NCBI RefSeq assembly: GCF_003330845.1
Contig: NZ_CP026121.1
Coordinates: 3,887,501-3,951,500, forward strand
Direction: 5' to 3'
Length of the DNA stretch: 64,000 bases
From: Streptomyces sp. Go-475
Lineage (GTDB): Bacteria; Actinomycetota; Actinomycetes; Streptomycetales; Streptomycetaceae
In this document: piece after piece, positions 1 to 64,000 of the stretch
How positions within the stretch are numbered: position 1 is the stretch's first letter
Layout of the letters: the number at the start of each line of letters is the position of its first letter
Translations under genes and position numbers: made by a program
Notes under the pieces: generated by a model
Told to the model about the DNA's origin: nothing
The model's input: only the letters and a program-made list of their open reading frames with translations
Database searches by the model: none

Positions 1-2
1 TC

Positions 3-377
3 GTCCTGCCCGTCGTCCTGGTGCTCTCCGGGACCCTCGCGGTCACCCGAGTCAACTGGTCGGGGAACTCCACCGACCCGGTGCTCACCGCAGCGGACAC
101 CTCCGTCGGCAGTCCACGTGCCGCCAAGCGCGCCCCACAGGACGTCCTGCGCGACAAGCTGCTGACCGAACTGCAGGAGGAGAACCCGGGCGTCGCCCTC
201 ACCCACCTCCAGCAGGCCGTCAACGGCCGCCCGTCGCTGGCCCGGCACTGCAAGTCCATCGCCCGCGCCCTCGGCCAGGCCGCGGTCCGGGTCTACGGCC
301 CGACCCGCGCCCAGTCCTACGCCCGTCCGGTGTGCGACACGTCCTTCGCCACCGGCGTCGCCGCCGCGCACGGCTGA
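3..377 (+). CDS. C-terminal part of a secreted or membrane-anchored hypothetical protein
   Basis: The reading frame is open from the window edge, so the N-terminus is missing. The visible protein begins with a hydrophobic run (VLPVVLVLSGTLAV), which looks like the end of a transmembrane or signal segment. A polar region of about 110 residues follows, with Cys at visible residues near the middle (RHCKSIA) and near the end (PVCDTSF); if the domain is outside the cell these two could form a disulfide. I do not recognise the family. The next gene starts 108 bp downstream on the same strand. Confidence 0.7.
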   Translation, partial: VLPVVLVLSGTLAVTRVNWSGNSTDPVLTAADTSVGSPRAAKRAPQDVLRDKLLTELQEENPGVALTHLQQAVNGRPSLARHCKSIARALGQAAVRVYGPTRAQSYARPVCDTSFATGVAAAHG

Positions 378-485
378 GCGCAGCACCCTGGCACCGGGTG
401 AGAAGGGTGGGAAACCGGTAACAGCCGACGACGGGACAGTCGTCCGCCGTCGGCCCGGGCGGGACGCCACGTACAGTTCGGTCTC

Positions 486-1217
486 ATGAGCGATCCGAAC
501 GCCGCGTCCCGCCCCGTTCAAGCCGTCGTTCTGGCCGGTGGCCAGGGTTCCCGGCTGCGTCCGTACACCGACGACCGGCCCAAGCCGATGGTCGAGATCC
601 CCGGGACGGGGACTCCGATCATCGGCCATCAGCTGTCCTGGCTCGCCGAAGAGGGCGTGACGGACGTGGTGGTCTCCTGCGGCCACCTCGCCGAGGTCCT
701 GCAGAAGTGGCTGGAGACGGCCGAGCTGCCCGTCTCCGTCACCACCGTCGTCGAACCGGAGCCGCTCGGCCGCGGCGGCGGCCTCAAGTACGCCGCGGCG
801 CATCTCCCCCACCCGGACCAGCCCTGGTACGCCACGAACGGGGACATCTGGACGCGGTTCTCGCTGCGGGACATGGCGGACTTCCACACCGAGCGGGACG
901 CCGTCGCGACGCTGGCGCTGGCGCGGCCCCGGCTGCCCTGGGGCGCGGTGCGGACGGACGGGTTCGGGCGGATCACCGACTTCATCGAGGCGCCGCCGTC
1001 GACGTTCGAGATCAACGCGGGCGTCTATGTCTTCTCGCCCGAGTTCGCGGGGCTGCTGCCGCATCGGGGGGACCATGAGCGGACGACGTTCCCGCATCTG
1101 GCCCGCGAGCGGCGGCTCGCCGGGTTCACGATTCCGCAGGGGTCGTACTGGCGGGCCATCGACACGGCGAAGGACCTGACGGAGGCCGCGAAGGAATTGG
1201 CGGCCTTGGGACGCTGA
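486..1217 (+). CDS. Nucleotidyltransferase (sugar-1-phosphate NTP transferase family)
   Basis: A 243-residue NTP_transferase-family protein that would join a sugar 1-phosphate to a nucleotide. The signature VVLAGGQGSRLRPYT near residues 15-29 is the nucleotide-binding loop, followed by RPKPMVEI, where Lys contacts phosphate. The metal-binding Asp is in NGDIW near residue 119. The protein is short: it has the catalytic domain only and lacks the C-terminal left-handed beta-helix of GlmU or ManC types. The specific sugar and nucleotide cannot be read from sequence; dTDP-glucose or GDP-mannose type chemistry is possible. It ends at a strong bidirectional terminator. Confidence 0.9.
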   Translation: MSDPNAASRPVQAVVLAGGQGSRLRPYTDDRPKPMVEIPGTGTPIIGHQLSWLAEEGVTDVVVSCGHLAEVLQKWLETAELPVSVTTVVEPEPLGRGGGLKYAAAHLPHPDQPWYATNGDIWTRFSLRDMADFHTERDAVATLALARPRLPWGAVRTDGFGRITDFIEAPPSTFEINAGVYVFSPEFAGLLPHRGDHERTTFPHLARERRLAGFTIPQGSYWRAIDTAKDLTEAAKELAALGR

Positions 1218-1300
1218 GAGCCCCGGGGCGCGGTCGTCCGGCGGCTGCGGGTCCGGTGGTGGCTTGCCGCGCGGTTCCCCGCGCCCCTCAGGGGTACGTC

Positions 1301-1333
1301 AAGGGCCCCGCACCTCGAAGGTGCGGGGCCCTT
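1301..1333. terminator. Bidirectional terminator between convergent genes
   Basis: A perfect 15-bp stem (AAGGGCCCCGCACCT) with a 3-nt loop lies between the nucleotidyltransferase (+) and the DoxX gene (-). A- and T-rich ends flank the stem, which suits termination from either side. Confidence 0.85.
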
Positions 1334-1351
1334 CGGCGTCCGGGGCGGGGG

Positions 1352-3034
1352 CTAGCCCAGCAGGCCGCCCACCAGGCCCGGGCGGCCCGTGGACGAGGAG
1401 CCGCCGTCGCCCGAGCCGCCGGTCGAGCCGGTGCCGCCCGTGGCCGTGCCGCCGGAGGTGGGGCCGGACGTGGTGCTCGGCGCCTGGTTCTCCGGGGTGG
1501 ACTGCTGGGGCGGGGCCTGGCCCGCGCTGCCCTGCGTCTGGCTGGGCGAGCCGCCGGTGACGGTGCCCGCGTCCCGGGTGGCGCCCGGCGTGGTCGTGGT
1601 GGTGCCCGCGCTGGGGCTGGCCGAGCCGGCCGTGGCGCCCTGGGTGGGCGAGGTGGAGGCCGACGGGGTCTTCTTCTCCTGCCGCTTGCCGGGCTCGCCC
1701 GGGAGCGGGGAGCCGGGCAGCTCGTTGCGCGGGGCCTCGCCGGGGCCCGGGACGACGACCCGGTCGGCGTCGCGGACGGCGCCGCCGAGCAGCGAGCCGA
1801 CCAGCAGGGTGAGGCCGGTGGCGATGGCCGTGACGAGGGCGCCGCGGCGCAGCACGTAGCGGCGCAGGTCCCAGATCTCGGCGCGGGGGCCGAGGCGCCG
1901 CCAGGCGCTGCCGGCCAGGCGGCCGTCGACGGAGTAGACGGGGGCGCCGGCGATGATCAGCGGCGACCAGGCGGCGAGGTAGATGATGTCGGGGGTCTCG
2001 TAGGCGGGGATGCTCTTCCAGCTGACGGTGACGAGCAGCGCGGCGGAGAGCAGGGCGCCGAAGGCCGCGGCCACCCGCTGCCAGCAGCCCAGGACCGTCA
2101 GCACGCCGACGATGACCTGCGCGAAGGCGATGACCAGGCCGGAGCCGACCGGGTGCTCCAGGGCGAACTGGCGCAGGGGCTCGGCGACTTCCCAGGGGTG
2201 CAGGGTGTTGAGCCACTTGACCATGGAGCCGCGCTTGCCGCCGTCGAAGTAGACGGGGTCGCACAGCTTGCCCATGCCGGCGTAGATGGAGATGAAGCCG
2301 AGGAAGACGCGCAGCGGGAGCAGCACGACGCCGAGGTTCATGCGGCGGCCCGGGTAGTAGGCGTGCCGCGCGGGGTCGTCGCCGTGGCGCCTGACGCGCC
2401 GTTCGGACTCCTCCTCCTCGCCGGGGAGGTTCTCGAACTCGCCTTCCGCGTAGGCGGGTTCGTCGTAGGCGCTGCCGACCGTACGCATGGGGGGCAGCAG
2501 CCGGGTGCCGTCCGCGGGGTCGTGGGTGCGCTGCGGGCCGACGACGGGGGTCTCTACGGTCTGGGTGAGGTCGTCCTCGAAGCCGTCGCCCGCGTAGCCG
2601 GTGCCCGCGTCCTCGTGGCCGGTGCCCACGCGGGAGATGACCTGGGTGGCTCCGGTGTCGGAGGCGGGGTCGTCGGCGTGGCGGACGCTCTCGTGCCGCA
2701 CGGCCTGCAGGAGCCGGTGGGCGCCGGTGTCGTCGGGCGCGGATCTGCCGCTCCAGACGACCGGCCGGCGCCGGGTGGTGGCCCCGTCCGCCGCGCCCCC
2801 GGCGGTGACGACGGGGATGCGGGCGGTGTCCTCGGTGGCGTTCAGATGCCGTGCGACCCGGGGGGACTGGACGCGACGCGTCGATCCGCCCAACTGCACG
2901 CGGAAACTCGCGTGGTTGACAATGACCTGCGCCGGGTCGCTCGGCACCTTCACCATGCTCAGCGCGGGAGCGTCGTCGAGTCCCGACGAGCGGTCCCCCG
3001 TGGGTGTGCGGGGTGTTCTGGTGTCCACACTCAT
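1352..3034 (-). CDS. DoxX-family membrane protein with long disordered ends
   Basis: A 560-residue membrane protein. Residues about 1-220 are polar and probably disordered. A DoxX-like core follows (from about NLGVVLLPLRVFLGFISIYAG), with roughly four transmembrane helices and the typical GxCQR-like loop after a helix. One more hydrophobic segment follows, then a tail of about 130 residues rich in Pro, Ser, Gly and Thr. DoxX proteins occur with redox or quinone chemistry, but this one has no partner gene. It is transcribed leftward, downstream of rlmB. The start is the ATG giving MSVDTRTPRTP. Confidence 0.85.
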   Translation of the reverse strand: MSVDTRTPRTPTGDRSSGLDDAPALSMVKVPSDPAQVIVNHASFRVQLGGSTRRVQSPRVARHLNATEDTARIPVVTAGGAADGATTRRRPVVWSGRSAPDDTGAHRLLQAVRHESVRHADDPASDTGATQVISRVGTGHEDAGTGYAGDGFEDDLTQTVETPVVGPQRTHDPADGTRLLPPMRTVGSAYDEPAYAEGEFENLPGEEEESERRVRRHGDDPARHAYYPGRRMNLGVVLLPLRVFLGFISIYAGMGKLCDPVYFDGGKRGSMVKWLNTLHPWEVAEPLRQFALEHPVGSGLVIAFAQVIVGVLTVLGCWQRVAAAFGALLSAALLVTVSWKSIPAYETPDIIYLAAWSPLIIAGAPVYSVDGRLAGSAWRRLGPRAEIWDLRRYVLRRGALVTAIATGLTLLVGSLLGGAVRDADRVVVPGPGEAPRNELPGSPLPGEPGKRQEKKTPSASTSPTQGATAGSASPSAGTTTTTPGATRDAGTVTGGSPSQTQGSAGQAPPQQSTPENQAPSTTSGPTSGGTATGGTGSTGGSGDGGSSSTGRPGLVGGLLG

Positions 3035-3162
3035 CTAACCGAGTGACGTCGGGATAGGACACTGCTTTGACCCGCCGGATCTGTCCGGACCCCGTCAAGC
3101 TTGCCCTCGTCGCCCCGATGCTCCCGGAATTAACCCGTTCGAGCGAGGTGCCGGACGCCTGT

Positions 3163-4104
3163 TCAGGCGCGTCGGCGGGCCGCCTCGTAGAGCACGATGC
3201 CCGCCGCGACACCGGCGTTGAGCGACTCGGCGCCGCCCGGCATCGGGATCCGCACCCGGAAGTCGCAGGTCTCCCCGACCAGCCGGGACAGCCCCTTGCC
3301 CTCGCTGCCGACGACGATGGCGACGGGTCCCTCCAGGGCCTCCAGCTCGGTGAGTTCGACGTCCCCGTCGGCGGCGAGACCGACGACCACGACGCCCGCC
3401 TTCTTGTACGCCTCCAGCGCGCGCGTCAGGTTGGTGGCACGGGCGACGGGCGTCCGGGCGGCCGTACCGGCGGACGTCTTCCAGGCACCGGCCGTCATCC
3501 CGGCGGCCCGCCGCTCGGGTACGACGACGCCGTGCCCGCCGAAGGCGGAGACGGACCGGACGACCGCGCCCAGGTTCCGCGGGTCGGTCACACCGTCGAG
3601 CGCGACGATCAGCGGGTCCGCGCCCTCGTCGGCGGCGGCGTCGAGCAGGTCCTCGGGATGGGCGTACTCGTACGGCGGGACCTGGAGGACCAGGCCCTGG
3701 TGGTTCAGCCCGTTCGTCATCCGGTCGAGCTCGGGGCGGGGGGCCTCCATGAGGTTGATCCCGCCGCGCTCGGCGGCGAGTTGCAGGGCCTCGCGCACAC
3801 GCTCGTCGTTGTCGATGAACTGCTGCACGTACAGCGTCGACGCGGGCACGCCCTCGCGTAGCGCCTCGTAGACCGGGTTGCGGCCGACGACCAGCTCGGA
3901 GGCCGACTTGCCGCCGCGCCCGCGGGCCGCGGGGCGGCGCGCGGTCTGGCGCGCCTTGGCGTTCGCGAGCCGGTTCTTCTTGTGTCCCTTGCGCATCTCG
4001 GCGGGCGGGGTGGGGCCCTTGCCCTCCAGGCCCTTGCGCCGCTGGCCGCCACTGCCGACCTGCGCGCCCTTCTTGCCGGACATGCGGCGGTTGTTGGCTG
4101 CCAT
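3163..4104 (-). CDS. rlmB: 23S rRNA (guanosine-2'-O-)-methyltransferase RlmB/TrmH family
   Basis: A 313-residue SPOUT methyltransferase. The first about 65 residues are a Lys/Arg/Gly-rich extension ([20 protein letters not shown]) typical of the actinobacterial protein. A substrate-binding domain follows ([14 protein letters not shown]), then the SPOUT motifs: [11 protein letters not shown] (motif 1), [11 protein letters not shown] (motif 2) and [18 protein letters not shown] (motif 3, trefoil knot). It would methylate a ribose 2'-O in 23S rRNA, by family G2251. It lies 107 bp downstream of cysS, as in other Streptomyces; a hairpin between them may separate the transcripts. Confidence 0.93.
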
Positions 4105-4160
4105 GACCTACCTGTCTCTGCTGTCGCCGTGAGGCGGTGAAGTACCTACGTCTATGCAGT

Positions 4161-4186
4161 GTGCCGCCCGGAGGCCCGGGCGGCAC
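4161..4186 (-). terminator. Hairpin between cysS and rlmB
   Basis: A perfect 11-bp inverted repeat (GTGCCGCCCGG) with a 4-nt loop lies just after the cysS stop and before rlmB. There is no T tract, as is usual in Streptomyces; it may attenuate rather than fully stop transcription. Confidence 0.65.
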
Positions 4187-4211
4187 AATCGATCTTCCGG
4201 CCGGGGCCGGG

Positions 4212-5606
<1,395 letters not shown>

Positions 5607-5650
5607 GGTTCCTAGGGTAGTGGGCCGTCGGGGGTGGGTGGGGCCGTCCC

Positions 5651-6157
5651 TCACGCCACCCGCACGACCAGCGCCGTCGCCACCGCCATGAGGCCCTCCT
5701 CGCGGCCGGGGAAGCCCAGGCCGTCCGTCGTCGCGCCGGAGACCGACACCGGCGCCCCGGCCGCCTCCGACAGGAGCTTCTGCGCCTCGTCCCTGCGCTT
5801 GCCGATCTTCGGGCGCGGACCGACCACCTGGACGGCGATGTTGCCGATCCGGAAGCCGGCCTCGCGGACGATCCGGGCGGCCTCGGTCAGCAGCGTCACG
5901 CCCGACGCGCCCGACCACTCGGGGCGGCCCGTGCCGAAGTGCTGCCCGAGGTCGCCGAGGCCGGCGGCGGAGAACAGGGCGTTGCAGGCGGCGTGCGCGA
6001 CGACGTCCGCGTCGGAGTGGCCGGCCAGGCCCGGGCCCTCGCCCTCCCACTTCAGGCCGGCGCACCACAGCTCGCGACCCTCCTCGAAGGCGTGGATGTC
6101 GGTGCCGATGCCGACCTGGGGCAGCGGGAACTCGTGCGGGAACCGGTCAGAAGCCAT
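5651..6157 (-). CDS. ispF: 2-C-methyl-D-erythritol 2,4-cyclodiphosphate synthase
   Basis: A 168-residue IspF of the MEP isoprenoid pathway, which cyclises CDP-methylerythritol 2-phosphate with release of CMP. The metal-binding motif GIGTDIHAF is near the N-terminus, and [12 protein letters not shown] gives further active-site residues. Its start overlaps the end of ispD by 11 bp, which indicates translational coupling of two consecutive pathway enzymes. Confidence 0.96.
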
Positions 6158-6911
6158 CGTTGAGCCTCCTGCGGGCCAGGACCGCCTCCGCGAGGACCAG
6201 GTCCAGGGGGCGCGTGACCTTGAACGCCTCCTCGTGCCCGGGGACGGCCACGACCGTGAGGCCGAGCTGCTCGACCATGCCGGCGTCGTCGGTGACCTCC
6301 CCGGTCACCGTCTCGTGCGCCCGGACGAGCGTGGCCCGGTCGAAGCCCTGCGGCGTCTGCACCGCCCGCAGCAGCGCGCGCTCCGGCGTGGCGACGACGG
6401 GCTCGGGCTCGCCGGGCGCCTGCGCGGGCTCGACCTGCTTGACCGTGTCGGCGAGCGGCAGCGCGGGGACCACGGCCGGGGCGCCCTCGCGGACGGCCTC
6501 GATCACGGCGTCGACCGTGTCGACCGGGACCAGCGGCCGGGCCGCGTCGTGCACCAGCACGATGTCGTGGCCGGGCGGCAGCGCGTCCAGGCCGAGCTTC
6601 ACGGACTCCTGGCGGCTCTGCCCGCCGGGGACGACGAGGAAGTCGGTCCGCTCGGGCAGCGCGTGCGCGTCGAGCAGCGACTTGACCTCGGCGGCGCCGT
6701 CGGGCGGGGCCACGACGACGACCAGGGAGACGGCGCGGGAGGCGGCCATCGCGCGGACGGCGTGGATGAGCATGGGGGTGCCGCCCAGCGCGCGGAGCGC
6801 CTTGGGGGCGCCCGGGCCGAGCCGTACACCCCGGCCGGCGGCCGGGATCACGGCCGCCGTACGGGCCGTCGCGCGGGGGGCCGGCGGCGAGGGACGCGAA
6901 TCGTCAGACAT
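6147..6911 (-). CDS. ispD: 2-C-methyl-D-erythritol 4-phosphate cytidylyltransferase
   Basis: A 254-residue IspD that joins MEP and CTP. The N-terminal about 20 residues are a low-complexity extension. The nucleotide loop [16 protein letters not shown] starts near residue 25, and VHDAARPLV carries the metal and substrate contacts. It lies 291 bp downstream of carD; that gap has no convincing gene but could hold an internal promoter. It overlaps ispF by 11 bp. Confidence 0.95.
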
Positions 6912-7202
6912 CGGTTCCTGTCAGGTTTGTGTGCTGGCCTGGCGTGGGTATGGCCTGGAGGAGTGCCGGGCGCGACGCGCTCGACCGGACCCTTCCGTGA
7001 CGCTGGTCGAGCCGGCTGCCCGGGCCCGGCACGCCAGACAACCGGGTCGTGAGTGATAACACATCCCGGGATGACGGCGCATCGGCGTCCGAGTACGAAC
7101 ATGCCGCAGCGCCCGGCGACAGGAAAGAGTCATCGGGCACCGCGGCATTTCGATGTGCAGGCGCGCGCTTGATGCGTAGAGCGCTGTACGACCGGCTTCG
7201 CC

Positions 7203-7685
7203 TCAGGAGGCGAGAACCTCGTCGAGCAGGGCTTCGGCCTTGTCCTCGTTGGTGTTCTCCGCGAGGGCCAGCTCGCTCACCAGGATCTGGCGGGCCTTGG
7301 CGAGCATGCGCTTCTCACCGGCGGAGAGTCCGCGCTCGCGCTCACGACGCCACAGGTCACGCACCACTTCCGCGACCTTGATGACATCGCCCGAGGCGAG
7401 CTTCTCCAGGTTTGCCTTGTATCGACGGGACCAGTTCGTGGGCTCCTCGGCGTACGGCGCGCGCAGCACCTCGAAGACCCGGTCCAGCCCGTCCTGACCG
7501 ACCACATCACGCACGCCGACGAACTCCGCATTGTCCGCTGGCACACGTACCGTCAGGTCACCCTGGGCGACCTTCAGCACCAAGTAGGTCTTGTCCACGC
7601 CTTTGATCTGGCGAGTTTCGATGGCCTCGATCAGCGCGGCCCCGTGATGGGGATAGACCACGGTGTCGCCAACCTTGAACGTCAT
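7203..7685 (-). CDS. carD: CarD/CdnL-family RNA polymerase-binding regulator
   Basis: A 160-residue CarD-type protein. The N-terminal Tudor-like RNAP-interacting domain ([20 protein letters not shown]) is followed by a helical DNA-binding domain with the conserved W ([18 protein letters not shown]). Family members bind the beta subunit and stabilise open complexes at rRNA and housekeeping promoters. The gene heads the leftward run carD-ispD-ispF-cysS. A 602-bp region separates it from the divergent lipoprotein gene. Confidence 0.95.
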
Positions 7686-8287
7686 GTGACAGGTACCCCT
7701 TCCGTGGCTATCCAGGGTAACACGGAAACTGACGGTTCTGAATGGCGTTTTCGCAGGTCAGGGCATATCTCGGGGCTTGACAACTCCGACAGGAACGTGC
7801 TTCGGACAGGGAGTGGAAGAAGGTATTCGCAGGTGGGAGCGGCTGTCCGGGGTGAGCGAAACGCGTACGTTACACGCATCCGGAGCCCCCTCCAGACGGC
7901 CGAACATCCCCATATGTCCGGTTCCGTGTGATCGACTTCCGCTACTCCGTTCGGCGGCCCGGGCGGGGTTCCGGTCGAATCAAGAATTGATCACGACGCC
8001 TCCGGGGCAGACCCGCCGGTGATCAATTCCCGGGTGGTCCGCGCATTCCTCCACAGAAAATACGCCCTGCCGTCCGACGCTCTTATGTGAATGCCGGACG
8101 AGCACTCCGGCAATGTGACCAAGGAGTCACTTGTGACGGACGAGGCTGCCGTGACGCATGTGGGATCCGGGGTGCCGGGGGGTCGGGTGCGGCCGTGCGG
8201 GAACGGCTCGGTAACCTGAGGCCTGCTGACAGACACTTAGGGCGGCTTTATCGGCCGCTCCGTTCGAGTCAAGGAGTTGCCGCCGCC
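7686..8287. other. 602-bp divergent intergenic region without a convincing gene
   Basis: This space separates carD (-) from the lipoprotein gene (+). Base composition is lower in GC than its neighbours and the open frames here have no coding character. It contains a TTGACA hexamer at 7777-7782 and the long perfect inverted repeat at 7984-8029. Promoters for both flanking genes must lie here. Confidence 0.6.
7984..8029. promoter_or_regulatory. Perfect 11-bp inverted repeat GAATTGATCAC
   Basis: GAATTGATCAC at 7984-7994 is mirrored by GTGATCAATTC at 8019-8029, with 24 bp between the arms. The AT-rich arms stand out in this GC-rich chromosome. It may be a split operator or an RNA stem upstream of the lipoprotein gene, which starts 259 bp away. 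Confidence 0.45.
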
Positions 8288-8974
8288 GTGAGCAGCAGCC
8301 TTCGACGCGGCGCCCTCGCCGCTGCCGCCATCGCGTTCTCGATCGCCTCGCTCGCCGCGTGCGGAGCCGGCAACAACGCCCAGACCCTGGAGATCAAGCC
8401 GGACAACGCGGCGACGAGCGTCGGCGACATCAAGATCCAGAACGCGATCGTGATCACGCAGCCCGACCTCGAGTCGACCGGTCCTGCCGCGATCTCCGCG
8501 ACCTTCTTCAACTCCGGCCGCACCGCCGAGACGCTGGAGTCCATCACCCTCCCGGGCACCGGCAAGACCGCCGAGCTCAAGCCCGCCAAGGGCGGCAGCC
8601 TCACCGTCCCGGCCGGCGGCTCGCTGGTCCTGGGCGGCAAGGACAACGCCACGGCGATGCTGCCGAGCAGCCGCGAGGCCGTGCGGGACGGCAACGCCCA
8701 GAAGGTCACCTTCACCTTCAGCAAGACCGGTGACGTGACCCTGCGCGCGTTCGTCGTCCCGGCCGAGCACTACTTCAAGGAGTGGGGCCCGACCGAGGTC
8801 CCGGCCGCGCCGGGCGCCTCGGCGTCCCCGTCCGGTTCGCCGTCGGGCAGCCCCTCGGGTTCGCCGGCCGGCACCGAGAGCCCCGCCGCGGGCGAGACGC
8901 CGGGCGGCCACGAGTCGCCGGCCGCGCCGACCGACGCGGCCTCCGCCAGCGCGACGGGCGGCGCCGGGCACTGA
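8288..8974 (+). CDS. Secreted lipoprotein of unknown function
   Basis: A 228-residue exported lipoprotein. The GTG start gives VSSSLRRGALAAAA; a basic n-region and hydrophobic stretch end in the lipobox LAAC, with Cys near residue 26 as the lipidation site. The mature domain (about residues 27-165) is beta-rich and resembles the copper-chaperone/immunoglobulin-like folds seen in actinobacterial lipoproteins; that is a weak inference. The last about 60 residues are Pro/Ser/Gly-rich (SPSGSPSGSPSGSPAG). It ends at a strong terminator shared with phoP. Confidence 0.85.
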   Translation: MSSSLRRGALAAAAIAFSIASLAACGAGNNAQTLEIKPDNAATSVGDIKIQNAIVITQPDLESTGPAAISATFFNSGRTAETLESITLPGTGKTAELKPAKGGSLTVPAGGSLVLGGKDNATAMLPSSREAVRDGNAQKVTFTFSKTGDVTLRAFVVPAEHYFKEWGPTEVPAAPGASASPSGSPSGSPSGSPAGTESPAAGETPGGHESPAAPTDAASASATGGAGH

Positions 8975-9002
8975 GCCCCGCGGCACCCCGGTCACAGCGA
9001 CG

Positions 9003-9040
9003 AAAGGGCGGGACCTCTCCTCGGAGAGGTCCCGCCCTTT
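9003..9040. terminator. Bidirectional terminator between lipoprotein gene and phoP
   Basis: A perfect 18-bp stem (AAAGGGCGGGACCTCTCC) with a 2-nt TC loop and a terminal TTT. It serves the convergent lipoprotein (+) and phoP (-) genes. Confidence 0.9.
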
Positions 9041-9058
9041 CATGGTGCCGGGGCCGGC

Positions 9059-9739
9059 CTACGGCTCGAACTTGTAGCCCAGGCCGCGGACCGTGACCAG
9101 GTAGCGCGGGGCGCCCGGGTCCGGCTCGATCTTGGCGCGCAGGCGCTTGACGTGGACGTCGAGGGTCTTGGTGTCACCGACGTAGTCGGCGCCCCAGACG
9201 CGGTCGATGAGCTGCATGCGGGTCAGCACGCGGCCGGCGTTGCGCAGCAGCATCTCCAGCAGGTCGAACTCCTTCAGCGGCAGGTCGACCTTGGTGCCGC
9301 CGACCGTGACCACGTGCCGGTCGACGTCCATGCGGACCGGCCCGGCCTCCAGCGCGGCCGGGGTCACCTCCTCCGGCTCGCCTCTGCGGCGCAGCACGGC
9401 GCGGATGCGGGCGACCAGCTCCCGCGAGGAGAACGGCTTGGTGACGTAGTCGTCGGCTCCTATCTCCAGCCCGACGACCTTGTCGATCTCGCTGTCCTTG
9501 GCGGTCACCATGATGACGGGGACGTTGGAGCGGCCGCGCAGCTGGCGGCACACCTCGGTGCCCGGCAGGCCGGGCAGCATCAGGTCGAGGAGGACGAGGT
9601 CGGCGCCGTTGCGCTCGAACTCGTCGAGTCCGTCGGGCCCGGTGGTCGCGACGGCGACCTCGAAGCCCTCCTTGCGGAGCATGTACGACAGGGCGTCGGA
9701 GAAGGACTCCTCGTCCTCGACGACGAGCACACGGGTCAC
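9059..9739 (-). CDS. phoP: Phosphate response regulator PhoP
   Basis: A 226-residue OmpR-family response regulator. The receiver domain has acidic residues EDEE at 8-11, the phosphoacceptor Asp52 (LVLLDLMLPG) and the TKPFS lysine near 102. A winged-helix DNA-binding domain follows (KEFDLLEMLLRNAGRVLTR), ending in GLGYKFEP. It binds PHO boxes and controls phosphate scavenging and antibiotic production in Streptomyces. The GTG giving VTRVLVVEDEE is the start; its first 4 bases overlap the phoR stop, so the pair is translationally coupled. Confidence 0.97.
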   Translation of the reverse strand: MTRVLVVEDEESFSDALSYMLRKEGFEVAVATTGPDGLDEFERNGADLVLLDLMLPGLPGTEVCRQLRGRSNVPVIMVTAKDSEIDKVVGLEIGADDYVTKPFSSRELVARIRAVLRRRGEPEEVTPAALEAGPVRMDVDRHVVTVGGTKVDLPLKEFDLLEMLLRNAGRVLTRMQLIDRVWGADYVGDTKTLDVHVKRLRAKIEPDPGAPRYLVTVRGLGYKFEP

Positions 9740-11028
9740 GGAAGGACCTCCGGGGCAGGAAGCGTTTCGTACGCGGTTGATTCGGGGGATGTGGGAGTGG
9801 ACCGCCCGGCCTCTTCGTCGAGGCCCGCGCCTCCTGCGCGTTCTGAGCGGGCGGGCTGCTGATGTGCGCGGTCGCGGGCCGCACCGGCCTCCGGCAGCCG
9901 CAGGGTGAAGGTGGAGCCCTGGCCTTCGGCGCTCCACACCGTGACCTCCCCGCCGTGCGAGGCGGCCACGTGCTTGACGATCGCCAGCCCGAGACCCGTA
10001 CCACCGGTGGCACGGGAGCGGGCCGGGTCGACGCGGTAGAAGCGCTCGAAGATGCGCTCCTTGTCCTTGTCGGAGATGCCGATGCCCTGGTCGGTGACGG
10101 CGATCTCGATGTGGTCCCCGCCGGGCGCGTTCACCCTGCGGGCCGCTATGCCGACGCGGGTGCGGGCGGGCGAGTAGTTGACCGCGTTCTCGACGAGGTT
10201 GCCGAGGGCGGCGGCGAGCTGGCCGCGGTTTCCCCACACGTGCAGGTCGGCGGTGCCGCCCGCGGCCATGGTGATCTGCTTGGTGCCGGCCTGGTGCCGG
10301 CAGCGGTCGACGGCCTCGGCGACGAGCTCGTCGACCCGGACGGGCTCGGCGTCCTCCAGGGGGTCGTCGTTCTGCACCCGCGAGAGGTCGATGAGCTCCT
10401 GCACCAGGCTGGTCAGCCGGGTCGCCTCGATCTGCATGCGCCCGGCGAACCGCTCCACGGCCTCGGGGTCGTCCGAGGCGTCCATGACGGCCTCGGAGAG
10501 CAGGGAGAGCGCGCCGACGGGCGTCTTCAGCTCATGGCTCACGTTGGCGACGAAGTCGCGCCGGACCGCCTCGATGCGGCGGGCCTCGGTCAGGTCCTCG
10601 ACGAGCAGCAGCACCAGCCGGGAGCCGAGCGGCGCGACCCGCGCGGAGACGGCCAGGGCCTCCCCGCGTCCGGTCCCGCGCCGCGGCAGGTCCAGCTCGA
10701 CCTGGCGTATCTCCCCGTCGCGCCGGGTGTCCCGGGCCATCTGCAGCATCGGCTCGACGGCGAGCTTGCCGCCGCGCACCAGGCCGAGGGCGTACGCCGC
10801 CGAGCTGGCCTTGACCACGCCGTCCGCCTCGTCGAGGACGACGGCGGAGGACCTGAGGACCGACAGGACGGTGTCCACACCCGGCGGGAGCACCGCGTCC
10901 GTGTGCAGGGAGCTGCGGGTCGGGCGCTTCTGCTCGCGCTCGCTCCAGCGGAACGCCAGCATGGCGATGACGCCGGTGAGCACCCCGGCGATCGCTGCCG
11001 CTGCGGCGACCGCCGCGTTCACGTCCAT
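9736..11028 (-). CDS. phoR: Phosphate sensor histidine kinase PhoR
   Basis: A 430-residue sensor kinase. Residues about 5-28 form a single N-terminal membrane helix, followed by a PAS-like domain. The H-box is NVSHELKTPVGAL with His165, and N, G1 and G2 boxes follow (NLVENAVNYS, DQGIGI, GGTGLGLAIV). It phosphorylates PhoP under phosphate limitation. The last about 50 residues are a low-complexity tail. It is divergent from phoU, and the PHO boxes between them imply autoregulation. Confidence 0.97.
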   Translation of the reverse strand: MDVNAAVAAAAAIAGVLTGVIAMLAFRWSEREQKRPTRSSLHTDAVLPPGVDTVLSVLRSSAVVLDEADGVVKASSAAYALGLVRGGKLAVEPMLQMARDTRRDGEIRQVELDLPRRGTGRGEALAVSARVAPLGSRLVLLLVEDLTEARRIEAVRRDFVANVSHELKTPVGALSLLSEAVMDASDDPEAVERFAGRMQIEATRLTSLVQELIDLSRVQNDDPLEDAEPVRVDELVAEAVDRCRHQAGTKQITMAAGGTADLHVWGNRGQLAAALGNLVENAVNYSPARTRVGIAARRVNAPGGDHIEIAVTDQGIGISDKDKERIFERFYRVDPARSRATGGTGLGLAIVKHVAASHGGEVTVWSAEGQGSTFTLRLPEAGAARDRAHQQPARSERAGGAGLDEEAGRSTPTSPESTAYETLPAPEVLP

Positions 11029-11090
11029 GCACCCAGGTTAGGCATGGGTCGGGCACCGGCCACAGCCGTCGGGCTGCCGACTCGAACACT

Positions 11091-11134
11091 CGTCGCCCAG
11101 AGTTCACCTTGGAGCCAGTATTGGTTCATTTGGG
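11091..11134. promoter_or_regulatory. PHO-box array in the phoR/phoU intergenic region
   Basis: Two close matches to the GTTCACC direct-repeat unit, GTTCACCTTGG at 11102 and GTTCATTTGGG at 11124, are exactly 22 bp (two 11-bp units) apart. A degenerate unit lies between them (11113) and a weaker one before them (11091). This matches the known four-unit architecture of Streptomyces PhoP operators and sits where the phoRP/phoU operator is known in S. coelicolor. Confidence 0.8.
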
Positions 11135-11273
11135 ATGCCGGAAACAGACGCGTACAGGCCGGAACGTGGGAGCGTGGGGTGCGGACCGTTGGTTATAAGA
11201 CGGTCGTACCGCCGGTTTGTCGGTGGGCCCCGGCCCTTGGACCACCGACTTCGAGCGCACGAGAGGGAACCTG

Positions 11274-11975
11274 ATGCGGGACGCGTACCACGAGGAACTG
11301 GATTCGATCGGCGACGGTCTGGTGGAGATGGCCCGGCTGGTCGGGTCGGCGATCGGGCGCGCCACGACCGCCATGCTCGACTCCGACCTGAAGCTGGCCG
11401 AGAACGTCATCGAGGCCGACCAGAAGGTCGACGAGCTGCAGCACGACCTGGAGGCCCGGGCGATAGCCCTGCTGGCGCGGCAGCAGCCGGTCGCGACGGA
11501 CCTGCGCATCGTCGTCACCTCGCTGCGGATGTCCGCCGACCTGGAGCGCTCGGGTGACCTCGCCCAGCACGTGGCGAAGCTCGCGCGCCTGCGCTACCCG
11601 GATCGCGCCGTCCCGAGCGACCTGCACGCCACCATCCTCGAGATGGGCCAGCTCGCCCAGCGCCTGATGGCGAAGGCCGCCGAGGTGATCATCACCAAGG
11701 ACGTCGACCTGGCGCTCCAGCTGGAGCAGGACGACGACGAGATGGACCTGCTGCACCGCACGCTCTTCCAGCACCTGATGGACGACCGCTGGAAGCACGG
11801 CATCGAGACGGCCGTGGACGTCACGCTGCTCGGCCGCTACTACGAGCGGTTCGCCGACCACGCGGTGTCCGTCGCCAAGCGCGTGGTGTACCTGGTGACG
11901 GGTGAGCACGCGGACGAGCTCCAGACGGACGCGCAGCCCGAGATCCAGGCGGTTCCGGGGGCGGAGAGCGCCTGA
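11274..11975 (+). CDS. phoU: Phosphate system negative regulator PhoU
   Basis: A 233-residue PhoU with two three-helix bundles, each with the metal-binding ExxxD-type motifs (IEADQKVDELQHDLE and LEQDDDEMDLLHRTLF). The ATG giving MRDAYHEELDSIGDGLVE, preceded by GAGAGGGA, is preferred over an upstream in-frame start because PhoU proteins begin there. PhoU couples the Pst transporter to PhoR signalling. It is divergent from phoR and shares the PHO boxes. Confidence 0.96.
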   Translation: MRDAYHEELDSIGDGLVEMARLVGSAIGRATTAMLDSDLKLAENVIEADQKVDELQHDLEARAIALLARQQPVATDLRIVVTSLRMSADLERSGDLAQHVAKLARLRYPDRAVPSDLHATILEMGQLAQRLMAKAAEVIITKDVDLALQLEQDDDEMDLLHRTLFQHLMDDRWKHGIETAVDVTLLGRYYERFADHAVSVAKRVVYLVTGEHADELQTDAQPEIQAVPGAESA

Positions 11976-12109
11976 CCTTCCGTCCCGCCAAGGGCGTGAA
12001 AGGGCCGGGCGGGGATCGGCCGGGGCGCGCGGGCGCCTCTGTGCGCCGTTGATGCGCCCAGCGGAACGGGCGTCCAATGGGCACAGGCACCAGCCTCGAG
12101 GAGGGACCC

Positions 12110-12265
12110 ATGGCCGAATCCCCCAGCATCACGCCCGACCCCACGCAGCAGCGCGAGACCGAGCAGCCCGCCGAGATCAGGAACCTGCCCCTGGTCGCCG
12201 CGTGCGGCTGCGGCTCGGGCTGCGGCTGCGGGTGCCAGTCGGGCAGCCCCTGCCAGTGCGGCTGA
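12110..12265 (+). CDS. Cys-rich mini-protein, metallothionein-like
   Basis: A 51-residue protein with a very good Shine-Dalgarno (GAGGAGGG) 5-12 bp before the ATG. The first 30 residues are acidic and polar. The last 21 residues hold 7 Cys in CxC-type spacing (ACGCGSGCGCGCQSGSPCQCG contains CGC, CGCGC and CQC). Such spacing suits a soft-metal (Cu, Zn, Ni) thiolate cluster. Its neighbour encodes a DUF4242 nickel-binding-type protein, which supports a metal role. An unmodified RiPP-like precursor is a weaker alternative. It ends at a strong terminator. Confidence 0.75.
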   Translation: MAESPSITPDPTQQRETEQPAEIRNLPLVAACGCGSGCGCGCQSGSPCQCG

Positions 12266-12292
12266 CGCCGGCACGTTTGTCCGTACGACCTT

Positions 12293-12321
12293 CAGGGCCC
12301 CGGCGGTGCGCCGGGGCCCTG
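12293..12321 (+). terminator. Terminator after the Cys-rich gene
   Basis: A perfect 13-bp stem (CAGGGCCCCGGCG) with a 3-nt loop, 28 bp after the stop codon. Confidence 0.8.
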
Positions 12322-12427
12322 CGGCGTTGAGGTCGCCTGCGGGGCCGTACGGGCGGACCATGGAAGGGACGGGGCGGTGCGACGGGGGCGATGCGCGGAG
12401 TGCCGTACCGGGAAGGAGGCACGGGCC

Positions 12428-12679
12428 ATGGCCAAGTTCATGGATGTCCACCACAGCATGAAGGGCATCACGGAGGAGCAGCTGCGCGAGGCCCACGACG
12501 CGGACCTCGCGATAGAGAAGGAGGAGAGCGTCCACTTCGAGAGGGCGTGGGCCGACCCGGAGTCCGGTGTCGTCTACTGCCTCTCCGAGGCACCCTCGGC
12601 CGAAGCGGTCCAGCGCATCCACGAGCGGGCCGGGCACAAGGCGGACGAGATCCACCCGGTGCCGTTGTCGATCCAGTGA
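12428..12679 (+). CDS. DUF4242 family protein (nickel-binding type)
   Basis: An 83-residue ferredoxin-like-fold protein (MAKFMDVHHSMKGITEEQLREAH). It closely resembles S. coelicolor SCO4226, a DUF4242 protein shown to bind nickel; here the HH pair near residues 8-9 and the HxxAGHKADEIHP region near the C-terminus offer His ligands. GGAAGGAGG precedes the ATG. It follows the Cys-rich gene, and nur (the nickel-responsive Fur-family regulator) is present in the same window. Nickel homeostasis is inferred. Confidence 0.85.
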   Translation: MAKFMDVHHSMKGITEEQLREAHDADLAIEKEESVHFERAWADPESGVVYCLSEAPSAEAVQRIHERAGHKADEIHPVPLSIQ

Positions 12680-12785
12680 GCCGGGGTGAGGGCGCGGGCC
12701 GGGCTCCCGGGGTGGGCGTGTCGGGGCGTCCGCGTCTGTGCCTCCGGTGGCGCACCGGGGCGTCCGGTGGTGCGTCGGCGCGTGA

Positions 12786-13439
12786 TCACTGGCCTACGCG
12801 GCCGTCGATCCGTTCGCGCAGGAGGTCGGCGTGGCCGCAGTGGCGGGCGTACTCGGCGATCTGCGCCACGAGGACATCGCGCAGCTGGAGCCGCCCGCCG
12901 GGTTCCGGGCCGAGGTCGGAGTAGCCGGCGTTGCAGGTGCCGAGGTCGGTGACGCCGGCGAGGTAGCGGTCGCTGCGTTCCACCTCGGTCCGCCACTGCC
13001 GCCAGGCCTCGTCCACGATCGCCTGGTCGGCGACCGCGCCGTTGAAGTCGCCGTCGCGGTCCTCGTCCGTGCGGTACAGCTTCGGCGCGTCCTCGCCGGC
13101 CATCACCCGGCGGAAGTGCCGCTCCCCCTCGGTCAGGTGCCGCACCAGCCCGAGCAGGGACATCGTGGACGGCGGTGCGGACCGCCGGGCCATCTGCTCG
13201 GCGTCCAGGCCCGCGCACTTCATTTCCAGGGTGAGCCGGTAGGAGCGCAGGTAGTCGAGCAGGATGCCGCGCTCGTCGAGGGACTCGCCGTCGGTCCCGC
13301 GGGGGTCGCCGGTCTCGCGGGGGTCGTCGTCCGGGTCGACCCACATGTCGGGGTAGACGGTCGACTTCGTCCACCGAGCCGCGGCTTCTTCGCCGGCGTG
13401 CTCGTCTTCTTCACTGGTGGTGTGCTCGCCCGAGACCAT
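12786..13439 (-). CDS. DinB/DUF664 family protein
   Basis: A 217-residue four-helix-bundle protein of the DinB/mycothiol-transferase-like superfamily. The metal-binding His positions are typical: RHLTEGERHFRRV in the middle and YARHCGHADLLRERIDG near the end. Members act as metal-dependent thiol transferases (mycothiol, bacillithiol), but this substrate is unknown. The start is set at MVSGEHTTSEED; translation may begin later, near the conserved VYPDMWVDPDDDPR. The open frame continues upstream but then only overlaps the next gene. Confidence 0.85.
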   Translation of the reverse strand: MVSGEHTTSEEDEHAGEEAAARWTKSTVYPDMWVDPDDDPRETGDPRGTDGESLDERGILLDYLRSYRLTLEMKCAGLDAEQMARRSAPPSTMSLLGLVRHLTEGERHFRRVMAGEDAPKLYRTDEDRDGDFNGAVADQAIVDEAWRQWRTEVERSDRYLAGVTDLGTCNAGYSDLGPEPGGRLQLRDVLVAQIAEYARHCGHADLLRERIDGRVGQ

Positions 13440-13500
13440 GCGGGCATCGTGGACCGGGAGGGGGCGGGCCCGCCACCGAATATCGGGCCGCTGGGCGGCC

Positions 13501-14460
13501 TCAGGCGTATCCCATGGCCGGGATGACATCGCCGAGTGTTCGTTCGACGAAGGCGCGGGTCCGGCGGTCGAATTGGCCATGTCGGCGTGCCAGCCTGTGC
13601 GACCGGAACGTCGATGTGGTCGCGAAGTCGTCGACACCGAGCCGTTCGAACAGGGCGCGGCGCTGCTCGGGCCAGTCGGCCGCGAGATCCTCGGCCCTCA
13701 CCTCCAGGTAGCGCCTGCCCGTCAGATCGGCCGTGGCCTTCCAGGCCAGCCATCGGTCGTAGACCGGCTTGAGCCAGGCGAGCGCGCCGTCGACCGTGGG
13801 CGGGGCCCAGGGCTGGTCGACGTGTGACGCGACCACCGCGACCGGGTGGCGCTTGATGTGGACGATGGCCGCCTCGGGAAAGAGCTCCCAGAGGAAGTCC
13901 ATACAAAGAAGGTTGAACGGTGTCTTCTCGCACCAGGCCGGCTTTCCCGCGTCGGCGGCGGCTCCGCCGAACATCGTGTCGACCGCGCGACGAAGGATCC
14001 CGACCAGTTCACGCCGATCGCTGAAGTGCCTCGGGATCACCCGCCGGTGCGTCCGAGGCTCGAACGGCCCGGCAGGCCAGTCGCCGTGCCCGGCCCCTGC
14101 CGCCGGCACGGACTCGTCGAACGTGCAGGCGACGAGCTCCGTCCACAGCCGTCCCACAGCGTCCCAGTAGTGCCGCTCGCCGATGGCCGTGGGCACGGTG
14201 TGACCGCGGTCCCTGTCACGGTTGCCGACCAGCCGCACGGTCAGCATCTCGCTCAGCCTGCGCAGGGCGTCGTCCCCGACGAAGGGGTCGTACCGACTCG
14301 TGAGCGCGTCCGCGAGGTCCCGCAGGCCACCCGGATCGACAAGGAACCGGGTCTCGATCGGGATCCTGTGGATCAGCGGGTGCTCGCCGAGGACGTCGGC
14401 GATCTGCGATGTTCCCGAACGACCCGTACCCGCGACGAAGACCGGTGAGGGGGGAGACAC
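13501..14460 (-). CDS. Sulfotransferase family protein
   Basis: A 319-residue P-loop sulfotransferase. The 5'-phosphosulfate loop is VAGTGRSGTSQIADVL near the N-terminus, and the 3'-phosphate region is KRHPVAVVASH. It would transfer sulfate from PAPS to an alcohol or amine; the acceptor is unknown. The GTG giving VSPPSPVFVAG is chosen because upstream codons run into the GC-rich tandem repeats. No clear Shine-Dalgarno precedes it, and a slightly earlier start is possible. The gene ends 61 bp before the DUF664 start. Confidence 0.85.
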   Translation of the reverse strand: MSPPSPVFVAGTGRSGTSQIADVLGEHPLIHRIPIETRFLVDPGGLRDLADALTSRYDPFVGDDALRRLSEMLTVRLVGNRDRDRGHTVPTAIGERHYWDAVGRLWTELVACTFDESVPAAGAGHGDWPAGPFEPRTHRRVIPRHFSDRRELVGILRRAVDTMFGGAAADAGKPAWCEKTPFNLLCMDFLWELFPEAAIVHIKRHPVAVVASHVDQPWAPPTVDGALAWLKPVYDRWLAWKATADLTGRRYLEVRAEDLAADWPEQRRALFERLGVDDFATTSTFRSHRLARRHGQFDRRTRAFVERTLGDVIPAMGYA

Positions 14461-14616
14461 GGCGATCAGCCAAGCCGCAGCGCGGCACTGGCGCAACGGA
14501 ATTATCCCGGTTGCCGGATTCCGTTGGCCGGACGCACTCGGGTGCGCGGCCGGGGGGCGGCCTGGGAGGGGGACGGCCGGCTGGCGGCCCGTCGCTGGAG
14601 TCGCCGCCGTGACTGC

Positions 14617-14935
14617 GGGGGCGCTCCGTGGGGCGGGGGCGCTCCGCGGGGCGGGGGCGCTCCGCGGGGCGGGGGCGCTCCGTGGGGCGGGGCGCTCCGT
14701 GGGGCGGGGCGCTCCGTGGGGCGGGGGCGCTCCGTCGCGCGTGAGCACCCCTCCGCGCAGGCGCGATCCTCGGGGCGGGGGCGCTCCGTCGCGCGTGAGC
14801 ACCCCTCCGCGCAGGCGCGATCCTCGGGGCGGGGGCGCTCCGTCGCGCGTGAGCACCCCTCCGCGCAGGCGCGATCCTCGGGGCGGGGGCGCTCCGTCGC
14901 GCGTGAGCACCCCTCCGCGCAGGCGCGCTCCTCCG
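14617..14935. repeat. Tandem repeat block: 17-18 bp units, then four 54-bp units
   Basis: GCGCTCCG recurs at 14621, 14639, 14657, 14675, 14692, 14709 and 14727 (17-18 bp period), then at 14781, 14835 and 14889 (exactly 54 bp). The 54-bp unit combines GCGCTCCGTCGCGCGTGAGC, a CACCCCTCCGCGCAGG segment and a GCGATCCTCGGGGC segment; the four copies are nearly identical, with one changed base in the last. The block fills the space between the MFS gene end and the sulfotransferase start, both on the minus strand. Six-frame reading shows Pro/Arg-rich repeats but no gene start. Confidence 0.9.
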
Positions 14936-14942
14936 CCTCACC

Positions 14943-16208
14943 TCACCCCGCGCCCACCTCCGGCTGCGCCCGCATCCCCACCTCGGGCTCGGCCACCACC
15001 GCCGCCTTCTCCTCCGGCACCCGCCTCATCAGCACCCCGTACCCCAGCCCGGCCACGGTCCCCAGCACAGCGCACGCCCCCCACAGCCACTCCGCCCCGA
15101 ACCGGTCGATGACGAAGCCGGACAGCAGCGGGGCGACCAGGCCGGCGACGGACCAGGACATCGTGTACATGCCCTGGTAGCGCCCGCGCCCGTGCAGCGG
15201 GGACAGCCGTACGACGAGCCCGGTCTGCGTCGGCGCGTTGACGATCTCGGCGAGCGTCCACACGCACACCGTCAGGGCGATGACCCCGACCGACCCGGCG
15301 AAGGCCGTGAGCCCGAAGCCGTACCCGGCGAGGACGGACGAGACGACGAGCAGCCGGCGCGGGTCCCGGTGCTCGATGAAGCGGGTGACCGGGATCTGGA
15401 GGACGACGATCAGCACGCCGTTGACGGCGATCGCCATGCCGTACTCGGCCGGTGTGAACCCGGCCTCGCCCATCGCCACCGGCAGTCCCACCGAGCCCTG
15501 CTGGAAGATCAGCGCGACGAGGAAGGACAGCCCGACGACGCTCATGAAACGCCCGTCGCGCAGGACGGTCCCGAGGCTGACGGAGTCGTCGGCGGAGGCG
15601 GCGGCCGTCTTCACCGCCTCGGCGGGCCGGGACTCGGGCAGCCGCAGGAAGACGAGGATCGCGCAGGCCATCGTCATCGCCGCCTCGATCAGGAACCCGG
15701 CGACATAGCTGGCCTCGGCGATGAAGCCGGCCGCCATGGAGGAGACGGCGAAGCCGAGGTTGATGGCCCAGTAGTTGAGGGAGAAGGCGCGGATGCGGTC
15801 CTCGGGCCGGACGATGTCCGCCATCATCGCCTGCACGGCGGGCCGCGACGCGTTGCTCGCCATGCCGACGAGGAAGGCGACGCCGGCGATCGCGACCGGG
15901 TCGCGCACGAACCCCAGCAGCGCCACGGACACGGCCGTCGAGGCCTGCGCGATCAGCAGGGTCGGCCGCCGCCCGAGCCGGTCGGTCATCACCCCGCCGC
16001 CCAGCGAGGAGATCACCCCGCCGAGCCCGTGCAGGGCGGCGACCAGGCCGGCGTACGTGGCGGAGTAGCCGCGGTCGAGTGTCAGGTACAGCGCCATGAA
16101 GGTGGCGACGAACGCGCCGAGCCGGTTGACCAGGGTGCTGGTCCACAGCCACCAGAACTCGCGGGGCAGCCCTGAGACCGTCTCTCGGACGGCACGACGG
16201 GCGCGCAT
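14943..16208 (-). CDS. MFS transporter
   Basis: A 421-residue major facilitator with about 12 transmembrane helices. The A-motif-like loop [16 protein letters not shown] between helices 2 and 3 is diagnostic of MFS drug/proton antiporters. The C-terminal tail is polar ([25 protein letters not shown]). The start is the ATG giving [19 protein letters not shown]. The substrate is unknown. Its promoter region contains a 17-bp direct repeat and an inverted repeat, so it is probably under specific control. Confidence 0.9.
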
Positions 16209-16238
16209 GGCGTACGGCACGGGATCCCCCGGATACAG

Positions 16239-16305
16239 CAGGATGTAAGAGTCTCCGCCACAGGATGTAAGAGGCTCTGTTGGCAACCGCACGTTACAAG
16301 TTGCC
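16239..16305. promoter_or_regulatory. Repeats in the MFS/gpmA divergent promoter region
   Basis: CAGGATGTAAGAG-N-CTC occurs twice, at 16239-16255 and 16261-16277, with a 22-bp period (two helical turns). Next to it lies an inverted repeat GGCAAC (16282) ... GTTGCC (16300). The direct repeats begin 31 bp upstream of the MFS start and look like tandem regulator sites. Confidence 0.6.
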
Positions 16306-16400
16306 GCTTGACCGGGACCACTCAATTAACAGAACCCGTCAAACGTCCGCCTGCCGGGCAGCCACGCGAACGGGCGAATGCGTGGATTACGCTCTGGGGC

Positions 16401-17162
16401 ATGGCCGACGCACCGTACAAGCTGATCCTCCTCCGCCACGGCGAGAGCGAGTGGAACGCGAAGAACCTGTTCACCGGCTGGGTGGACGTGAACCTGAACG
16501 AGAAGGGCGAGAAGGAGGCAGTCCGCGGTGGCGAGCTCCTGAAGGACGCCGATCTCCTGCCCGACGTGGTTCACACGTCCCTCCAGAAGCGCGCGATCCG
16601 CACGGCCCAGCTGGCCCTGGAGGCCGCGGACCGCCACTGGATCCCGGTCCACCGCTCGTGGCGCCTGAACGAGCGCCACTACGGCGCCCTCCAGGGCAAG
16701 GACAAGGCGCAGACGCTCGCCGAGTTCGGCGAGGAGCAGTTCATGCTGTGGCGCCGCTCCTACGACACCCCGCCGCCGCCGCTGGACATCGACGCCGAGT
16801 ACTCCCAGTTCTCGGACCCGCGCTACGCGACCCTCCCGCCGGAGCTGCGTCCCCGCACGGAGTGCCTGAAGGACGTCGTCGTCCGCATGCTCCCGTACTG
16901 GTTCGACGCGATCGTCCCCGACCTGCTGACCGGCCGCACGGTCCTGATCGCGGCCCACGGCAACTCCCTCCGCGCCCTGGTCAAGCACCTGGACGGCATC
17001 TCCGACGCGGACATCGCGGGCCTCAACATCCCGACGGGCATCCCGCTGTCCTACGAACTGGACGCCGACTTCAAGCCGCTGAACCCGGGCGGCACGTACC
17101 TGGACCCGGAGGCGGCCGCGGCGGCGATCGAGGCGGTCAAGAACCAGGGCAAGAAGAAGTAA
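16401..17162 (+). CDS. gpmA: 2,3-bisphosphoglycerate-dependent phosphoglycerate mutase
   Basis: A 253-residue glycolytic enzyme. The catalytic phosphohistidine is in [10 protein letters not shown] near residue 12, and the second active-site His is in [11 protein letters not shown]. The length and the [10 protein letters not shown] motif are typical of GpmA. I chose the ATG giving [15 protein letters not shown]. It ends at a strong terminator and marks the end of a conserved block; the next 3 kb look disturbed. Confidence 0.96.
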
Positions 17163-17175
17163 GCAGCGCTGAGCA

Positions 17176-17214
17176 CGCCCCCTACCTGCGGGTTCTCCGC
17201 TGGTAGGGGGCGTC
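17176..17214 (+). terminator. gpmA terminator
   Basis: A perfect 12-bp stem (ACGCCCCCTACC / GGTAGGGGGCGT) with a 15-nt loop, 14 bp after the gpmA stop and followed by CTTGCT. Confidence 0.85.
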
Positions 17215-17345
17215 TTGCTGGGCTTGGGCCGTCTCTGGGCCGTCAGGGGCGACGGCGCGAGCGACGAACTCGGATGTCGAGGGCGACCAGCAGCGCCACC
17301 GGCACAGCGGCCAAGCGGGGAGGGCTGCTCGGCCGGAGTGCGGGC

Positions 17346-17609
17346 CTAGCCGTTCTTGCCGCCGAATTTGCGCCGGTTCTTCCGGCTCTTCGACCTGCCG
17401 CCCCGGCTCAGGGTGGCCCGCTGGGGCGGCTTGGTCGCGACATGTACGTAGGGACACCTCCGGCACTCGTAGCCGTACTTGGGGTACGACTCGCCGACTG
17501 GCCGGGCCGCGAACTCGTCGGCCTTGTCGGCGAGCCAGCGGCTTGCAGCTTCGAGCGATTCGGACGAGCGCTTCCCGTTGGCGGGACAGCGGGGTAATCG
17601 GTCGGGCAT
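17346..17609 (-). CDS. Small basic protein with a CxxC pair
   Basis: An 87-residue protein (MPDRLPRCPANGKRSSESLE). It has a helix of about 30 residues, then YECRRCPYVHVA with a C-x2-C pair that could bind zinc together with the early Cys, and a strongly basic tail (RGGRSKSRKNRRKFGGKNG). The tail suggests nucleic-acid binding. Small proteins like this are common on integrative elements, which fits the scarred surroundings. I do not know its function. Confidence 0.55.
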   Translation of the reverse strand: MPDRLPRCPANGKRSSESLEAASRWLADKADEFAARPVGESYPKYGYECRRCPYVHVATKPPQRATLSRGGRSKSRKNRRKFGGKNG

Positions 17610-17659
17610 CTTGCGTACTCCTGGGCGAAGAGATGGTCGGGGGGTCGACGCGCGTGAGG

Positions 17660-18130
17660 TCACAGGCGTCGGCCGACGGCGAGGTCCTCGTTGCCCGCGA
17701 GCCGCAGGATCGCCCGCACCATGATCTGGAGCCGCCGGTCGTCCAGGTCCTGCACGGACGCCAGCGTGGTGATCCCGATTCCCACCATCGACAGCACCAG
17801 GTGGAGGAAGGCCCGCTGCTGCTCGTCGAGACCCAGCCCGTACTGGCGCCCCGACAGGCCCTCGAAGTGGGCCACCTCACCGTCGTCGGTGTCGACGACC
17901 AGGGCGTGGCGCACGGCCGGCACCTCTAGGATCGTTCGCTCCTGGACCAGCGCCTGGACGGCGGCCTGGGTGTGGGACGACTTCGCGGTGCGCAGCAGCT
18001 GCTTGCCGAGGGCCTGGAACTCGTCTTCCTCGGTGGGGGCCCCGGCCTCGGGCTCGGTATCGGCCTGAATGACAGCCTGCTGCGTGCCTGTCTGCCACGC
18101 GATCAGGGCGGCGAGGGGCTCCGAGTTCGG
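17660..18130 (-). pseudogene. 5'-truncated gene of unknown function
   Basis: The minus-strand frame reads as a plausible protein of about 155 residues (LIAWQTGTQQAVIQADTEPE ... NEDLAVGRRL), acidic then helical with a hydrophobic run (FLHLVLSMVGIGITTLASV). No ATG, GTG or TTG precedes the coding-looking part: upstream codons become antisense of the regulator fragment on the other strand. I read this as a gene that lost its 5' end at a junction near 18,120. The family is unknown. Confidence 0.45.
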
Positions 18131-18466
18131 GTCGCTCTCCTCGACCCCGACAGCGACGCTCTGGCTCGGCGGGCGGCGGAGATCGGCGAGTCCGCCGAGT
18201 CTCTCGCTGGCGGCGTGCGGCTCGCCGAGGCGCGGCTGCGGGAACTCGCGGACGCGGGCGACGTCGGCGTGTGGCGGTACCGCATGCTCCCGACATGGCG
18301 CCTCATCCGCGCCGACGGGACGATGTTCGTGGGCGCGTTCGACGCCGGGTGGGAAGGCCACGAAAGTGCTCTGTACAAGGTGATGGAGACCCCGCACGGC
18401 CCGCTGTTCCGGGGGTTCCGCAGGATGTTCGAGGCGGTCATCGACGGGGCTGAGCGCACGGTGTGA
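18119..18466 (+). pseudogene. C-terminal fragment of a Streptomyces transcriptional regulator
   Basis: About 115 residues (RVRVALLDPDSDALARRAAE ... GFRRMFEAVIDGAERTV) match the C-terminal ligand-sensing-like domain seen after HTH domains in many Streptomyces XRE or GntR regulators. The helix-turn-helix part is absent. The frame is open further upstream, but there it is only antisense of the minus-strand gene. The fragment therefore looks 5'-truncated at about 18,120, head-to-head with another truncated gene. The CYTH gene starts 19 bp downstream. Confidence 0.55.
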
Positions 18467-18484
18467 CGGAGAGGGGATACCGCT

Positions 18485-19039
18485 GTGATCGAGGCGGAGC
18501 TGAAGGCACGGGTGCATGCGCCCGAGCAGGTGATGCGCCAGCTCGACGAGCGCGCCGAGGCGCGGATCGAGGTGTACCGGGACACGTACTACGACCGTCC
18601 GGACGGCTCGCTGGAGAAGGCGGACCAGGAGCTGCGGGTGCGGACGGTGCACGGTGCGGACGGCACGCGGACGGTGCTCACCTTCAAGGGCCCGGCAGTC
18701 GATGAGGAGTCCGGGTCGAAGCCCGAGCATGAGACCCGTGTTGAGGAGGCGGACCAGGCGCACGCTATTCTGCGGGGCCTCGGCCATGTGGTGCTGATCG
18801 CGTTCGAGAAGCGGTGCCGGAACTACGACTTCGAGGCACGCGGGCGGCAGATGCTCGCCACGCTCGTCAGGGTGCCCGAGATCGAGGGCACGTTCCTGGA
18901 AATCGAGACCCTGGTCGGCGAAGACGAGGTGGCCGCCGCCCTCGATGACATCCGCGCGGTGCTCGCAGAGTTGGGCATCGGCGAGGAGGATCTGACGCGG
19001 GAGACGTACACGGGAGCGGTGGCGGCACAGCGCGGCTGA
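18485..19039 (+). CDS. CYTH domain protein (class IV adenylate cyclase / CyaB-like)
   Basis: A 184-residue CYTH protein. The N-terminal ExExK signature is at residues 3-7 (MIEAELKAR), followed by the tunnel motifs YYDRPDGSLEKADQELRVR, LTFKGP and a C-terminal EGTFLEIETL. CYTH enzymes act on triphosphorylated substrates (cAMP synthesis, thiamine triphosphate or inorganic triphosphate hydrolysis). The CyaB-type layout is the nearest, but the activity cannot be read from sequence. It starts with GTG and ends at a hairpin. Confidence 0.88.
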   Translation: MIEAELKARVHAPEQVMRQLDERAEARIEVYRDTYYDRPDGSLEKADQELRVRTVHGADGTRTVLTFKGPAVDEESGSKPEHETRVEEADQAHAILRGLGHVVLIAFEKRCRNYDFEARGRQMLATLVRVPEIEGTFLEIETLVGEDEVAAALDDIRAVLAELGIGEEDLTRETYTGAVAAQRG

Positions 19040-19058
19040 ACTCGGTCATGAGAAAAGG

Positions 19059-19088
19059 GCCCCCTCCCGCCCGAAGGCGAGAGGGGGC
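19059..19088 (+). terminator. Hairpin after the CYTH gene
   Basis: Stem GCCCCCTC / GAGGGGGC extended by GCC/GGC around a CGAA loop, with a small internal mismatch; preceded by AAAA. Confidence 0.75.
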
Positions 19089-19103
19089 ATTCGCGTTTCG
19101 CGT

Positions 19104-19562
19104 CTACGGGTACTGACGGCGGTACGACCTGGTGGCAGACCATGACCGTGCCGGCCGCGCTGACCCGCCGCTGGACACGGACCGGCTCCATCCGGGGCCG
19201 GGCGGCGGGCCCGCGGGCCGCAGGCCGTGCAACCGCTGCACCTCTTCGCTGGTGAGCGGGGTGGGCCGCACTCGCAGCAGCTCCCGTGAGGACGGGTCGA
19301 AGAACGACAGCGTGGCCTCGTCGATGCGGATGCTCACCCGGCGCCCGCCAAGGATCTCCGCCGCGAGCACCTGGCGCCCGCCCAGGCCCACCAGCCCGTG
19401 GTTGTTCACCGTCCGGTCCACCTCGAACGCAGCCCCGTCACCGACCGGCAGCGGCGACGGCCCCGCCGCACGCCCACCCCGGGCCGCCAGCTGGGCCAGG
19501 TCCGCCACCGACACGTGCGACCGCACCGACTTGATCCGCGACCCGGCGATCAGCGCCCGGTA
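19104..19562 (-). pseudogene. C-terminal remnant of an IS/integrase-type transposase
   Basis: The minus strand codes for about 150 residues (YRALIAGSRIKSVRSHVSVA ... RLHGLRPAGPPPGPGW) that resemble the C-terminal small beta-barrel region of rve-type (IS481-like) transposases: a basic helix, then VDRTVNNHGLVGLGGRQVLA and GGRRVSIRIDEATLSFF. The catalytic DDE core is missing. The 5' boundary near 19,562 is where the HAD gene's normal C-terminus breaks off. I see no terminal inverted repeats. Family assignment is from memory of the motif pattern. Confidence 0.55.
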
Positions 19563-20070
19563 TTGCGAGACGGAGCCAGTCGGCGAGCGCGGCGAAGTCT
19601 GTGTCCAGGAGGCCCTTGGCCGGGTCGACGCGATGGAGCAATGACGGCCCGGAATGACTGGCGTCGACCCACAGGCGGTCCATCGCGCTGATCTCGTCGT
19701 CGACCCAGATGAACGGTCGGCCATTGGCCCACTCGACGAGTTGTCGGGTCTTCCAGTGCAGGCCGCGCGGGCCCTCGTCTGCGTAGGAAGCCGGCCACTC
19801 CACCATGGGCAGGCTGGGCAGTCCGATGCGTGGGGAGATGACCTCGTTCGCCTCCGCCATCCAGGTCGTTGCCCAGACGAGATGACATCCCAGGGCTGTG
19901 AGGCGCGCTCCGAGTTCCGGGTCGAGTCGGGTCAGCAGTGGGTTCCCCTGATCGCCAGACGTCCAGGCGTCGGCGGCAATGGCCTGCGCGTGACCGGACG
20001 ACGGCCCGAACGGGATCAGTGGGCCGTCGACGTCGAGGAAAAGGAGGGGACGCTCCGTCGCGCTTGTCAC
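19438..20070 (-). CDS. HAD-like hydrolase with a disrupted C-terminus
   Basis: The GTG start gives VTSATERPLLFLDVDGPLIPFG. LFLDVDGPL is HAD motif I with the nucleophile Asp; ATTWMAEAN is motif II-like and FIWVDDEIS motif IV-like. It resembles small stand-alone HAD proteins of actinobacteria that normally end soon after DTDFAALADWLR. Here the frame runs on about 40 residues into the transposase remnant in a different frame, so the tail is foreign. Activity may survive because all HAD motifs are upstream. It overlaps the upstream minus-strand frame by 4 bp. Confidence 0.65.
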   Translation of the reverse strand: MTSATERPLLFLDVDGPLIPFGPSSGHAQAIAADAWTSGDQGNPLLTRLDPELGARLTALGCHLVWATTWMAEANEVISPRIGLPSLPMVEWPASYADEGPRGLHWKTRQLVEWANGRPFIWVDDEISAMDRLWVDASHSGPSLLHRVDPAKGLLDTDFAALADWLRLAIPGADRRVADQVGAVARVGGGPGPAGGPGWACGGAVAAAGR

Positions 20071-20402
20071 GGCGGCACGACAACCGGGGGCGTTTCCTCT
20101 GGGAGAAGGCACCAAGTCATGTGCCTCGTCAGGAAGGTCTCCAGTTGGTGGGCGGGTATGGACTCGGACGGCAGGTCGTCGGGGCGGGGTCGGTAGAGGG
20201 CGTTCAGGTCGTCTCGGAGTCGCTGGTCCAGCGTGGGAGCCTGACAGGCGTCGGTGGTGCCTCGCAGGAACAGCCAGTCGAACAGTCGCACCGCCGGGCT
20301 GCGTCCCGACTGGGGGTGCTCGGACAGGTGGGGCTCCTGACCGGGCGTCCTTACCTTCGGCGTAATCGACGACCCTTCCGCGCCCCGGCAAGCTGGCCCC
20401 AT
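20067..20402 (-). CDS. Possible small protein upstream of the HAD gene
   Basis: A frame of 111 residues that ends GTGA-overlapped with the HAD start, a typical coupled arrangement. The second half (RLFDWLFLRGTTDACQAPTL then LDQRLRDDLNALYRPRPDD) looks protein-like; the first part is weaker. Its putative ATG at 20402 shares the CATG with the divergent SnoaL-like gene start, so the true start is doubtful. I do not recognise it. Confidence 0.35.
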   Translation of the reverse strand: MGPACRGAEGSSITPKVRTPGQEPHLSEHPQSGRSPAVRLFDWLFLRGTTDACQAPTLDQRLRDDLNALYRPRPDDLPSESIPAHQLETFLTRHMTWCLLPEETPPVVVPP

Positions 20403-20877
20403 GACGACGACCACCAGCGGGACGACGACCACCAACACGACGACGGCCACGAGCCCCACGACGACCACCAGCACGTCAGAGGCCACCCGCGCGACCGTCC
20501 GGAAGTTCCTCGAACTGCGTCTCGCCGGCGACACGGCCGGGCTCACCGCGCTCTTCGCCGACGAGGTCGACTGGATGCTGGCCGAGAATCCGGGGGTCCC
20601 CTGGATCCGGCCCCGCTCCACCGCCGCCGAATGCGCCGCCCAGGCCGAGGAGTTGGCCCGCTACACCGTGCCCGAGGAGGCGCGCGCGTCCGTGGACGCC
20701 TTCCTCGTCGACGGGACCGACGCCGTTCTGACGGGGCACGTCTCGGGGACCGTCCGGGCGACGGGCAAGTCCTTCTCGGGACCGTTCGCCCTGCGGCTCA
20801 CCGTGGAGAACGGGCGGATCACCCGGCACCACCTGTACGAGAACAGCGTGTCGATCGCCGCGGCTTGCGCTCCCTGA
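20401..20877 (+). CDS. SnoaL-like / NTF2-fold protein
   Basis: A 158-residue cone-shaped alpha/beta-fold protein. After a very Thr-rich N-terminus of about 28 residues, the SnoaL-like pattern is clear: RATVRKFLELRLAGDTAGLTALFADEVDWM, a central AVLTGHVSGTVRATGK strand pair and FALRLTVENGRITRHHLYEN at the end. Members are ligand-binding or enzymatic (isomerases, cyclases); the substrate is unknown. It is convergent with the next gene, which ends 18 bp away. Confidence 0.82.
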   Translation: MTTTTSGTTTTNTTTATSPTTTTSTSEATRATVRKFLELRLAGDTAGLTALFADEVDWMLAENPGVPWIRPRSTAAECAAQAEELARYTVPEEARASVDAFLVDGTDAVLTGHVSGTVRATGKSFSGPFALRLTVENGRITRHHLYENSVSIAAACAP

Positions 20878-20895
20878 GGTCCGGAGGCCCGGAGG

Positions 20896-21612
20896 TCAGC
20901 CGCTGACGATCCGCCAGTACTGCCGCTGGCCCTCGTCCCGTACGACCACGCCCAGCCGCAGCAGTTCCCCGCGCAACTCCCGGGTCTCCTCGGCGCTGTC
21001 CTCGTCCTTCCTGGCCCGCGCGCGTGCCCGCAGCAGGGCGTCCGCGCCCGGGGGGAGGCCGGGGGTGCCGGGGACCCAGCGGCGGAACTCGGCGCGGTAC
21101 GGGTCCTCCTCCGCCCAGGTGTGGCCGTGCTCGGTGAGGGCCTCCGCGAGGCGGTGCCAGGGCAGGCCGCAGTGCTCCCGGGCCAGTTCCATGCCGCTCG
21201 GAGCCAGCACGACGAGTTGCTTGCCGTCCCGGAACAGCGCGGAGATCTCCTCGCGGGCGAACTCCTGTGAGCCGTCCCTGATCGTCAGGGTCACGTGGGT
21301 GTCGCCGACGCGGACCGACAGCGAGTCGTGCACCGCGGAGAAGCCGAGCAGCAGGCCGGCCAGCACGCCCGCCGTGATCGTGCCGAGGGTGAGGGCGGGT
21401 TCCGGGACGGAGGTCAGCAGCTCGGCGGGGCCCTTCAGCGGTGCCCACGGCAGGGACAGCAGCAAGCGGGCGAGGAGGGGCAGCAGGGCACCGGCGACAG
21501 CACCGCAGGCGACGCAGAAGAGCACGACGGCCCAGGCCGATTCCGCGAGTTCGGTGGTCCTGGTCTTTCCCGCCGACGGCTTGCTCATGGGCACGTTCCC
21601 GGCTTCCTCCAT
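20896..21612 (-). CDS. YqeB-like membrane protein
   Basis: A 238-residue protein with two N-terminal transmembrane segments (AWAVVLFCVACGAVAGALLP and LGTITAGVLAGLLLGFS), then a PH-like cytosolic region (LSVRVGDTHVTLTIRDGSQEF) and a C-terminal helical part that reads ELLRLGVVVRDEGQRQYWR. I recall this architecture from the YqeB family, of unknown function. A second possible start gives MSKPSAGK, 8 residues in. Confidence 0.75.
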   Translation of the reverse strand: MEEAGNVPMSKPSAGKTRTTELAESAWAVVLFCVACGAVAGALLPLLARLLLSLPWAPLKGPAELLTSVPEPALTLGTITAGVLAGLLLGFSAVHDSLSVRVGDTHVTLTIRDGSQEFAREEISALFRDGKQLVVLAPSGMELAREHCGLPWHRLAEALTEHGHTWAEEDPYRAEFRRWVPGTPGLPPGADALLRARARARKDEDSAEETRELRGELLRLGVVVRDEGQRQYWRIVSG

Positions 21613-21728
21613 GGAAGCGAGTCTGCGGAGAAGCCCCCTGCCCTGTCATCAGCCGTTGGTCGCTCGGCCCCCGACTTTGGTCGCCGCCCGCCCCCGCCCG
21701 GCTCAGTCGCTGCCCCGCCCCGCCCGGC

Positions 21729-22154
21729 TCACGGGTGCATCCGCGCCCCCTTCACCACCTTGTCCACCGCGTTCTTCGGGCCGTACACGGCGAGACCCAC
21801 CAGGTCCAGTTCCGCCGTGGGCACCGCCCGTACGGCCGCGCGGTTGTCGCGGTCGTTGCCCGTGGCGAAGAGGTCGGAGGTGAAGACCGAGCGGGGCAGG
21901 GAGCGGGACAGGGCTCGGGTGTGGGCCGAGGTCAGGGTTTCCTTCGTGGCCTCGAAGACCAGGACCGGCTGGCGGAACATCGGCAGGTAGGGCACGCCGT
22001 CCGCGTCCTCGTACGGTTCGCCGATCACTTCGGGCACCTGTGTTCCCAAGCCACTGACCAGGAACGAGGTCACGTTGAGACGCTGCCAGGGCGCCAGGTC
22101 CACGCGCAGCAGGACGGCGATCTTCGTGTCGAAGCGGATCGGTTCGGTGTTCAT
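21729..22154 (-). CDS. DUF2000 family protein
   Basis: A 141-residue protein (MNTEPIRFDTKIAVLLRVDL) of the DUF2000 family: LAPWQRLNVTSFLVSGLG and an invariant PMFRQPVLVFEATKE segment. Family function is unknown; a peptidyl-tRNA-hydrolase-like fold has been suggested. It is divergent from an AraC-type regulator with only 49 bp between starts, so that regulator probably controls it. Confidence 0.88.
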   Translation of the reverse strand: MNTEPIRFDTKIAVLLRVDLAPWQRLNVTSFLVSGLGTQVPEVIGEPYEDADGVPYLPMFRQPVLVFEATKETLTSAHTRALSRSLPRSVFTSDLFATGNDRDNRAAVRAVPTAELDLVGLAVYGPKNAVDKVVKGARMHP

Positions 22155-22203
22155 GGTCCGAGCGTGCCCGGCGGCGGTCGCCGGGGTCTTGTACGTTTTT
22201 TGC

Positions 22204-23037
22204 ATGGCCGCACAGCCCGCCCGCACGCCCCGGCAGCGGATCGTCTCCGCCTGGCGGCCGGACGTGCCGGGTGTCGTCGAGGTCTTCCACGCGCGGTTCA
22301 CCGAGTACGCGTATCCGATGCACGTCCACGAGGCCTGGACGCTGCTGATCGTGGACACCGGCGCCGTACGGTACGACCTCGACCGGCACGAGCACGGCAC
22401 CCCGCACGACACGGTGTCGCTGCTGCCGCCGCACGTGCCGCACAACGGCTCACCCGTCACCCCGGAGGGCTTCCGCAAGCGGGTGCTGTACCTCGACGGG
22501 ACGTATCTCGGCGACGAGCTGATCGGGGCCGCCGTCGACCGGCCCGACCTGCGCGATCCGCTGCTGCGGCGGCGCGTCGGACAGGTGCACGCCGCGCTGC
22601 TGCGGCCCGGTGAGGAGCTGGAGGCCGAGAGCAGGCTGATGTTCGTCGGGGAGCGGCTGCGCGGGCATCTGCGCGGGGAGAGCGACAAGGCCCGTCCCGC
22701 GGATCCGGTCCTCGCGCGGCGGCTGCGCGAGCTGCTGGACGAGCGGGTCGTCGAGGGCATCGGGCTGACGGAGGCCGCCGGGCTCGTCGGGGCCCATCCC
22801 GCCCATCTCGTACGGGCGTTCAGCACCGCGTACGGCATCGCCCCGCACCAGTACCTGACGTCGCTGCGCGTGGGCCGCGCCCGGCGGCTGCTGCTGGAGG
22901 GGCGGTCGCCGAGTGACGTGGCGGTGGCGACCGGGTTCTACGACCAGTCGCACCTCAGCCGGCACTTCCGCAGGCTGGTGGGGGTGCCGCCCGGGCGTTA
23001 CCGCGCGGGCCGGGTCAGCGCCGCGGGCGCTGGGTGA
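22204..23037 (+). CDS. AraC-family transcriptional regulator
   Basis: A 277-residue regulator. The N-terminal cupin sensing domain has MHVHEAWTLLIVDTG and LLPPHVPHNGSPV. The C-terminal AraC domain has two helix-turn-helices: GLTEAAGLVGAHPAHLVRAF and SPSDVAVATGFYDQSHLSRHF, ending VPPGRYR. It is divergent from the DUF2000 gene. Its 3' end overlaps the convergent YbjN-family gene by 23 bp. Confidence 0.93.
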   Translation: MAAQPARTPRQRIVSAWRPDVPGVVEVFHARFTEYAYPMHVHEAWTLLIVDTGAVRYDLDRHEHGTPHDTVSLLPPHVPHNGSPVTPEGFRKRVLYLDGTYLGDELIGAAVDRPDLRDPLLRRRVGQVHAALLRPGEELEAESRLMFVGERLRGHLRGESDKARPADPVLARRLRELLDERVVEGIGLTEAAGLVGAHPAHLVRAFSTAYGIAPHQYLTSLRVGRARRLLLEGRSPSDVAVATGFYDQSHLSRHFRRLVGVPPGRYRAGRVSAAGAG

Positions 23038-23545
23038 GGTGCGCGAAGGCGTCCAGGTTCCGGGTCGACTCGCCCCGGGAGACCCGCCATTCGTACTCCT
23101 TGCGGATCGCCGAGGCGAAGCCCAGCTCCAGCAGGGTGTTGAAGCTGCCGTCGGAGGCCTCCAGGACCTGGCCGAGCAGGCGGTCGATCTCCTCGGGGGT
23201 CACGGCGGACAGGGAGAGCCGGCCGGTGACGTAGACGTCGCCGTGCTGGTCGACGGCGTAACTCACGCCGTACAGCTTGAGATTGCGCTCCAGGAGCCAG
23301 CGGTGGACGCCCTGCTCGTTCTCGTCGGGGTGGCGGATGACGAAGGCGTTCAGGGACAGGGAGTGGCGGCCGACGATCAGGGAGACGGTCGTCTTCAGTT
23401 TGCGGGTGCCGGGGAGCTGCGCGACATAGGTGCCGGGTTCGGGGCTCTCCCACTCCAGGTCGGCGTCCTTCAGGACGGCCTCGACGGTCTGTGCCGCCGC
23501 TTTCTGCGCGTCACTCATAGTCGCACCCGTAGTCGCGTCACCCAT
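23015..23545 (-). CDS. YbjN domain protein
   Basis: A 176-residue cytosolic protein of the YbjN (type III secretion chaperone-like) fold: [20 protein letters not shown] and [20 protein letters not shown] with alternating strands and helices. Its start overlaps the end of mshA by 8 bp, so it is translationally coupled. This mshA-ybjN pair is conserved in Streptomyces. The role in mycothiol metabolism is unknown. Confidence 0.88.
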
Positions 23546-24875
23546 GGTGCGAGCGTACGTGACGGCGGTGTGCCTGCAGCGCGGCCGTGTAGACGTCCGC
23601 CGTGGCGGCGGCCGCGGTGTCCCAGCCGAAGGACTGGGCGTGCCGGGCGGCCTGCGCGCCCATCCGGGGCGACAGGCCCGGGTCGTCGGCGAAGTCGCGC
23701 AGCACGCGCGCGTAGTCGGCCGGATCGTGGCCGCGCACGAGGAAGCCGCTGTGTCCGTCGCGCACGGCGACCGGCAGGCCGCCGACCGACGCGGCGAGCA
23801 CCGGGGTGCCGGCCGCCTGGGCCTCTATGGCGACCAGGCCGAAGGACTCGCTGTAGGAGGGCATGACGAGCACGGAGGCGGCGCGGAACCAGTCCGCGAG
23901 CTGCTCCTGGCCGACCGGCGGATGGAACCGTACGACGTCCGCGATGCCGAGGCGGGCGGCGAGCTTCTGCAGGCCCTCGGGCTTGGCGAGGCCGCTGCCG
24001 CTGGGGCCGCCGACGACGGGCACGAGGATGCGCGAGCGCAGCTCGGGGCGCTCGTCGAGGAGGACGGCGACGGCGCGCAGCAGCACGTCGGGGGCCTTCA
24101 GGGGCTGGATGCGGCCGGCGAAGAGCGGGATCAGCGCGTCCTGGGGCAGGCCGAGGCGGGCCCGGGCGGCGGCGCGGCCGTCGGCGGGCGAGAAGCGGCA
24201 CAGGTTCACACCGGGGTGGACGACGGCGACCTTGTCGGCGTCGGCCGCGTAGTGCCGGACGAGTTCGTCGGCCTCTTCGGTGGTGTTGGCGATGAGCCGG
24301 TCGGCGGCGTCGACGATCTGGGTCTCGCCGATGACCCGGGCGGCCGGTTCCGGGGTGTCGCCGTCGGCCAGGTTGGCGTTCTTGACCTTGGCCATGGTGT
24401 GCATGGCGTGCACCAGGGGGACGCCCCAGCGCTGGGCGGCGAGCCAGCCGACGTGGCCGGAGAGCCAGTAGTGGGAGTGGACCAGGTCGTAGTGGCCGGG
24501 GCGGTGGCCGGCCCAGGCCTGCATCACGCCGTGCGTGAAGGCGCACAGCTGGGCCGGGAGGTCCTCCTTGGCGAGGCCCTCGTAGGGGCCCGCGTCGACG
24601 TGCCGGACGAGGACGCCGGGGGCCAGTTCGACGGTCGGCGGGAGGGCCGCCGAGGTCGCGCGCGTGAAGATCTCGACCTCGATGTTGATCGCGGCGAGGC
24701 GCTGCGCGAGCTCCACGATGTAGACGTTCATGCCGCCGGCGTCGCCGGTGCCCGGCTGGTGGAGCGGGGAGGTGTGCACGGAGAGCATGGCCACCCGGCG
24801 GGGCCTGCGGTGCAGCCGGAGGCGCGCGGGCGAGGACGCGGAGCGCCGCCCGAGCCTGCCGATGTACTGGCTCAC
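23538..24875 (-). CDS. mshA: D-inositol-3-phosphate glycosyltransferase MshA
   Basis: A 445-residue GT4 glycosyltransferase that makes the first mycothiol intermediate from UDP-GlcNAc and 1L-inositol-1-phosphate. The N-terminal [21 protein letters not shown] is specific to Msh[13 protein letters not shown], the [15 protein letters not shown] segment and the C-terminal E-x7-E motif (ESFGLVAIE) form the active site. The GTG giving [12 protein letters not shown] is chosen since AAGGAAGG precedes it. Confidence 0.96.
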
Positions 24876-25080
24876 GTGGCCTTCCTCCTTGGCTGCGGGC
24901 ATACCGGACGGAAGGCGCGGGTGCCCTCCAAGCCGGTGCAACACCGGAGCGAGGCGTTCCCATTCCTGCCGGGCTCCCGGCGGGGCCGTTTTTGCCGAGC
25001 CATTACCAGGGATCGCTCAACCGTTCGAGGACGGGGTGCGTCACCCCTGGGGTGGCCGGGGGCCGCATACCCTCTTAGGC

Positions 25081-25899
25081 ATGACAGCCCGCGCAGCCTC
25101 CCGCCCGCTGGGAACGGTCACGCGCGGGACGACCAACCCCAACCGGCTGCGCCGCATGGACCGCTGGATCGCGGCGACGCACGGCGCCGAGCTGCGCCGC
25201 GCCGCCGACCCCGTGGCGGTCGACCTCGGCTACGGCGCCGCCCCCTGGACGGCCGTCGAACTGCTGCACCGGCTGCGGACGGTCGCGCCACGCGCGCGTG
25301 TCGTGGGCATCGAGATCGAGCCGGCCCGGGTCGCGGCGGCGCTGCCGTACGAGCGGGCGGGGCTCGCCTTCCGGCACGGCGGCTTCGAGCTCCCCATCCC
25401 GCAGCGCCCCCTGCTCGTGCGCGCGGCGAACGTCCTGCGGCAGTACGAGGAGGGCGAGGTCGCCGCCGTGTGGCGGCGGCTGTGCGCGCGGCTCGCGCCG
25501 GCCGACCCGGCGGGCGGATCGCGCGGCGGGCTGCTGGTCGAGGGGACCTGCGACGAGATCGGCCGCCGGCACGTGTGGGTCGCGCTCGGCCCGGAAGGAC
25601 CCCGCACGGTCACCTTCGCCACCCGCCTCGGCTCCCTGGCGCGCCCCTCGGACCTCGCGGAACGCCTGCCGAAGGCGCTCATCCACCGCAACGTCCCGGG
25701 CGAGCCGGTGCACGCCTTCCTGCGCGACTTCGACCGCGCCTGGGCCGCCGCCGCGCCCTACGCCTCCTACGGCGCCCGCCAGCGCTGGATCCGGGCGGTA
25801 CGGGACCTGACGGCCGACTGGCCGGTGGCGGACGGGCCGGCGCGCTGGCGGCAGGGCGAAGTGACGGTGCGGTGGGAGGCGTTGGCACCCCGGGACTGA
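25081..25899 (+). CDS. SAM-dependent methyltransferase
   Basis: A 272-residue class I methyltransferase-like protein. The SAM-binding motif is AVDLGYGAAPWTAVELL near residue 44, with the acidic residue in GIEIEPARV. Motif I differs from the classical GxGxG. The gene is adjacent and divergent to mshA in streptomycetes, but its substrate is unknown. Confidence 0.85.
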   Translation: MTARAASRPLGTVTRGTTNPNRLRRMDRWIAATHGAELRRAADPVAVDLGYGAAPWTAVELLHRLRTVAPRARVVGIEIEPARVAAALPYERAGLAFRHGGFELPIPQRPLLVRAANVLRQYEEGEVAAVWRRLCARLAPADPAGGSRGGLLVEGTCDEIGRRHVWVALGPEGPRTVTFATRLGSLARPSDLAERLPKALIHRNVPGEPVHAFLRDFDRAWAAAAPYASYGARQRWIRAVRDLTADWPVADGPARWRQGEVTVRWEALAPRD

Positions 25900-25927
25900 C
25901 CCCCTCGCGGCACGCGTTCCGGCCCTC

Positions 25928-25982
25928 CCGTCGGCACCCGTCGACCCTTCCGTCGGCACCCGTCGACCCTTCCGTCGGCACC
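25928..25982. repeat. 22-bp direct repeat, 2.5 copies
   Basis: CCGTCGGCACCCGTCGACCC(TT) occurs twice in tandem and is followed by a partial copy. It lies downstream of the methyltransferase gene, before the NlpC/P60 promoter. The purpose is unknown. Confidence 0.75.
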
Positions 25983-26158
25983 ATCGGGGAACGATCTCTT
26001 TGAGTCGTTCGTCACACACGCGGGGAGATCGTCATGCCGGGGGCATACCGGGGAGGGGGCGGCGGGAAGCACTACCTCTGTCGCTTTGCCCGCCGACATG
26101 GCAGCATCCCCAGGCGAACCGGAAGTTACTGACGGTTAATCAGTTTGGGGGATGGGGT

Positions 26159-27235
26159 ATGCGTAGGGGCAAGCGTGGCCTGATCGCGACGGCCGTGGCC
26201 GTGGTCTGCGCGGTCACCGTGCTGGCGGCACCGGGCACGGCGTTCGCGAGTCCCAGCCCCTCCCCCACCCCGAGCACGGGCCCGACGCTCGCCCCCGGCA
26301 GGGACCTCGAGGCCGTCCGCGAGAAGCTGGACAAGCTCTACCGCGCCGCGGCCCGCGCCACCGACGAGTACAACGCCGCCGAGGAGAAGGCGGAGAAGCA
26401 GTCCGACGAACTCGTGAAACTGGCCAAGAAGATCGTCAAGGGCCAGGAGCGGCTGGAGCGGCTCAAGGACCGCGCGGGCGCCGCGGCCGCCGCCCAGTAC
26501 CGCGGCGGCGGGCTCCCGCCCGAGGCCCATCTGATGCTCAGCGACGACCCGCAGGAGTTCCTCGACGGCACGGACCGGGTCCGCCAGGGCCAGCACGCGG
26601 CCAAGGGCCTGATCGGCGAACTGACCCGCACTCAGGAGGACTTGGAGCAGTACGCCGAGGACGCCTCCGCGCAGTGGAAGAAGCTGGAGGCGGGCCGCAA
26701 GGCCAAGGCCGTCGCCCAGAAGAAGATCGAGAAGCAGATCGCGCAGGCGGAGAAGCTCGAGTCCGAGTTGCGGAAGGAGGAGCAGGAGCGCCTCGCCCAG
26801 CTGGAGAAGGAGGCCGCGGACAAGGCGCAGACCGCCTGGCTCGACTCCGGCATCCTCCGGGACATCAGCGGAAAGGCCTCCGAGCAGGGCAAGAAGGCCG
26901 TCGCGTACGCCACGGCCCAGATCGGCAAGCCGTACCAGTGGGGCGCCGAGGGCCCGAAGAGCTACGACTGCTCGGGACTGACCTCACAGGCCTGGATATC
27001 CGCCGGCCGCGGCATCCCGCGCACCTCGCAGGAGCAGTGGAAGCAGCTCCGCCACATCGACGTCCAGGACATGCGGCCCGGCGACCTCATCATCTACTTC
27101 GACGACGCCAGCCATGTCGCGATGTACGTCGGCGACGGCGTGATGGTGCACGCGCCCCGGCCCGGGCGGGACGTGACCCTCGCGGGGGCGGGATCCATGC
27201 CCATCCTCGGAGTGGTACGGCCAGACGCGGGCTGA
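26159..27235 (+). CDS. Secreted NlpC/P60 peptidoglycan hydrolase with coiled coil
   Basis: A 358-residue exported endopeptidase. The signal peptide (MRRGKRGLIATAVAVVCAVT, cleaved around AFAS) is followed by a long charged coiled coil (residues about 50-235, Lys/Glu/Ala-rich) and a C-terminal NlpC/P60 domain. The catalytic triad is visible: Cys271 in YDCSGLTSQ, His319 in ASHVAMYVG and His331 in MVHAPRPG. It would cut the stem peptide between D-Glu and the diamino acid. The coiled coil suggests control by a membrane partner, as in RipA/FtsX-type systems. The 259 bp upstream contain imperfect inverted repeats. Confidence 0.93.
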   Translation: MRRGKRGLIATAVAVVCAVTVLAAPGTAFASPSPSPTPSTGPTLAPGRDLEAVREKLDKLYRAAARATDEYNAAEEKAEKQSDELVKLAKKIVKGQERLERLKDRAGAAAAAQYRGGGLPPEAHLMLSDDPQEFLDGTDRVRQGQHAAKGLIGELTRTQEDLEQYAEDASAQWKKLEAGRKAKAVAQKKIEKQIAQAEKLESELRKEEQERLAQLEKEAADKAQTAWLDSGILRDISGKASEQGKKAVAYATAQIGKPYQWGAEGPKSYDCSGLTSQAWISAGRGIPRTSQEQWKQLRHIDVQDMRPGDLIIYFDDASHVAMYVGDGVMVHAPRPGRDVTLAGAGSMPILGVVRPDAG

Positions 27236-27532
27236 ACCCCCGAGCACACACCGGTTATCGGACACCGGACGCCTCCGGTGACCTGGCCCACGTGACCCAC
27301 CCCACCCCGAACCACCCGCCAAACGCCGCGCTGACGTGACGTTCGTCATCCCCGCAGCATCTCCGGGCTGTCCAACTGCGGGGCATATCGCGGCATATGA
27401 CACTGGCCGGTGGCGCGGCGGCGTGGCTCACACCATTCCTATGCGGCGCCGACACCCGCTATGGTCCCCGTCGGTGGGTCGAGGTCCCTCGCCCCCGCCA
27501 TGCCCTCGGGGGGAGGGAAGGAACCCAAGACG

Positions 27533-28882
27533 ATGCCCGTACCCATACCGCGGCAGAGAGCCATTCCGGCCGTGGAGAGTGGTCAGGCGCAGGCCGCGTC
27601 CCCGGGCGGCGGCTCCGCCGAGGACTCCGTGACGGACGCCTCGGCGCAGGCCCCGCGCACGACGGACACCGCCGGAAAAACCACGGACAAGGTGGACAAC
27701 AACACCGCCCACACCAACCTGACGCTGCTGCTGATCGAGGACGATCCGGCGGGTTCGCCGATCGTGCCGGACATGCTCGACCAGGCGGGCAAGCCGATCC
27801 GCGTCCGCACGGCCCGCAACCTCACCGAGGCCGAGCGGCTGCTGACCGACGACGTCCACTGCATCCTGCTGGACCTCGCGCTGCCCGCGCCCGGCCGCAG
27901 CGACTCCGACGACGAGCTCGCCGTGCTCAAGCACGTGCTGGAGCTGGCACCCCGGCACGCCGTCCTCGCGCTGACCGCCTCGGGCGACGCCGAGCGCGGC
28001 GCGGAGGCCGTGCGCGTGGGCGCCCAGGACTACCTCTTCCGCGACGAGCTGGACGGCCGGCTGCTGAGCCGCGCGATCCGCTACGCGGTGGAGCGCAAGC
28101 GCTCCGAGTCGGCCGAGCGCCGGCTCGCCGAGGGCAGGCTGCGCGCGCAGGAGAACCGCCGCCTGGAGCGCGGCCTGCTGCCGACCCCGCTGCTGGAGGG
28201 CTCCTCGCTGCGGTTCGCCGCCCGCTACCGCCCGGGCCGCTCGCGGGCCCTGCTCGGCGGTGACTTCTACGACGTCGTGCGCACACCGGACGGCACCGTG
28301 CACGCCATGATCGGCGATGTCTGCGGCCACGGCCCGGACGAGGCCGCGCTCGGGGTGGAGCTGCGGATCGCCTGGCGGGCGCTGACGCTGGCGGGCCTGT
28401 GCGGCGACCAGCTGCTGGGCACGCTGCAGCAGGTGCTGGAGCACGAGCGGGCCGACGACGAGATCTTCGCGACCCTGTGCACGGTGGACATCGCGCCGGA
28501 CGGCCGCCGCGCAGGCCTGTGCCTGGCGGGCCACCCCTCGCCGCTGCTCGCCAGCCCGGGCCGGCCGGCCCGGCTCCTGCCGTACGACAACAACGGCCCG
28601 GCCCTCGGGCTGCTGCCCGGGGCCCGCTGGCCGCGGATGCAGGTGGAGCTGGGGGCCGAGTGGAGCCTGATGCTCTACACCGACGGCCTGATCGAGGGCC
28701 GCGTCGGCGAGGGCCGGGAGCGGCTCGGCCAGGAGGGCATGACCGAGATGGTCCGCCGCCAGTTCGCCGAGGGCCTGCGGGGCGAGCAGCTGCTGCGAGC
28801 GGCGGTGAACGAGGTCCGCGACCTCAACGGCGGCGAGCTGACGGACGACGTGGCGGTACTGCTGCTGGACCGGGTGCCGTAG
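27533..28882 (+). CDS. Response regulator with PP2C/SpoIIE phosphatase output
   Basis: A 449-residue fusion. After a disordered N-terminus of about 60 residues, a receiver domain (LTLLLIEDDPAGSPIVPD; phosphoacceptor region CILLDLALP) is followed by a short coiled coil (ESAERRLAEGRLRAQENRR) and a PP2C-type Ser/Thr phosphatase (GGDFYDV, GDVCGHGPDEA, LYTDGLIEGR, DDVAVL). Such proteins dephosphorylate anti-anti-sigma factors under receiver control. The receiver lacks a neighbouring kinase. The ATG giving MPVPIPRQR, behind GGGAGGGAAGGAA, is chosen. Confidence 0.92.
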   Translation: MPVPIPRQRAIPAVESGQAQAASPGGGSAEDSVTDASAQAPRTTDTAGKTTDKVDNNTAHTNLTLLLIEDDPAGSPIVPDMLDQAGKPIRVRTARNLTEAERLLTDDVHCILLDLALPAPGRSDSDDELAVLKHVLELAPRHAVLALTASGDAERGAEAVRVGAQDYLFRDELDGRLLSRAIRYAVERKRSESAERRLAEGRLRAQENRRLERGLLPTPLLEGSSLRFAARYRPGRSRALLGGDFYDVVRTPDGTVHAMIGDVCGHGPDEAALGVELRIAWRALTLAGLCGDQLLGTLQQVLEHERADDEIFATLCTVDIAPDGRRAGLCLAGHPSPLLASPGRPARLLPYDNNGPALGLLPGARWPRMQVELGAEWSLMLYTDGLIEGRVGEGRERLGQEGMTEMVRRQFAEGLRGEQLLRAAVNEVRDLNGGELTDDVAVLLLDRVP

Positions 28883-28970
28883 CCCGCCCGGGGGTCGGGC
28901 CGGGTGCCGTAGCCCCGGGCGTCAGGGGTGCGGAAGGCCGACCCGGGCGCGCCAGGGCGGCCGGAGGCCC

Positions 28971-29321
28971 TTACCGGCCGCCGTTCCACGGGCCGTACGG
29001 GCCGTCGCTGCTGGAGCCGCGGCTGCTGCGGCCGCCGCCCGGGAGCGCCCGGATCGCGGGCCGGACGTCGACCATGTACACGATCGTCGCGATGAGGCCG
29101 ATGATCGGCAGGAACGACAGGATCGGGAACAGCAGGTTCACCACGAAGGCGAGCCCGAGGATGATCAGCCAGAACGGCTTGGTCTTCTTGTCGGCCGCGC
29201 GGTAGGCGTCCTCCCGGCGCACGGCCGCGTCGATCAACGCGAAGCCGCTGAAAACGATCAGGGCCATGCTCAGAAGCCACATCAACCCTGCGAAGCCCTG
29301 CATCAGCACAACGTCCACCAC
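28971..29321 (-). CDS. DUF2516 family membrane protein
   Basis: A 116-residue membrane protein with three transmembrane segments (LMWLLSMALIVFSGFALIDA, WLIILGLAFVVNLLF, LPIIGLIATIVYMVD) and a Gly/Ser-rich tail. DUF2516 is an actinobacterial family of unknown function, usually next to the gene pair found upstream here. It lies downstream of the HBHA-like gene, behind a strong hairpin. Confidence 0.9.
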   Translation of the reverse strand: MVDVVLMQGFAGLMWLLSMALIVFSGFALIDAAVRREDAYRAADKKTKPFWLIILGLAFVVNLLFPILSFLPIIGLIATIVYMVDVRPAIRALPGGGRSSRGSSSDGPYGPWNGGR

Positions 29322-29362
29322 CCGACTCGGCTCGTCCCTACGCGGTCACCGTACCCGTACAA

Positions 29363-29393
29363 CGGGCCGGGCACCCCCAGGGTGCCCGGCCCG
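29363..29393 (-). terminator. Terminator between HBHA-like gene and DUF2516 gene
   Basis: A perfect 14-bp stem (CGGGCCGGGCACCC) with a 3-nt loop. Confidence 0.85.
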
Positions 29394-29408
29394 CGTCGGC
29401 TCGCATGC

Positions 29409-30074
29409 TTACTTCGCCGGCGGCGTCGTCTTCTTCGCCGTGGCGGTCTTGCGCGCCGGGGCCTTCTTGGCGGGGGCCTTCTTCGCGGGGGCGGTCTTGG
29501 CCTCGGCGGGCTTCGCCGGCTCCTCCTTGACCGCGACCGGCTCCGGCTTCGGCTCGACGGCCACGGCCAGCTCCTCGACGCCCTCGGCGACGTCCTCGAT
29601 GCCCTCGGCGGCCTCGCCGCGCCAGGTCCGCACGGCCTGCTCGCCGTGCTCGGCGACCTTCTCGTAGGTCTCGCGGGCCTTGACGGCGTACTCGGCGGCC
29701 ACGCCCACGCCGCGCAGCGCGAAGTCCTGGGCGGTCTCGCCGACCTTCTTCAGGTCCGCGTCGATCGTGCTGCCGAGCTTCTTGATGTCGATGTCGATGG
29801 AGCCGATGAACTCCGTGACCTTGTTCTGGAGGGTCTGCTGCGTCTCCTTGACGCGGGCGGAGGCCTCCTTGGCCCGGGCGGAGGCCTTCTCCTGGACGGC
29901 CTTGGTGTCGGTGTTGCGCACGGCCTCGATCCGCGCGGGGGCCTCGGCCCGCAGCTGCTCCACCAGGGCCGGCACCTTCTTGGCCTGCTGAAGGGCGAGG
30001 TCGGCGGTGCCCGCGGCGAAGTAGAGGGGGGTCGGGTCGCTGAAGGTCTTGCGCAGGTCGTCGGTGATGGCCAT
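29409..30074 (-). CDS. HBHA-like protein with Lys/Ala/Pro-rich tail
   Basis: A 221-residue protein similar in layout to mycobacterial heparin-binding haemagglutinin. MAITDDLRKTFSDPTPLYFA leads into a long coiled coil (residues about 30-140). The C-terminal tail repeats PAKKAPAKKAPARK, the same kind of basic repeat that binds heparin or DNA. In Streptomyces it is likely intracellular or membrane-associated, perhaps tied to lipid or nucleoid; this is inference. It lies 88 bp downstream of an XRE regulator and may be cotranscribed with it. Confidence 0.85.
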   Translation of the reverse strand: MAITDDLRKTFSDPTPLYFAAGTADLALQQAKKVPALVEQLRAEAPARIEAVRNTDTKAVQEKASARAKEASARVKETQQTLQNKVTEFIGSIDIDIKKLGSTIDADLKKVGETAQDFALRGVGVAAEYAVKARETYEKVAEHGEQAVRTWRGEAAEGIEDVAEGVEELAVAVEPKPEPVAVKEEPAKPAEAKTAPAKKAPAKKAPARKTATAKKTTPPAK

Positions 30075-30162
30075 GGTGATGGTCCTCCCGGATTCTGTTT
30101 CGCTTGAGGGTTCGGCTGAGGGTGGTGTGATCCGCAGTCGGCGGCCGGTGCCCTGGACCGGC

Positions 30163-30900
30163 TCAGCCGGCCGTCTGCTGCGGGTCGGTGTCACTGCCGC
30201 CGGGGCCCTTGCGGGTCCGGCGGGTGGCGGACGTACCGCCGTCGGCGCCGCGGGTGCGGCGGGCGGTGGACGTGTCGCCGCCGTTGCCGCGGGTGCGGCG
30301 GGCGGTGGCGGGCGTGCCGCCGGTCTTGCGGGTGCGGCGGGTGGCCGCCGTACCGCCGTCGTGCCCGCCGGTACGGCGCTCGGCGGGCGGTTCGCCGTCG
30401 GCCGTGCGGGTCCGTCGTATCCCGGTGCCGCCGTTCCCGGTACCGCCGTCCGGGGCGGGCCCGTCCGTGTCCGCTGCGTCCTCGCCGAGCACGACGCCGA
30501 CGACAGCGGAGCCGCCCGAGCCTTCGGCGCCGTCGGTGCCGTCGCCGGGCCCGAATCCGTTCTCCTTGCGGAAGGACTCGTAGATCTGCAGCAGCACCTG
30601 CTTCTGCCGCTCGTGCAGCGTCGGGTCGGCGAGGATGACGGCCCGCGTCTCCACCTCGTCCCGGTCGCGCTCGGCGTCGAGGATCCCGGCGCGGACGTAC
30701 AGCGTCTCGGCGGAGATCCGCAGGGCCTTGGCGACCTGCTGCAGCACCTCCGCGCTCGGCTTGCGCAGCCCGCGCTCGATCTGGCTCAGATACGGATTGG
30801 ACACCCCGGCGGCGTCGGCGAGCTGCCGCAGCGACAGCTGCGCGTTGCGCCGCTGCTCGCGCAGGTAGTCACCGAGATTGCCGACGTTGAGCGATGCCAT
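30163..30900 (-). CDS. XRE-family regulator with Arg-rich repeat tail
   Basis: A 245-residue protein. The N-terminal HTH (NLGDYLREQRRNAQLSLRQL then ADAAGVSNPYLSQIERGLRK) is a good XRE domain at residues about 8-65. A helical part follows (to about 125). The C-terminal 100 residues are low-complexity, with RRTR recurring every about 14 residues (ARRTRGNGGD, ARRTRGADGG, TRRTRKTGG). A perfect palindrome lies 26 bp before the start and is likely its own operator. This regulator/HBHA pair is conserved in Streptomyces. Confidence 0.88.
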   Translation of the reverse strand: MASLNVGNLGDYLREQRRNAQLSLRQLADAAGVSNPYLSQIERGLRKPSAEVLQQVAKALRISAETLYVRAGILDAERDRDEVETRAVILADPTLHERQKQVLLQIYESFRKENGFGPGDGTDGAEGSGGSAVVGVVLGEDAADTDGPAPDGGTGNGGTGIRRTRTADGEPPAERRTGGHDGGTAATRRTRKTGGTPATARRTRGNGGDTSTARRTRGADGGTSATRRTRKGPGGSDTDPQQTAG

Positions 30901-30925
30901 GCCTCCACAGTGCCGCACCGCGCTA

Positions 30926-30953
30926 ACTATTGCAAGCACCCGCTTGCAATAGT
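30926..30953. promoter_or_regulatory. Perfect palindromic operator upstream of the XRE gene
   Basis: ACTATTGCAAGC-N4-GCTTGCAATAGT, 12-bp arms without mismatch. Its inner edge is 26 bp before the XRE ATG, so it overlaps the probable promoter. Most likely an autoregulatory site. Confidence 0.8.
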
Positions 30954-31171
30954 GTGCCACGCCACGGTTCTGCTGCTTTCTGGGTGGAGTGGCCGGCGAA
31001 GGCTGAGGACCCCAGGGAGTGGTTCCCGCACGCCGCGGGCAGATCGACAGGAACAGCGAGCACACCCTCCAACGCGGCCTCCAGGGACTCCGCCCGCGCG
31101 AGATCACCCTCAACAGGTCGCGCTACGGGCGGCCCACGACCGCTCCGTGCGGGAAGCACCGCAGGTCGGCG
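30954..31171. other. Intergenic region, no gene found
   Basis: About 218 bp between the XRE promoter and the broken VOC gene. Frames are open on both strands, as expected at this GC content, but none looks like a protein. It may be gene debris. Confidence 0.4.
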
Positions 31172-31545
31172 TCACACCGTCGGAGCCGGCCCCGCGATGA
31201 TGCAGAAGGGGTGCCCCGCCGGATCCGTGAGGACCCGCCACCTGCTCACGTTCGGCTGGTGTTCGGCCTGCCCGCGCCCAACCCCACCAGTCGCGCCTCG
31301 GCCTCGTCCAAGTCCTCGACCCTGAAGCAGCAGTGCAGTTGCTGCGGTACCTCCTGGTCGGGCCAGCTCGGCGGCCGGTAGCCGGCGACGCGCTGGAAGC
31401 CGAGGGAGAGCCCGCCCTCTCCGCCGCCCAGGGACGCGAAGTCGGCGTTCGACTTCGGATGCGGTTCGAGGCCGGTGGCCTGCTGATAGAAGGCCGCGAG
31501 CGCGAGCGGATCCGCGCAGTCCAGGGTGATCGCGCTCAGTTTCAC
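31172..31545 (-). pseudogene. VOC-family (glyoxalase-like) gene with a 1-bp frameshift
   Basis: The frame from 31545 gives MKLSAITLDCADPLALAAFY and a normal VOC domain, but after LVGLGAG it leaves the family pattern and stops at 31246. One base on, the expected C-terminus appears: QAEHQPNVSRWRVLTDPAGH then PFCIIAGPAP, with a stop at 31172-31174. The total length (374 nt) is one base short of an integral number of codons. So a single-base deletion near 31,275, or a sequencing error. The intact protein would have about 124 residues, like the VOC gene at 53658-54044. Confidence 0.85.
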
Positions 31546-31694
31546 GCGGCGAGCACCTCCTGCGGCTGCGGGGTGCGGTCGGCTACGCGCTGGAGGTGGG
31601 CGAGGAGGGTCCCGCCCGGGTGGGCGATGTCCGCCGCGCCGAGCTCGCGCAGGAGCGCGGTGGCCGGGCCGGTGTGCGCAGGGGAGTCAGGCAC
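31542..31694 (-). pseudogene. N-terminal stub of a DUF6817-like gene
   Basis: A 50-residue frame from a GTG (VPDSPAHTGPATALLREL) whose middle (LGAADIAHPGGTLLAHLQRV) strongly resembles the N-terminus of DUF6817 proteins, which are much longer. The rest of the domain is missing and the frame ends with QPQEVLAA, overlapping the VOC start by 4 bp. Probably a deletion remnant, although a coupled short ORF is possible. Confidence 0.5.
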
Positions 31695-31781
31695 AGGGTG
31701 GTGTCCTTCCGGCGGTGCTCGGGGCCGGCAACCATCAAACCGGTGGACGGACCGGGTCTGCCATCGATTTGATCCGCACTC

Positions 31782-32501
31782 ATGACGACTGCGCAGCACG
31801 CCCTGGTCCGCCTCGCCGCCCGCGACAACGCCGAGTGGTGCGCGGCGATGTGCCGGGCGCACGGCGTGGCCGGGGAGTTCGGGGACCAGGCCTGGGCCGC
31901 CGCGGCGCGTACGCCGCTCTTCTACCCGGATGCCGTGACGCTGGAGCCGGGCGCCGACCCCGAGGCGCTCGCGGCCCGGATCGACCTGGCGGCACCCGGC
32001 GCCTCGGTCAAGGACAGCTTCGCCGACCTCGATCTGACGGGGGCCGGGTTCCGCGTGCTGTTCGAGGCGCGGTGGACCCACCGGCCGGCCGGGCCGCCCG
32101 CCCTGGCCCCGGACCTCGCGTGGGAGGTGGCGGGAGATCCGCGGACGCTGCGTGCCTGGGCGCTGGCCTGGGACGACGGCGCCGGTCACGCGGACCTCTT
32201 CCGCCCCGGGCTGCTGGCCGACCCGGACGTCTTCGTGCTGGCGGGGAGGTCCGCCGGCGGGCGGGTCGTCGCCGGGGCGGTGGCCCGCCGCAGCGAGCAC
32301 GTGGTCGGGGTCTCCAACGTCTTCGGGCGGGACGGCGGGCCCGACGCCGCCTGGCCCCTCGTCCTGCACGCGCTCCATCGGCTCTTCCCCGCCCTGCCCG
32401 TCGTCGGCTACGAGGCGGGCGAGGACCTGGCGGCCGCCCTCCGGCACGGCTTCGAGGCGGTCGGGCCGCTGCGGGTGTGGCTGCACGACCCGGCCGCCTG
32501 A
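31782..32501 (+). CDS. Hypothetical protein, possibly GNAT-like
   Basis: A 239-residue cytosolic protein (MTTAQHALVRLAARDNAEWC). The second half (DVFVLAGRSAGGRVVAGAVA, then GYEAGEDLAAALRHGFEAVG near the end) is laid out like the last strands of a GNAT acetyltransferase with Gly-Phe-x-x-Val-Gly. The acetyl-CoA loop is not obvious, so the assignment is weak. Confidence 0.75.
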   Translation: MTTAQHALVRLAARDNAEWCAAMCRAHGVAGEFGDQAWAAAARTPLFYPDAVTLEPGADPEALAARIDLAAPGASVKDSFADLDLTGAGFRVLFEARWTHRPAGPPALAPDLAWEVAGDPRTLRAWALAWDDGAGHADLFRPGLLADPDVFVLAGRSAGGRVVAGAVARRSEHVVGVSNVFGRDGGPDAAWPLVLHALHRLFPALPVVGYEAGEDLAAALRHGFEAVGPLRVWLHDPAA

Positions 32502-32513
32502 ACCGCGCCGGGG

Positions 32514-33161
32514 TCACTCCGGCTTCTGCGCCAGGAACGTGCCGACCTGCCGCTTGGTGCCGCCCTCCGGGTCCTGCACCATCCGGGTCGTGACCACCAG
32601 CCCGGCCCGGTGCAGCAGGTCGGCGATCCGGTCCGGCGGCAGCAGATACGACTCGTAGGACACCGGATGGCCGCCGTACGCGTGCGTGGGGCGCACGTGC
32701 TCCTCCTCGCCCACATGACCGGCCAGCATCAGCACGCCGCCGGGCGCGAGGGTGCGGTGGAACTCGGAGAACACGGTCGGCAGCCACTGCGGCGGGGTGT
32801 GGTGGGTGGCGTAGTACGCCAGGATGCCGCCGAGTTGACCGCCGCCGATGTCCAGCGCGGTCATCGAACCGACGGTGAAGCGGAGTTCCGGGTACGCGGC
32901 CCGGGCCAGCTCGATCATCCTCGGCGACACGTCCACGCCGAACACCGGCACCCCCAGGGCGGCCAGGTGCGCCGTCACCTTGCCCGGGCCGCAGCCCAGG
33001 TCGGCGACCGGTCCCCGGGACCGAACGAGGTCGGCGAAGGCGCCCAGCATGGCGCGGGACACCGGGTCCAGCTCGGCCGGTTCCTTGACGCGCCGGGCGT
33101 AGTCGGCGGCGACGGCGTCGTAGGACTCGCGGATGGAGGCGAGGTGGGGAGGTTCGCTCAT
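32514..33161 (-). CDS. Class I SAM-dependent methyltransferase
   Basis: A 215-residue methyltransferase. Motif I is VADLGCGPGKVTAHL, followed by GVDVSPRMIELARAAYP and ALDIGGGQLGGILAYYATHH. LAPGGVLMLAGHVGEEE gives the later strands. The nearly universal ESYDAVAADYARR N-terminus places it with small-molecule methyltransferases. The substrate is unknown. It ends 12 bp from the convergent hypothetical gene. Confidence 0.92.
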   Translation of the reverse strand: MSEPPHLASIRESYDAVAADYARRVKEPAELDPVSRAMLGAFADLVRSRGPVADLGCGPGKVTAHLAALGVPVFGVDVSPRMIELARAAYPELRFTVGSMTALDIGGGQLGGILAYYATHHTPPQWLPTVFSEFHRTLAPGGVLMLAGHVGEEEHVRPTHAYGGHPVSYESYLLPPDRIADLLHRAGLVVTTRMVQDPEGGTKRQVGTFLAQKPE

Positions 33162-33341
33162 GCCGCGACACTAAGGGAGGCCGCTGGCACCGCCCCGTAC
33201 GCGTGTACGTACGCCGACGTCAGTACGCCGGGTTACTCCCGCCGTGAGACGCCACCGGCGCCCCGCCCCGGCACCGTGTTCCGCGTGGATACAACACCGA
33301 ACCCACGCCCGAGCGTGCCGCCGCACCCGAAGCCGAACGCG

Positions 33342-33863
33342 ATGCCGAAGCTCAGCCGCCCGGCGCGCCGGGCCGTCCTCGTCGTCCATGTCACCTCCTC
33401 CGCGAGCTGGCTCGGGCTCACGCTCGGGCTGCTCGCCCTCGGGACCACGGCCGCCACCACCGGGTCGGCCGTGACCGTGGAGGCGTCCGTGCGGGCCATG
33501 AAGCTCTTCGCCGACTGGCTCCTGCTCCCGGCCGCGTTCCTCACGCTCCTCAGCGGCCTGGTGCTGTCGCTGGGCACGGCGTGGGGCCTGGCCCGGCACC
33601 GGTGGGTCTGGACGAAGTTCTGGCTGACCCTCGCCACGACCACCGCCACGGTGTTCGCCCTGCGCCCCGGGGTGAACGCCGCGGTCACCGCCGTCGCCGC
33701 GGGCGGGGCGCTGCCCGACGCCGGTGACGTGCTGTTCGGGCCGGTCGTCTCGCTGACGGCGTACGTCTTCATGACGGTGATCTCCGTCCTGAAGCCATGG
33801 GGCCCGACCAGGCGGGGCAAGCGACTGCGGGCACCCGCCCGGCGCACCCTCCAGGACACCTGA
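33342..33863 (+). CDS. Integral membrane protein, DUF2269-like
   Basis: A 173-residue protein with four hydrophobic segments (VHVTSSASWLGLTLGLLALG, FADWLLLPAAFLTLLSGLVL, a W-K-FWLTLATTTATVF segment and a VSLTAYVFMTVISVL segment). The HVTSSxxWLG start resembles DUF2269 and related heme-exporter-like proteins. The ATG giving MPKLSRPARR is chosen; a GTG about 60 bp upstream is possible. Confidence 0.8.
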   Translation: MPKLSRPARRAVLVVHVTSSASWLGLTLGLLALGTTAATTGSAVTVEASVRAMKLFADWLLLPAAFLTLLSGLVLSLGTAWGLARHRWVWTKFWLTLATTTATVFALRPGVNAAVTAVAAGGALPDAGDVLFGPVVSLTAYVFMTVISVLKPWGPTRRGKRLRAPARRTLQDT

Positions 33864-33884
33864 AGGCCCCTGGGCACCACCCTG

Positions 33885-33909
33885 ATTTGCCTAAAGTCTT
33901 TAGGCAAAT
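33885..33909. promoter_or_regulatory. Perfect palindromic operator upstream of the TetR gene
   Basis: ATTTGCCTAAA-N3-TTTAGGCAAAT, 11-bp arms without mismatch, 33 bp before the TetR start. The AT-rich arms stand out. It probably binds the TetR protein encoded next and may control the following SGNH hydrolase too. Confidence 0.85.
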
Positions 33910-33942
33910 GCACACTCTCTTCAGGAAGAAGGGAGAAGCCGC

Positions 33943-34530
33943 ATGGCACGGGTAGGCCTGACCGCGGAGCGTCTGACCCGGGCGGGCGCCGAACTCGCCG
34001 ACGAGGTCGGCTTCGACCGGGTGACCGTCTCGGCGCTCGCCCGGCGGTTCGACGTCAAGGTCGCGAGCCTGTACTCGCACGTGAAGAACTCCCAGGACCT
34101 GAAGACCCGGATCGCCCTGCTCGCCCTCGCGGAACTCGCCGACCGGGCCGCCGACGCCCTGGCCGGCCGGTCCGGCAAGGAGGCCCTGGCCGCCCTCGCG
34201 AACGTGTACCGCGACTACGCCCGGGAACACCCCGGCCGGTACGCCGCGGCCCAGCTGCGGCTCGACCCCGAGACGGCGGCCGCGAGCGCCGGAGTCCGGC
34301 ACGCGCAGATGACCCGGGCCCTGCTGCGCGGCTACGACCTGACGGAACCGGACCAGACCCACGCCGTCCGGCTGCTGGGCAGCGTCTTCCACGGGTACGT
34401 GAGCCTGGAACTGGGCGGCGGCTTCAGCCACAGCGCCCCCGACACCGACCAGACGTGGGTACGCGTCCTCGACGCCCTCGACACGCTGCTGCGCAACTGG
34501 CCCCCGCCCCCCACGGAAAGCCAAGGCTGA
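33943..34530 (+). CDS. TetR-family regulator (WHG domain type)
   Basis: A 195-residue repressor. The HTH is FDRVTVSALARRFDVKVASL then YSHVKNSQDL. The C-terminal domain matches the TetR WHG family (LLGSVFHGYVSLELGGGFS). AAGGGAGAAG precedes the ATG. The next gene starts 4 bp after the stop, so the regulator and the SGNH hydrolase form an operon that starts at the palindrome. Confidence 0.93.
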   Translation: MARVGLTAERLTRAGAELADEVGFDRVTVSALARRFDVKVASLYSHVKNSQDLKTRIALLALAELADRAADALAGRSGKEALAALANVYRDYAREHPGRYAAAQLRLDPETAAASAGVRHAQMTRALLRGYDLTEPDQTHAVRLLGSVFHGYVSLELGGGFSHSAPDTDQTWVRVLDALDTLLRNWPPPPTESQG

Positions 34531-34534
34531 CACC

Positions 34535-35716
34535 ATGCACACCGAGCACGACTGGATCACCACCCCCCTCACCCTGGAGCTGCTGCGCGGCGCCCTCGAC
34601 CTGGAGCGCACCGAGCACGGCCTGCTCCCGCACCGGCTGCCCGCCCGGGCCCGCGCCCAGAACTCGGACGCGCAGCTGGCGATGGCCGAGGCGCAGCCCT
34701 CCGGCGTACGCCTGGCCTTCCGCAGCGCCGCGACCGCCGTGGAACTGGACACGCTGCGCACCAAGCGCGACTACGTCGGGGCCCCGCCCCGCCCGGACGG
34801 GCTGTACGAACTGCTCGTGGACGGCCGTCCGGCCGGTCGGGCCTCCGCGACCGGCGGCAACGTCCTCACCGTCGACATGACCACGTGGAAGACCGAGCTC
34901 ACGCCCGGCCCGATCGGCACGGTCCGCTTCACCGGCCTGCCGGCGGGCGAGAAGGACGTCGAGATCTGGCTGCCGCACAACGAGACCACCGAACTCGTCG
35001 CGCTGCGCACCGACGCGCCCGTCGCGCCGCTGCCGGACCGGGGCCGCAGGGTGTGGCTGCACCACGGCAGTTCGATCAGCCAGGGCTCCGACGCCGCCGG
35101 CCCCACGGCCATCTGGCCCGCGGTCGCCGCGTCCCTCGGCGGGGTGGAGCTGATCAACCTCGGCATGGGCGGCAGCATGATGCTCGACCCGTTCACCGCG
35201 CGGGCCATGCGGGACACCCCGGCGGACCTGATCAGCGTGAAGATCGGCATCAACATCGTCAACGGCGACGTGATGCGGCTGCGCGCCTTCGGCCCGGCCG
35301 TGCACGGTTTCCTCGACACGATCCGGGACGGACACCCCGACACGCCGCTGCTGGTCGTCTCCCCGGTCCACTGCGCGATCCACGAGGACACGCCCGGCCC
35401 CACCGCCCCGGACCTCGGCGGGATCGGCGAGGGCCGGCTGCGGTTCGCCGCGATGGGCGACCCGGCGGAGAAGGCCACCGGGAAGCTCACGCTCCGCGTC
35501 ATCCGCGAGGAACTCTCCCGCCTCGTACGCCTGCGCGCGGCCGACGACCCGAACCTCCACTACCTCGACGGCCTCGCCCTCTACGGCGAGTCCGACGCCG
35601 CCGAACGCCCCCTGCCGGACAACGTCCACCCGGACGCGGCAACCCACCACCACATCGGCGAACGCTTCGCCGAACTGGCCTTCGCCCCGCAAGGAGCCTT
35701 CGCGGACCGGCCCTGA
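34535..35716 (+). CDS. SGNH/GDSL-type hydrolase
   Basis: A 393-residue protein. An N-terminal jelly-roll-like region of about 165 residues precedes the SGNH domain. Block I is WLHHGSSISQG (catalytic Ser), block II NLGMGGSMM, block III SVKIGINIV and block V PDNVHPDAATHHH, with the catalytic Asp and His. The layout resembles bacterial carbohydrate esterases and GDSL lipases. No signal peptide is visible. It is in an operon with TetR. Confidence 0.93.
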   Translation: MHTEHDWITTPLTLELLRGALDLERTEHGLLPHRLPARARAQNSDAQLAMAEAQPSGVRLAFRSAATAVELDTLRTKRDYVGAPPRPDGLYELLVDGRPAGRASATGGNVLTVDMTTWKTELTPGPIGTVRFTGLPAGEKDVEIWLPHNETTELVALRTDAPVAPLPDRGRRVWLHHGSSISQGSDAAGPTAIWPAVAASLGGVELINLGMGGSMMLDPFTARAMRDTPADLISVKIGINIVNGDVMRLRAFGPAVHGFLDTIRDGHPDTPLLVVSPVHCAIHEDTPGPTAPDLGGIGEGRLRFAAMGDPAEKATGKLTLRVIREELSRLVRLRAADDPNLHYLDGLALYGESDAAERPLPDNVHPDAATHHHIGERFAELAFAPQGAFADRP

Positions 35717-36335
35717 ACGGGAGACGGCCGTCCGACCCGCCCCTTCACCGCCCCGGCCCCCACACCCGCCTGGAGGCCGGGCAGCCGGCGCTCCTGGAGG
35801 GGCTTGGGGACGACCCGGTCGGGATCTGTGCCGCCGCCCAGTCCCTGGTCATCCACCCCTCCGACGCCGCCCGGCTCGGGCTTCCCGAGTCCCGGATCGC
35901 CGAGAAGGACATCCGGCCGGTCAGCGGCCTGCTCACGGCCCTGACCGCCCTCGACCCGGCCCCGCTGCACCACCCCCGCCCCCCGGAGCACCGGGTCGTC
36001 GGCACCTGCCGCCACTTCGCCATCCTGGCCTGCGCCTTCCTCCGGGCCCGGGGCATCCCGGCCCGGGCCCGATGCGGCTTCGGCACCTACTGCGCCGAGG
36101 GCCGCGGCCTCGACCACTGGATCACCTAGTACCGGCACGCGGACGAGCGGCGCTGGGTGCGGGTCGACACCGAGCACCTCGGCAACGGGTACGTCGAGCG
36201 CCCCGAGGACCTCGCGGCCCTGTGCAAGCACGAGATGCTCAACCGGGACGAGTGGGGCCGCATGACCGAGGGCTACGAGAGCCGGACGGGCCCCGACCAC
36301 GACCTCCTCATCGACACCCCCGCCGGCGCCCACTT
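35713..36335 (+). pseudogene. Transglutaminase-like gene with an in-frame stop and probable internal deletion
   Basis: The frame reads PHTRLEAGQPALLEGLGDDP and a typical transglutaminase-like core (GTCRHFAILACAFLRARGIP, then RCGFGTYCAEG and LDHWIT). At 36127-36129 a TAG interrupts it exactly where homologs continue (DHWITxYRHADERRWVRVDT), and the same frame resumes beyond it. Later, VERPEDLA joins directly to ALCKHEMLNRDEWGRMTEGY, where I would expect about 25 more residues. No start codon fits the N-terminus. The gene is dead. Confidence 0.8.
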
Positions 36336-36422
36336 CTTCGTGGGTACTGGGCAACGCCCGGGCTCCGGGCCAAGCTGGTCGCAGGGCGGCGGTGAGGCGT
36401 CGGAGCGAGGCACGGGACGGGG

Positions 36423-36782
36423 GTGACGCACAGGTCAGGAGGCCGGTCGGGTGGCCTCCGTCAGTTGTTCCAGGCGGCGGTGGCCCGCGCCGAGGGCGTC
36501 TCCGCGACCGAACTGGCGCCCTTCGCCCAGGGCATCGGCGCGATCCTGCCGCCACTGTTCGCGGAGACCGCGGCGGACGCCGACGCCGGCACCTACACCG
36601 GCGAGGGCAATCCGCTGACGTCGGCCGTGTCGTCCATGGCCCATATCGTCCACGTCTCGGAGGAGCACGGCATCGACGCCGGTGTCATGCGCGCGGCCGA
36701 GGGCATGGCCCGCCGGGCCATCGGGCTCGGCCACGGGGAGGACGGTTTCATCCGTATCGCGGAGGTCATCGCACGGCGGTGA
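36423..36782 (+). pseudogene. C-terminal domain of an imine reductase/NAD(P)-dependent oxidoreductase
   Basis: 119 residues from GTG. LFQAAVARAEGVSATELAPF leads into the C-terminal helical dimerisation domain of 6-phosphogluconate-dehydrogenase-like imine reductases (MAHIVHVSEEHGIDAGVMRA then RRAIGLGHGEDGF). The N-terminal Rossmann domain is missing, so this is the remaining tail of a gene of about 290 residues. It sits directly after another broken gene. Confidence 0.7.
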
Positions 36783-36814
36783 GACCCGGCCGGGGCGCCG
36801 GTCAGGGCGAGCGC

Positions 36815-37447
36815 TCAGGCCTGGGACTCCTCGAATCCCTGATCCGCCAGGATGCTGTCGATCCGCGCCCGGTGTGCCGACTCCCACATGTCCAGGGTCT
36901 CCCCGGCCTCCTTCGCCAGCTTCGCCCGGGCCCCGGCCAGGATCTCCTCGCGGCGGTCCCCGGGCACCACCACGACGCCCTCCTCGTCGGCCACGACCAC
37001 GTCGCCCGGGTCGACGGACACCCCGCCGCAGCGCACCCGCTCGTTCAGCGGCCGTGCGGCCGACTTGGTGCCCGGGATGGGGATGACGCCGCGGGCGAAC
37101 ACCGGGAAGCGCGCCTCGCGCACCTCGGCGAGGTCGCGGATCAGCCCGTCGGCGACGAACGCGGTGACGCCGCGGCGCTGGGCGACGGCGCACACGTTGC
37201 CGCCGGCCAGGGCGTAGTCCAGGTCTCCCGACTCCACGACGACGACCGCGCCGGGGGCGGCCCGGTAGATCGCCGCGTGCAGCATCAGGTTGTCCCCGGG
37301 CGGACACCGTACGGTGAAGGCCGGCCCGGCCACCCTCGGCACCGGCCCCCACAGCGGCCGGATCCCGATGTCCATCACCTGCGCGCGGCCCAGCAGATCG
37401 GCCAGCGTGGTCGTGGGTATGTCCGTGAACGCGTCGACGTCAGCCAT
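36815..37447 (-). CDS. RraA-family protein
   Basis: A 210-residue protein with the RraA/HMG-aldolase fold. Signatures are PPGDNLMLHAAIYRAAPGAV, VVVESGDLDYALAGGN and FVADGLIRDLAEV with the metal-site Asp, and VDPGDVVVADEEGVVVVP. Members include RNase E inhibitors and 4-hydroxy-4-methyl-2-oxoglutarate aldolases; the Arg-Asp pair suggests aldolase capability. The start MADVDAF is chosen. Confidence 0.9.
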   Translation of the reverse strand: MADVDAFTDIPTTTLADLLGRAQVMDIGIRPLWGPVPRVAGPAFTVRCPPGDNLMLHAAIYRAAPGAVVVVESGDLDYALAGGNVCAVAQRRGVTAFVADGLIRDLAEVREARFPVFARGVIPIPGTKSAARPLNERVRCGGVSVDPGDVVVADEEGVVVVPGDRREEILAGARAKLAKEAGETLDMWESAHRARIDSILADQGFEESQA

Positions 37448-37473
37448 GACATGGACCCTAAGGCCTGCCGTGA

Positions 37474-39495
37474 TCAGAAGGGCAGCGGTTTCGCCCGCAC
37501 CACCTCCAGCCGCGACACCGCCCGCGTCAGCACCACGTACAGCCGGTGCAGCCCCCGCTCCTCCGCCTCGGCGATCGCGGCCGGCTCCACGGCCACCACC
37601 TGGTCGTACTCCAGGCCCTTGACCACGCTCGCCGGCACCAGGGACACCCGCGCGCCGAGTTCCTCCGGGCCCGCCGCCGCGATCCCCGCCGCGTCCAGCG
37701 CCGCCCGCACCCGGGGCACGTCCGCGTCCGCGGCGACGACCCCGACCGAGCCCTCCCGCTCCAGCGCGTCCCGTACGGCGTCCACGACCGCCGCGGGCAC
37801 CGCCTCCGGCGCGGCCTCCCGCATCCGCAACTCCCCGTCCCCGCGCAGCGAACGGGCCTTCGGCACGTCGACGTCCAGCCGTTCCAGCAGCCGGTTGGCC
37901 AGCCCGACGACCGCCCGCGGCACCCGGAAGCCGGTGGTCAGCTCGACCACGGCCGCGTCCGGCTTCCCCAGGTGCGCGAGAACCGTGCGCCACGAGCGCG
38001 CCGCCCACGGCGTCGTCCCCTGCGCCAGGTCGCCCAGCACCGTCAGCGACCCGAAGGGCGCCCGGCGGGCGATGGCCCGGCACTCCATCGGGGACAGGTC
38101 CTGCGCCTCGTCGACGACGACGTGCCCGTACCCCTCCGGATGCTCGATCAGCCCGGCCACCTCGTCGAGCAGCACCAGGTCGGCGGCCGACCAGCGCGCC
38201 GACTTCCACGACCGCGGCGGCCTCGCCCACAGCAGCGCCCGCTGCTCACCGGCGTCCAGCAGCCCGTCCGCGGCCGACGCCAGCGCCGCCTCGTCGCCGA
38301 GCAGTCCGGCCACGACCTCCTCGGGCCGCACCCGGGGCCAGACGGCGTCGAGGTACGCGGACACCGGCCGGGCCCGCTCGACCTTGCGCACCCAGGCGTT
38401 CGCGGGCGGCCCGGCCCGCCGCTCGGCCTGCTCGCGCAGACACCGCACGATCCGCGCCCGCACCCGCTCCCGCCCGACCCCGTACGGCGGTTCCTCCTCC
38501 CGTACGTCCCGCACGATCCGCGCCAGTTCCTCCGCCGGCACCCGCCACCGGTACGACCCGTCCGGCACGGCGAGTTCGCCGGCCCCCTCCGCGCGCACCC
38601 TCGCGTACAGCGCCCGCCGCAGCACCTCGGCCATCCGGGCGTCGTGCTTGACGACGGCGGCGGAGTCGTCGTCCACGGCCCGGACCGGCCAGTGGGCGAT
38701 CTCCTCGGCGAGCGTCGACTGCCGCACCCCGGTCTCGCCGAGGGCCGGCAGGACCTCCGCGATGTACGACAGGAAGGTGCGGTTGGGCCCGAGGATCAGC
38801 AGGCCGCCGCGCCGGACGCGCTGCGGGTGCGTGTAGAGCAGGTACGCGGCCCGGTGCAGGCCGACGGCGGTCTTGCCGGTGCCGGGCGCGCCCTGCACGC
38901 ACACCGACAGCGCGAGATCCCCTCGGACGAGGTCGTCCTGCTCGGGCTGGATGGTCGCGGCGATGTCCCGCATGGGCCCGACGCGCGGCCGTTCGATCTC
39001 CTGGGCGACGATCTCGCTGGCGCGGCTCTCCCCCTGCCCCAGGTACTCGTCCTCCAGGCCGGTGAGATCCCCGGAGTCGCCCCGGCTGCCGGGCGCCCAC
39101 CCGAACCGCCGGCGCACGGCGACGTCCTGCGGGTCACGGGCCGAGGCCTGGTAGAAGGCGCGCGAGACGGGTGCGCGCCAGTCGACGACGAGGGGCGGTT
39201 CGGCCGGGTGCTCGGAGATGCGCAGCCGCCCGATGTGCAGGCGCCCGGCCGCGTCCTCGAACTCCAGCACCCCGAAGAACAGGGGGCCCTCGGGCAGTTC
39301 CCGCAGCGCCTTGGCCCGGCTGCGCAGCCGGTAGCCGAGGACTTCGGCGTCGGCGCCCGAGGCGGAGACGTCCTCCCCGATGACGACCTGTTCGCCGGCG
39401 CCCTCGACCATCGCGGCGAGGGCGGCCCGGCAGCGGTCGTGGTGGGCGCGTTCCTGGGTGAGGACGTGCTGGAGGGCGGGTTCGGTCGGCGTCAT
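37474..39495 (-). CDS. HelD-type RNA polymerase-associated helicase
   Basis: A 673-residue superfamily 1 ATPase. An N-terminal region (residues about 1-190) contains the conserved segment of HelD-type proteins (LVVDWRAPVSRAFYQAS). The Walker A motif is QGAPGTGKTAVG near residue 201, Walker B VVVDEAQDL, and motif VI-like LYVVLTRAVSR. It resembles actinobacterial HelD and HelR, which remove or recycle stalled RNA polymerase and can protect from rifamycins. I see no rifamycin-associated palindrome upstream, only a 51-bp AT-rich spacer. MTPTEPALQH is preferred over an ATG or GTG 6 codons earlier. Confidence 0.88.
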   Translation of the reverse strand: MTPTEPALQHVLTQERAHHDRCRAALAAMVEGAGEQVVIGEDVSASGADAEVLGYRLRSRAKALRELPEGPLFFGVLEFEDAAGRLHIGRLRISEHPAEPPLVVDWRAPVSRAFYQASARDPQDVAVRRRFGWAPGSRGDSGDLTGLEDEYLGQGESRASEIVAQEIERPRVGPMRDIAATIQPEQDDLVRGDLALSVCVQGAPGTGKTAVGLHRAAYLLYTHPQRVRRGGLLILGPNRTFLSYIAEVLPALGETGVRQSTLAEEIAHWPVRAVDDDSAAVVKHDARMAEVLRRALYARVRAEGAGELAVPDGSYRWRVPAEELARIVRDVREEEPPYGVGRERVRARIVRCLREQAERRAGPPANAWVRKVERARPVSAYLDAVWPRVRPEEVVAGLLGDEAALASAADGLLDAGEQRALLWARPPRSWKSARWSAADLVLLDEVAGLIEHPEGYGHVVVDEAQDLSPMECRAIARRAPFGSLTVLGDLAQGTTPWAARSWRTVLAHLGKPDAAVVELTTGFRVPRAVVGLANRLLERLDVDVPKARSLRGDGELRMREAAPEAVPAAVVDAVRDALEREGSVGVVAADADVPRVRAALDAAGIAAAGPEELGARVSLVPASVVKGLEYDQVVAVEPAAIAEAEERGLHRLYVVLTRAVSRLEVVRAKPLPF

Positions 39496-39546
39496 TCCAC
39501 CGAGCGTACCCAAAAAACGTGACTGAGTTAAATTAGTTACCGAGTA

Positions 39547-40194
39547 TCAGGGTGCGGAGGCGGTGGTGTCCTGCCCTCGGGCACGCCGCAGGCGCGGCGG
39601 CATCCCGGCCGCGAGCCACCCGAACGCCCGCTCCGCCGCCGCCACCGCCTCGGCCCGCAGCTCCGCCGCCCGCTCCCCCGCCGCGATCCGACGCCAGTTC
39701 TCCAGCGCCAGGATCCGCTGCACGGCCATGATCTGCCCGGCCGCGAGCCGCGCGTCCAGATCGCCCCCGAGCACCTCGGCGAGCGCGGCCTCGGACCGCT
39801 CCTGGTGCAGTTGCGCCCGGGCGACCAGGGAGGGCGTCTCGTAGAGCAGGCCGTGGAAGGCGAGCACCCGGGGATCATCGTTGAGCCCGGTCACCGGATC
39901 GCCCCGCTCCAGCCCCTCCAGGAAGTGCCGCCGCAGCGCCTCCACGGGCGCCCCCGCCGACCCCGCCACGACCCGCGCGGCCTCCCCCTCGTGGTCGGCG
40001 ATCCGGTGCAGCACCAGATCCTCCTTGGCCGGGAAGTACCGGAACAGCGTCGGCTTGGAGATCTCGGCCGCCGCCGCCACCTCGGCGACGGACACCGCGT
40101 CGAACCCCTTCTCCAGGAAGAGCCGGATGGCGATGTCCGACACCGTCTCGTACATCCGCCGCTTCTTGCGCTCACGCAGCCCGGTCTCGCTCAT
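39547..40194 (-). CDS. TetR-family regulator
   Basis: A 215-residue repressor. The HTH is FDAVSVAEVAAAAEISKPTL then FRYFPAKEDLVL. The C-terminal domain is helical and ligand-specific; the inducer is unknown. It lies directly upstream of the helicase gene (51-bp gap, same strand), so it may control that gene. Confidence 0.93.
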   Translation of the reverse strand: MSETGLRERKKRRMYETVSDIAIRLFLEKGFDAVSVAEVAAAAEISKPTLFRYFPAKEDLVLHRIADHEGEAARVVAGSAGAPVEALRRHFLEGLERGDPVTGLNDDPRVLAFHGLLYETPSLVARAQLHQERSEAALAEVLGGDLDARLAAGQIMAVQRILALENWRRIAAGERAAELRAEAVAAAERAFGWLAAGMPPRLRRARGQDTTASAP

Positions 40195-40287
40195 GAGGGG
40201 AGCCTACGCAGTGCTCCGGCGGCCGGAACGAGGCTCCCGTCGACAGGCCTGCCCGGGTGGTGCCGGTCCGACGGCAGCAGCACGGCG

Positions 40288-41037
40288 TCACGGCCCATGC
40301 CCCCATTCCCCCTCGACCAACGGCCCGTACGAGGTGATCACCGCCGCGGCCTCCGCCTGGCACAGCGCGCGGATCTTGCGTTCGTTGCGTCCGTAGCCGA
40401 CGAACCCCACACCGGCCCGTGCGGCCGCCTGCACGTCCGTTGCCGTGTCGCCGATCATCACCGCGTCGTCGGGGCCGAGGCCGAGGACGCGCAGTGCGCG
40501 AAAGAGGACGTCGGGGTGTGGCTTCATCAGTCCCGGATCGTCGGCGCGTCGGCCCTGAACCGTGGTGAAGTACGAGAGCAGTCCGCGCCGTTCGAGATAC
40601 GCCTCGGCCGCCAGCGCAGAGTTGTTCGTGACCACGGCCAGAGCCACTCCCCGGCTGTCCAGCTTGCGGAGGAGGGCGTCCGCGTCCGGGGTGTGCCACT
40701 CGTGGTGTGCGGCGACGAGTTCGGCGGCGGCGAGTTCACCGGCCGTGACCCGTTCCTCCAGGAGGCGCAGCAGCCCGCCCAGGCCGGGCGACCCTGCCCG
40801 CAGCGCTCGATGGACCGCGCGCAGGACCACATGCGGATCCTTGTGGGTCCGCTCGGCCGCACTGAGGAGGTGAGAGGCACCGAAGGCCTGGATCTCGCGT
40901 CGGAGGTCGTCGGCGACCGGCTGCGACCTGCCCTCGGGGAAGAGCCGACAGATCGGCCCGTCGAAGTCGAAGAGCACACAGCGGGCCCCGGCCAGCACTC
41001 TGCGTACGTCCGTGAACCTGTCGACGCCGACCGCCAT
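40288..41037 (-). CDS. HAD-family phosphatase (DFDGPICRLF type), paralog 1
   Basis: A 249-residue HAD phosphatase. Motif I is VLFDFDGPICRLF with the nucleophile Asp, motif II VVTNNSALAAEAYL, the lysine motif KPHPDVLFRAL and motif IV VMIGDTATDVQAAA. The DxDGPICRLF sequence is shared with two further HADs at 43686-44429 and 45356-46081; these three are paralogs. It lies 34 bp downstream of the APH-like kinase. The substrate is unknown, although a phosphate monoester is likely. Confidence 0.92.
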   Translation of the reverse strand: MAVGVDRFTDVRRVLAGARCVLFDFDGPICRLFPEGRSQPVADDLRREIQAFGASHLLSAAERTHKDPHVVLRAVHRALRAGSPGLGGLLRLLEERVTAGELAAAELVAAHHEWHTPDADALLRKLDSRGVALAVVTNNSALAAEAYLERRGLLSYFTTVQGRRADDPGLMKPHPDVLFRALRVLGLGPDDAVMIGDTATDVQAAARAGVGFVGYGRNERKIRALCQAEAAAVITSYGPLVEGEWGHGP

Positions 41038-41071
41038 GTCGTATCCGCTCGCCTTCCCCGCTCGGTCCGTC

Positions 41072-42322
41072 TCAGTTCGGCACGCCCGTCGGCTCCCTGC
41101 GCCCCGCGGAGACCGGACGGGGTTGCCGGGCTCGATGCCGCCGCCTTGGCGAACGCCGGGCTATGTCTTCCTGATCGGGCTCATCACCACGGGGCCCGTC
41201 CGCAGCCGACCGAACACGCCATTCCTGGTCTGCGGCATGCCACCGGCGCAGTGCTTCACGGACCTCGTTCTCGTCCCGGGGTTCACCGGTGAGTCCCAGC
41301 GGCTGCCAGGCCCGGTGCAGCGCACGGCACACCCGGTCGGCCGCCTCGGACAGTTCGCGTTCCGCGGGACGCTCGGACAGGTACAGCGCGGCCCGCATCA
41401 CGTCCGGGTAGAGCGACTGGACGTACTCGAAGTCGCGGTAGACGCGCAGGCCTCGGTCCAGGTCGGCGGTCATCTCGCCGTGTCCGGCGCAGCGCATCGC
41501 CTGGGCCCACAGGTCGATCATCGCCTCGCGCTCCTCCTTGGCGTAGTCCATGCGGACCAGATGCGTCGCGAGGTCGTGCAACGGGTCGCCGTAGAGGGCG
41601 AGTTCCCAGTCGATCACCGCCAGACGCTCGCCCTCCTCTGCGGGCAGGACCAGCACATTGGCCCGGTGGACGTCCGTGTGCAACAGGGCGAAGGGACGCC
41701 GGGCCGGGGGAGGAACGATGTTCAGAAAGCGTTCGACGGCATCACGGGGAATGCCCACGGCATCGAACAGCATGCCGAAACGCGGCCGATTGGCCTGGTC
41801 CACCCGCTGCTCGGTGAAGCCGGCCAGCCACCTCAGGAACCCTTCGCTGTCGCCGTCGTCCGGCCAGTCCGCAGGCCGCGGGGGGAGAGCGCACCCGGGC
41901 ACCCCGGCGAGTTCCGCGAAGAACTCGGCGAGCGCGGACAGCCGGTCAGGGCCGATCCGCTGCCCCGAGGGGGCCACCTCGGCGAGGGTAGGGCCCGGCA
42001 GGTACTCGTGCAGGGACCACTCTCCGAAGTCCGCCAGGCAGCGCGGAACATGACGCACCCGGCCGTCGAGCACCCTCAGCAGCTCGGACTCCCGTCGCCA
42101 GAGCCGTGGCACTACTTCGACCGCCTGCATGGGCGTACGGAACTTGGCGAGAACGTCTCCCGAACGCTGCCGCAGCAGACATGCCAGCGGAGTCCCCAGG
42201 GGCATGACGAGGTTCGTGTTGTGATGGCCGGAAACCACCTCCCCGTCGGGGCTGCGGCGCCTTGCCTCCGCGAGTCGGCGTACCAACGAATGGAACGCTC
42301 TGCGGTGCAGAGGGGACGACAT
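41072..42322 (-). CDS. Aminoglycoside-phosphotransferase-like kinase
   Basis: A 416-residue APH/choline-kinase-fold protein. The catalytic loop is LLHTDVHRANVLVL (HxDxxxxN), and the metal-binding Asp is in VIDWELALYGDPLHDLATHL. The last about 60 residues are Arg-rich and disordered. It lies between a GntR regulator and a HAD phosphatase, so a kinase/phosphatase pair on a shared small metabolite is plausible. Aminoglycoside resistance is possible but not indicated by sequence alone. Confidence 0.88.
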   Translation of the reverse strand: MSSPLHRRAFHSLVRRLAEARRRSPDGEVVSGHHNTNLVMPLGTPLACLLRQRSGDVLAKFRTPMQAVEVVPRLWRRESELLRVLDGRVRHVPRCLADFGEWSLHEYLPGPTLAEVAPSGQRIGPDRLSALAEFFAELAGVPGCALPPRPADWPDDGDSEGFLRWLAGFTEQRVDQANRPRFGMLFDAVGIPRDAVERFLNIVPPPARRPFALLHTDVHRANVLVLPAEEGERLAVIDWELALYGDPLHDLATHLVRMDYAKEEREAMIDLWAQAMRCAGHGEMTADLDRGLRVYRDFEYVQSLYPDVMRAALYLSERPAERELSEAADRVCRALHRAWQPLGLTGEPRDENEVREALRRWHAADQEWRVRSAADGPRGDEPDQEDIARRSPRRRHRARQPRPVSAGRREPTGVPN

Positions 42323-42407
42323 GAGCGCACAGAGTAGTACGACGACCGGCGTGAATCACCGCGTGCCACTATCTGGACGCCCCCTTCACACAGTGGGCCG
42401 GAACGTC

Positions 42408-43295
42408 TCACTTCTCTCGACGTGCCGTTGAACCCAGAACGTTCCAAGTCGCCTGGAACCAGTCACGCAGGTCTTCGAAGAACGCCACATCGCGGGCATC
42501 CACGGACCCGCTGTGGAAGTAGTGGAGCTTCGAGAAGGCGCCGATGACATCAATCGCCTTCACCTGCGTCTCCTCGTCGTCGTCGAGTGTGATGACGGTC
42601 TTCTCCGGCATGTACATCCCGTACAGCAGGTGCTGCCTGTTGAGGATGTACAGCTTGAAGGGAGGCGTCAGCGGTACACGCTTGACCTCCAAGCGGGCGT
42701 CGACACCACGCTCCCTGAGCTGGGCGACCAAATCGCTCATCTCCCTGGCGTACCGGCGCGCCATCGCCCGCCAACGCTGGTGGATCCGTGGGTCGTCCGG
42801 GTCCTCCGCCTGGGGATGGGCCAGCGACTGCTCCTCACCGGGCACCAGCATGCGGATGTGCAGGGAAGTCGGCGCAGCCCTCTTCTCGACGATGATGCGT
42901 TCGGCCTGTCTCTTGAGATGGCCGTACAGGGTTTCGGAGGTCAACGAGAAGACATCGATGCTCACCTCGCCCGTCTCCTGAAAGGCCCGCTCGATCCACG
43001 ATCCGAGGGCAGGCCGGGCGGCCGCCTGGTCCACGACCCTCTTCCGCGGCCCGGAAGGCTGGTCCAGAACCCGGCTGCCGCTGCCCTGACGGACGTCGAG
43101 CAGGCCTTCGTCGGCGAGCTGCCCGAGAACGCGCCGGAGTGTCTCCCTCGAAACGCCGAGGTCCGCGGCCAGCTGCCGTTGGGCCGGCAGCATGCTGCCG
43201 GCCGGGTACGTCTCGTCCGCGATGCGGTTGCGCAGGAGCTCCGCCACCTGCAAGAACCTACGGCCGGCGCCTTCCCTCTTCGCTGAGCTGGTCAT
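42408..43295 (-). CDS. GntR-type regulator, paralog 0 (divergent member)
   Basis: A 295-residue regulator. The winged helix is at residues about 14-75 (FLQVAELLRNRIADETYPAG then QRQLAADLGVSRETLRRVLG). The C-terminal domain shares its plan with the three other regulators in this locus: VSIDVFSLTSETLYGHLKRQ, then RIIVEKRA, LHIRMLVPGEEQS, LTPPFKLYILNRQHLLYGMY and FFEDLRDWFQATWN. Sequence divergence is greater than among the other three. It is divergent from a mini membrane protein, with two oppositely oriented operator-like copies between them. Confidence 0.9.
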   Translation of the reverse strand: MTSSAKREGAGRRFLQVAELLRNRIADETYPAGSMLPAQRQLAADLGVSRETLRRVLGQLADEGLLDVRQGSGSRVLDQPSGPRKRVVDQAAARPALGSWIERAFQETGEVSIDVFSLTSETLYGHLKRQAERIIVEKRAAPTSLHIRMLVPGEEQSLAHPQAEDPDDPRIHQRWRAMARRYAREMSDLVAQLRERGVDARLEVKRVPLTPPFKLYILNRQHLLYGMYMPEKTVITLDDDEETQVKAIDVIGAFSKLHYFHSGSVDARDVAFFEDLRDWFQATWNVLGSTARREK

Positions 43296-43362
43296 GCCCA
43301 GAACCTACCGCCCTCCAACCGGAAGCACACCAACCTCAGTCCAGTTTCACCCAACCAATGAA

Positions 43363-43436
43363 CGACCAATTGGACCGGTGATTAAGGATCTACACATGCG
43401 GCTAGACCACTTTTAGGCAACCAGTCCAATTGGTTG
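43363..43436. promoter_or_regulatory. Two inverted copies of a 17-bp operator-like motif
   Basis: The motif ACC(R)GTCCAATTGGT(Y)G occurs at 43420-43436 on the plus strand and at 43363-43379 on the minus strand, with 15 of 17 bases identical. Each contains the palindromic core CCAATTGG, and CAACCA-N7-TGGTTG surrounds the plus copy. One copy is near each of the divergent genes (mini membrane protein and GntR paralog 0). Confidence 0.75.
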
Positions 43437-43479
43437 GCAGGTGGCGGCCCAGCGGCCGACGGCCCACAAGGGGGACATC

Positions 43480-43671
43480 GTGGTGATAGCGCCGGCTCTG
43501 CAGTTCGTGGGTGTGGTGCTCGTGCTCGGCTTCGAGCAGCTCGTGCAGTGGAAGCTGGGGGCGATGGGGATGGTCGCCCTCTTCCTTCTGGCCGTCGGTC
43601 TCAAGGCACGGAACTCGACGTGCGTGTCCCTCGGCGCCGTGATCCTGCTGATCCTCATGACGAAGCCCTGA
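43480..43671 (+). CDS. Mini membrane protein, paralog A
   Basis: A 63-residue protein with two to three hydrophobic helices around a conserved FEQLVQWK segment. It is a paralog of the 62-residue protein at 47107-47295: both have FEQLVQWK near residue 17, a (M/I)xxLxLLxVGxKA(K/R) helix, and a last helix ending in LLI. I chose the GTG (VVIAPALQFVG) behind AAGGGGG because it gives the same length and the same leader layout as the paralog; an earlier GTG at 43441 would add a polar extension. Divergent from GntR paralog 0. Confidence 0.8.
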   Translation: MVIAPALQFVGVVLVLGFEQLVQWKLGAMGMVALFLLAVGLKARNSTCVSLGAVILLILMTKP

Positions 43672-43685
43672 GCCGCGGCCTGGTC

Positions 43686-44429
43686 TCAGCCCCGCAGAAG
43701 CTGCAGCAACGGCTCCAGCGAGGGCAGCACGACTTCTGCCCCGGCTTCCCGCAGCGGTTCGGCCGTCCGGTCGCTGCGTGCGTAGCCCAGGAACGGTACG
43801 CCCGCGTGCTTCGCGGCCAGGTAGTCGGTAGGAGTGTCGCCGATCATCAGGGCGGACGACGGGGCGGCTCCCATGGCACTCAGCGCCCGGTTCAAGGAGT
43901 GCGGATCCGGCTTGAGCAGCTGAAGGTCGCTCGTCCGGCCGTAGACGTGCGGGGAGAAGCACGGGAGGAGACCACGGCTGGTGAGGTACTGACGGATCAC
44001 CCGCGGTGAGTTGTTGCTGGCGACGGCCAGGCGGGCACCGACAGCTGTCCAGGTGCGGATCAGCGGGTCCGCGTACGCGGTCGGCATGGCGGTGACGGCG
44101 GCCCGCGACTCTTCCTGGGTGAGACGTTTCTCCAGCTCCGTGACCAGGTCACTGCCGGGATGCCGGCCATCCACGGCGCGCAGAACCATGTGGGGGTCGA
44201 GCGAGTCACGCTCGTCCCCGGTGAGGAGGCCGTGCAGGCCGCGGCCCTCCAGCCAGGACACCAGGTCGCGCGCCACACGCTCCGCCGAGTGGCGCGCGAA
44301 CAGCCGGCAGATGGGCCCGTCGAAGTCCCAGAGCACGACATGGGCGCGTCTGATCAGATCGCGGAGTTCATACGGATCACCTTCGGTCGCGATCCTCACC
44401 GAACCAGTCTTCGTCGTATCAGAAGTCAC
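43686..44429 (-). CDS. HAD-family phosphatase, paralog 2
   Basis: A 247-residue HAD. Motif I is VVLWDFDGPICRLFARH, motif II VASNNSPRVIRQYL, the lysine motif KPDPHSLNRAL and motif IV MIGDTPTDYLAAK. The GTG start shares its G with the last base of the regulator's TAG stop (TAGTG), so it is tightly coupled to the GntR paralog 1 gene. The coupling means the regulator and the phosphatase are made together. Confidence 0.92.
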   Translation of the reverse strand: MTSDTTKTGSVRIATEGDPYELRDLIRRAHVVLWDFDGPICRLFARHSAERVARDLVSWLEGRGLHGLLTGDERDSLDPHMVLRAVDGRHPGSDLVTELEKRLTQEESRAAVTAMPTAYADPLIRTWTAVGARLAVASNNSPRVIRQYLTSRGLLPCFSPHVYGRTSDLQLLKPDPHSLNRALSAMGAAPSSALMIGDTPTDYLAAKHAGVPFLGYARSDRTAEPLREAGAEVVLPSLEPLLQLLRG

Positions 44430-45301
44430 TAGGAGAGTGTCAGGTCCGTCGTGATGGTTTCCCAGAGGGCGTCGAACCACTTCTGGGATTCCTGCACGAA
44501 CGCCGCGTCCTGCCGGCCCGACCGCTTCACGAAGGAGAAGAGGAGGGACTGGGAGCCCAGGACGTCGTACATGTCCAGGGTCTGGCTGCCCCACTCCTCC
44601 GCGCGCCTGGTCAGCATGTAGTAACCGATCAGCGCCTCCTCCTGGTTGAGCAGGTACAGCTTCACGGGCGGGGTGAAGGGCAGCGCCCGGAACGTGACAT
44701 GGACGTCGATGCCGTGCGTCGAGCGCAGCGCCAGCAGGTTGTGCTGGAGCACCTGCCCCTGGGCGTTGCGCATCGCCAGCCAGCGCTGGTGGACCGGGTT
44801 GCCGTCACCGTGCGCCTCCACGGGCACAGGGAAGGCCAGTTCGATGTCCCGCGACGGGACGAGGATGCGGACGTCGATCGACTCGGGGCGGATCCGGCCC
44901 TCGTGGATCAGCCGGAGCGGCTCGCCGAGGGCCACCATCAGCGTCTCCGCGGTGTGGCAGACGACGTCGACGCGGACCCGCGGGACCGAGAACGCCTCCG
45001 TCAGCCGGGGCGCCAGCCCCACCATCGTCGGCTGCGGCTCGCCCCGGGCCGGAGCCGGCGCGGCGATCCGCGGCGGGCTGCCCTTGCTGACATTGGTGAG
45101 GAGTCCGTCCTCCTGGAGTACTCGCAGGGCCTGGCGCACCGCACCGCGTTCCACGCCGAACTCCTCCGCCAGTTCGGCCTGGGTGGGCAGGCGGTCCCCC
45201 GGCCTGAGCTCACCGGCACGGATACGCTCCCGCAGGTGGTCGGCGATCTCCTGGGACGAGAGCCTTCCGCTGCCGTTCACTGCCACGTTCTCCTGAGTCA
45301 C
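44429..45301 (-). CDS. GntR-type regulator, paralog 1
   Basis: A 290-residue regulator from the GTG that gives VTQENVAVNGSGRLSSQEIA; a further GTG two codons upstream is possible. The N-terminal GntR winged helix has LRERIRAGELRPGDRLPTQA then LAEEFGVERGAVRQALRVLQ. A linker (NVSKGSPPRIAAPAP) leads to the C-terminal domain with VCHTAETLMVALGEPLRLIH, ILVPSRDIEL, HGIDVHVTFRALPFTPPVKL and WFDALWETITTDLTLS. It is nearly identical to paralog 2. The HAD gene is coupled to its stop. Confidence 0.93.
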   Translation of the reverse strand: MTQENVAVNGSGRLSSQEIADHLRERIRAGELRPGDRLPTQAELAEEFGVERGAVRQALRVLQEDGLLTNVSKGSPPRIAAPAPARGEPQPTMVGLAPRLTEAFSVPRVRVDVVCHTAETLMVALGEPLRLIHEGRIRPESIDVRILVPSRDIELAFPVPVEAHGDGNPVHQRWLAMRNAQGQVLQHNLLALRSTHGIDVHVTFRALPFTPPVKLYLLNQEEALIGYYMLTRRAEEWGSQTLDMYDVLGSQSLLFSFVKRSGRQDAAFVQESQKWFDALWETITTDLTLS

Positions 45302-45355
45302 GAGCACACCGTACGACCGATGTCACCTGCGCTGTGGCGTTCTCACCAGCACTGG

Positions 45356-46081
45356 CTACAGCGGACATGTGATCGCGACCAGGACTTCCTCCAGTGAGCG
45401 AACGACGTGCGACGCCTGGACGCCCACGTGCGTCAGGTGGCGCAGCTTCTGATCGTCGCGCGCGTAGCCCAGGAACGGGACACCCAGCTCCTGTGCCGCC
45501 TGGTAGTCCGTCCCGGCATCGCCCAGCATCAGCGCCTGGGACGGGTCCGCACCCAGGGCATCGAGGGCCTGGAGCAGGGAGTGCGGGTGGGGCTTCATCT
45601 GGCTGAGGTTCCTGGTGCGCCCGTATATGCAGGGGAAGCAGCCCTCGAGGTGCCGGGTCTCGATGTAGGAGGCCGCCGCGAGCGCGGAGTTGTTGGTCGT
45701 GATGGCGAACCTCGCACCCAGTCCCGACCATGTTCTGATCAGCGGATCGGCGTACGGCGTGGGCAGCGCGGTGGGAACGGCGAGGAGTTCATGCTGGGTG
45801 AGCCAGTCCTCGAGCCGAGTGATCAGGTCGCTGTCCGGATGCCGTTTATCCACCTCCAGCAGTACGGCCTGGGGGTCGAGGTAGAAGCCTTCCTCCTCTG
45901 TGAGCAGCCCGCCCAGCCCCTGCCGTCTGATCAGCTGCACCAGCTCCCGGGCCACCTCGGACGCCGGGTGACCCGCGAACAGGCGGCAGATCGGCCCGTC
46001 CAGGTCCCAGAGGATGTAACGAGCCGGAGCGAGCAGTCTCCGCAGTTCTTCGGTCGACGCCGTCTCCCCGCGAGAAGTCAC
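45356..46081 (-). CDS. HAD-family phosphatase, paralog 3
   Basis: A 241-residue HAD. Motif I is YILWDLDGPICRLFAGH, motif II ITTNNSALAAASYI, the lysine motif KPHPHSLLQAL and motif IV LMLGDAGTDYQAAQ. Its GTG start overlaps the stop of GntR paralog 2 by 4 bp (GTGA). Closest to HAD paralog 2 in both sequence and context; the two-gene block appears to be a tandem duplicate. Confidence 0.92.
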   Translation of the reverse strand: MTSRGETASTEELRRLLAPARYILWDLDGPICRLFAGHPASEVARELVQLIRRQGLGGLLTEEEGFYLDPQAVLLEVDKRHPDSDLITRLEDWLTQHELLAVPTALPTPYADPLIRTWSGLGARFAITTNNSALAAASYIETRHLEGCFPCIYGRTRNLSQMKPHPHSLLQALDALGADPSQALMLGDAGTDYQAAQELGVPFLGYARDDQKLRHLTHVGVQASHVVRSLEEVLVAITCPL

Positions 46082-46953
46082 CAGGACAGTGTCAGGTCCG
46101 TCGTGATGGTTTCCCAGAGGGCGTCGAACCACTTCTGGGTTTCCTCCACAAGCCGGGCATCGCGGTGTCCGGCCTGCTTCAGGAACGAGAAGAGGAGGGA
46201 CTTCGAGCCCAGCGCGTCGTACATGTCCAGGGTCCGGCTCCCCCACTCCTCTTCTCGCCGGGTCAGCATGTAGTACCCCAACAGCGCCTCCTGGCCGTTG
46301 AGTACGTACAGCTTCATGGGCGGGGTGAAGGGCAGCGCCCGGAACGTGACGTGGACGTCGATGCCGTGCGTGGAGCGCAGCGTCAGCAGGTTGTGTCTGA
46401 GGACCCGGAGCTGGGCGTTGCGCATCTCCAGCCATCGCTGGTGCACCGGGTCGTCCTCCCCCTGCTCCTCGACGAGGCGGGGAAATGCCAGGTTGATGTG
46501 CCGCGAGGGGAGCAGGAGGCGCAGGTCGATCGACTCGGGGCGGCTGCGATTCTCGTGGATACGGCGCAGTGGTTCTCCGAGGGCCACCATCAGCGTCTCC
46601 GACGTGTGGCAGACGACGTCGACGCGGACGCGCGGGACCGAGAACGCCTCCGTCAGGCGCGGCGCAAGCCCCACCATGGTCGGCTGCGGCTCGCCCCGGG
46701 CCGGAGCCGGCGCGGCGATCCGCGGCGGGCTGCCCTTGCTGACGTTGGTGAGGAGTCCGTCCTCCTGGAGTGCCCGCAGGGCCTGGCGGACGGCGCCGCG
46801 TTCCACGCCGAACTGCTCCGCGAGCTCGGCCTGGGTGGGCAGGCGGTCGCCCGGCTTGAGCTCACCCGTGCGGATACGTTCCCGCAGGTGGTCGGCGATC
46901 TCCTGGGACGAGAGCCTTCTGCTGCCGTTCACTGCCACGTTCTCCTGGGTCAC
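46078..46953 (-). CDS. GntR-type regulator, paralog 2
   Basis: A 291-residue regulator. The conserved start VTQENVAVNGSRRLSSQEIA supports the GTG at 46953 rather than the TTG six bases upstream. TAGCGT, a good -10 hexamer, ends 6 bp before this GTG, so the mRNA is probably leaderless. Domains are as in paralog 1; most differences lie in the C-terminal domain (for example the RRIHENRSRPESIDLRLLLP region). It is divergent from the mini membrane protein at 47107. Confidence 0.92.
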   Translation of the reverse strand: MTQENVAVNGSRRLSSQEIADHLRERIRTGELKPGDRLPTQAELAEQFGVERGAVRQALRALQEDGLLTNVSKGSPPRIAAPAPARGEPQPTMVGLAPRLTEAFSVPRVRVDVVCHTSETLMVALGEPLRRIHENRSRPESIDLRLLLPSRHINLAFPRLVEEQGEDDPVHQRWLEMRNAQLRVLRHNLLTLRSTHGIDVHVTFRALPFTPPMKLYVLNGQEALLGYYMLTRREEEWGSRTLDMYDALGSKSLLFSFLKQAGHRDARLVEETQKWFDALWETITTDLTLSW

Positions 46954-46959
46954 GACCAA

Positions 46960-47092
46960 ACGCTACAACCCTGATCCATCTGGCGGGAGTTGCTTGAAAG
47001 TTGTTTATAACTAGGGACCAAGTGGGGACAACTCAAGCATAGTTGGTTGCCAACTTCTCGGAGTTGGCGGAAGTTTTGCTTCCGAACTTCCG
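46960..47092. promoter_or_regulatory. Divergent promoter region with operator palindrome and a 5'-UTR hairpin
   Basis: On the minus strand, TAGCGT at 46965-46960 is followed after 6 bp by the GntR paralog 2 GTG. A palindrome AGTTGG-N3-CCAACT lies at 47041-47055, 52 bp before the mini-protein start; 15 of 16 bases of AGTTGGTYGCCAACTT are identical to a site at 48287-48302. A second perfect inverted repeat, CGGAAGTT-N9-AACTTCCG (47068-47092), ends just before the GAAGGGGGA ribosome binding site and could gate translation. Confidence 0.7.
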
Positions 47093-47106
47093 AAGGGGGA
47101 ACCCCG

Positions 47107-47295
47107 ATGCCTGCCCTCGCTCTCCTCTCCGCCACCTTCGTCGTCCTCTTCGAGCAGCTCGTCCAGTGGAAGTACGGCCCGGCCGGCATCGTCGGCCTGC
47201 TCCTTCTCACGGTGGGCATCAAGGCCAAGAGCCCGGCCGTCAGCTCCGCGGGAGCGGTCGTGCTCGCGCTGCTGATCACAGGGCCCGCCCGGTAG
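47107..47295 (+). CDS. Mini membrane protein, paralog B
   Basis: A 62-residue protein (MPALALLSATFVVLFEQLVQ) with three hydrophobic segments and a conserved FEQLVQWKYGPAG segment. It is preceded by GAAGGGGGA. Its paralog is at 43480-43671. The charged W-K segment between helices would be exposed at the membrane. The length, position and divergent regulator suggest a small membrane effector, channel-like or regulatory; a toxin-like role is possible but unproven. It ends 1 bp before the convergent GntR paralog 3 stop. Confidence 0.85.
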   Translation: MPALALLSATFVVLFEQLVQWKYGPAGIVGLLLLTVGIKAKSPAVSSAGAVVLALLITGPAR

Positions 47296-47296
47296 G

Positions 47297-48199
47297 TCAG
47301 CTCGTGAGCACCAGCTCCGAACTGATCGTCTCCCACAATGCGTTGAACCACAGGTGGGACTGCTCCACGAACGTCGTGTCACGCAGGCCCGGCCCCTGCT
47401 GGAAGGAGAACAGCATCGACTGGGTGCCCTGGGCGTCGTACATCTCCAGGTGCTCGTGGTCGATCTGGGCCTCCCGGCGCGTCAGCGTGTAGTACGCGAA
47501 CAGCGCCTCCGTGCCGTTGAGCAGGTACAGCTTCACCGGCGGGGTGAAGGGCAGCGCCCGGAACGTCACCCGGACGTCGATGCCGTGCGTGGCGCGCAGC
47601 GCCAGCAGGTTGTGCTGGAGCACCTGCCCCTGCGCGTTGCGCATCGCCAGCCAGCGGTCGTGCACCCAGTCGTCGTCGCGCCCCTCGACCGGCACCGGGA
47701 AGGCGAGGTCGATGTCCCGGCTCGGCAGCAGGACCCGGACGTCGACCTTGGCCGGTTTCAGCCGTCCGGCGTGGATCTGGCGCAGCGGCTCACCGATGGC
47801 CAGCGTGAGGGAGATGGAGGTCAGGCACACGGCGTCGATCTCGACGTGCTCCGCCGCGAAGGCCGCCGCGATCCGGGGCGCGAGGGCCACCGTCGTGGGC
47901 AGGGGCGGGGCTTCCGGGCCGGTCAGCGCCCCGGCGGGATCCGGGGCCACGGTCGCCGGGCTGCCCTTGGACACGTTGGTGAGCAACTGCTCGGACTGCA
48001 GGATGCGCAGCGCCTGGCGCACCGCCCCGCGTTCGACACCGAACTCCTGTGCCAGCTGCGCCTGGGTGGGCATGCGTTCACCCGGCCGCAGTGCACCCGA
48101 CCTGATCCGGGCGCGCAGCTCGTCGGCCACCTCGTGATGTGTCCGCTGTGGCCGTAGCGACCTCTTCCGTCCATTGACGGAGGCGTGTTCCGGGTCCAC
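47297..48199 (-). CDS. GntR-type regulator, paralog 3
   Basis: A 300-residue regulator. Winged helix: ELRARIRSGALRPGERMPTQ then LAQEFGVERGAVRQALRILQ. The C-terminal domain is clearly homologous to paralogs 1 and 2 (RVLLPSRDIDLAFPVPVEGR, HGIDVRVTFRALPFTPPVKL, FNALWETISSELVLTS). The start is a GTG 6 bp after TAGCGT, the same leaderless arrangement as paralog 2. It has no coupled HAD gene. Confidence 0.92.
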   Translation of the reverse strand: MDPEHASVNGRKRSLRPQRTHHEVADELRARIRSGALRPGERMPTQAQLAQEFGVERGAVRQALRILQSEQLLTNVSKGSPATVAPDPAGALTGPEAPPLPTTVALAPRIAAAFAAEHVEIDAVCLTSISLTLAIGEPLRQIHAGRLKPAKVDVRVLLPSRDIDLAFPVPVEGRDDDWVHDRWLAMRNAQGQVLQHNLLALRATHGIDVRVTFRALPFTPPVKLYLLNGTEALFAYYTLTRREAQIDHEHLEMYDAQGTQSMLFSFQQGPGLRDTTFVEQSHLWFNALWETISSELVLTS

Positions 48200-48205
48200 A
48201 CCTCA

Positions 48206-48302
48206 ACGCTACAACTTCCCGCCATCTTTCGGCAGTTCACGGAAAGGTGGTTATGAGACGCTTCCAAACGGAGATAAGAAGAGTGAAGTTGGTCGCCAAC
48301 TT
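48206..48302. promoter_or_regulatory. GntR paralog 3 promoter and upstream operator
   Basis: The minus strand carries TAGCGT (48211-48206), 6 bp before the GTG. CTACAAC, CCATCT and GAAAG occur in the same order and spacing as upstream of GntR paralog 2, so the promoters are duplicates. AAGTTGG-N3-CCAACTT at 48286-48302 is a perfect 7-bp palindrome. No mini membrane gene follows on the plus strand; about 160 bp further to 48462 hold no gene I can support. Confidence 0.7.
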
Positions 48303-48462
48303 GAGCGACATGGTCGGACCTCCAGGAGGTTGGCCACCCGCCACGGGACTCCCTTCCGGAGGGGAGCCGGGAGCCCCGCCAGGCCGGCACCACCGCACAA
48401 CAACCACAACCGAACAGCTCGCTACGGATGCGGGTCCCTGTCCACCGGCAGAAGGGAGCGAC

Positions 48463-49725
48463 TCAGAACAGGTCCGGGCACCACGGCCGCCTGGACGTAC
48501 GCAGCAGGGCGTCGGCCTTCCGGGCGGCGCCCGCTCGTTCTTCCCGCACGCGCCCGGCCGCCGCGAGCCGCACCGCCGACTCGTCCCCGAGCCACAGCGC
48601 CCCCAGCTCGCCCAGGCCGAGCACGAGTTCGGCGCTCTGACGGGTCGGCGTACAGGACGCCCCCTCGGCACCGGCCTGGAGCCGGTAGCGCCCGCCGGTC
48701 AGCCCGTCCACCCCGGCGACCTCCAGCACCAGCGTCCCCTCCCCCTCGTACGTCCGCGCCTCCAGGGCCCGTTCGACGTCGAGGATCCGCACCCACAGCC
48801 AGTCCGCCAGCGTGGTGATCGCGGCCGCCCGCGGGTCGGGCAGGAGCAGCGGGAGCAGGTCGTCGGGCGCCCGTGAGCCGCTCTTGACGCGCACGACCCA
48901 GTCGATGGAGCAGAGGTACTGCCACAGGGCGCGCTCCGCGGCCGGGGTGACGCCGGTCAGCCACCGCACGGTCGCCGTGTTCAACGGCTGCTTGCCGTCA
49001 CCCCAGTTGTCGTCGACGTCGTAGGCGGCCATGCCCTCGACCTCGCCGGACGCCGAGCGGTACACGGCGAAGAAGGGGTCCTTCCAGGTCGGGTCGACCC
49101 GTACGGCGCCGGTGTTCCACTTCCACCACAGCTCGTCGCGGTCGATGGCGCCGGGCTGCCGGCGGCACAGCCGCGCGTGCAGGCCCGGGCCGAGCCTGCG
49201 GACGTCCTCGCCCTCCACGAGATCGATCCGCCCGCCGTCCGCCGGGCCCGCCCAGCGGGGGTCGAGGCCGGCGCGGGGCACGTCGATCGTCCACTCGGCC
49301 GTCCAGGTCGCCGGCCCGAAGCCGTAGCGGCCGTAGATCGGGTACTCGGCGGCGATCAGCGTCGCGACGACGTCCCCGCGGTCCTTCGCGGCGGCCAGGT
49401 CCCGCGCCATCATGCTGCTGAGCAGGCCGCGACGGCGGTGGGTGGGGTGGACGGTGACGCCCGAGACGGCGTCGGCCCGGACCCTCGCCCCGCCCACGGC
49501 CGTCAGCTCCTGGTCGAAGGAACGGAAGGTCGCCACACACCGGCCGCCGTCGAAGGCACCGAGGTAACGGCCCGCCACGAACCGCTCGCGGCGCCCCTCG
49601 ATCTCCTCCTCGGACAGCACGGGCACCCGCAGGAAGCCGGTGCTCACGGCCCGCAGCCAGTCGGTGAACTCGGCTTCGGTGACGGGACGTACGTCGATGC
49701 CGTCGGCACGGGAAGCAGGGGCCAT
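48463..49725 (-). CDS. Eis-like GNAT acetyltransferase
   Basis: A 420-residue protein with the Eis layout: an N-terminal GNAT domain with the acetyl-CoA loop [17 protein letters not shown], a second degenerate GNAT region and a C-terminal SCP2-like domain. [20 protein letters not shown] is highly typical. The free C-terminal carboxylate (DLF) normally acts as the catalytic base. Eis enzymes acetylate amines, including aminoglycosides and peptides. Start [12 protein letters not shown]; it is separate from the cluster upstream. Confidence 0.92.
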
Positions 49726-49802
49726 GGGCCTCACGCTAAGGGGAGGGCCGGTCGGTGTCGCGTCAATATCCGACCGGCCCTCCCCGACGCCCCCAGGGGC
49801 GC

Positions 49803-50435
49803 TCACACCAGCAGGTCGTCGACCTGCGCCTCCCCTTCGCGGTAGCGGCGGGCGATCTCCGCGCTGCACTCGTCGGCCGTGCGCTGGAGCCGCTGGCGGC
49901 GCCGGGAGACCTGCTGCTCGTAGCGCACGAGCCGCCCGATCCCCGTGTTCAGTTCCAGGTCCGTGCGCGCGCCCAGGTCGGACAGCTCGACCTCGCCGAG
50001 CATCTCGGCGGCCAGCCGCCGGTACTCCTCGCCCTGGGGCGTGCCCAGGGTCACGTGCCGGGCGGAGGAGCGGTGCCGGGCGGGGGCGTCGCGCAGGATC
50101 TCCGCGAGCCGCTCGACGACGGACGCCTCGGCGGGCGCGGCGAGGGCGGCCTCCCCCTCCGGGCTGCGCCGCGCCAGCTCCGCGCGGAGGATGTCGATCC
50201 GCCCCTGCAGCAGCCGCCGTACGTAGCTGAGGTCGGCCTCGTCGCGCTGGGCCTCGCGGCGCAGCGCGCGCAGCTCGGGCAGGCTCAGTGCGGCCAGGTG
50301 GTGTTCGGGAGTGTCCGAGGGCAGCCGCGGGCTGTCCGTGCGCTGTGTGGGGGGCCGGTGGTACTCCGGCGCCCCGATCCCCGTGTACGTCGACCAGACA
50401 GCCCCCGGCTGCTGCCCGGTGCTTGGTGTGCTCAT
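49803..50435 (-). CDS. rsiG: Anti-sigma factor RsiG (c-di-GMP-dependent, targets WhiG)
   Basis: A 210-residue coiled-coil protein. The c-di-GMP-binding motif E(X)3S(X)2R(X)3Q(X)3D, known from Streptomyces RsiG, occurs twice: [16 protein letters not shown] in the first helix pair and [16 protein letters not shown] near the C-terminus. Both copies fit at every position. RsiG with c-di-GMP holds sigma-WhiG inactive and so delays sporulation. The start [15 protein letters not shown] is chosen. It is downstream of nothing on the same strand and divergent from dtd. Confidence 0.93.
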
Positions 50436-50647
50436 GTGCCTCGACCGTCCCCTCGACCGGTGTGTGCAAGCATCGTGCCACCCCAAGTGGCCGCTATGGG
50501 AACGAGTGCCCCCGATAGACCCCAGATGGGCGGTTAAGCAGCAAAATACGGTCCAGCGCTGGCAGTTGGCGCCCGGCGCAAACCACCCTTTCGGGCCATG
50601 CGCGCACCGGTCACGGCACTGACGTCACCTCCCGGCATGATGGACAC

Positions 50648-51073
50648 ATGCGAGCTGTGGTGCAGAGGGTGGACGGCGCGAGCGTCGTCGTGGACGGCGA
50701 AACCGTGGGGGCGATCGAGGGCGAGGGGCTGTGCGTCCTCGTCGGCGTGACCCACGAGGACACCAAGGAGAAGGCGGCCCAGCTGGCCCGCAAGCTGTGG
50801 TCGATCCGCATGCTGCACGACGAGAAGTCCTGCAGCGACGTCGACGCCCCGCTCCTGGTGATCAGCCAGTTCACCCTCTACGGAGACGCCCGCAAGGGCC
50901 GCCGCCCCACCTGGAACGCGGCCGCCCCCGGCGATGTCGCGGAGCCCCTGGTCGACGAGGTGGTCGCCCAGCTGCGCTCGCTGGGCGCGACGGTGGCGAC
51001 GGGCCGTTTCGGGGCGGCGATGCGTGTATCACTGACGAACGACGGCCCGTTCACCGTGCTGATCGAGATCTGA
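50648..51073 (+). CDS. dtd: D-aminoacyl-tRNA deacylase
   Basis: A 141-residue DTD that hydrolyses mischarged D-aminoacyl-tRNAs. Diagnostic motifs are [15 protein letters not shown] and [10 protein letters not shown] (a GP-type motif). The length matches the family. It is convergent with the ygfZ gene, 19 bp away. Confidence 0.95.
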
Positions 51074-51092
51074 CCCGAAAGAATGACAAGCT

Positions 51093-52058
51093 CTACGGCT
51101 CGACGACGACTTCCTGGGCCGCCGCCGTGTCCCCGGCCACCAGGGGCGCGTCCACGGGCACGTTCCGCTTCACCAGGGCGAGGGCGACCGGGCCCAGCTC
51201 GTGGTGGCGCACGGAGGTCGTGATGAAACCGATCTTCCGGCCGTCGGGGCCGTCCGCCGCGAGCCGCAGCTCGGTGCCGGCCACCGGCAGGTGCACCTCG
51301 CTGCCGTCCAGGTGCAGGAAGACCAGGCGGCGCGGCGGCTTGCCCAGGTTCTGCACCCGGGCGACCGTCTCCTGGCCGCGGTAGCAGCCCTTCTGCAGGT
51401 GCACCGCCGAGCCGATCCAGCCCAGCTCGTGCGGGATGGTGCGGTGGTCGGTCTCGAAGCCGAGCCGGGGCCGGTGCTGCTCCACGCGCAGCGCCTCGTA
51501 GGCGAGGATCCCGGCGGGCGGCCCGGCCTGCGCGGCGTACGCCTCCAGGTCGGCGCGCGGCAGGAACAGGTCCCGGCCGTGCGGCGTCTCCCGTACGACG
51601 GCGTCCTCGGGGACCTCGGCGATGGAGCCGGCCGGGAGGTGGACGACCGCGATGTCGGCGGTGCGGTCGGCGACCTCGACCCGGTAGAAGAACTTCATCG
51701 ACTCCAGGTAGGCGATCAGCGCCTCCTGGGTGCCCGGCTCGACGTGGGCCCAGACCGTCGCGCCGTCGTCGACGAGGTACAGCGCGTGCTCGATGTGGCC
51801 GTTCGCGGAGAGGATCAGCGCCTCGGTGGCCCGGCCCGGGGGAAGCTCGCTGACGTGCTGGGTGAGCAGCAGGTGCAGCCAGGCCAGCCGGTCCTCGCCG
51901 GTGACGGTGACGACCCCGCGGTGCGAGAGGTCCACGAAGCCGGTGCCGTCGGCGAGGGCGCGCTGCTCGCGGAACAGGTCGCCGTAGTGGGCGGCGACGC
52001 CTTCGTCCACGCCCTCGGCGGGGACGGCGCCGGGCAGGGTCAGCAGGGGGCTCTTCAT
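51093..52058 (-). CDS. ygfZ: Folate-binding protein YgfZ (iron-sulfur repair)
   Basis: A 321-residue GcvT-like protein. The YgfZ signature KGCYRGQE is at about residue 230, and the folate-binding fold is visible through LSHRGVVTVTGEDRLAWLHL. YgfZ supports assembly and repair of certain iron-sulfur enzymes and tRNA modification. It lies 10 bp downstream of nur and may be cotranscribed. Confidence 0.94.
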   Translation of the reverse strand: MKSPLLTLPGAVPAEGVDEGVAAHYGDLFREQRALADGTGFVDLSHRGVVTVTGEDRLAWLHLLLTQHVSELPPGRATEALILSANGHIEHALYLVDDGATVWAHVEPGTQEALIAYLESMKFFYRVEVADRTADIAVVHLPAGSIAEVPEDAVVRETPHGRDLFLPRADLEAYAAQAGPPAGILAYEALRVEQHRPRLGFETDHRTIPHELGWIGSAVHLQKGCYRGQETVARVQNLGKPPRRLVFLHLDGSEVHLPVAGTELRLAADGPDGRKIGFITTSVRHHELGPVALALVKRNVPVDAPLVAGDTAAAQEVVVEP

Positions 52059-52068
52059 ATCCGTAAGC

Positions 52069-52506
52069 CTACGACTCGGTAGTTGAAGCCTTGAGCGTGC
52101 ACTCCTGGCAGCGGCCGAAGATCGCGAAGTGCTTCAGGTCGGTGTCGAACCCGAACTCGGCGCGCAGCTTGGCCGTGAACTCCGCGGCCACGGAGACGTC
52201 CGCCTCGATGACGCCCTCGCAGTCCCGGCACACCAGGTGGATGTGGTGGTGCCGGTCCGCGAGGTGGTACGTCGGCGCCCCGTGCCCCAGGTGCGCGTGG
52301 CTGACCAGCCCGAGTTCCTCCAGCAGCTCCAGCGTCCGGTACACCGTGGAAATGTTGACCCCCGACGCCGTCTTCCTCACTTCCACGAGGATGTCGTCGG
52401 GGGTCGCGTGTTCCAGGGTGTCCACGGCTTCGAGCACGAGTTGCCGCTGCGGGGTCAGCCGGTAGCCGCGCTGCCGCAGATCGCTCTTCCAGTCGGTGCT
52501 CACCAC
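52069..52506 (-). CDS. nur: Nickel-responsive Fur-family regulator Nur
   Basis: A 145-residue Fur-family repressor, almost identical over the N-terminus (MVSTDWKSDLRQRGYRLTPQ) to S. coelicolor Nur, which controls nickel uptake and Fe-superoxide dismutase. The HTH is in VNISTVYRTLELLEELGL. Metal-site His are in YHLADRHHHIHLVC, and two CxxC pairs (CRDC, CQEC) form the structural zinc site. Identification rests on recall of the S. coelicolor protein. Confidence 0.93.
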   Translation of the reverse strand: MVSTDWKSDLRQRGYRLTPQRQLVLEAVDTLEHATPDDILVEVRKTASGVNISTVYRTLELLEELGLVSHAHLGHGAPTYHLADRHHHIHLVCRDCEGVIEADVSVAAEFTAKLRAEFGFDTDLKHFAIFGRCQECTLKASTTES

Positions 52507-52522
52507 ACGGACGAGTCTAGAA

Positions 52523-53098
52523 CTACTTGAAGAAGGCGATGCCGTCGTCCGGCAGGTCGTCGGGCAGGGCCTTGGCCCAGCGCTCGACCTCCTCCGGGGT
52601 GACGGCCTTCTTCAGGTGGGCCGACATGTAGGGGCGCAGCTCGACCTCGGGGGTCTGCTTCTCGCCGACCCACATCAGGTCGCTGTTGACGTAGCCGTAC
52701 AGCCGCTTGCCGCCGCTGTAGGGCCGGGAGGCCGCCGTGCGGGCCACCGCGTCGGTGACGAGGTCGATCTGCGGCTTCTTGTCGGCCAGCTCGCCGTACC
52801 AGATCTCGATGACGCCGTCGTCGCGGGTCATCGTCACCTCGACCTTGCGGTCGGCGTCGATCCGCCAGAAGCCGTGCTCGGACTCCAGCGGGCGGACCTT
52901 GTTGCCGTCCTTGTCCAGGACCCACGAGTGGGACCGGTACTCCAGGAAGTCCCGGCCGTCGTGGGTGAAGGCGACCTCCTGCCCGAAGTTGCACTTCTCG
53001 GAGCCGGGGAAGTCGTGCACACCGGCCCCCGCCCAGTTGCCGAGCAGGAAGGCGAGCGGGACGAGGTCCTTGTGGAGGTCGGACGGGATCTCGATCAT
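52523..53098 (-). CDS. Nitrobindin-like heme-binding protein (FABP family)
   Basis: A 191-residue beta-barrel. The GxWxGxG motif (LLGNWAGAGVHDFPGS) marks it as nitrobindin/THAP4-like; these proteins bind ferric heme through a C-terminal His. A candidate His is in YMSAHLKKAV. It may act in nitric oxide or peroxynitrite handling. It is 16 bp upstream of nur on the same strand. Confidence 0.9.
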   Translation of the reverse strand: MIEIPSDLHKDLVPLAFLLGNWAGAGVHDFPGSEKCNFGQEVAFTHDGRDFLEYRSHSWVLDKDGNKVRPLESEHGFWRIDADRKVEVTMTRDDGVIEIWYGELADKKPQIDLVTDAVARTAASRPYSGGKRLYGYVNSDLMWVGEKQTPEVELRPYMSAHLKKAVTPEEVERWAKALPDDLPDDGIAFFK

Positions 53099-53118
53099 CA
53101 GAACTTCCTAGAGGTGGG

Positions 53119-53217
53119 TCAGCGCTGGCCCTGGTACAGCTTCTTCACGGTCAGTCCGGCGAACGCGAGGACGCCGACGGCGACCAGGACCAACAGGATT
53201 TCGAAGAAAAGCTCCAC
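53119..53217 (-). CDS. 32-residue single-span membrane protein
   Basis: A tiny protein from GTG, VELFFEILLVLVAVGVLAFA then GLTVKKLYQGQR. It has one transmembrane helix and a basic end. AAGGAGC is 5-11 bp upstream of the GTG. The clear ribosome binding site and the 20-bp gap to the nitrobindin gene make it a credible cotranscribed small protein; conservation in Streptomyces is likely. Function unknown. Confidence 0.75.
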   Translation of the reverse strand: MELFFEILLVLVAVGVLAFAGLTVKKLYQGQR

Positions 53218-53301
53218 GGGGTGCTCCTTGAGCGGGGTGCGGATGTGTGCACAGGGCCGGCCCCAGCTTACGCGGGCCCCTTCGGCACTACGATTCCGGC
53301 T

Positions 53302-53664
53302 ATGGCGAAGAAGCTGGTGATCAAGGTGACGGCCGGGGCGGACGCCCCCGAGCGGTGCTCCCAGGCGTTCACGGTCGCGGCGGTGGCGGTGGCCAGCGGC
53401 GTCGACGTCTCCCTGTGGCTGACCGGTGAGTCCTCCTGGTTCGCCCTGCCCGGCCGCGCCGCCGAGTTCGAGCTGCCGCACGCGGCGCCCCTGCCCGACC
53501 TGCTGGACTCGATCCTGGCGGCCGGCCGCGTCACCCTGTGCACGCAGTGCGCGGCCCGGCGCGAGATCTCGGAGAAGGACGTCATCGAGGGCGTCCGCAT
53601 CGCGGGCGCGCAGGTCTTCGTCCAGGAGGCGCTGGGGGACGAGACGCAGGCGCTCGTCTACTGA
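53302..53664 (+). CDS. DsrE/DsrF-like protein
   Basis: A 120-residue DsrE-fold protein (MAKKLVIKVTAGADAPERCS). A CTQC pair at about residue 79 and a Cys in ERCSQAF are visible; in the family such Cys carry persulfide. It belongs near the sulfur genes found 1 kb away. It overlaps the VOC gene by 7 bp, in convergent orientation. Confidence 0.88.
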   Translation: MAKKLVIKVTAGADAPERCSQAFTVAAVAVASGVDVSLWLTGESSWFALPGRAAEFELPHAAPLPDLLDSILAAGRVTLCTQCAARREISEKDVIEGVRIAGAQVFVQEALGDETQALVY

Positions 53665-54044
53665 GGCTCCTGAGCGCTCTCCGTGTGGAGGCAGAAGGGG
53701 TGCCCCGCCGGGTCCAGGAGCACCCGGACGTCGTCCTGCGGCTGGTGCTCGGCGAGCCGCGCGCCCTCGGCCAGGGCCCGCGCGGTCTCGCCTTCCAGGT
53801 CGTCGACCTCGATGTCGAGGTGGATCATCATCTGCTGCCGGTCCGGCGTGCTCGGCCAGGCGGGCGGCCGGTAGGCGGGCTCGGTCTGGAAGGACAGGCC
53901 GGTCCCCCCGTCCGGCGGCCGGATGTGCACCCAGTCCTGCCACTCCTCGCCGCGCCACACCCGCCACCCGGGCAGCAGCCGCAGGTAGAAGGCGGCCAGC
54001 TCACGGGCGTTCGGGGCGTCCAGTGTCGCCGCCGTCAGGCGCAC
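53658..54044 (-). CDS. VOC-family protein (glyoxalase/bleomycin-resistance fold)
   Basis: A 128-residue intact VOC protein (MRLTAATLDAPNARELAAFY). It ends with RVLLDPAGHPFCLHTE, the canonical C-terminal strand with the metal-ligand His. It is the intact counterpart of the frameshifted gene at 31172-31545. Ligand unknown. Confidence 0.92.
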   Translation of the reverse strand: MRLTAATLDAPNARELAAFYLRLLPGWRVWRGEEWQDWVHIRPPDGGTGLSFQTEPAYRPPAWPSTPDRQQMMIHLDIEVDDLEGETARALAEGARLAEHQPQDDVRVLLDPAGHPFCLHTESAQEPQ

Positions 54045-54065
54045 GGTTCCTCCCCCTCGTCGACG

Positions 54066-54326
54066 TCAGTACCGGCGCTTCTTGCCGTCCAGCTCGTCCC
54101 ACCACTCGTCGGACTGCGGATCCCCGGACGGGTCGTCCCACCAGCGGTCCTCCGGCCCGCGCCGGTTCGCGACCATCGCGGCGACGGGCGGGATCACCAT
54201 GGCCACCACGCACATCCCCACGGCCACGGGGACGGACCACAGGCGCACGACACCCCACGCCAGGACGAAGAGGCCGATGCACAGGCCCATCATCGCGAAG
54301 TACGTGTGCCGTCGCCGTGCGTACAT
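54066..54326 (-). CDS. DUF3099 family membrane protein
   Basis: An 86-residue protein with two transmembrane segments (YFAMMGLCIGLFVLAWGVVR and VAVGMCVVAMVIPPVAAMVA) and a Trp/Asp-rich cytosolic tail ending DGKKRRY. Typical of DUF3099 of actinobacteria, function unknown. The start MYARRRHTYFA is chosen. Confidence 0.88.
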   Translation of the reverse strand: MYARRRHTYFAMMGLCIGLFVLAWGVVRLWSVPVAVGMCVVAMVIPPVAAMVANRRGPEDRWWDDPSGDPQSDEWWDELDGKKRRY

Positions 54327-54353
54327 ACGTCCAGCGTAGGTCCGGGCAGGCCG

Positions 54354-54396
54354 AAGGGCCGCACCCCAGGCGTCCAACCCGAGGGGTGCGGCCCTT
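54354..54396 (-). terminator. Terminator between the sulfur genes and DUF3099
   Basis: A perfect 14-bp stem (AAGGGCCGCACCCC / GGGGTGCGGCCCTT) with a 15-nt loop; it lies 17 bp after the DUF1416 stop. Confidence 0.85.
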
Positions 54397-54412
54397 CGAG
54401 GACCCGTCGCCG

Positions 54413-54700
54413 TCAGACGGCGATCGCGACCTCCGCCAGGCCGCCCTTCTGGGCGACGACCGTGCGGTCGGCGGTGGCGCCGGGCACGAGGGCGCGGACG
54501 GTCCAGGTGCCCTCGGCCGCGTAGAAGCGGAACTGTCCGGTCGCCGAGGTCGGCACCTCGGCCGTGAACTCGCCGGTCGAGTCCAGCAGGCGGACGTAGC
54601 CCACCACGGGCTCGCCGTCCTTGGTCACCTGACCCTGGATCGTGGTCTCACCGGGCTTGATCGTCGAGGCGTCGGGGCCGCCGGCCTTCGCACCACACAT
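54413..54700 (-). CDS. DUF1416 protein (SseC-like) of the sulfurtransferase operon
   Basis: A 95-residue beta-rich protein (MCGAKAGGPDASTIKPGETT) with a Cys at position 2. It is the DUF1416/SseC family, which always accompanies the rhodanese gene in actinobacteria. It lies 41 bp downstream of the sulfurtransferase gene. Its role in sulfur transfer is inferred from that neighbourhood. Confidence 0.92.
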   Translation of the reverse strand: MCGAKAGGPDASTIKPGETTIQGQVTKDGEPVVGYVRLLDSTGEFTAEVPTSATGQFRFYAAEGTWTVRALVPGATADRTVVAQKGGLAEVAIAV

Positions 54701-54741
54701 GTCGTACTCCTGAAGGGTTGGGAGAGGTCGGTCGGGGTTGC

Positions 54742-55587
54742 CTACTTGTTGGCGCCGAGCTCGATCGGCACGCCGACGAGGGAGCCGTACTCGGTCCAGG
54801 AGCCGTCGTAGTTCTTGACGTTCTGGACGCCGAGCAGCTCGTGCAGGACGAACCAGGTCAGCGCGGAGCGCTCACCGATGCGGCAGTAGGCGATGGTGTC
54901 CTTCGCCAGGTCGACGCTCTCCTCCTCGTAGAGGGCCTTGAGCTCCTCGTCCGACTTGAAGGTGCCGTCGTCGTTGGCGTTCTTGGACCACGGGATGTTG
55001 CGGGCGCTCGGCACGTGGCCGGGGCGCTGGGACTGCTCCTGCGGCAGGTGGGCCGGGGCGAGGAGCTTGCCGGAGAACTCGTCGGGCGAGCGCACGTCGA
55101 CCAGGTTCTGCGAACCGATGGCGGCGACGACGTCGTCCCGGAAGGCGCGGATGGACGTGTCCTGGGCCTTGGCCTTGTAGTCCGTCTTCGGACGCTCCGG
55201 CACCTCGTCGCCGGGGACCAGCTCGCGGGCGTCCAGCTCCCACTTCTTGCGGCCGCCGTCGAGGAGCTTGACGTTCTCGTGGCCGTACAGCTTGAAGTAC
55301 CAGTACGCGTACGAGGCGAACCAGTTGTTGTTGCCGCCGTAGAGGACCACGGTATGGTCGTTGGCGATGCCCTTCTCCGACAGGAGCTTCTCGAAGCCCT
55401 CCTGGTCGACGAAGTCGCGGCGGACCGGGTCCTGGAGGTCCTTGGTCCAGTCGATGCGGATCGCGTTCTTGATGTGGTTCTTCTCGTAGGCGGACGTGTC
55501 CTCGTCCACCTCGACGATGGCGATGGTCGGGTCGTCCAGGTGCTCCTGGAGCCAGTCGGCGTCGACCAGGACGTCGCTGCGGCTCAT
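54742..55587 (-). CDS. Thiosulfate sulfurtransferase (rhodanese)
   Basis: A 281-residue tandem-rhodanese protein. The active-site loop is in the second domain: YCRIGERSA, with catalytic Cys near residue 233. The first domain (EVDEDTSAYEKNHIKNAIRI) lacks Cys and is structural, as usual. It moves the sulfane sulfur of thiosulfate to a thiol acceptor. A cysteine-rich leader peptide is 138 bp upstream on the same strand, so the operon may be attenuated by cysteine supply. Confidence 0.94.
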   Translation of the reverse strand: MSRSDVLVDADWLQEHLDDPTIAIVEVDEDTSAYEKNHIKNAIRIDWTKDLQDPVRRDFVDQEGFEKLLSEKGIANDHTVVLYGGNNNWFASYAYWYFKLYGHENVKLLDGGRKKWELDARELVPGDEVPERPKTDYKAKAQDTSIRAFRDDVVAAIGSQNLVDVRSPDEFSGKLLAPAHLPQEQSQRPGHVPSARNIPWSKNANDDGTFKSDEELKALYEEESVDLAKDTIAYCRIGERSALTWFVLHELLGVQNVKNYDGSWTEYGSLVGVPIELGANK

Positions 55588-55725
55588 GCTCTTTCTCCTC
55601 CGGGGCAGTTGCGGCGGGGCGTGCGAGATCTGCGGGGCGCGCGCCCATGACGAGGGCGGCGCACGGGTGCCCTTGATGCAGGGCGGCGGGGATGCGCGCG
55701 CCGGCTCACGGGCCGACGCGGTCGC

Positions 55726-55806
55726 TCAGAAGGTGCGACAGAGCATGGCGGCGACGCGGCACAGGTCTACTGCCCGCCGCTTCGTGAGGTCCGCCTGTCG
55801 CTTCAT
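55726..55806 (-). CDS. Leader peptide with Cys codons upstream of the sulfurtransferase operon
   Basis: A 26-residue ORF that begins MKRQADLTKRRAVDLC and ends with CRTF, with Cys at residues 16 and 23. Near-identical leader peptides (xRRADLTKRRAVDLCRVAA type) occur upstream of sulfur-metabolism genes in many actinobacteria and are thought to sense cysteine through ribosome stalling at Cys codons. Here it lies upstream of the rhodanese operon on the same strand. Confidence 0.9.
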   Translation of the reverse strand: MKRQADLTKRRAVDLCRVAAMLCRTF

Positions 55807-56009
55807 GCCGTCGATCGTAGGGACGGCAGGGCGGGCGTGTCACCGGTGTGTCGCATATTGAGACGACATGGTCCGGGATATGGGATCAGTGGGCCGTCGG
55901 GACGCTCGCCGCGAGCCCCGCGGCCTCCTGTATCCACCGTCACATCTGCGCTGCGGACGCTGCCGTCTCGCCCACCGGACGGCGCGGGTCGGGTCCGCCG
56001 TGCCCGTAC

Positions 56010-56750
56010 CTACCCGGCGAGCCGGACGTCGGAACCCTTCACCGTGATCTCGACGCCGTTCGGGGCCGCCTGGACCGTGTCCAGCTTGATGCCGCCGGGC
56101 AGACCGTCGATCTTCTGCTGGAAGTCGGTGATCGCCCGGACGCGGTTCTCGGCGAGGTCGACCCCGGCGAACTCGGGCAGGCCGTCGGCCTTCACCCGCA
56201 CGGTGTCGCCGTCGACCACCGTCACGGTGCTGAGCACGGAGACCGGCTCGGGCACCTTGGTGCCGAGCACGGTGGCCTCGACCGTCACCTTGATCTTGCC
56301 GTTGCCGCCGTCGGAGAGGCCGACGACGTGGGCGGTGACGCCCGGGGCGACCTGGGTGGGCTCGGACTTCGCCGTCTTCAGCAGCTCGTCGTAGGAGATG
56401 GTCGCCGTGCCGGTGGCGCTGGTGGCGGTGGCGGAGCTGTAGTCGCCGGAGAACTCGACGCCCTTCATGTCGGCCCGGAGGTCGTCGATACGGATCCGCT
56501 GGGCGCCGTTGCCCGCGGCGGCCTCGTAGTTCTTGATGCCGACCTCGATGTCGTCCAGGGAGCCGCCGACGACCTGGGTGAGGAACGGGAAGCCCTTGAT
56601 GCTGACGTCCGGGGTCGCCGCGAGGTTCTCCGTCGCCTTCAGCCGGTCGGCGGCCTCGCCCTCGGCGAAGTTCACGGCGAGCCGGTCGGCGATGACGAAG
56701 AGGCCCCCCAGGATCACGACGAAGATCAGCAGTATTCGCAGTGCGCGCAT
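56010..56750 (-). CDS. DUF2993 (LmeA-like) exported protein
   Basis: A 246-residue protein. The N-terminal transmembrane or signal segment (MRALRILLIFVVILGGLFVI) is followed by the DUF2993 domain: repeated beta-alpha units with VSIKGFPFLTQVVGGSLDDI and GVEFSGDYSSATATSATG. LmeA proteins of mycobacteria support lipoglycan synthesis in the periplasm-like space. Here only the family can be stated. Confidence 0.9.
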   Translation of the reverse strand: MRALRILLIFVVILGGLFVIADRLAVNFAEGEAADRLKATENLAATPDVSIKGFPFLTQVVGGSLDDIEVGIKNYEAAAGNGAQRIRIDDLRADMKGVEFSGDYSSATATSATGTATISYDELLKTAKSEPTQVAPGVTAHVVGLSDGGNGKIKVTVEATVLGTKVPEPVSVLSTVTVVDGDTVRVKADGLPEFAGVDLAENRVRAITDFQQKIDGLPGGIKLDTVQAAPNGVEITVKGSDVRLAG

Positions 56751-56872
56751 GCGGTGTTTCCCCCACCTAGGTGGTTGTGACGGCGGTCCCGACGACCGGG
56801 CGGCCGTCCCAGCGTGAGGGTAACGCCGTGTGGTGCGAGGGCCAGGGGTTTGTCGATCAGCTGTGACAGCCG

Positions 56873-57961
56873 CTACGCCAGCGCCCGCCCCAGCACGTAC
56901 ACCACCGGTGCCGCGGCGGACAGCGGCAGGGCCACGCCCGCCGTGAAGTGGACGAAGCGGGACGGGTAGTCGTAGCTCGCGACCCGGTGGCCGATCAGGG
57001 CGCAGGCCGCCGCGCCCGCGCCGAGCAGCGCGCCCGACGGGCCCAGGCCCGTCAGCGAACCGGCCGCGACACCGCCGCCCGCCGCCGCGAGCAGCGCCAC
57101 CACCACCGACGCCGCCGTCGGCAACGGCAACGCCCGCGCCAGGACGGCGACCGCCACGGCCACCGCGCCCACCGTCACGGCGTCCGCGTCGGCCGCGAGG
57201 TACCCGCCCGCCACGATCGCCAGCGCCGCCGCCGCGACCGTCGCCATCAGGCCGTACATCCGCTCGTCCGGGTCCGCGTGCGAGCGCAGCTGCAGGACCA
57301 GCGCGAGCAGCACCCACACGCCCAGCGTCCCCAGGATCGCCGCGGGCGAGCGCCCCGAGGCCAGCAGCGCGGCGTCCGCGGCCAGCGCGCCCGCGAAGCC
57401 GAGCGCGATGCCCTGCCGCGCCGGCCACATCCCGTTCAGCCGGAACCAGCCCGCCGCGGTGACGGCCTGGAGGACGACGAGCGGCACCAGCAGCGCGTAC
57501 GTCCCGACCGCCGCCGCACCGGCGAGCAGCAGCCCCAGCAGCGCGGTCAGCGCGGCCGGCTGCATCCCGGGCTCGATGATCGGCGACCGGCCCTCCGCCC
57601 GGGCTCGCTGGGCGTCCGTGACGCGCGTGTTCCCGCCGACGGTGGCGGGACCGTACCCGGGAGCGCCACCGGAGGCCTCGGCCGCCTCAGCGGGCGCCGG
57701 AGCCGGTGCCGGGGCCGCGTACCCCTGCGGCGGCAGATACGCCGTGTCGGCGGCCGCAGGCGCGGACACCGGCTGGTGCGTCTGCGTCTCCCACGTCTGC
57801 CCCTGCCACTGCTGCGTGTACTGCTGGTCGGCGTGCGGGGCCTCGTACCCCGGATAGACCTGCTGCCCCTGCTGGTACCCCTGCCCGGGCCACGCCTGCT
57901 GCGGCTGCTGCTGCCCGTAGGGGTCGTAGCCGGCGTAGCCGTCGTACGGCTGGTTGGTCAT
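56873..57961 (-). CDS. Multi-span membrane protein with a Gln/Pro-rich N-terminus
   Basis: A 362-residue protein. The first about 120 residues are rich in Gln, Pro, Tyr and Gly (GYDPYGQQQPQQAWPGQGYQ). About nine or ten hydrophobic segments follow. I do not recognise the family. The ATG giving MTNQPYDGY is chosen because AGGAGG lies 6 bp upstream; a GTG two codons earlier is possible. It directly follows the MoaD/ThiS-like gene. Confidence 0.85.
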   Translation of the reverse strand: MTNQPYDGYAGYDPYGQQQPQQAWPGQGYQQGQQVYPGYEAPHADQQYTQQWQGQTWETQTHQPVSAPAAADTAYLPPQGYAAPAPAPAPAEAAEASGGAPGYGPATVGGNTRVTDAQRARAEGRSPIIEPGMQPAALTALLGLLLAGAAAVGTYALLVPLVVLQAVTAAGWFRLNGMWPARQGIALGFAGALAADAALLASGRSPAAILGTLGVWVLLALVLQLRSHADPDERMYGLMATVAAAALAIVAGGYLAADADAVTVGAVAVAVAVLARALPLPTAASVVVALLAAAGGGVAAGSLTGLGPSGALLGAGAAACALIGHRVASYDYPSRFVHFTAGVALPLSAAAPVVYVLGRALA

Positions 57962-57963
57962 CG

Positions 57964-58218
57964 TCACCCTCCTGCGAACGGCGGGAGCACCTCGACCGTG
58001 CCGCCGTCGGCCAGCCGTACCGTCTCATGGGCGCGGGTGCCCACGGGGTCGCCGTCCACGAGGAACGAGCAGCGCCGCAGGACGCGCTCCAGTTCGCCCG
58101 GGTGTCGCTCGCGCACCCCGGTGAGCGCCTCGGCGAGCGTGGCCGCCTCGTACGGCTCCTCGGCCACCCCGGCCGCGGCCTTGGCGGCGGCCCAGTAGCG
58201 CACCGTGACCTTTGGCAT
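57964..58218 (-). CDS. MoaD/ThiS-family sulfur-carrier protein
   Basis: An 84-residue ubiquitin-fold protein (MPKVTVRYWAAAKAAAGVAE) ending in the required Gly-Gly (PPFAGG). The terminal glycine would carry a thiocarboxylate, as in molybdopterin or thiamine synthesis. It fits the sulfur theme of the region, but no moe or thi gene is next to it. The gap to the membrane protein is 2 bp. Confidence 0.92.
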   Translation of the reverse strand: MPKVTVRYWAAAKAAAGVAEEPYEAATLAEALTGVRERHPGELERVLRRCSFLVDGDPVGTRAHETVRLADGGTVEVLPPFAGG

Positions 58219-58275
58219 CTGCTTCCTCAATCGCACCGTCACAACGGACTCACCCGACGGGTGAACCCCGTCAGG

Positions 58276-59127
58276 CTAGCCCGCCCGGCCGACGACCCAC
58301 TCCCCGATCCGGGTCAGCAGCTCGTCGCTCGCCGCGTGCTCGGCGTGCCCCATGCCGGGCTCCAGCCACAGTTCGCCCTGGTCACCGGCGGCCGCGGCCA
58401 GCATGCGGGGATGGTCGACGGGAAAGTAGCCGTCGGCGTCGCCGTGCACGATCAGCAGCGGGGTCGGGGCGATCCGCGGCACGGCCTGCACCGGGGACAG
58501 CGGCACCGGGTCCCAGTCCCGGTGGTGGATGCGCGTACGGAAGCCGTAGCGCCCCACCACGCGCCCCGCGGGCCGCGTCACCAGCCAGTGCAGCCGCCGC
58601 ATGGGCGCGGTGCCCCGGTAGTACCACCGGGCCGGCGCGCTCACCGACACCACCGCGTCGGTCTGCCGCGGGTGCAGCGCCGCGTGCCGCAGCACCACCG
58701 AGCCGCCCATGGAGAACCCGACCGTGCCCACGCGCGCGTGCCCCAGCTCCCGCGCCCAGCGCACCGCCGCCGCCAGGTCGAGCACCTCCCGGTCCCCGAC
58801 CGTGGAGCGCCCGCCGGACGCCCCGTGCCCCCGGAAGGAGAACGTGACGACGGCCCCGTGCCGGGCGAAGGCCTGGGCCACCCGGCGCACGTGCGGCCGG
58901 TCGACGGCCCCGGTGAAGCCGTGCGCGACGACGAACACCGGGTGACCGGAAGGCGTCCGGGAGCCGTCGTGCACGGCGGCACCCGGGTCGTATACGGCGT
59001 CGATCGACACACCGTCCGAGGTGCGCAGAAACCGCCGCGTGAACCTCCGCACAGACGCTCCACGGGTCGTCTCGGAGTGCGGACGATCGGTGGAACGTGC
59101 CACATGACCTGCCGGACCAGAGCTCAT
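58276..59127 (-). CDS. Alpha/beta hydrolase
   Basis: A 283-residue alpha/beta-hydrolase fold protein. The nucleophile elbow is GFSMGGSVVL, the oxyanion region VAHGFTGAVDR, the acid HGDADGYFPVD and the catalytic His is in GMGHAEHA. It resembles serine aminopeptidase-like (S33) hydrolases. Its start (MSSGPAGHVA) faces glnR. Confidence 0.92.
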   Translation of the reverse strand: MSSGPAGHVARSTDRPHSETTRGASVRRFTRRFLRTSDGVSIDAVYDPGAAVHDGSRTPSGHPVFVVAHGFTGAVDRPHVRRVAQAFARHGAVVTFSFRGHGASGGRSTVGDREVLDLAAAVRWARELGHARVGTVGFSMGGSVVLRHAALHPRQTDAVVSVSAPARWYYRGTAPMRRLHWLVTRPAGRVVGRYGFRTRIHHRDWDPVPLSPVQAVPRIAPTPLLIVHGDADGYFPVDHPRMLAAAAGDQGELWLEPGMGHAEHAASDELLTRIGEWVVGRAG

Positions 59128-59298
59128 GTGGGCTATTCTGCTGGGCAGAGGACTCGGGCAGCGTAGCCCCCGGGTCCTTTTGTGCTTTCGGAAGCGTTGT
59201 ATACGACGCGGGAAACCGCAGGTGTACGGGCCTTCGGGATCGCAGAGCAGTGCTGTGCCAACAAACGTCCTCGCAGGGACCGAGGAGGAACCAGACGT

Positions 59299-60087
59299 AT
59301 GAGTTCTCTGCTGCTCCTGACCAACGCCCTCCAGCCGTCGACGGAGGTGCTCCCCGCCCTCGGCCTGCTCCTGCACAACGTGCGGGTGGCCCCCGCGGAA
59401 GGCCCCGCGCTCGTCGACACCCCCGGTGCCGACGTCATCCTCGTCGACGGCCGGCGCGACCTGCCCCAGGTGCGCAGCCTGTGCCAGCTGCTGCGCTCCA
59501 CCGGGCCGGGCTGCCCGCTGATCCTGGTCGTCACGGAGGGCGGTCTCGCCGCCGTCACCGCGGACTGGGGCATCGACGACGTCCTGCTCGACACCGCCGG
59601 CCCCGCGGAGGTCGAGGCGCGTCTGCGCCTGGCCATGGGCCGGCAGCAGATCGTCAGCGACGACTCCCCGATGGAGATCCGCAACGGCGACCTGTCGGTC
59701 GACGAGGCGACGTACTCCGCCAAGCTCAAGGGCCGCGTCCTCGACCTCACCTTCAAGGAGTTCGAGCTCCTGAAGTACCTCGCGCAGCACCCCGGCCGCG
59801 TCTTCACGCGCGCCCAGCTGCTCCAGGAGGTCTGGGGCTACGACTACTTCGGCGGCACGCGCACGGTCGACGTGCACGTACGGCGGCTGCGCGCCAAGCT
59901 CGGCCCCGAGCACGAGTCGCTCATCGGCACCGTCCGGAACGTCGGTTATCGATTTGTTACGCCGGAGAAGCCGGAGAAGATGGAGCGCGCCGCCGAGGAG
60001 GCGAAGGCCAAGGCCACCAAGGCAAAGCCGGACAACAAGGGCGAGTCGGCCGAGCTGGACGCCGCCGAGGTCCGCGCCGAGGCGTGA
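59299..60087 (+). CDS. glnR: Nitrogen-metabolism global regulator GlnR
   Basis: A 262-residue orphan OmpR-type regulator. The receiver domain is atypical: Asp50 ([10 protein letters not shown]) is present but the usual acidic pocket is incomplete, and no kinase gene is adjacent. The winged helix is [20 protein letters not shown] then [10 protein letters not shown]. This matches Streptomyces GlnR, which controls glnA, amtB and nitrate genes. An Ala/Lys/Glu-rich tail follows. GAGGAGG precedes the ATG. Confidence 0.95.
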
Positions 60088-60214
60088 CAGGCGTATCCCG
60101 GCGCCGACCTGGGCATCGCTCTTCACGCGGAGCGCACCGGACGGCAGTCGGGATATCGTACGGATCCTCCTTTACGCCCTGCCCAGAGCCGGTATATCCG
60201 CGTAGACTCCGCGC

Positions 60215-61237
60215 GTGGCCAAGGTGACTCGGGATGATGTGGCGCGGCTGGCAGGGACTTCCACTGCCGTGGTCAGTTATGTCATCAACAACGGACCCCG
60301 GCCGGTCGCCCCGGCCACGCGCGAGCGCGTCCTCGCCGCGATCAAGGAACTGGGGTACCGGCCCGACCGGGTGGCCCAGGCGATGGCCTCCCGGCGCACG
60401 GACCTCATAGGCCTGATCATCCCGGACGCCCGCCAGCCCTTCTTCGGGGAGATGGCGCACGCGGTCGAGCAGGCGGCCTCCGAGCGCGGAAAGATGGTCC
60501 TCGTCGGCAACACGGACTACGTGGGCGAGCGCGAGGTCCACTACCTGCGGGCCTTCCTGGGCATGCGCGTCTCCGGCCTCATCCTGGTCAGTCACGCGCT
60601 CAACGACCTGGCCGCCGCCGAGATCGAGGCCTGGGACGCCCGGGTCGTGCTGATGCACGAACGCCCCGAGGCCATGGACGACGTCGCCGTCGTCACGGAC
60701 GACCTCGGGGGCGCCCAGCTCGCCGTACAGCACCTGCTGGAGCACGGCTACCCGTACGTGGCCTGCATGGGCGGCATAGCGGAGACCCCGGCGGTCGGCG
60801 ACCCGGTCTCCGACCACGTCGAGGGCTGGCGCCGCGCGATGGACGAGGCCGGGATCTCCACGGAGGGCCGGCTCTTCGAGGCCCTCTACAACCGCTACGA
60901 CGCCTACCAGGCCGCCCTGAAGATCCTCTCCGGGCCCGACCGGCCGCCGGCCATCTTCTGCTCCACCGACGACCAGGCGATCGGCCTGCTGCGGGCGGCG
61001 CGCGAGCTGCGCATCGACGTCCCCGGCGAGCTGGCGGTGGCCGGCTTCGACGACATCAAGGAGGCGGCGCTGGCCGACCCGCCCCTGACGACGGTCGCCT
61101 CGGACCGCTCGGCGATGGCCCGGGCCGCGGTGGACCTCGTCCTGGACGACGGGCTGCGCGTCGCGGGAGCCCGTCGGGAGCGGCTGAAGGTGTTCCCCTC
61201 GCGGCTGGTGGTCCGCCAGTCCTGCGGCTGCGCGTAG
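60215..61237 (+). CDS. LacI-family transcriptional regulator
   Basis: A 340-residue regulator. The N-terminal LacI HTH is [20 protein letters not shown], and the periplasmic-binding-protein-like domain covers residues about 65-335 ([20 protein letters not shown]). It ends VRQSCGCA with a CxC. The sugar ligand is unknown. The start is a GTG. Confidence 0.94.
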
Positions 61238-61343
61238 CCCTCAGAAGCCGCGGGGGCGTCTTTATATCGGGCATACGAGGTTCTGTCGGGCTTCTCAGCA
61301 AGCACTCAGGAAGCTCTCATGGTCGGGCGACAAGCTCGTTGTC

Positions 61344-62345
61344 ATGACCGAGAGCTTCCACCGCAGTGGCGAGTACCAGAACCCTTACGAGGGTCAGCAG
61401 CAGGCCCCGGTGAACCCCGAGTGGCCGCCCCCGCCGGCGTACGCCCCGGCGCATGCTCCGCATCAGAAGAAGCGCAACCGCGGCCCCGTCGCCCTGATCG
61501 CCGCCGTGGCGATCGTCGCGGCGGCGATCGGCGGCGGCACCGCCTACGGCATCCAGGAGCTGACCGGCAACGACACCGTCGCCTCCAGCTCGACCAGCAC
61601 CAACGTGGTGCCGTCCAGCCAGAAGGGCACGGTCGCCGGGGTCGCGAAGGCGGTCAGCCCCAGCATCGTCGAGATCAACGCCGACTCCAACGCCGGGTCC
61701 TCCACCGGCTCCGGCGTGATCATCACGAGCGGCGGCGAGGTCATCACCAACAACCACGTCATATCCGGCGCCTCGCGGATCAAGGTGACGACCAGCGACG
61801 GCAAGTCCTACTCCGCGAAGGTCGTCGGCACCGACAGCAAGAAGGACCTGGCGCTGATCAAGCTGGAGAACGCCTCCGGACTGAAGGCGGCCACGCTCGG
61901 CGACTCCTCCGGCCTCCAGGTCGGCGACCAGGTCGTGGCGATCGGCTCCCCCGAGGGGCTGTCCGGCACCGTGACCAGCGGCATCATCTCGGCGCTCGAC
62001 CGTGACGTCACCGTCCCGACCGAACAGGACCAGGGGCAGCAGCAGTTCCAGCAGGGCGACGGCTGGCCGTTCGAGTTCGGCGGACGGCAGTTCAACGGCG
62101 ACACCGGCAACGACACGACGACGTACAAGGCGCTCCAGACCGACGCGTCCCTCAACCCGGGCAACTCCGGCGGCGCGCTGATCGACATGAACGGCAACAT
62201 CATCGGGATCAACTCCGCGATGTACTCGCCGGCGGGCAGCGCCTCCTCGTCCTCCGAGGCGGGCAGCGTCGGCCTGGGCTTCGCCATCCCGATCAACACC
62301 GTGAAGGCCGACCTCGCCAAGCTGCGGGCCGGATCGACCGACTGA
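61344..62345 (+). CDS. Membrane-anchored S1C serine protease without PDZ domain
   Basis: A 333-residue trypsin-like protease. A cytosolic Pro/Gln-rich N-terminus precedes one transmembrane helix (PVALIAAVAIVAAAIGGGTA). The catalytic triad is visible: His in TNNHVISGAS, Asp in KKDLALIKLEN and Ser in NPGNSGGALID. HtrA/DegP proteins normally have a C-terminal PDZ domain, but this one ends after the protease domain. It follows the LacI regulator and precedes a two-component system. Confidence 0.93.
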   Translation: MTESFHRSGEYQNPYEGQQQAPVNPEWPPPPAYAPAHAPHQKKRNRGPVALIAAVAIVAAAIGGGTAYGIQELTGNDTVASSSTSTNVVPSSQKGTVAGVAKAVSPSIVEINADSNAGSSTGSGVIITSGGEVITNNHVISGASRIKVTTSDGKSYSAKVVGTDSKKDLALIKLENASGLKAATLGDSSGLQVGDQVVAIGSPEGLSGTVTSGIISALDRDVTVPTEQDQGQQQFQQGDGWPFEFGGRQFNGDTGNDTTTYKALQTDASLNPGNSGGALIDMNGNIIGINSAMYSPAGSASSSSEAGSVGLGFAIPINTVKADLAKLRAGSTD

Positions 62346-62385
62346 GCCCCACCGGGCCGAGTCCCCCGCACCGAGGAGTACGGCG

Positions 62386-62598
62386 ATGATCGAACAGGTC
62401 GCGCACACGGAGTCCGGCACCGACCCGGCGCAGGTCGCGCCGGCCCTGGCGGTGGCGTACGCACTGCACGCCCCGGCGCCTCGGGCGCCGGAGGTGGCAC
62501 CGGCCGCGGCCCGGACCGCACGCGGCGCCGCCGCGCCGGCCGGCGAGCGGACGGGCGGGCGGCGTAGGGCCGCGCGGCGCCGCAGCGTACGGGGCTGA
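62386..62598 (+). CDS. Possible 70-residue Ala/Arg-rich protein
   Basis: A short frame (MIEQVAHTESGTDPAQVAPA) after GAGGAG, ending GGRRRAARRRSVRG. It is Ala/Pro-rich with a basic tail. The ribosome binding site is acceptable and it lies between two genes on the same strand, but composition alone could produce it. Confidence 0.45.
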   Translation: MIEQVAHTESGTDPAQVAPALAVAYALHAPAPRAPEVAPAAARTARGAAAPAGERTGGRRRAARRRSVRG

Positions 62599-62682
62599 CA
62601 CTCCTCCCGGCCCCGCCCGCGCTCGTGCGAGGCTGAGAGCGTCAGACCGTCCCTCCCCCTTCACACCCGAGGAACCCGACCC

Positions 62683-63420
62683 ATGAGCCCCGCAGACGGC
62701 GACCGTGACCCGCAGCGCATCCTGATCGTCGACGACGAGCCGGCGGTACGCGAAGCACTCCAGCGCAGCCTCGCCTTCGAGGGGTACGGCACGGAGGTCG
62801 CCGTGGACGGCGCGGACGCCCTGGAGAAGGCCGCGGCCTACCGCCCCGACCTGCTCGTGCTCGACATCCAGATGCCCCGCATGGACGGCCTGACGGCAGC
62901 CCGCCGCATCCGCGCCACCGGCGACACGACCCCGATCCTGATGCTCACCGCCCGCGACACCGTGGGCGACCGCGTCACCGGCCTCGACGCGGGCGCCGAC
63001 GACTACCTGGTCAAGCCCTTCGAACTCGACGAGCTGTTCGCCCGCATCCGCGCCCTGCTGCGCCGCAGCTCCTACGCGGCGGCCGTGGGCGCGGGCAGCC
63101 CCGGCGACGACGACGCCCTCACCTTCGCCGACCTGCGCATGGACCTCACCACGCGCGAGGTCACCCGGGGCGGCCGCCAGGTGGAGCTGACCCGCACGGA
63201 GTTCACGCTCCTGGAGATGTTCATGGCCCACCCGCGCCAGGTCCTCACACGGGAGCAGATCCTCAAGGCGGTCTGGGGCTTCGACTTCGAACCGTCGTCG
63301 AACTCCCTGGACGTGTACGTCATGTACCTGCGCCGCAAGACCGAGGCGGGCGGGGAGCCGCGCCTCGTCCACACCGTGCGCGGCGTCGGCTACGTGCTGC
63401 GGCAGGGCGGCGCCGAGTGA
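62683..63420 (+). CDS. OmpR-family response regulator (MprA/CseB-like)
   Basis: A 245-residue response regulator. Receiver: [13 protein letters not shown], phosphoacceptor Asp61 ([13 protein letters not shown]), [10 protein letters not shown]. The output winged helix is [20 protein letters not shown] then [10 protein letters not shown]. It resembles MprA, a regulator for envelope stress; this fits the neighbouring protease, but is inference. Its stop overlaps the kinase GTG. Confidence 0.95.
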
Positions 63421-64000
63421 ACAGGCTCGTGCGCCGCTTCCGCTCGCTGCCGATCCGGTCGCGTCTGGCGCTGCTGGTGGCGGCGGCGGTGGCGTTCGCC
63501 GTGGCGGCGGTGTCGGTGACCTGCTGGTTCATCGTGCAGGGGAAGCTGTACGACGAGATCGACAACGACCTGAGGTCGTCGGTCGGGTCGGTGCGCACGG
63601 ACGAGTTCCAGGGCCTCGCGGCCGGTTGCCGGCAGACACCGTCCGACGCGGTGGGCGTGGGGTCACGGCCCAAGAGTTACGGGCAGCTCGTCCGCGACGA
63701 CGGCAAGGTGTGCCTCTTCCCCAGTTCCACGGCCCAGGTGCAGGTCAGCGGCGTCGACAAGAGCGTGGCCAAGGACCCCGACCCGAGCCAGGTGCACTTC
63801 CGCGACGGCACCGACACCCACGGCAACAAGCTGCGCGTGCTGACCACGGCGCTGGTCATCAAGGACGGGCCCGTGACGCAGGGGGTGGCCGCCGACTACT
63901 CCCTCGTCATCGCCCTGCCGCTGAAGGGCACCCAGTCCACGCTCAACGAGCTGGCCCTGATCCTGCTGCTCGTGTCGGGCGTGGGGGTGCTGGGCGCGGG
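63417..64000 (+). CDS. Sensor histidine kinase of the same two-component system (truncated by window)
   Basis: The GTG overlaps the response-regulator stop (GTGA). The 194 visible residues contain a first transmembrane helix ([20 protein letters not shown]), an extracellular sensor domain of about 125 residues with a Cys near each end ([15 protein letters not shown]), and the start of a second helix ([15 protein letters not shown]). The kinase domain lies beyond the window. Confidence 0.93.

Follow-up and report, generated by a model that had tools for sequence, protein, structure and literature searches.

GntR-type regulators, HAD-superfamily proteins, an APH-type protein and a small hydrophobic protein (mini) form a conserved side-by-side unit in many Streptomyces. 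We analyzed this unit in Streptomyces sp. Go-475, in a stretch of 64,000 nucleotides called the window here. Our preferred reading, to which we give somewhat less than an even chance, is an autorepressed sensor whose phosphorylated ligand would be set by the HAD and APH enzymes and whose output would be a membrane protein. The core pair of regulator and HAD has relatives among the control cassettes of mobile elements (AICEs), in which a Nudix hydrolase can fill the HAD position. No paper on a GntR-HAD-APH-mini unit was found in a literature search that was thin on subscription papers, and the accessible parts of PMC7159879 and PMC13118837 held nothing on it.

The genes listed by the original prediction, namely four for GntR regulators, three for HADs, two for minis and one for an APH, were all present where it had placed them. 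GntR3 (46078–46959, minus strand, start codon uncertain), HAD3 (45356–46081, minus strand, 241 aa), GntR2 (44429–45307, minus strand, 292 aa) and HAD2 (43686–44429, minus strand, 247 aa) follow one another with gaps of -4, +48 and -1, and their sequence makes one operon with GntR3 first likely. The described overlaps were confirmed in both pairs: the start of HAD3 shares four bases with the stop of GntR3 (GTGA), and that of HAD2 shares one base with the stop of GntR2 (TAGTG). Such gene overlap does not imply the fixed stoichiometry that had been concluded from it. GntR1 (42408–43295, minus strand) is followed by the APH gene (41072–42322, minus strand, 416 aa) and then by HAD1 (40288–41037, minus strand, 249 aa), and GntR4 (47297–48199, minus strand, 300 aa) has no divergent mini in the Go-475 genome. 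The repeated pattern is therefore not one uniform arrangement. The genes mini1 (43480–43671, plus strand, 62-63 aa with a GTG start at 43480 or 43483, assigned by family alignment and hydropathy) and mini2 (47107–47295, plus strand, 62 aa) are divergent from GntR1 and GntR3, respectively, across palindromes, as had been described.

Conservation was assessed in a draw of 61 Streptomyces genomes, which served as the unbiased sample, and in 121 loci picked for holding the GntR domain, which include some genomes twice (e.g. L109 and L188). The GntR type was found in 35 of the 61 drawn genomes, and the HAD type in 34 of those 35. All 42 mini-gene places in the draw were within 1.6 kb of a GntR of this type and no mini was found elsewhere in it, which bears out the proposed placement of minis beside these regulators. 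GntR-to-HAD junctions were stop/start overlaps of 1 or 4 bases in 112 of 119 cases, and GntR, HAD, APH and mini were all present in 93 of 96 mini-bearing loci. In the class, nine of the 137 genera that were tallied have the GntR type. Outside Streptomycetales, the core was GntR-HAD alone (15/15 loci), with no mini in those 15 loci and no window-type APH. The kinase and the mini are placed outside the shared core, because neither was found there. Another APH-fold protein is present in L099 and L100. A GNAT neighbor was kept in 77 and a TetR neighbor in 51 of the 80 named stretches that were fetched.

An N-terminal winged helix (PF00392) was detected in GntR1 to GntR4 at 63-70 bits against a cut-off of 27. 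Identity to GntR2 was 85% for GntR3, 64% for GntR4 and 33% for GntR1. The C-terminal family of these regulators (E 3e-23 for GntR1, E 2.8e-82 for GntR4) has four members in the whole 8.57 Mb genome, all at this locus; the fifth row was at E 0.24. Pfam at E<=1 gave HTH-type matches only in GntR1 to GntR4, and no described effector domain (FCD, UTRA or MocR type). We modelled GntR2, and the C-terminal half of the regulators (residues ~90-292 in GntR2) is predicted to adopt a phospholipase-D (PLD) fold, like the sensor domain of TrmB. This prediction is based on a separate structure match and not on the full-length Foldseek comparison, in which query-normalised TM-scores were low (0.21-0.33). The catalytic HxKxxxxD motif of the PLD superfamily was present in just 3 of 268 domains; K-x-Y-x-x-N was kept in 244 of 268, and the lysine is retained. 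R147, R175 and R207 are nearly invariant and K216 is invariant, which suggests an anionic ligand.

The GntR subfamilies include HutC/UTRA, FadR, MocR, YtrA and AraR. They have the N-terminal wHTH in common with the unit, whereas the predicted C-terminal fold of the unit differs. The archaeal regulators TrmB and TrmBL2 have a C-terminal domain of the fold predicted here on an HTH family other than GntR, and to our knowledge they have no HAD, APH or mini partner. PADLOC gave weak matches in the HTH regions of the regulators (E ~0.001-0.01) and none for the other window proteins, minis included. Matches in PHROGs were confined to HTH regions or generic HAD, and kinship with phages was discarded when the C-terminal domain of the L104 regulator had no match in the phage collection.

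A dyad, AGTTGG-N3-CCAACT, precedes GntR and mini genes across relatives, where GntR gene starts were estimated from the domain start. The window holds two operator-like copies: AGTTGG-TTG-CCAACT (47041–47055), centered 59 bp before the ATG of mini2 and 89 bp before GntR3, and AGTTGG-TCG-CCAACT (48287–48301), centered 95 bp before GntR4. In the Go-475 genome the exact dyad occurs solely at this locus. The dyad was not over-represented in the 61 genomes (51 sites vs 45 for the reversed control pattern), but 37 of the 51 exact dyads lay no more than 2.5 kb from a mini gene, when the three weakest of the 42 mini places were excluded. Placement alone, not frequency, marks the dyad as special. Its exact form was missing from 53 of 174 divergent mini/GntR pairs, and the gap between GntR1 and mini1 has a different palindrome, around CCAATTGG (43364–43433), which is a candidate paralogue-specific operator. 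A search around the dyads gave no sigma-70-like promoter, so it is their position that suggests repression. The dyads overlap terminator-like hairpins. The arm sequences are fixed, and scrambled versions of the arms are very rare, which favors protein binding over an RNA hairpin; the hairpin may still have a role as RNA.

A metabolite-sensing switch with a phosphatase effector, as suggested originally, is also the mechanism that we infer. The GntR would repress its own operon and the divergent mini gene, and its PLD-fold domain would sense a phosphorylated, anionic small molecule. The HAD would remove, and the APH would add, the phosphate that switches the regulator; the switched regulator would then leave the dyad, and the mini protein would be the output. 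For a widespread group of GntR regulators with a C-terminal domain that Pfam misses, this scheme suggests a possible function and a candidate operator. The original prediction did not include the PLD-like fold predicted for the sensor domain, the relatives on AICEs and plasmids, or the restriction of the exact dyad to this locus.

The HADs matched PF00702 (E 5e-23 for HAD1, 3.8e-16 for HAD2 and 1.6e-14 for HAD3) and are predicted to be of the phosphatase type; HAD3 and HAD1 are 54% and 44% identical to HAD2. The family motif that had been pointed out was present in all three as D[FL]DGPICRLF (DFDGPICRLF in HAD1). In the whole genome, three members of the HAD family are at the locus and one is far away (E 6e-26); three further rows were weak (E 4e-4 to 3e-3). 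The catalytic motifs (DxDG, Lys loop and GDxxxD) were found by loose patterns in 141 of 141 stop-to-stop HAD frames, and the alignment of HAD1 to HAD3 contains the same motifs. The APH protein (PF01636, E 2.2e-20), predicted to be of the small-molecule kinase type, has HxDxxxxN and DWE motifs, and the catalytic loop HxDxxxxN was present in it and in 104 of 104 frames. The HAD and APH families are both large and act on a wide range of substrates, and the sensor-domain entry nearest to the GntR2 model, 2f5t, is named sugar-binding domain. Such features would also fit an ordinary catabolic or resistance locus, in which the HAD is a generic sugar-phosphate phosphatase and the APH an aminoglycoside-type kinase, both under control of the GntR, and the repeats arose by routine expansion of paralogues. 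We consider this unlikely: from HAD1 to GntR4, the window unit contains neither a transporter nor a catabolic enzyme by Pfam, the GntR-HAD pair occurs in the control regions of AICEs, and the mini gene would be left unexplained.

GntR-HAD is often found on pSAM2-type AICEs, at the slot that GntR-UTRA or XRE-PLD regulators hold in sister AICEs, where the regulator was paired with a Nudix gene in 3 of 5 cases; the neighbor lists are partial, as gene calling missed genes. In 10 of the 19 genomes chosen for GntR-HAD-only loci, RepSA lay no more than 6 kb from the pair, and 3 of 75 GntR-type places in the 61-genome draw were within 8 kb of RepSA; this last count and the comparison of RepSA numbers per genome exclude the 20 weakest rows (<=156.8 bits). 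In L104, GntR-HAD holds the regulator position on a backbone common to L211, an AICE of the window genome (83% identity for RepSA, 85% for the 109-aa protein and 71% for FtsK). The window genome has five RepSA genes, the nearest ~0.3 Mb from the cluster. As no RepSA lies within 0.3 Mb and the GNAT neighbor is kept in 77 of 80 stretches, a recently captured AICE remnant was ruled out.

In the KorSA-Pif pair of pSAM2 (a GntR repressor and a Nudix immunity factor), a GntR regulator likewise adjoins a phosphohydrolase gene. Both the KorSA-Pif type and the AICE GntR-HAD are beside a transfer gene of the FtsK type and a gene for 109-118 aa that sister elements share. The hydrolase is a Nudix there and a HAD here, and the window locus lacks AICE genes; in Pfam, the proteins of the window cluster matched neither UTRA nor Nudix. 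UTRA domains were found on the GntR regulators of the window genome's own AICEs, in contrast to the predicted PLD-like domain of the unit. A model of the XRE regulator gave a PLD-like fold as well, and direct profile homology between the GntR and XRE PLD-like domains was suggestive at most (E 0.0023, probability 12.7%). The AICE clusters of an XRE regulator with Nudix (and HD hydrolase) described in PMC3218068 differ from the unit in their HTH and hydrolase families.

In a tree, the window regulators shared one branch (95/94) with 25 further rows from clusters and three from plasmids. This branch contained no AICE-type rows, in a tree that omitted the AICE-type loci L091, L103, L104 and L123 and in which L089 was tagged AICE though no RepSA is nearby, and nine distant cluster-locus regulators fell outside it. 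One of the four plasmid loci, L207 of Nocardia, has a GntR without an annotated HAD adjoining.

The HAD in the Pif-equivalent slot and the predicted PLD-fold sensors on two unrelated HTH regulators, each partnered by a phosphohydrolase, suggest that these systems share a phosphorylated signal. We venture, as a long shot, that GntR-HAD, XRE-PLD-Nudix and KorSA-Pif might be interchangeable forms of one actinobacterial signalling scheme, a repressor with an inactive PLD-type (or UTRA) sensor, whose phosphorylated, possibly nucleotide-like signal is destroyed by the partner phosphohydrolase. Pif would then confer conjugal immunity through hydrolysis of the signal, and the chromosomal cluster of Streptomyces would act as a resident form that makes the signal with a kinase of its own (APH) and has a membrane protein as output. 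PMC3218068 reports that Pif of pSAM2 is a Nudix protein giving conjugal immunity, and describes how Pif-type proteins block redundant Streptomyces mating as unknown. A shared phosphorylated signal is a testable candidate for that block.

The immunity given by Pif (PMC3218068), the proximity to RepSA in 10 of the 19 chosen genomes and the position of GntR-HAD on the L211-like backbone of L104 would also suit a chromosomal immunity module, in which a relative of the regulator-immunity cassettes of AICEs has settled and blocks or silences incoming AICEs. There was no sign that the cluster lowers AICE load; the trend was opposite, with 2.19 RepSA per genome with the mini cluster (n=27) vs 1.53 without (n=34, P 0.23), and the window genome has its five RepSA genes despite the cluster. 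The 3 of 75 places near RepSA and the branch free of AICE-type rows, with nine distant cluster regulators outside, also argue against this module, which we regard as rather improbable.

The 62-residue mini protein is predicted to sit in the membrane. No Pfam family matched mini2 above its cut-off, and 430 relatives (clusters) were found at E<=1e-3, a family of 62-residue hydrophobic proteins tied to one regulator family. A 64-aa hydrophobic protein on an S. canus plasmid was rejected as a relative, being below the mini profile threshold. Glu-Gln (EQ) was present in the first hydrophobic stretch in 130 of 174 mini frames, and this, together with the proximity to the regulators at 42 of 42 places, could indicate a toxin-like module, in which the mini harms the membrane, the GntR silences the mini, and HAD and APH modify a trigger molecule. 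We find such a module doubtful. The minis have no PADLOC match, and the median dN/dS of 0.44 (2558 pairs among the 91 copies whose length is exactly 62 codons, with orthologues and paralogues pooled) indicates that the mini protein is under constraint and says nothing for toxicity.

A local duplication accident without any system, which the rarity of the double GntR-HAD tandem among relatives might suggest, was rejected as next to impossible on the spread of the GntR type with HAD adjoining (35/61 Streptomyces genomes and 9/137 genera). GntR-HAD adjacency and co-occurrence were far above chance, which supports a system as originally proposed. The order of the GntR3-HAD3-GntR2-HAD2 tandem was found in 2 of 120 other loci, L096 and L201, and L201 carries two GntR-HAD pairs on opposite strands.

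All ten genes placed by the original prediction at 40288-48302 of the window were found there: four GntR regulators (GntR1-GntR4), three HAD proteins (HAD1-HAD3), one APH, and two hydrophobic proteins of 62-63 aa with predicted membrane location (mini1, 43480-43671; mini2, 47107-47295). The genome is a single contig of 8.57 Mb, and protein comparison found the relatives of the window proteins in Streptomyces. All four regulators matched the GntR winged helix in Pfam (63-70 bits, cut-off 27), HAD1-HAD3 matched PF00702 and APH matched PF01636, with the catalytic motifs present; for the mini proteins, no Pfam family scored above its cut-off. The C-terminal domain of the regulators was predicted to have a phospholipase-D (PLD) fold. 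GntR3-HAD3-GntR2-HAD2 is likely a single operon, because the genes lie on one strand with successive gaps of -4, +48 and -1 bases. The tandem copies (43686-46959) diverged unequally: GntR2 and GntR3 are 85% identical and the coupled HAD2 and HAD3 only 54%, a hint that genes were converted or a HAD was replaced.

The same 61 evenly drawn Streptomyces genomes were searched for the GntR type, the HAD type and mini, which were found in 35, 37 and 27 genomes, respectively. GntR and HAD occurred together in 34 genomes, GntR alone in one (G028), HAD alone in three (G006, G015, G017), and neither in 23. This co-occurrence, which the original prediction had proposed to check, is plain despite the kinship of the genomes, which makes its Fisher P of 1.5e-12 too small. 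All 27 mini-bearing genomes were GntR-positive, and a GntR-type place lay within 1.6 kb of every mini place (42/42). A same-strand HAD directly followed GntR in 30 of 35 genomes, and 16 of 58 HAD places were located elsewhere. A genome-wide search of the window's genome placed the GntR C-terminal family at four places, all in the cluster, and the HAD family at three in the cluster and one elsewhere, plus three weak rows. That distant HAD relative (L001:7975-8709; G000:C1:2600013-2600702) has lost key residues, with GFDGP where others have DxDGP and GDxxxD absent; several genomes of the draw also had HAD copies that stood alone, within very long open frames. The GntR type was present in 137/197 genomes (4/6 genera) of Streptomycetales and in 44/394 genomes (9/137 genera) of Actinomycetes, 15 of the 44 being from outside the order.

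Architecture was compared in 121 loci. Besides the window's, these comprised a mixed set of 20 (15 from outside Streptomycetales and 5 from Streptomyces), a further 20 from Streptomyces, and the best 80 of 438 named Streptomyces records. HAD was present in 120, the exception being L159, and GntR was followed by HAD in all 15 loci outside the order, in which a search for mini found none. All four genes were present in 93 of the 96 mini-bearing loci, and 38 of the 96 held three GntR copies. Four loci (L105, L106, L119, L121) held exactly one of each gene, suggesting a minimal unit of one GntR, one HAD, one APH and one mini. The GntR-HAD coupling noticed in the window recurred widely: stop and start overlapped by one base at 84 and by four bases at 28 of 119 junctions, with neither at 7. 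A GNAT neighbour was present in 77/80 named stretches and is therefore a chromosomal neighbour kept by the cluster. In two genomes outside the order, GntR-HAD is followed by a shorter, 264-aa APH-fold protein (L099:10427-11221, L100:10378-11172), which matched PF01636 in L099 and was not recognised by phmmer with the window APH.

The 96 mini loci (1.87 Mb) contained 169 exact copies of the operator-like dyad AGTTGG-N3-CCAACT, against a mean of 0.017 and a maximum of 1 for scrambled half-sites (n=59). Of the 169, 167 were upstream of GntR, 122 of them also upstream of mini, and two were elsewhere; 121 of 174 divergent mini/GntR pairs had the exact dyad and 53 did not. The window's genome has two copies, both at the cluster: one is centred 59 bp upstream of mini2 and 89 bp upstream of GntR3, the other 95 bp upstream of GntR4; the palindrome of the GntR1/mini1 region differs from this sequence. 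Across the 61 genomes, the total of 51 was not clearly higher than the 45 of a reversed-pattern control, and 37 of the 51 had a mini gene no more than 2.5 kb away. What stands out is the location of the dyad rather than its genome-wide number.

As the simplest reading, we propose that the regulator would be a repressor, sensing a ligand with its predicted PLD-fold domain and acting at the dyad on both mini and its own operon. HAD, co-produced with the regulator, would take phosphate off the ligand, APH would put phosphate onto it, and mini would be the membrane output. The gene arrangement, its conservation, the position of the dyad and the catalytic motifs are observations; the fold and the membrane location are predictions, while repression, the ligand, the roles of the enzymes and the output are inferred. 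We hold the whole chain only tentatively, at slightly under an even chance, and the autoregulatory part with higher confidence. AICE load gave no support (P 0.23) to a role of the cluster in immunity to AICEs, the pSAM2-type mobile elements, though it may still have one.

A tree was built of 52 regulator domains, leaving out the AICE-type loci L091, L103, L104 and L123 and labelling L089 as AICE though no RepSA lies nearby. One branch (95/94) united the window's four regulators with 25 other cluster rows and 3 plasmid rows; a second (91/85, not starred) held 6 AICE-labelled, 4 other GntR-HAD-only and 1 plasmid row, and 9 distant regulators from cluster loci fell outside both. Within this sampling, the separate branches show that the cluster is not a recent copy of the AICE form. 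According to PMC3218068, repression in pSAM2 is by the GntR protein KorSA and immunity by the Nudix protein Pif, whose mechanism is described as unknown; the paper also lists XRE-Nudix-HD clusters for AICEs, and AICE parts lists appear in PMC11706625 and PMC9513070. No description of the GntR-HAD-APH-mini unit was found in the literature searched, which included few subscription papers. We file the unit among regulator-plus-phosphohydrolase control cassettes, not as a KorSA-Pif member.

A second regulator-hydrolase pair consists of an XRE-type regulator with a predicted PLD-fold C-terminal domain, found in 42/61 Streptomyces genomes, followed by a Nudix gene (L215:11953-13259, loci L216-L245). 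Two AICE regulator regions of the window's genome, at about 3.62 (L212) and 5.86 Mb (L214), are near-identical (GntR 99%, Nudix 99%, a 118-aa protein 100%); gene calling split the FtsK-type gene of L212 into two pieces. An S. canus plasmid encodes a mini-like 64-aa hydrophobic protein with a FGVVGLALLGVG stretch, divergent from GntR (L209:6369-6563), which gave no score with the mini profile. On a Nocardia plasmid (L207:8761-10593), a glycosyltransferase family 2 gene takes the place of HAD after a GntR of the cluster type. A NERD-domain protein adjoins a GntR-UTRA regulator of an AICE in the window's genome (L211:5476-6096), and an Abi-like protein (PF07751) lies immediately 3' of HAD in an AICE-type GntR-HAD pair (L088:10448-11116).
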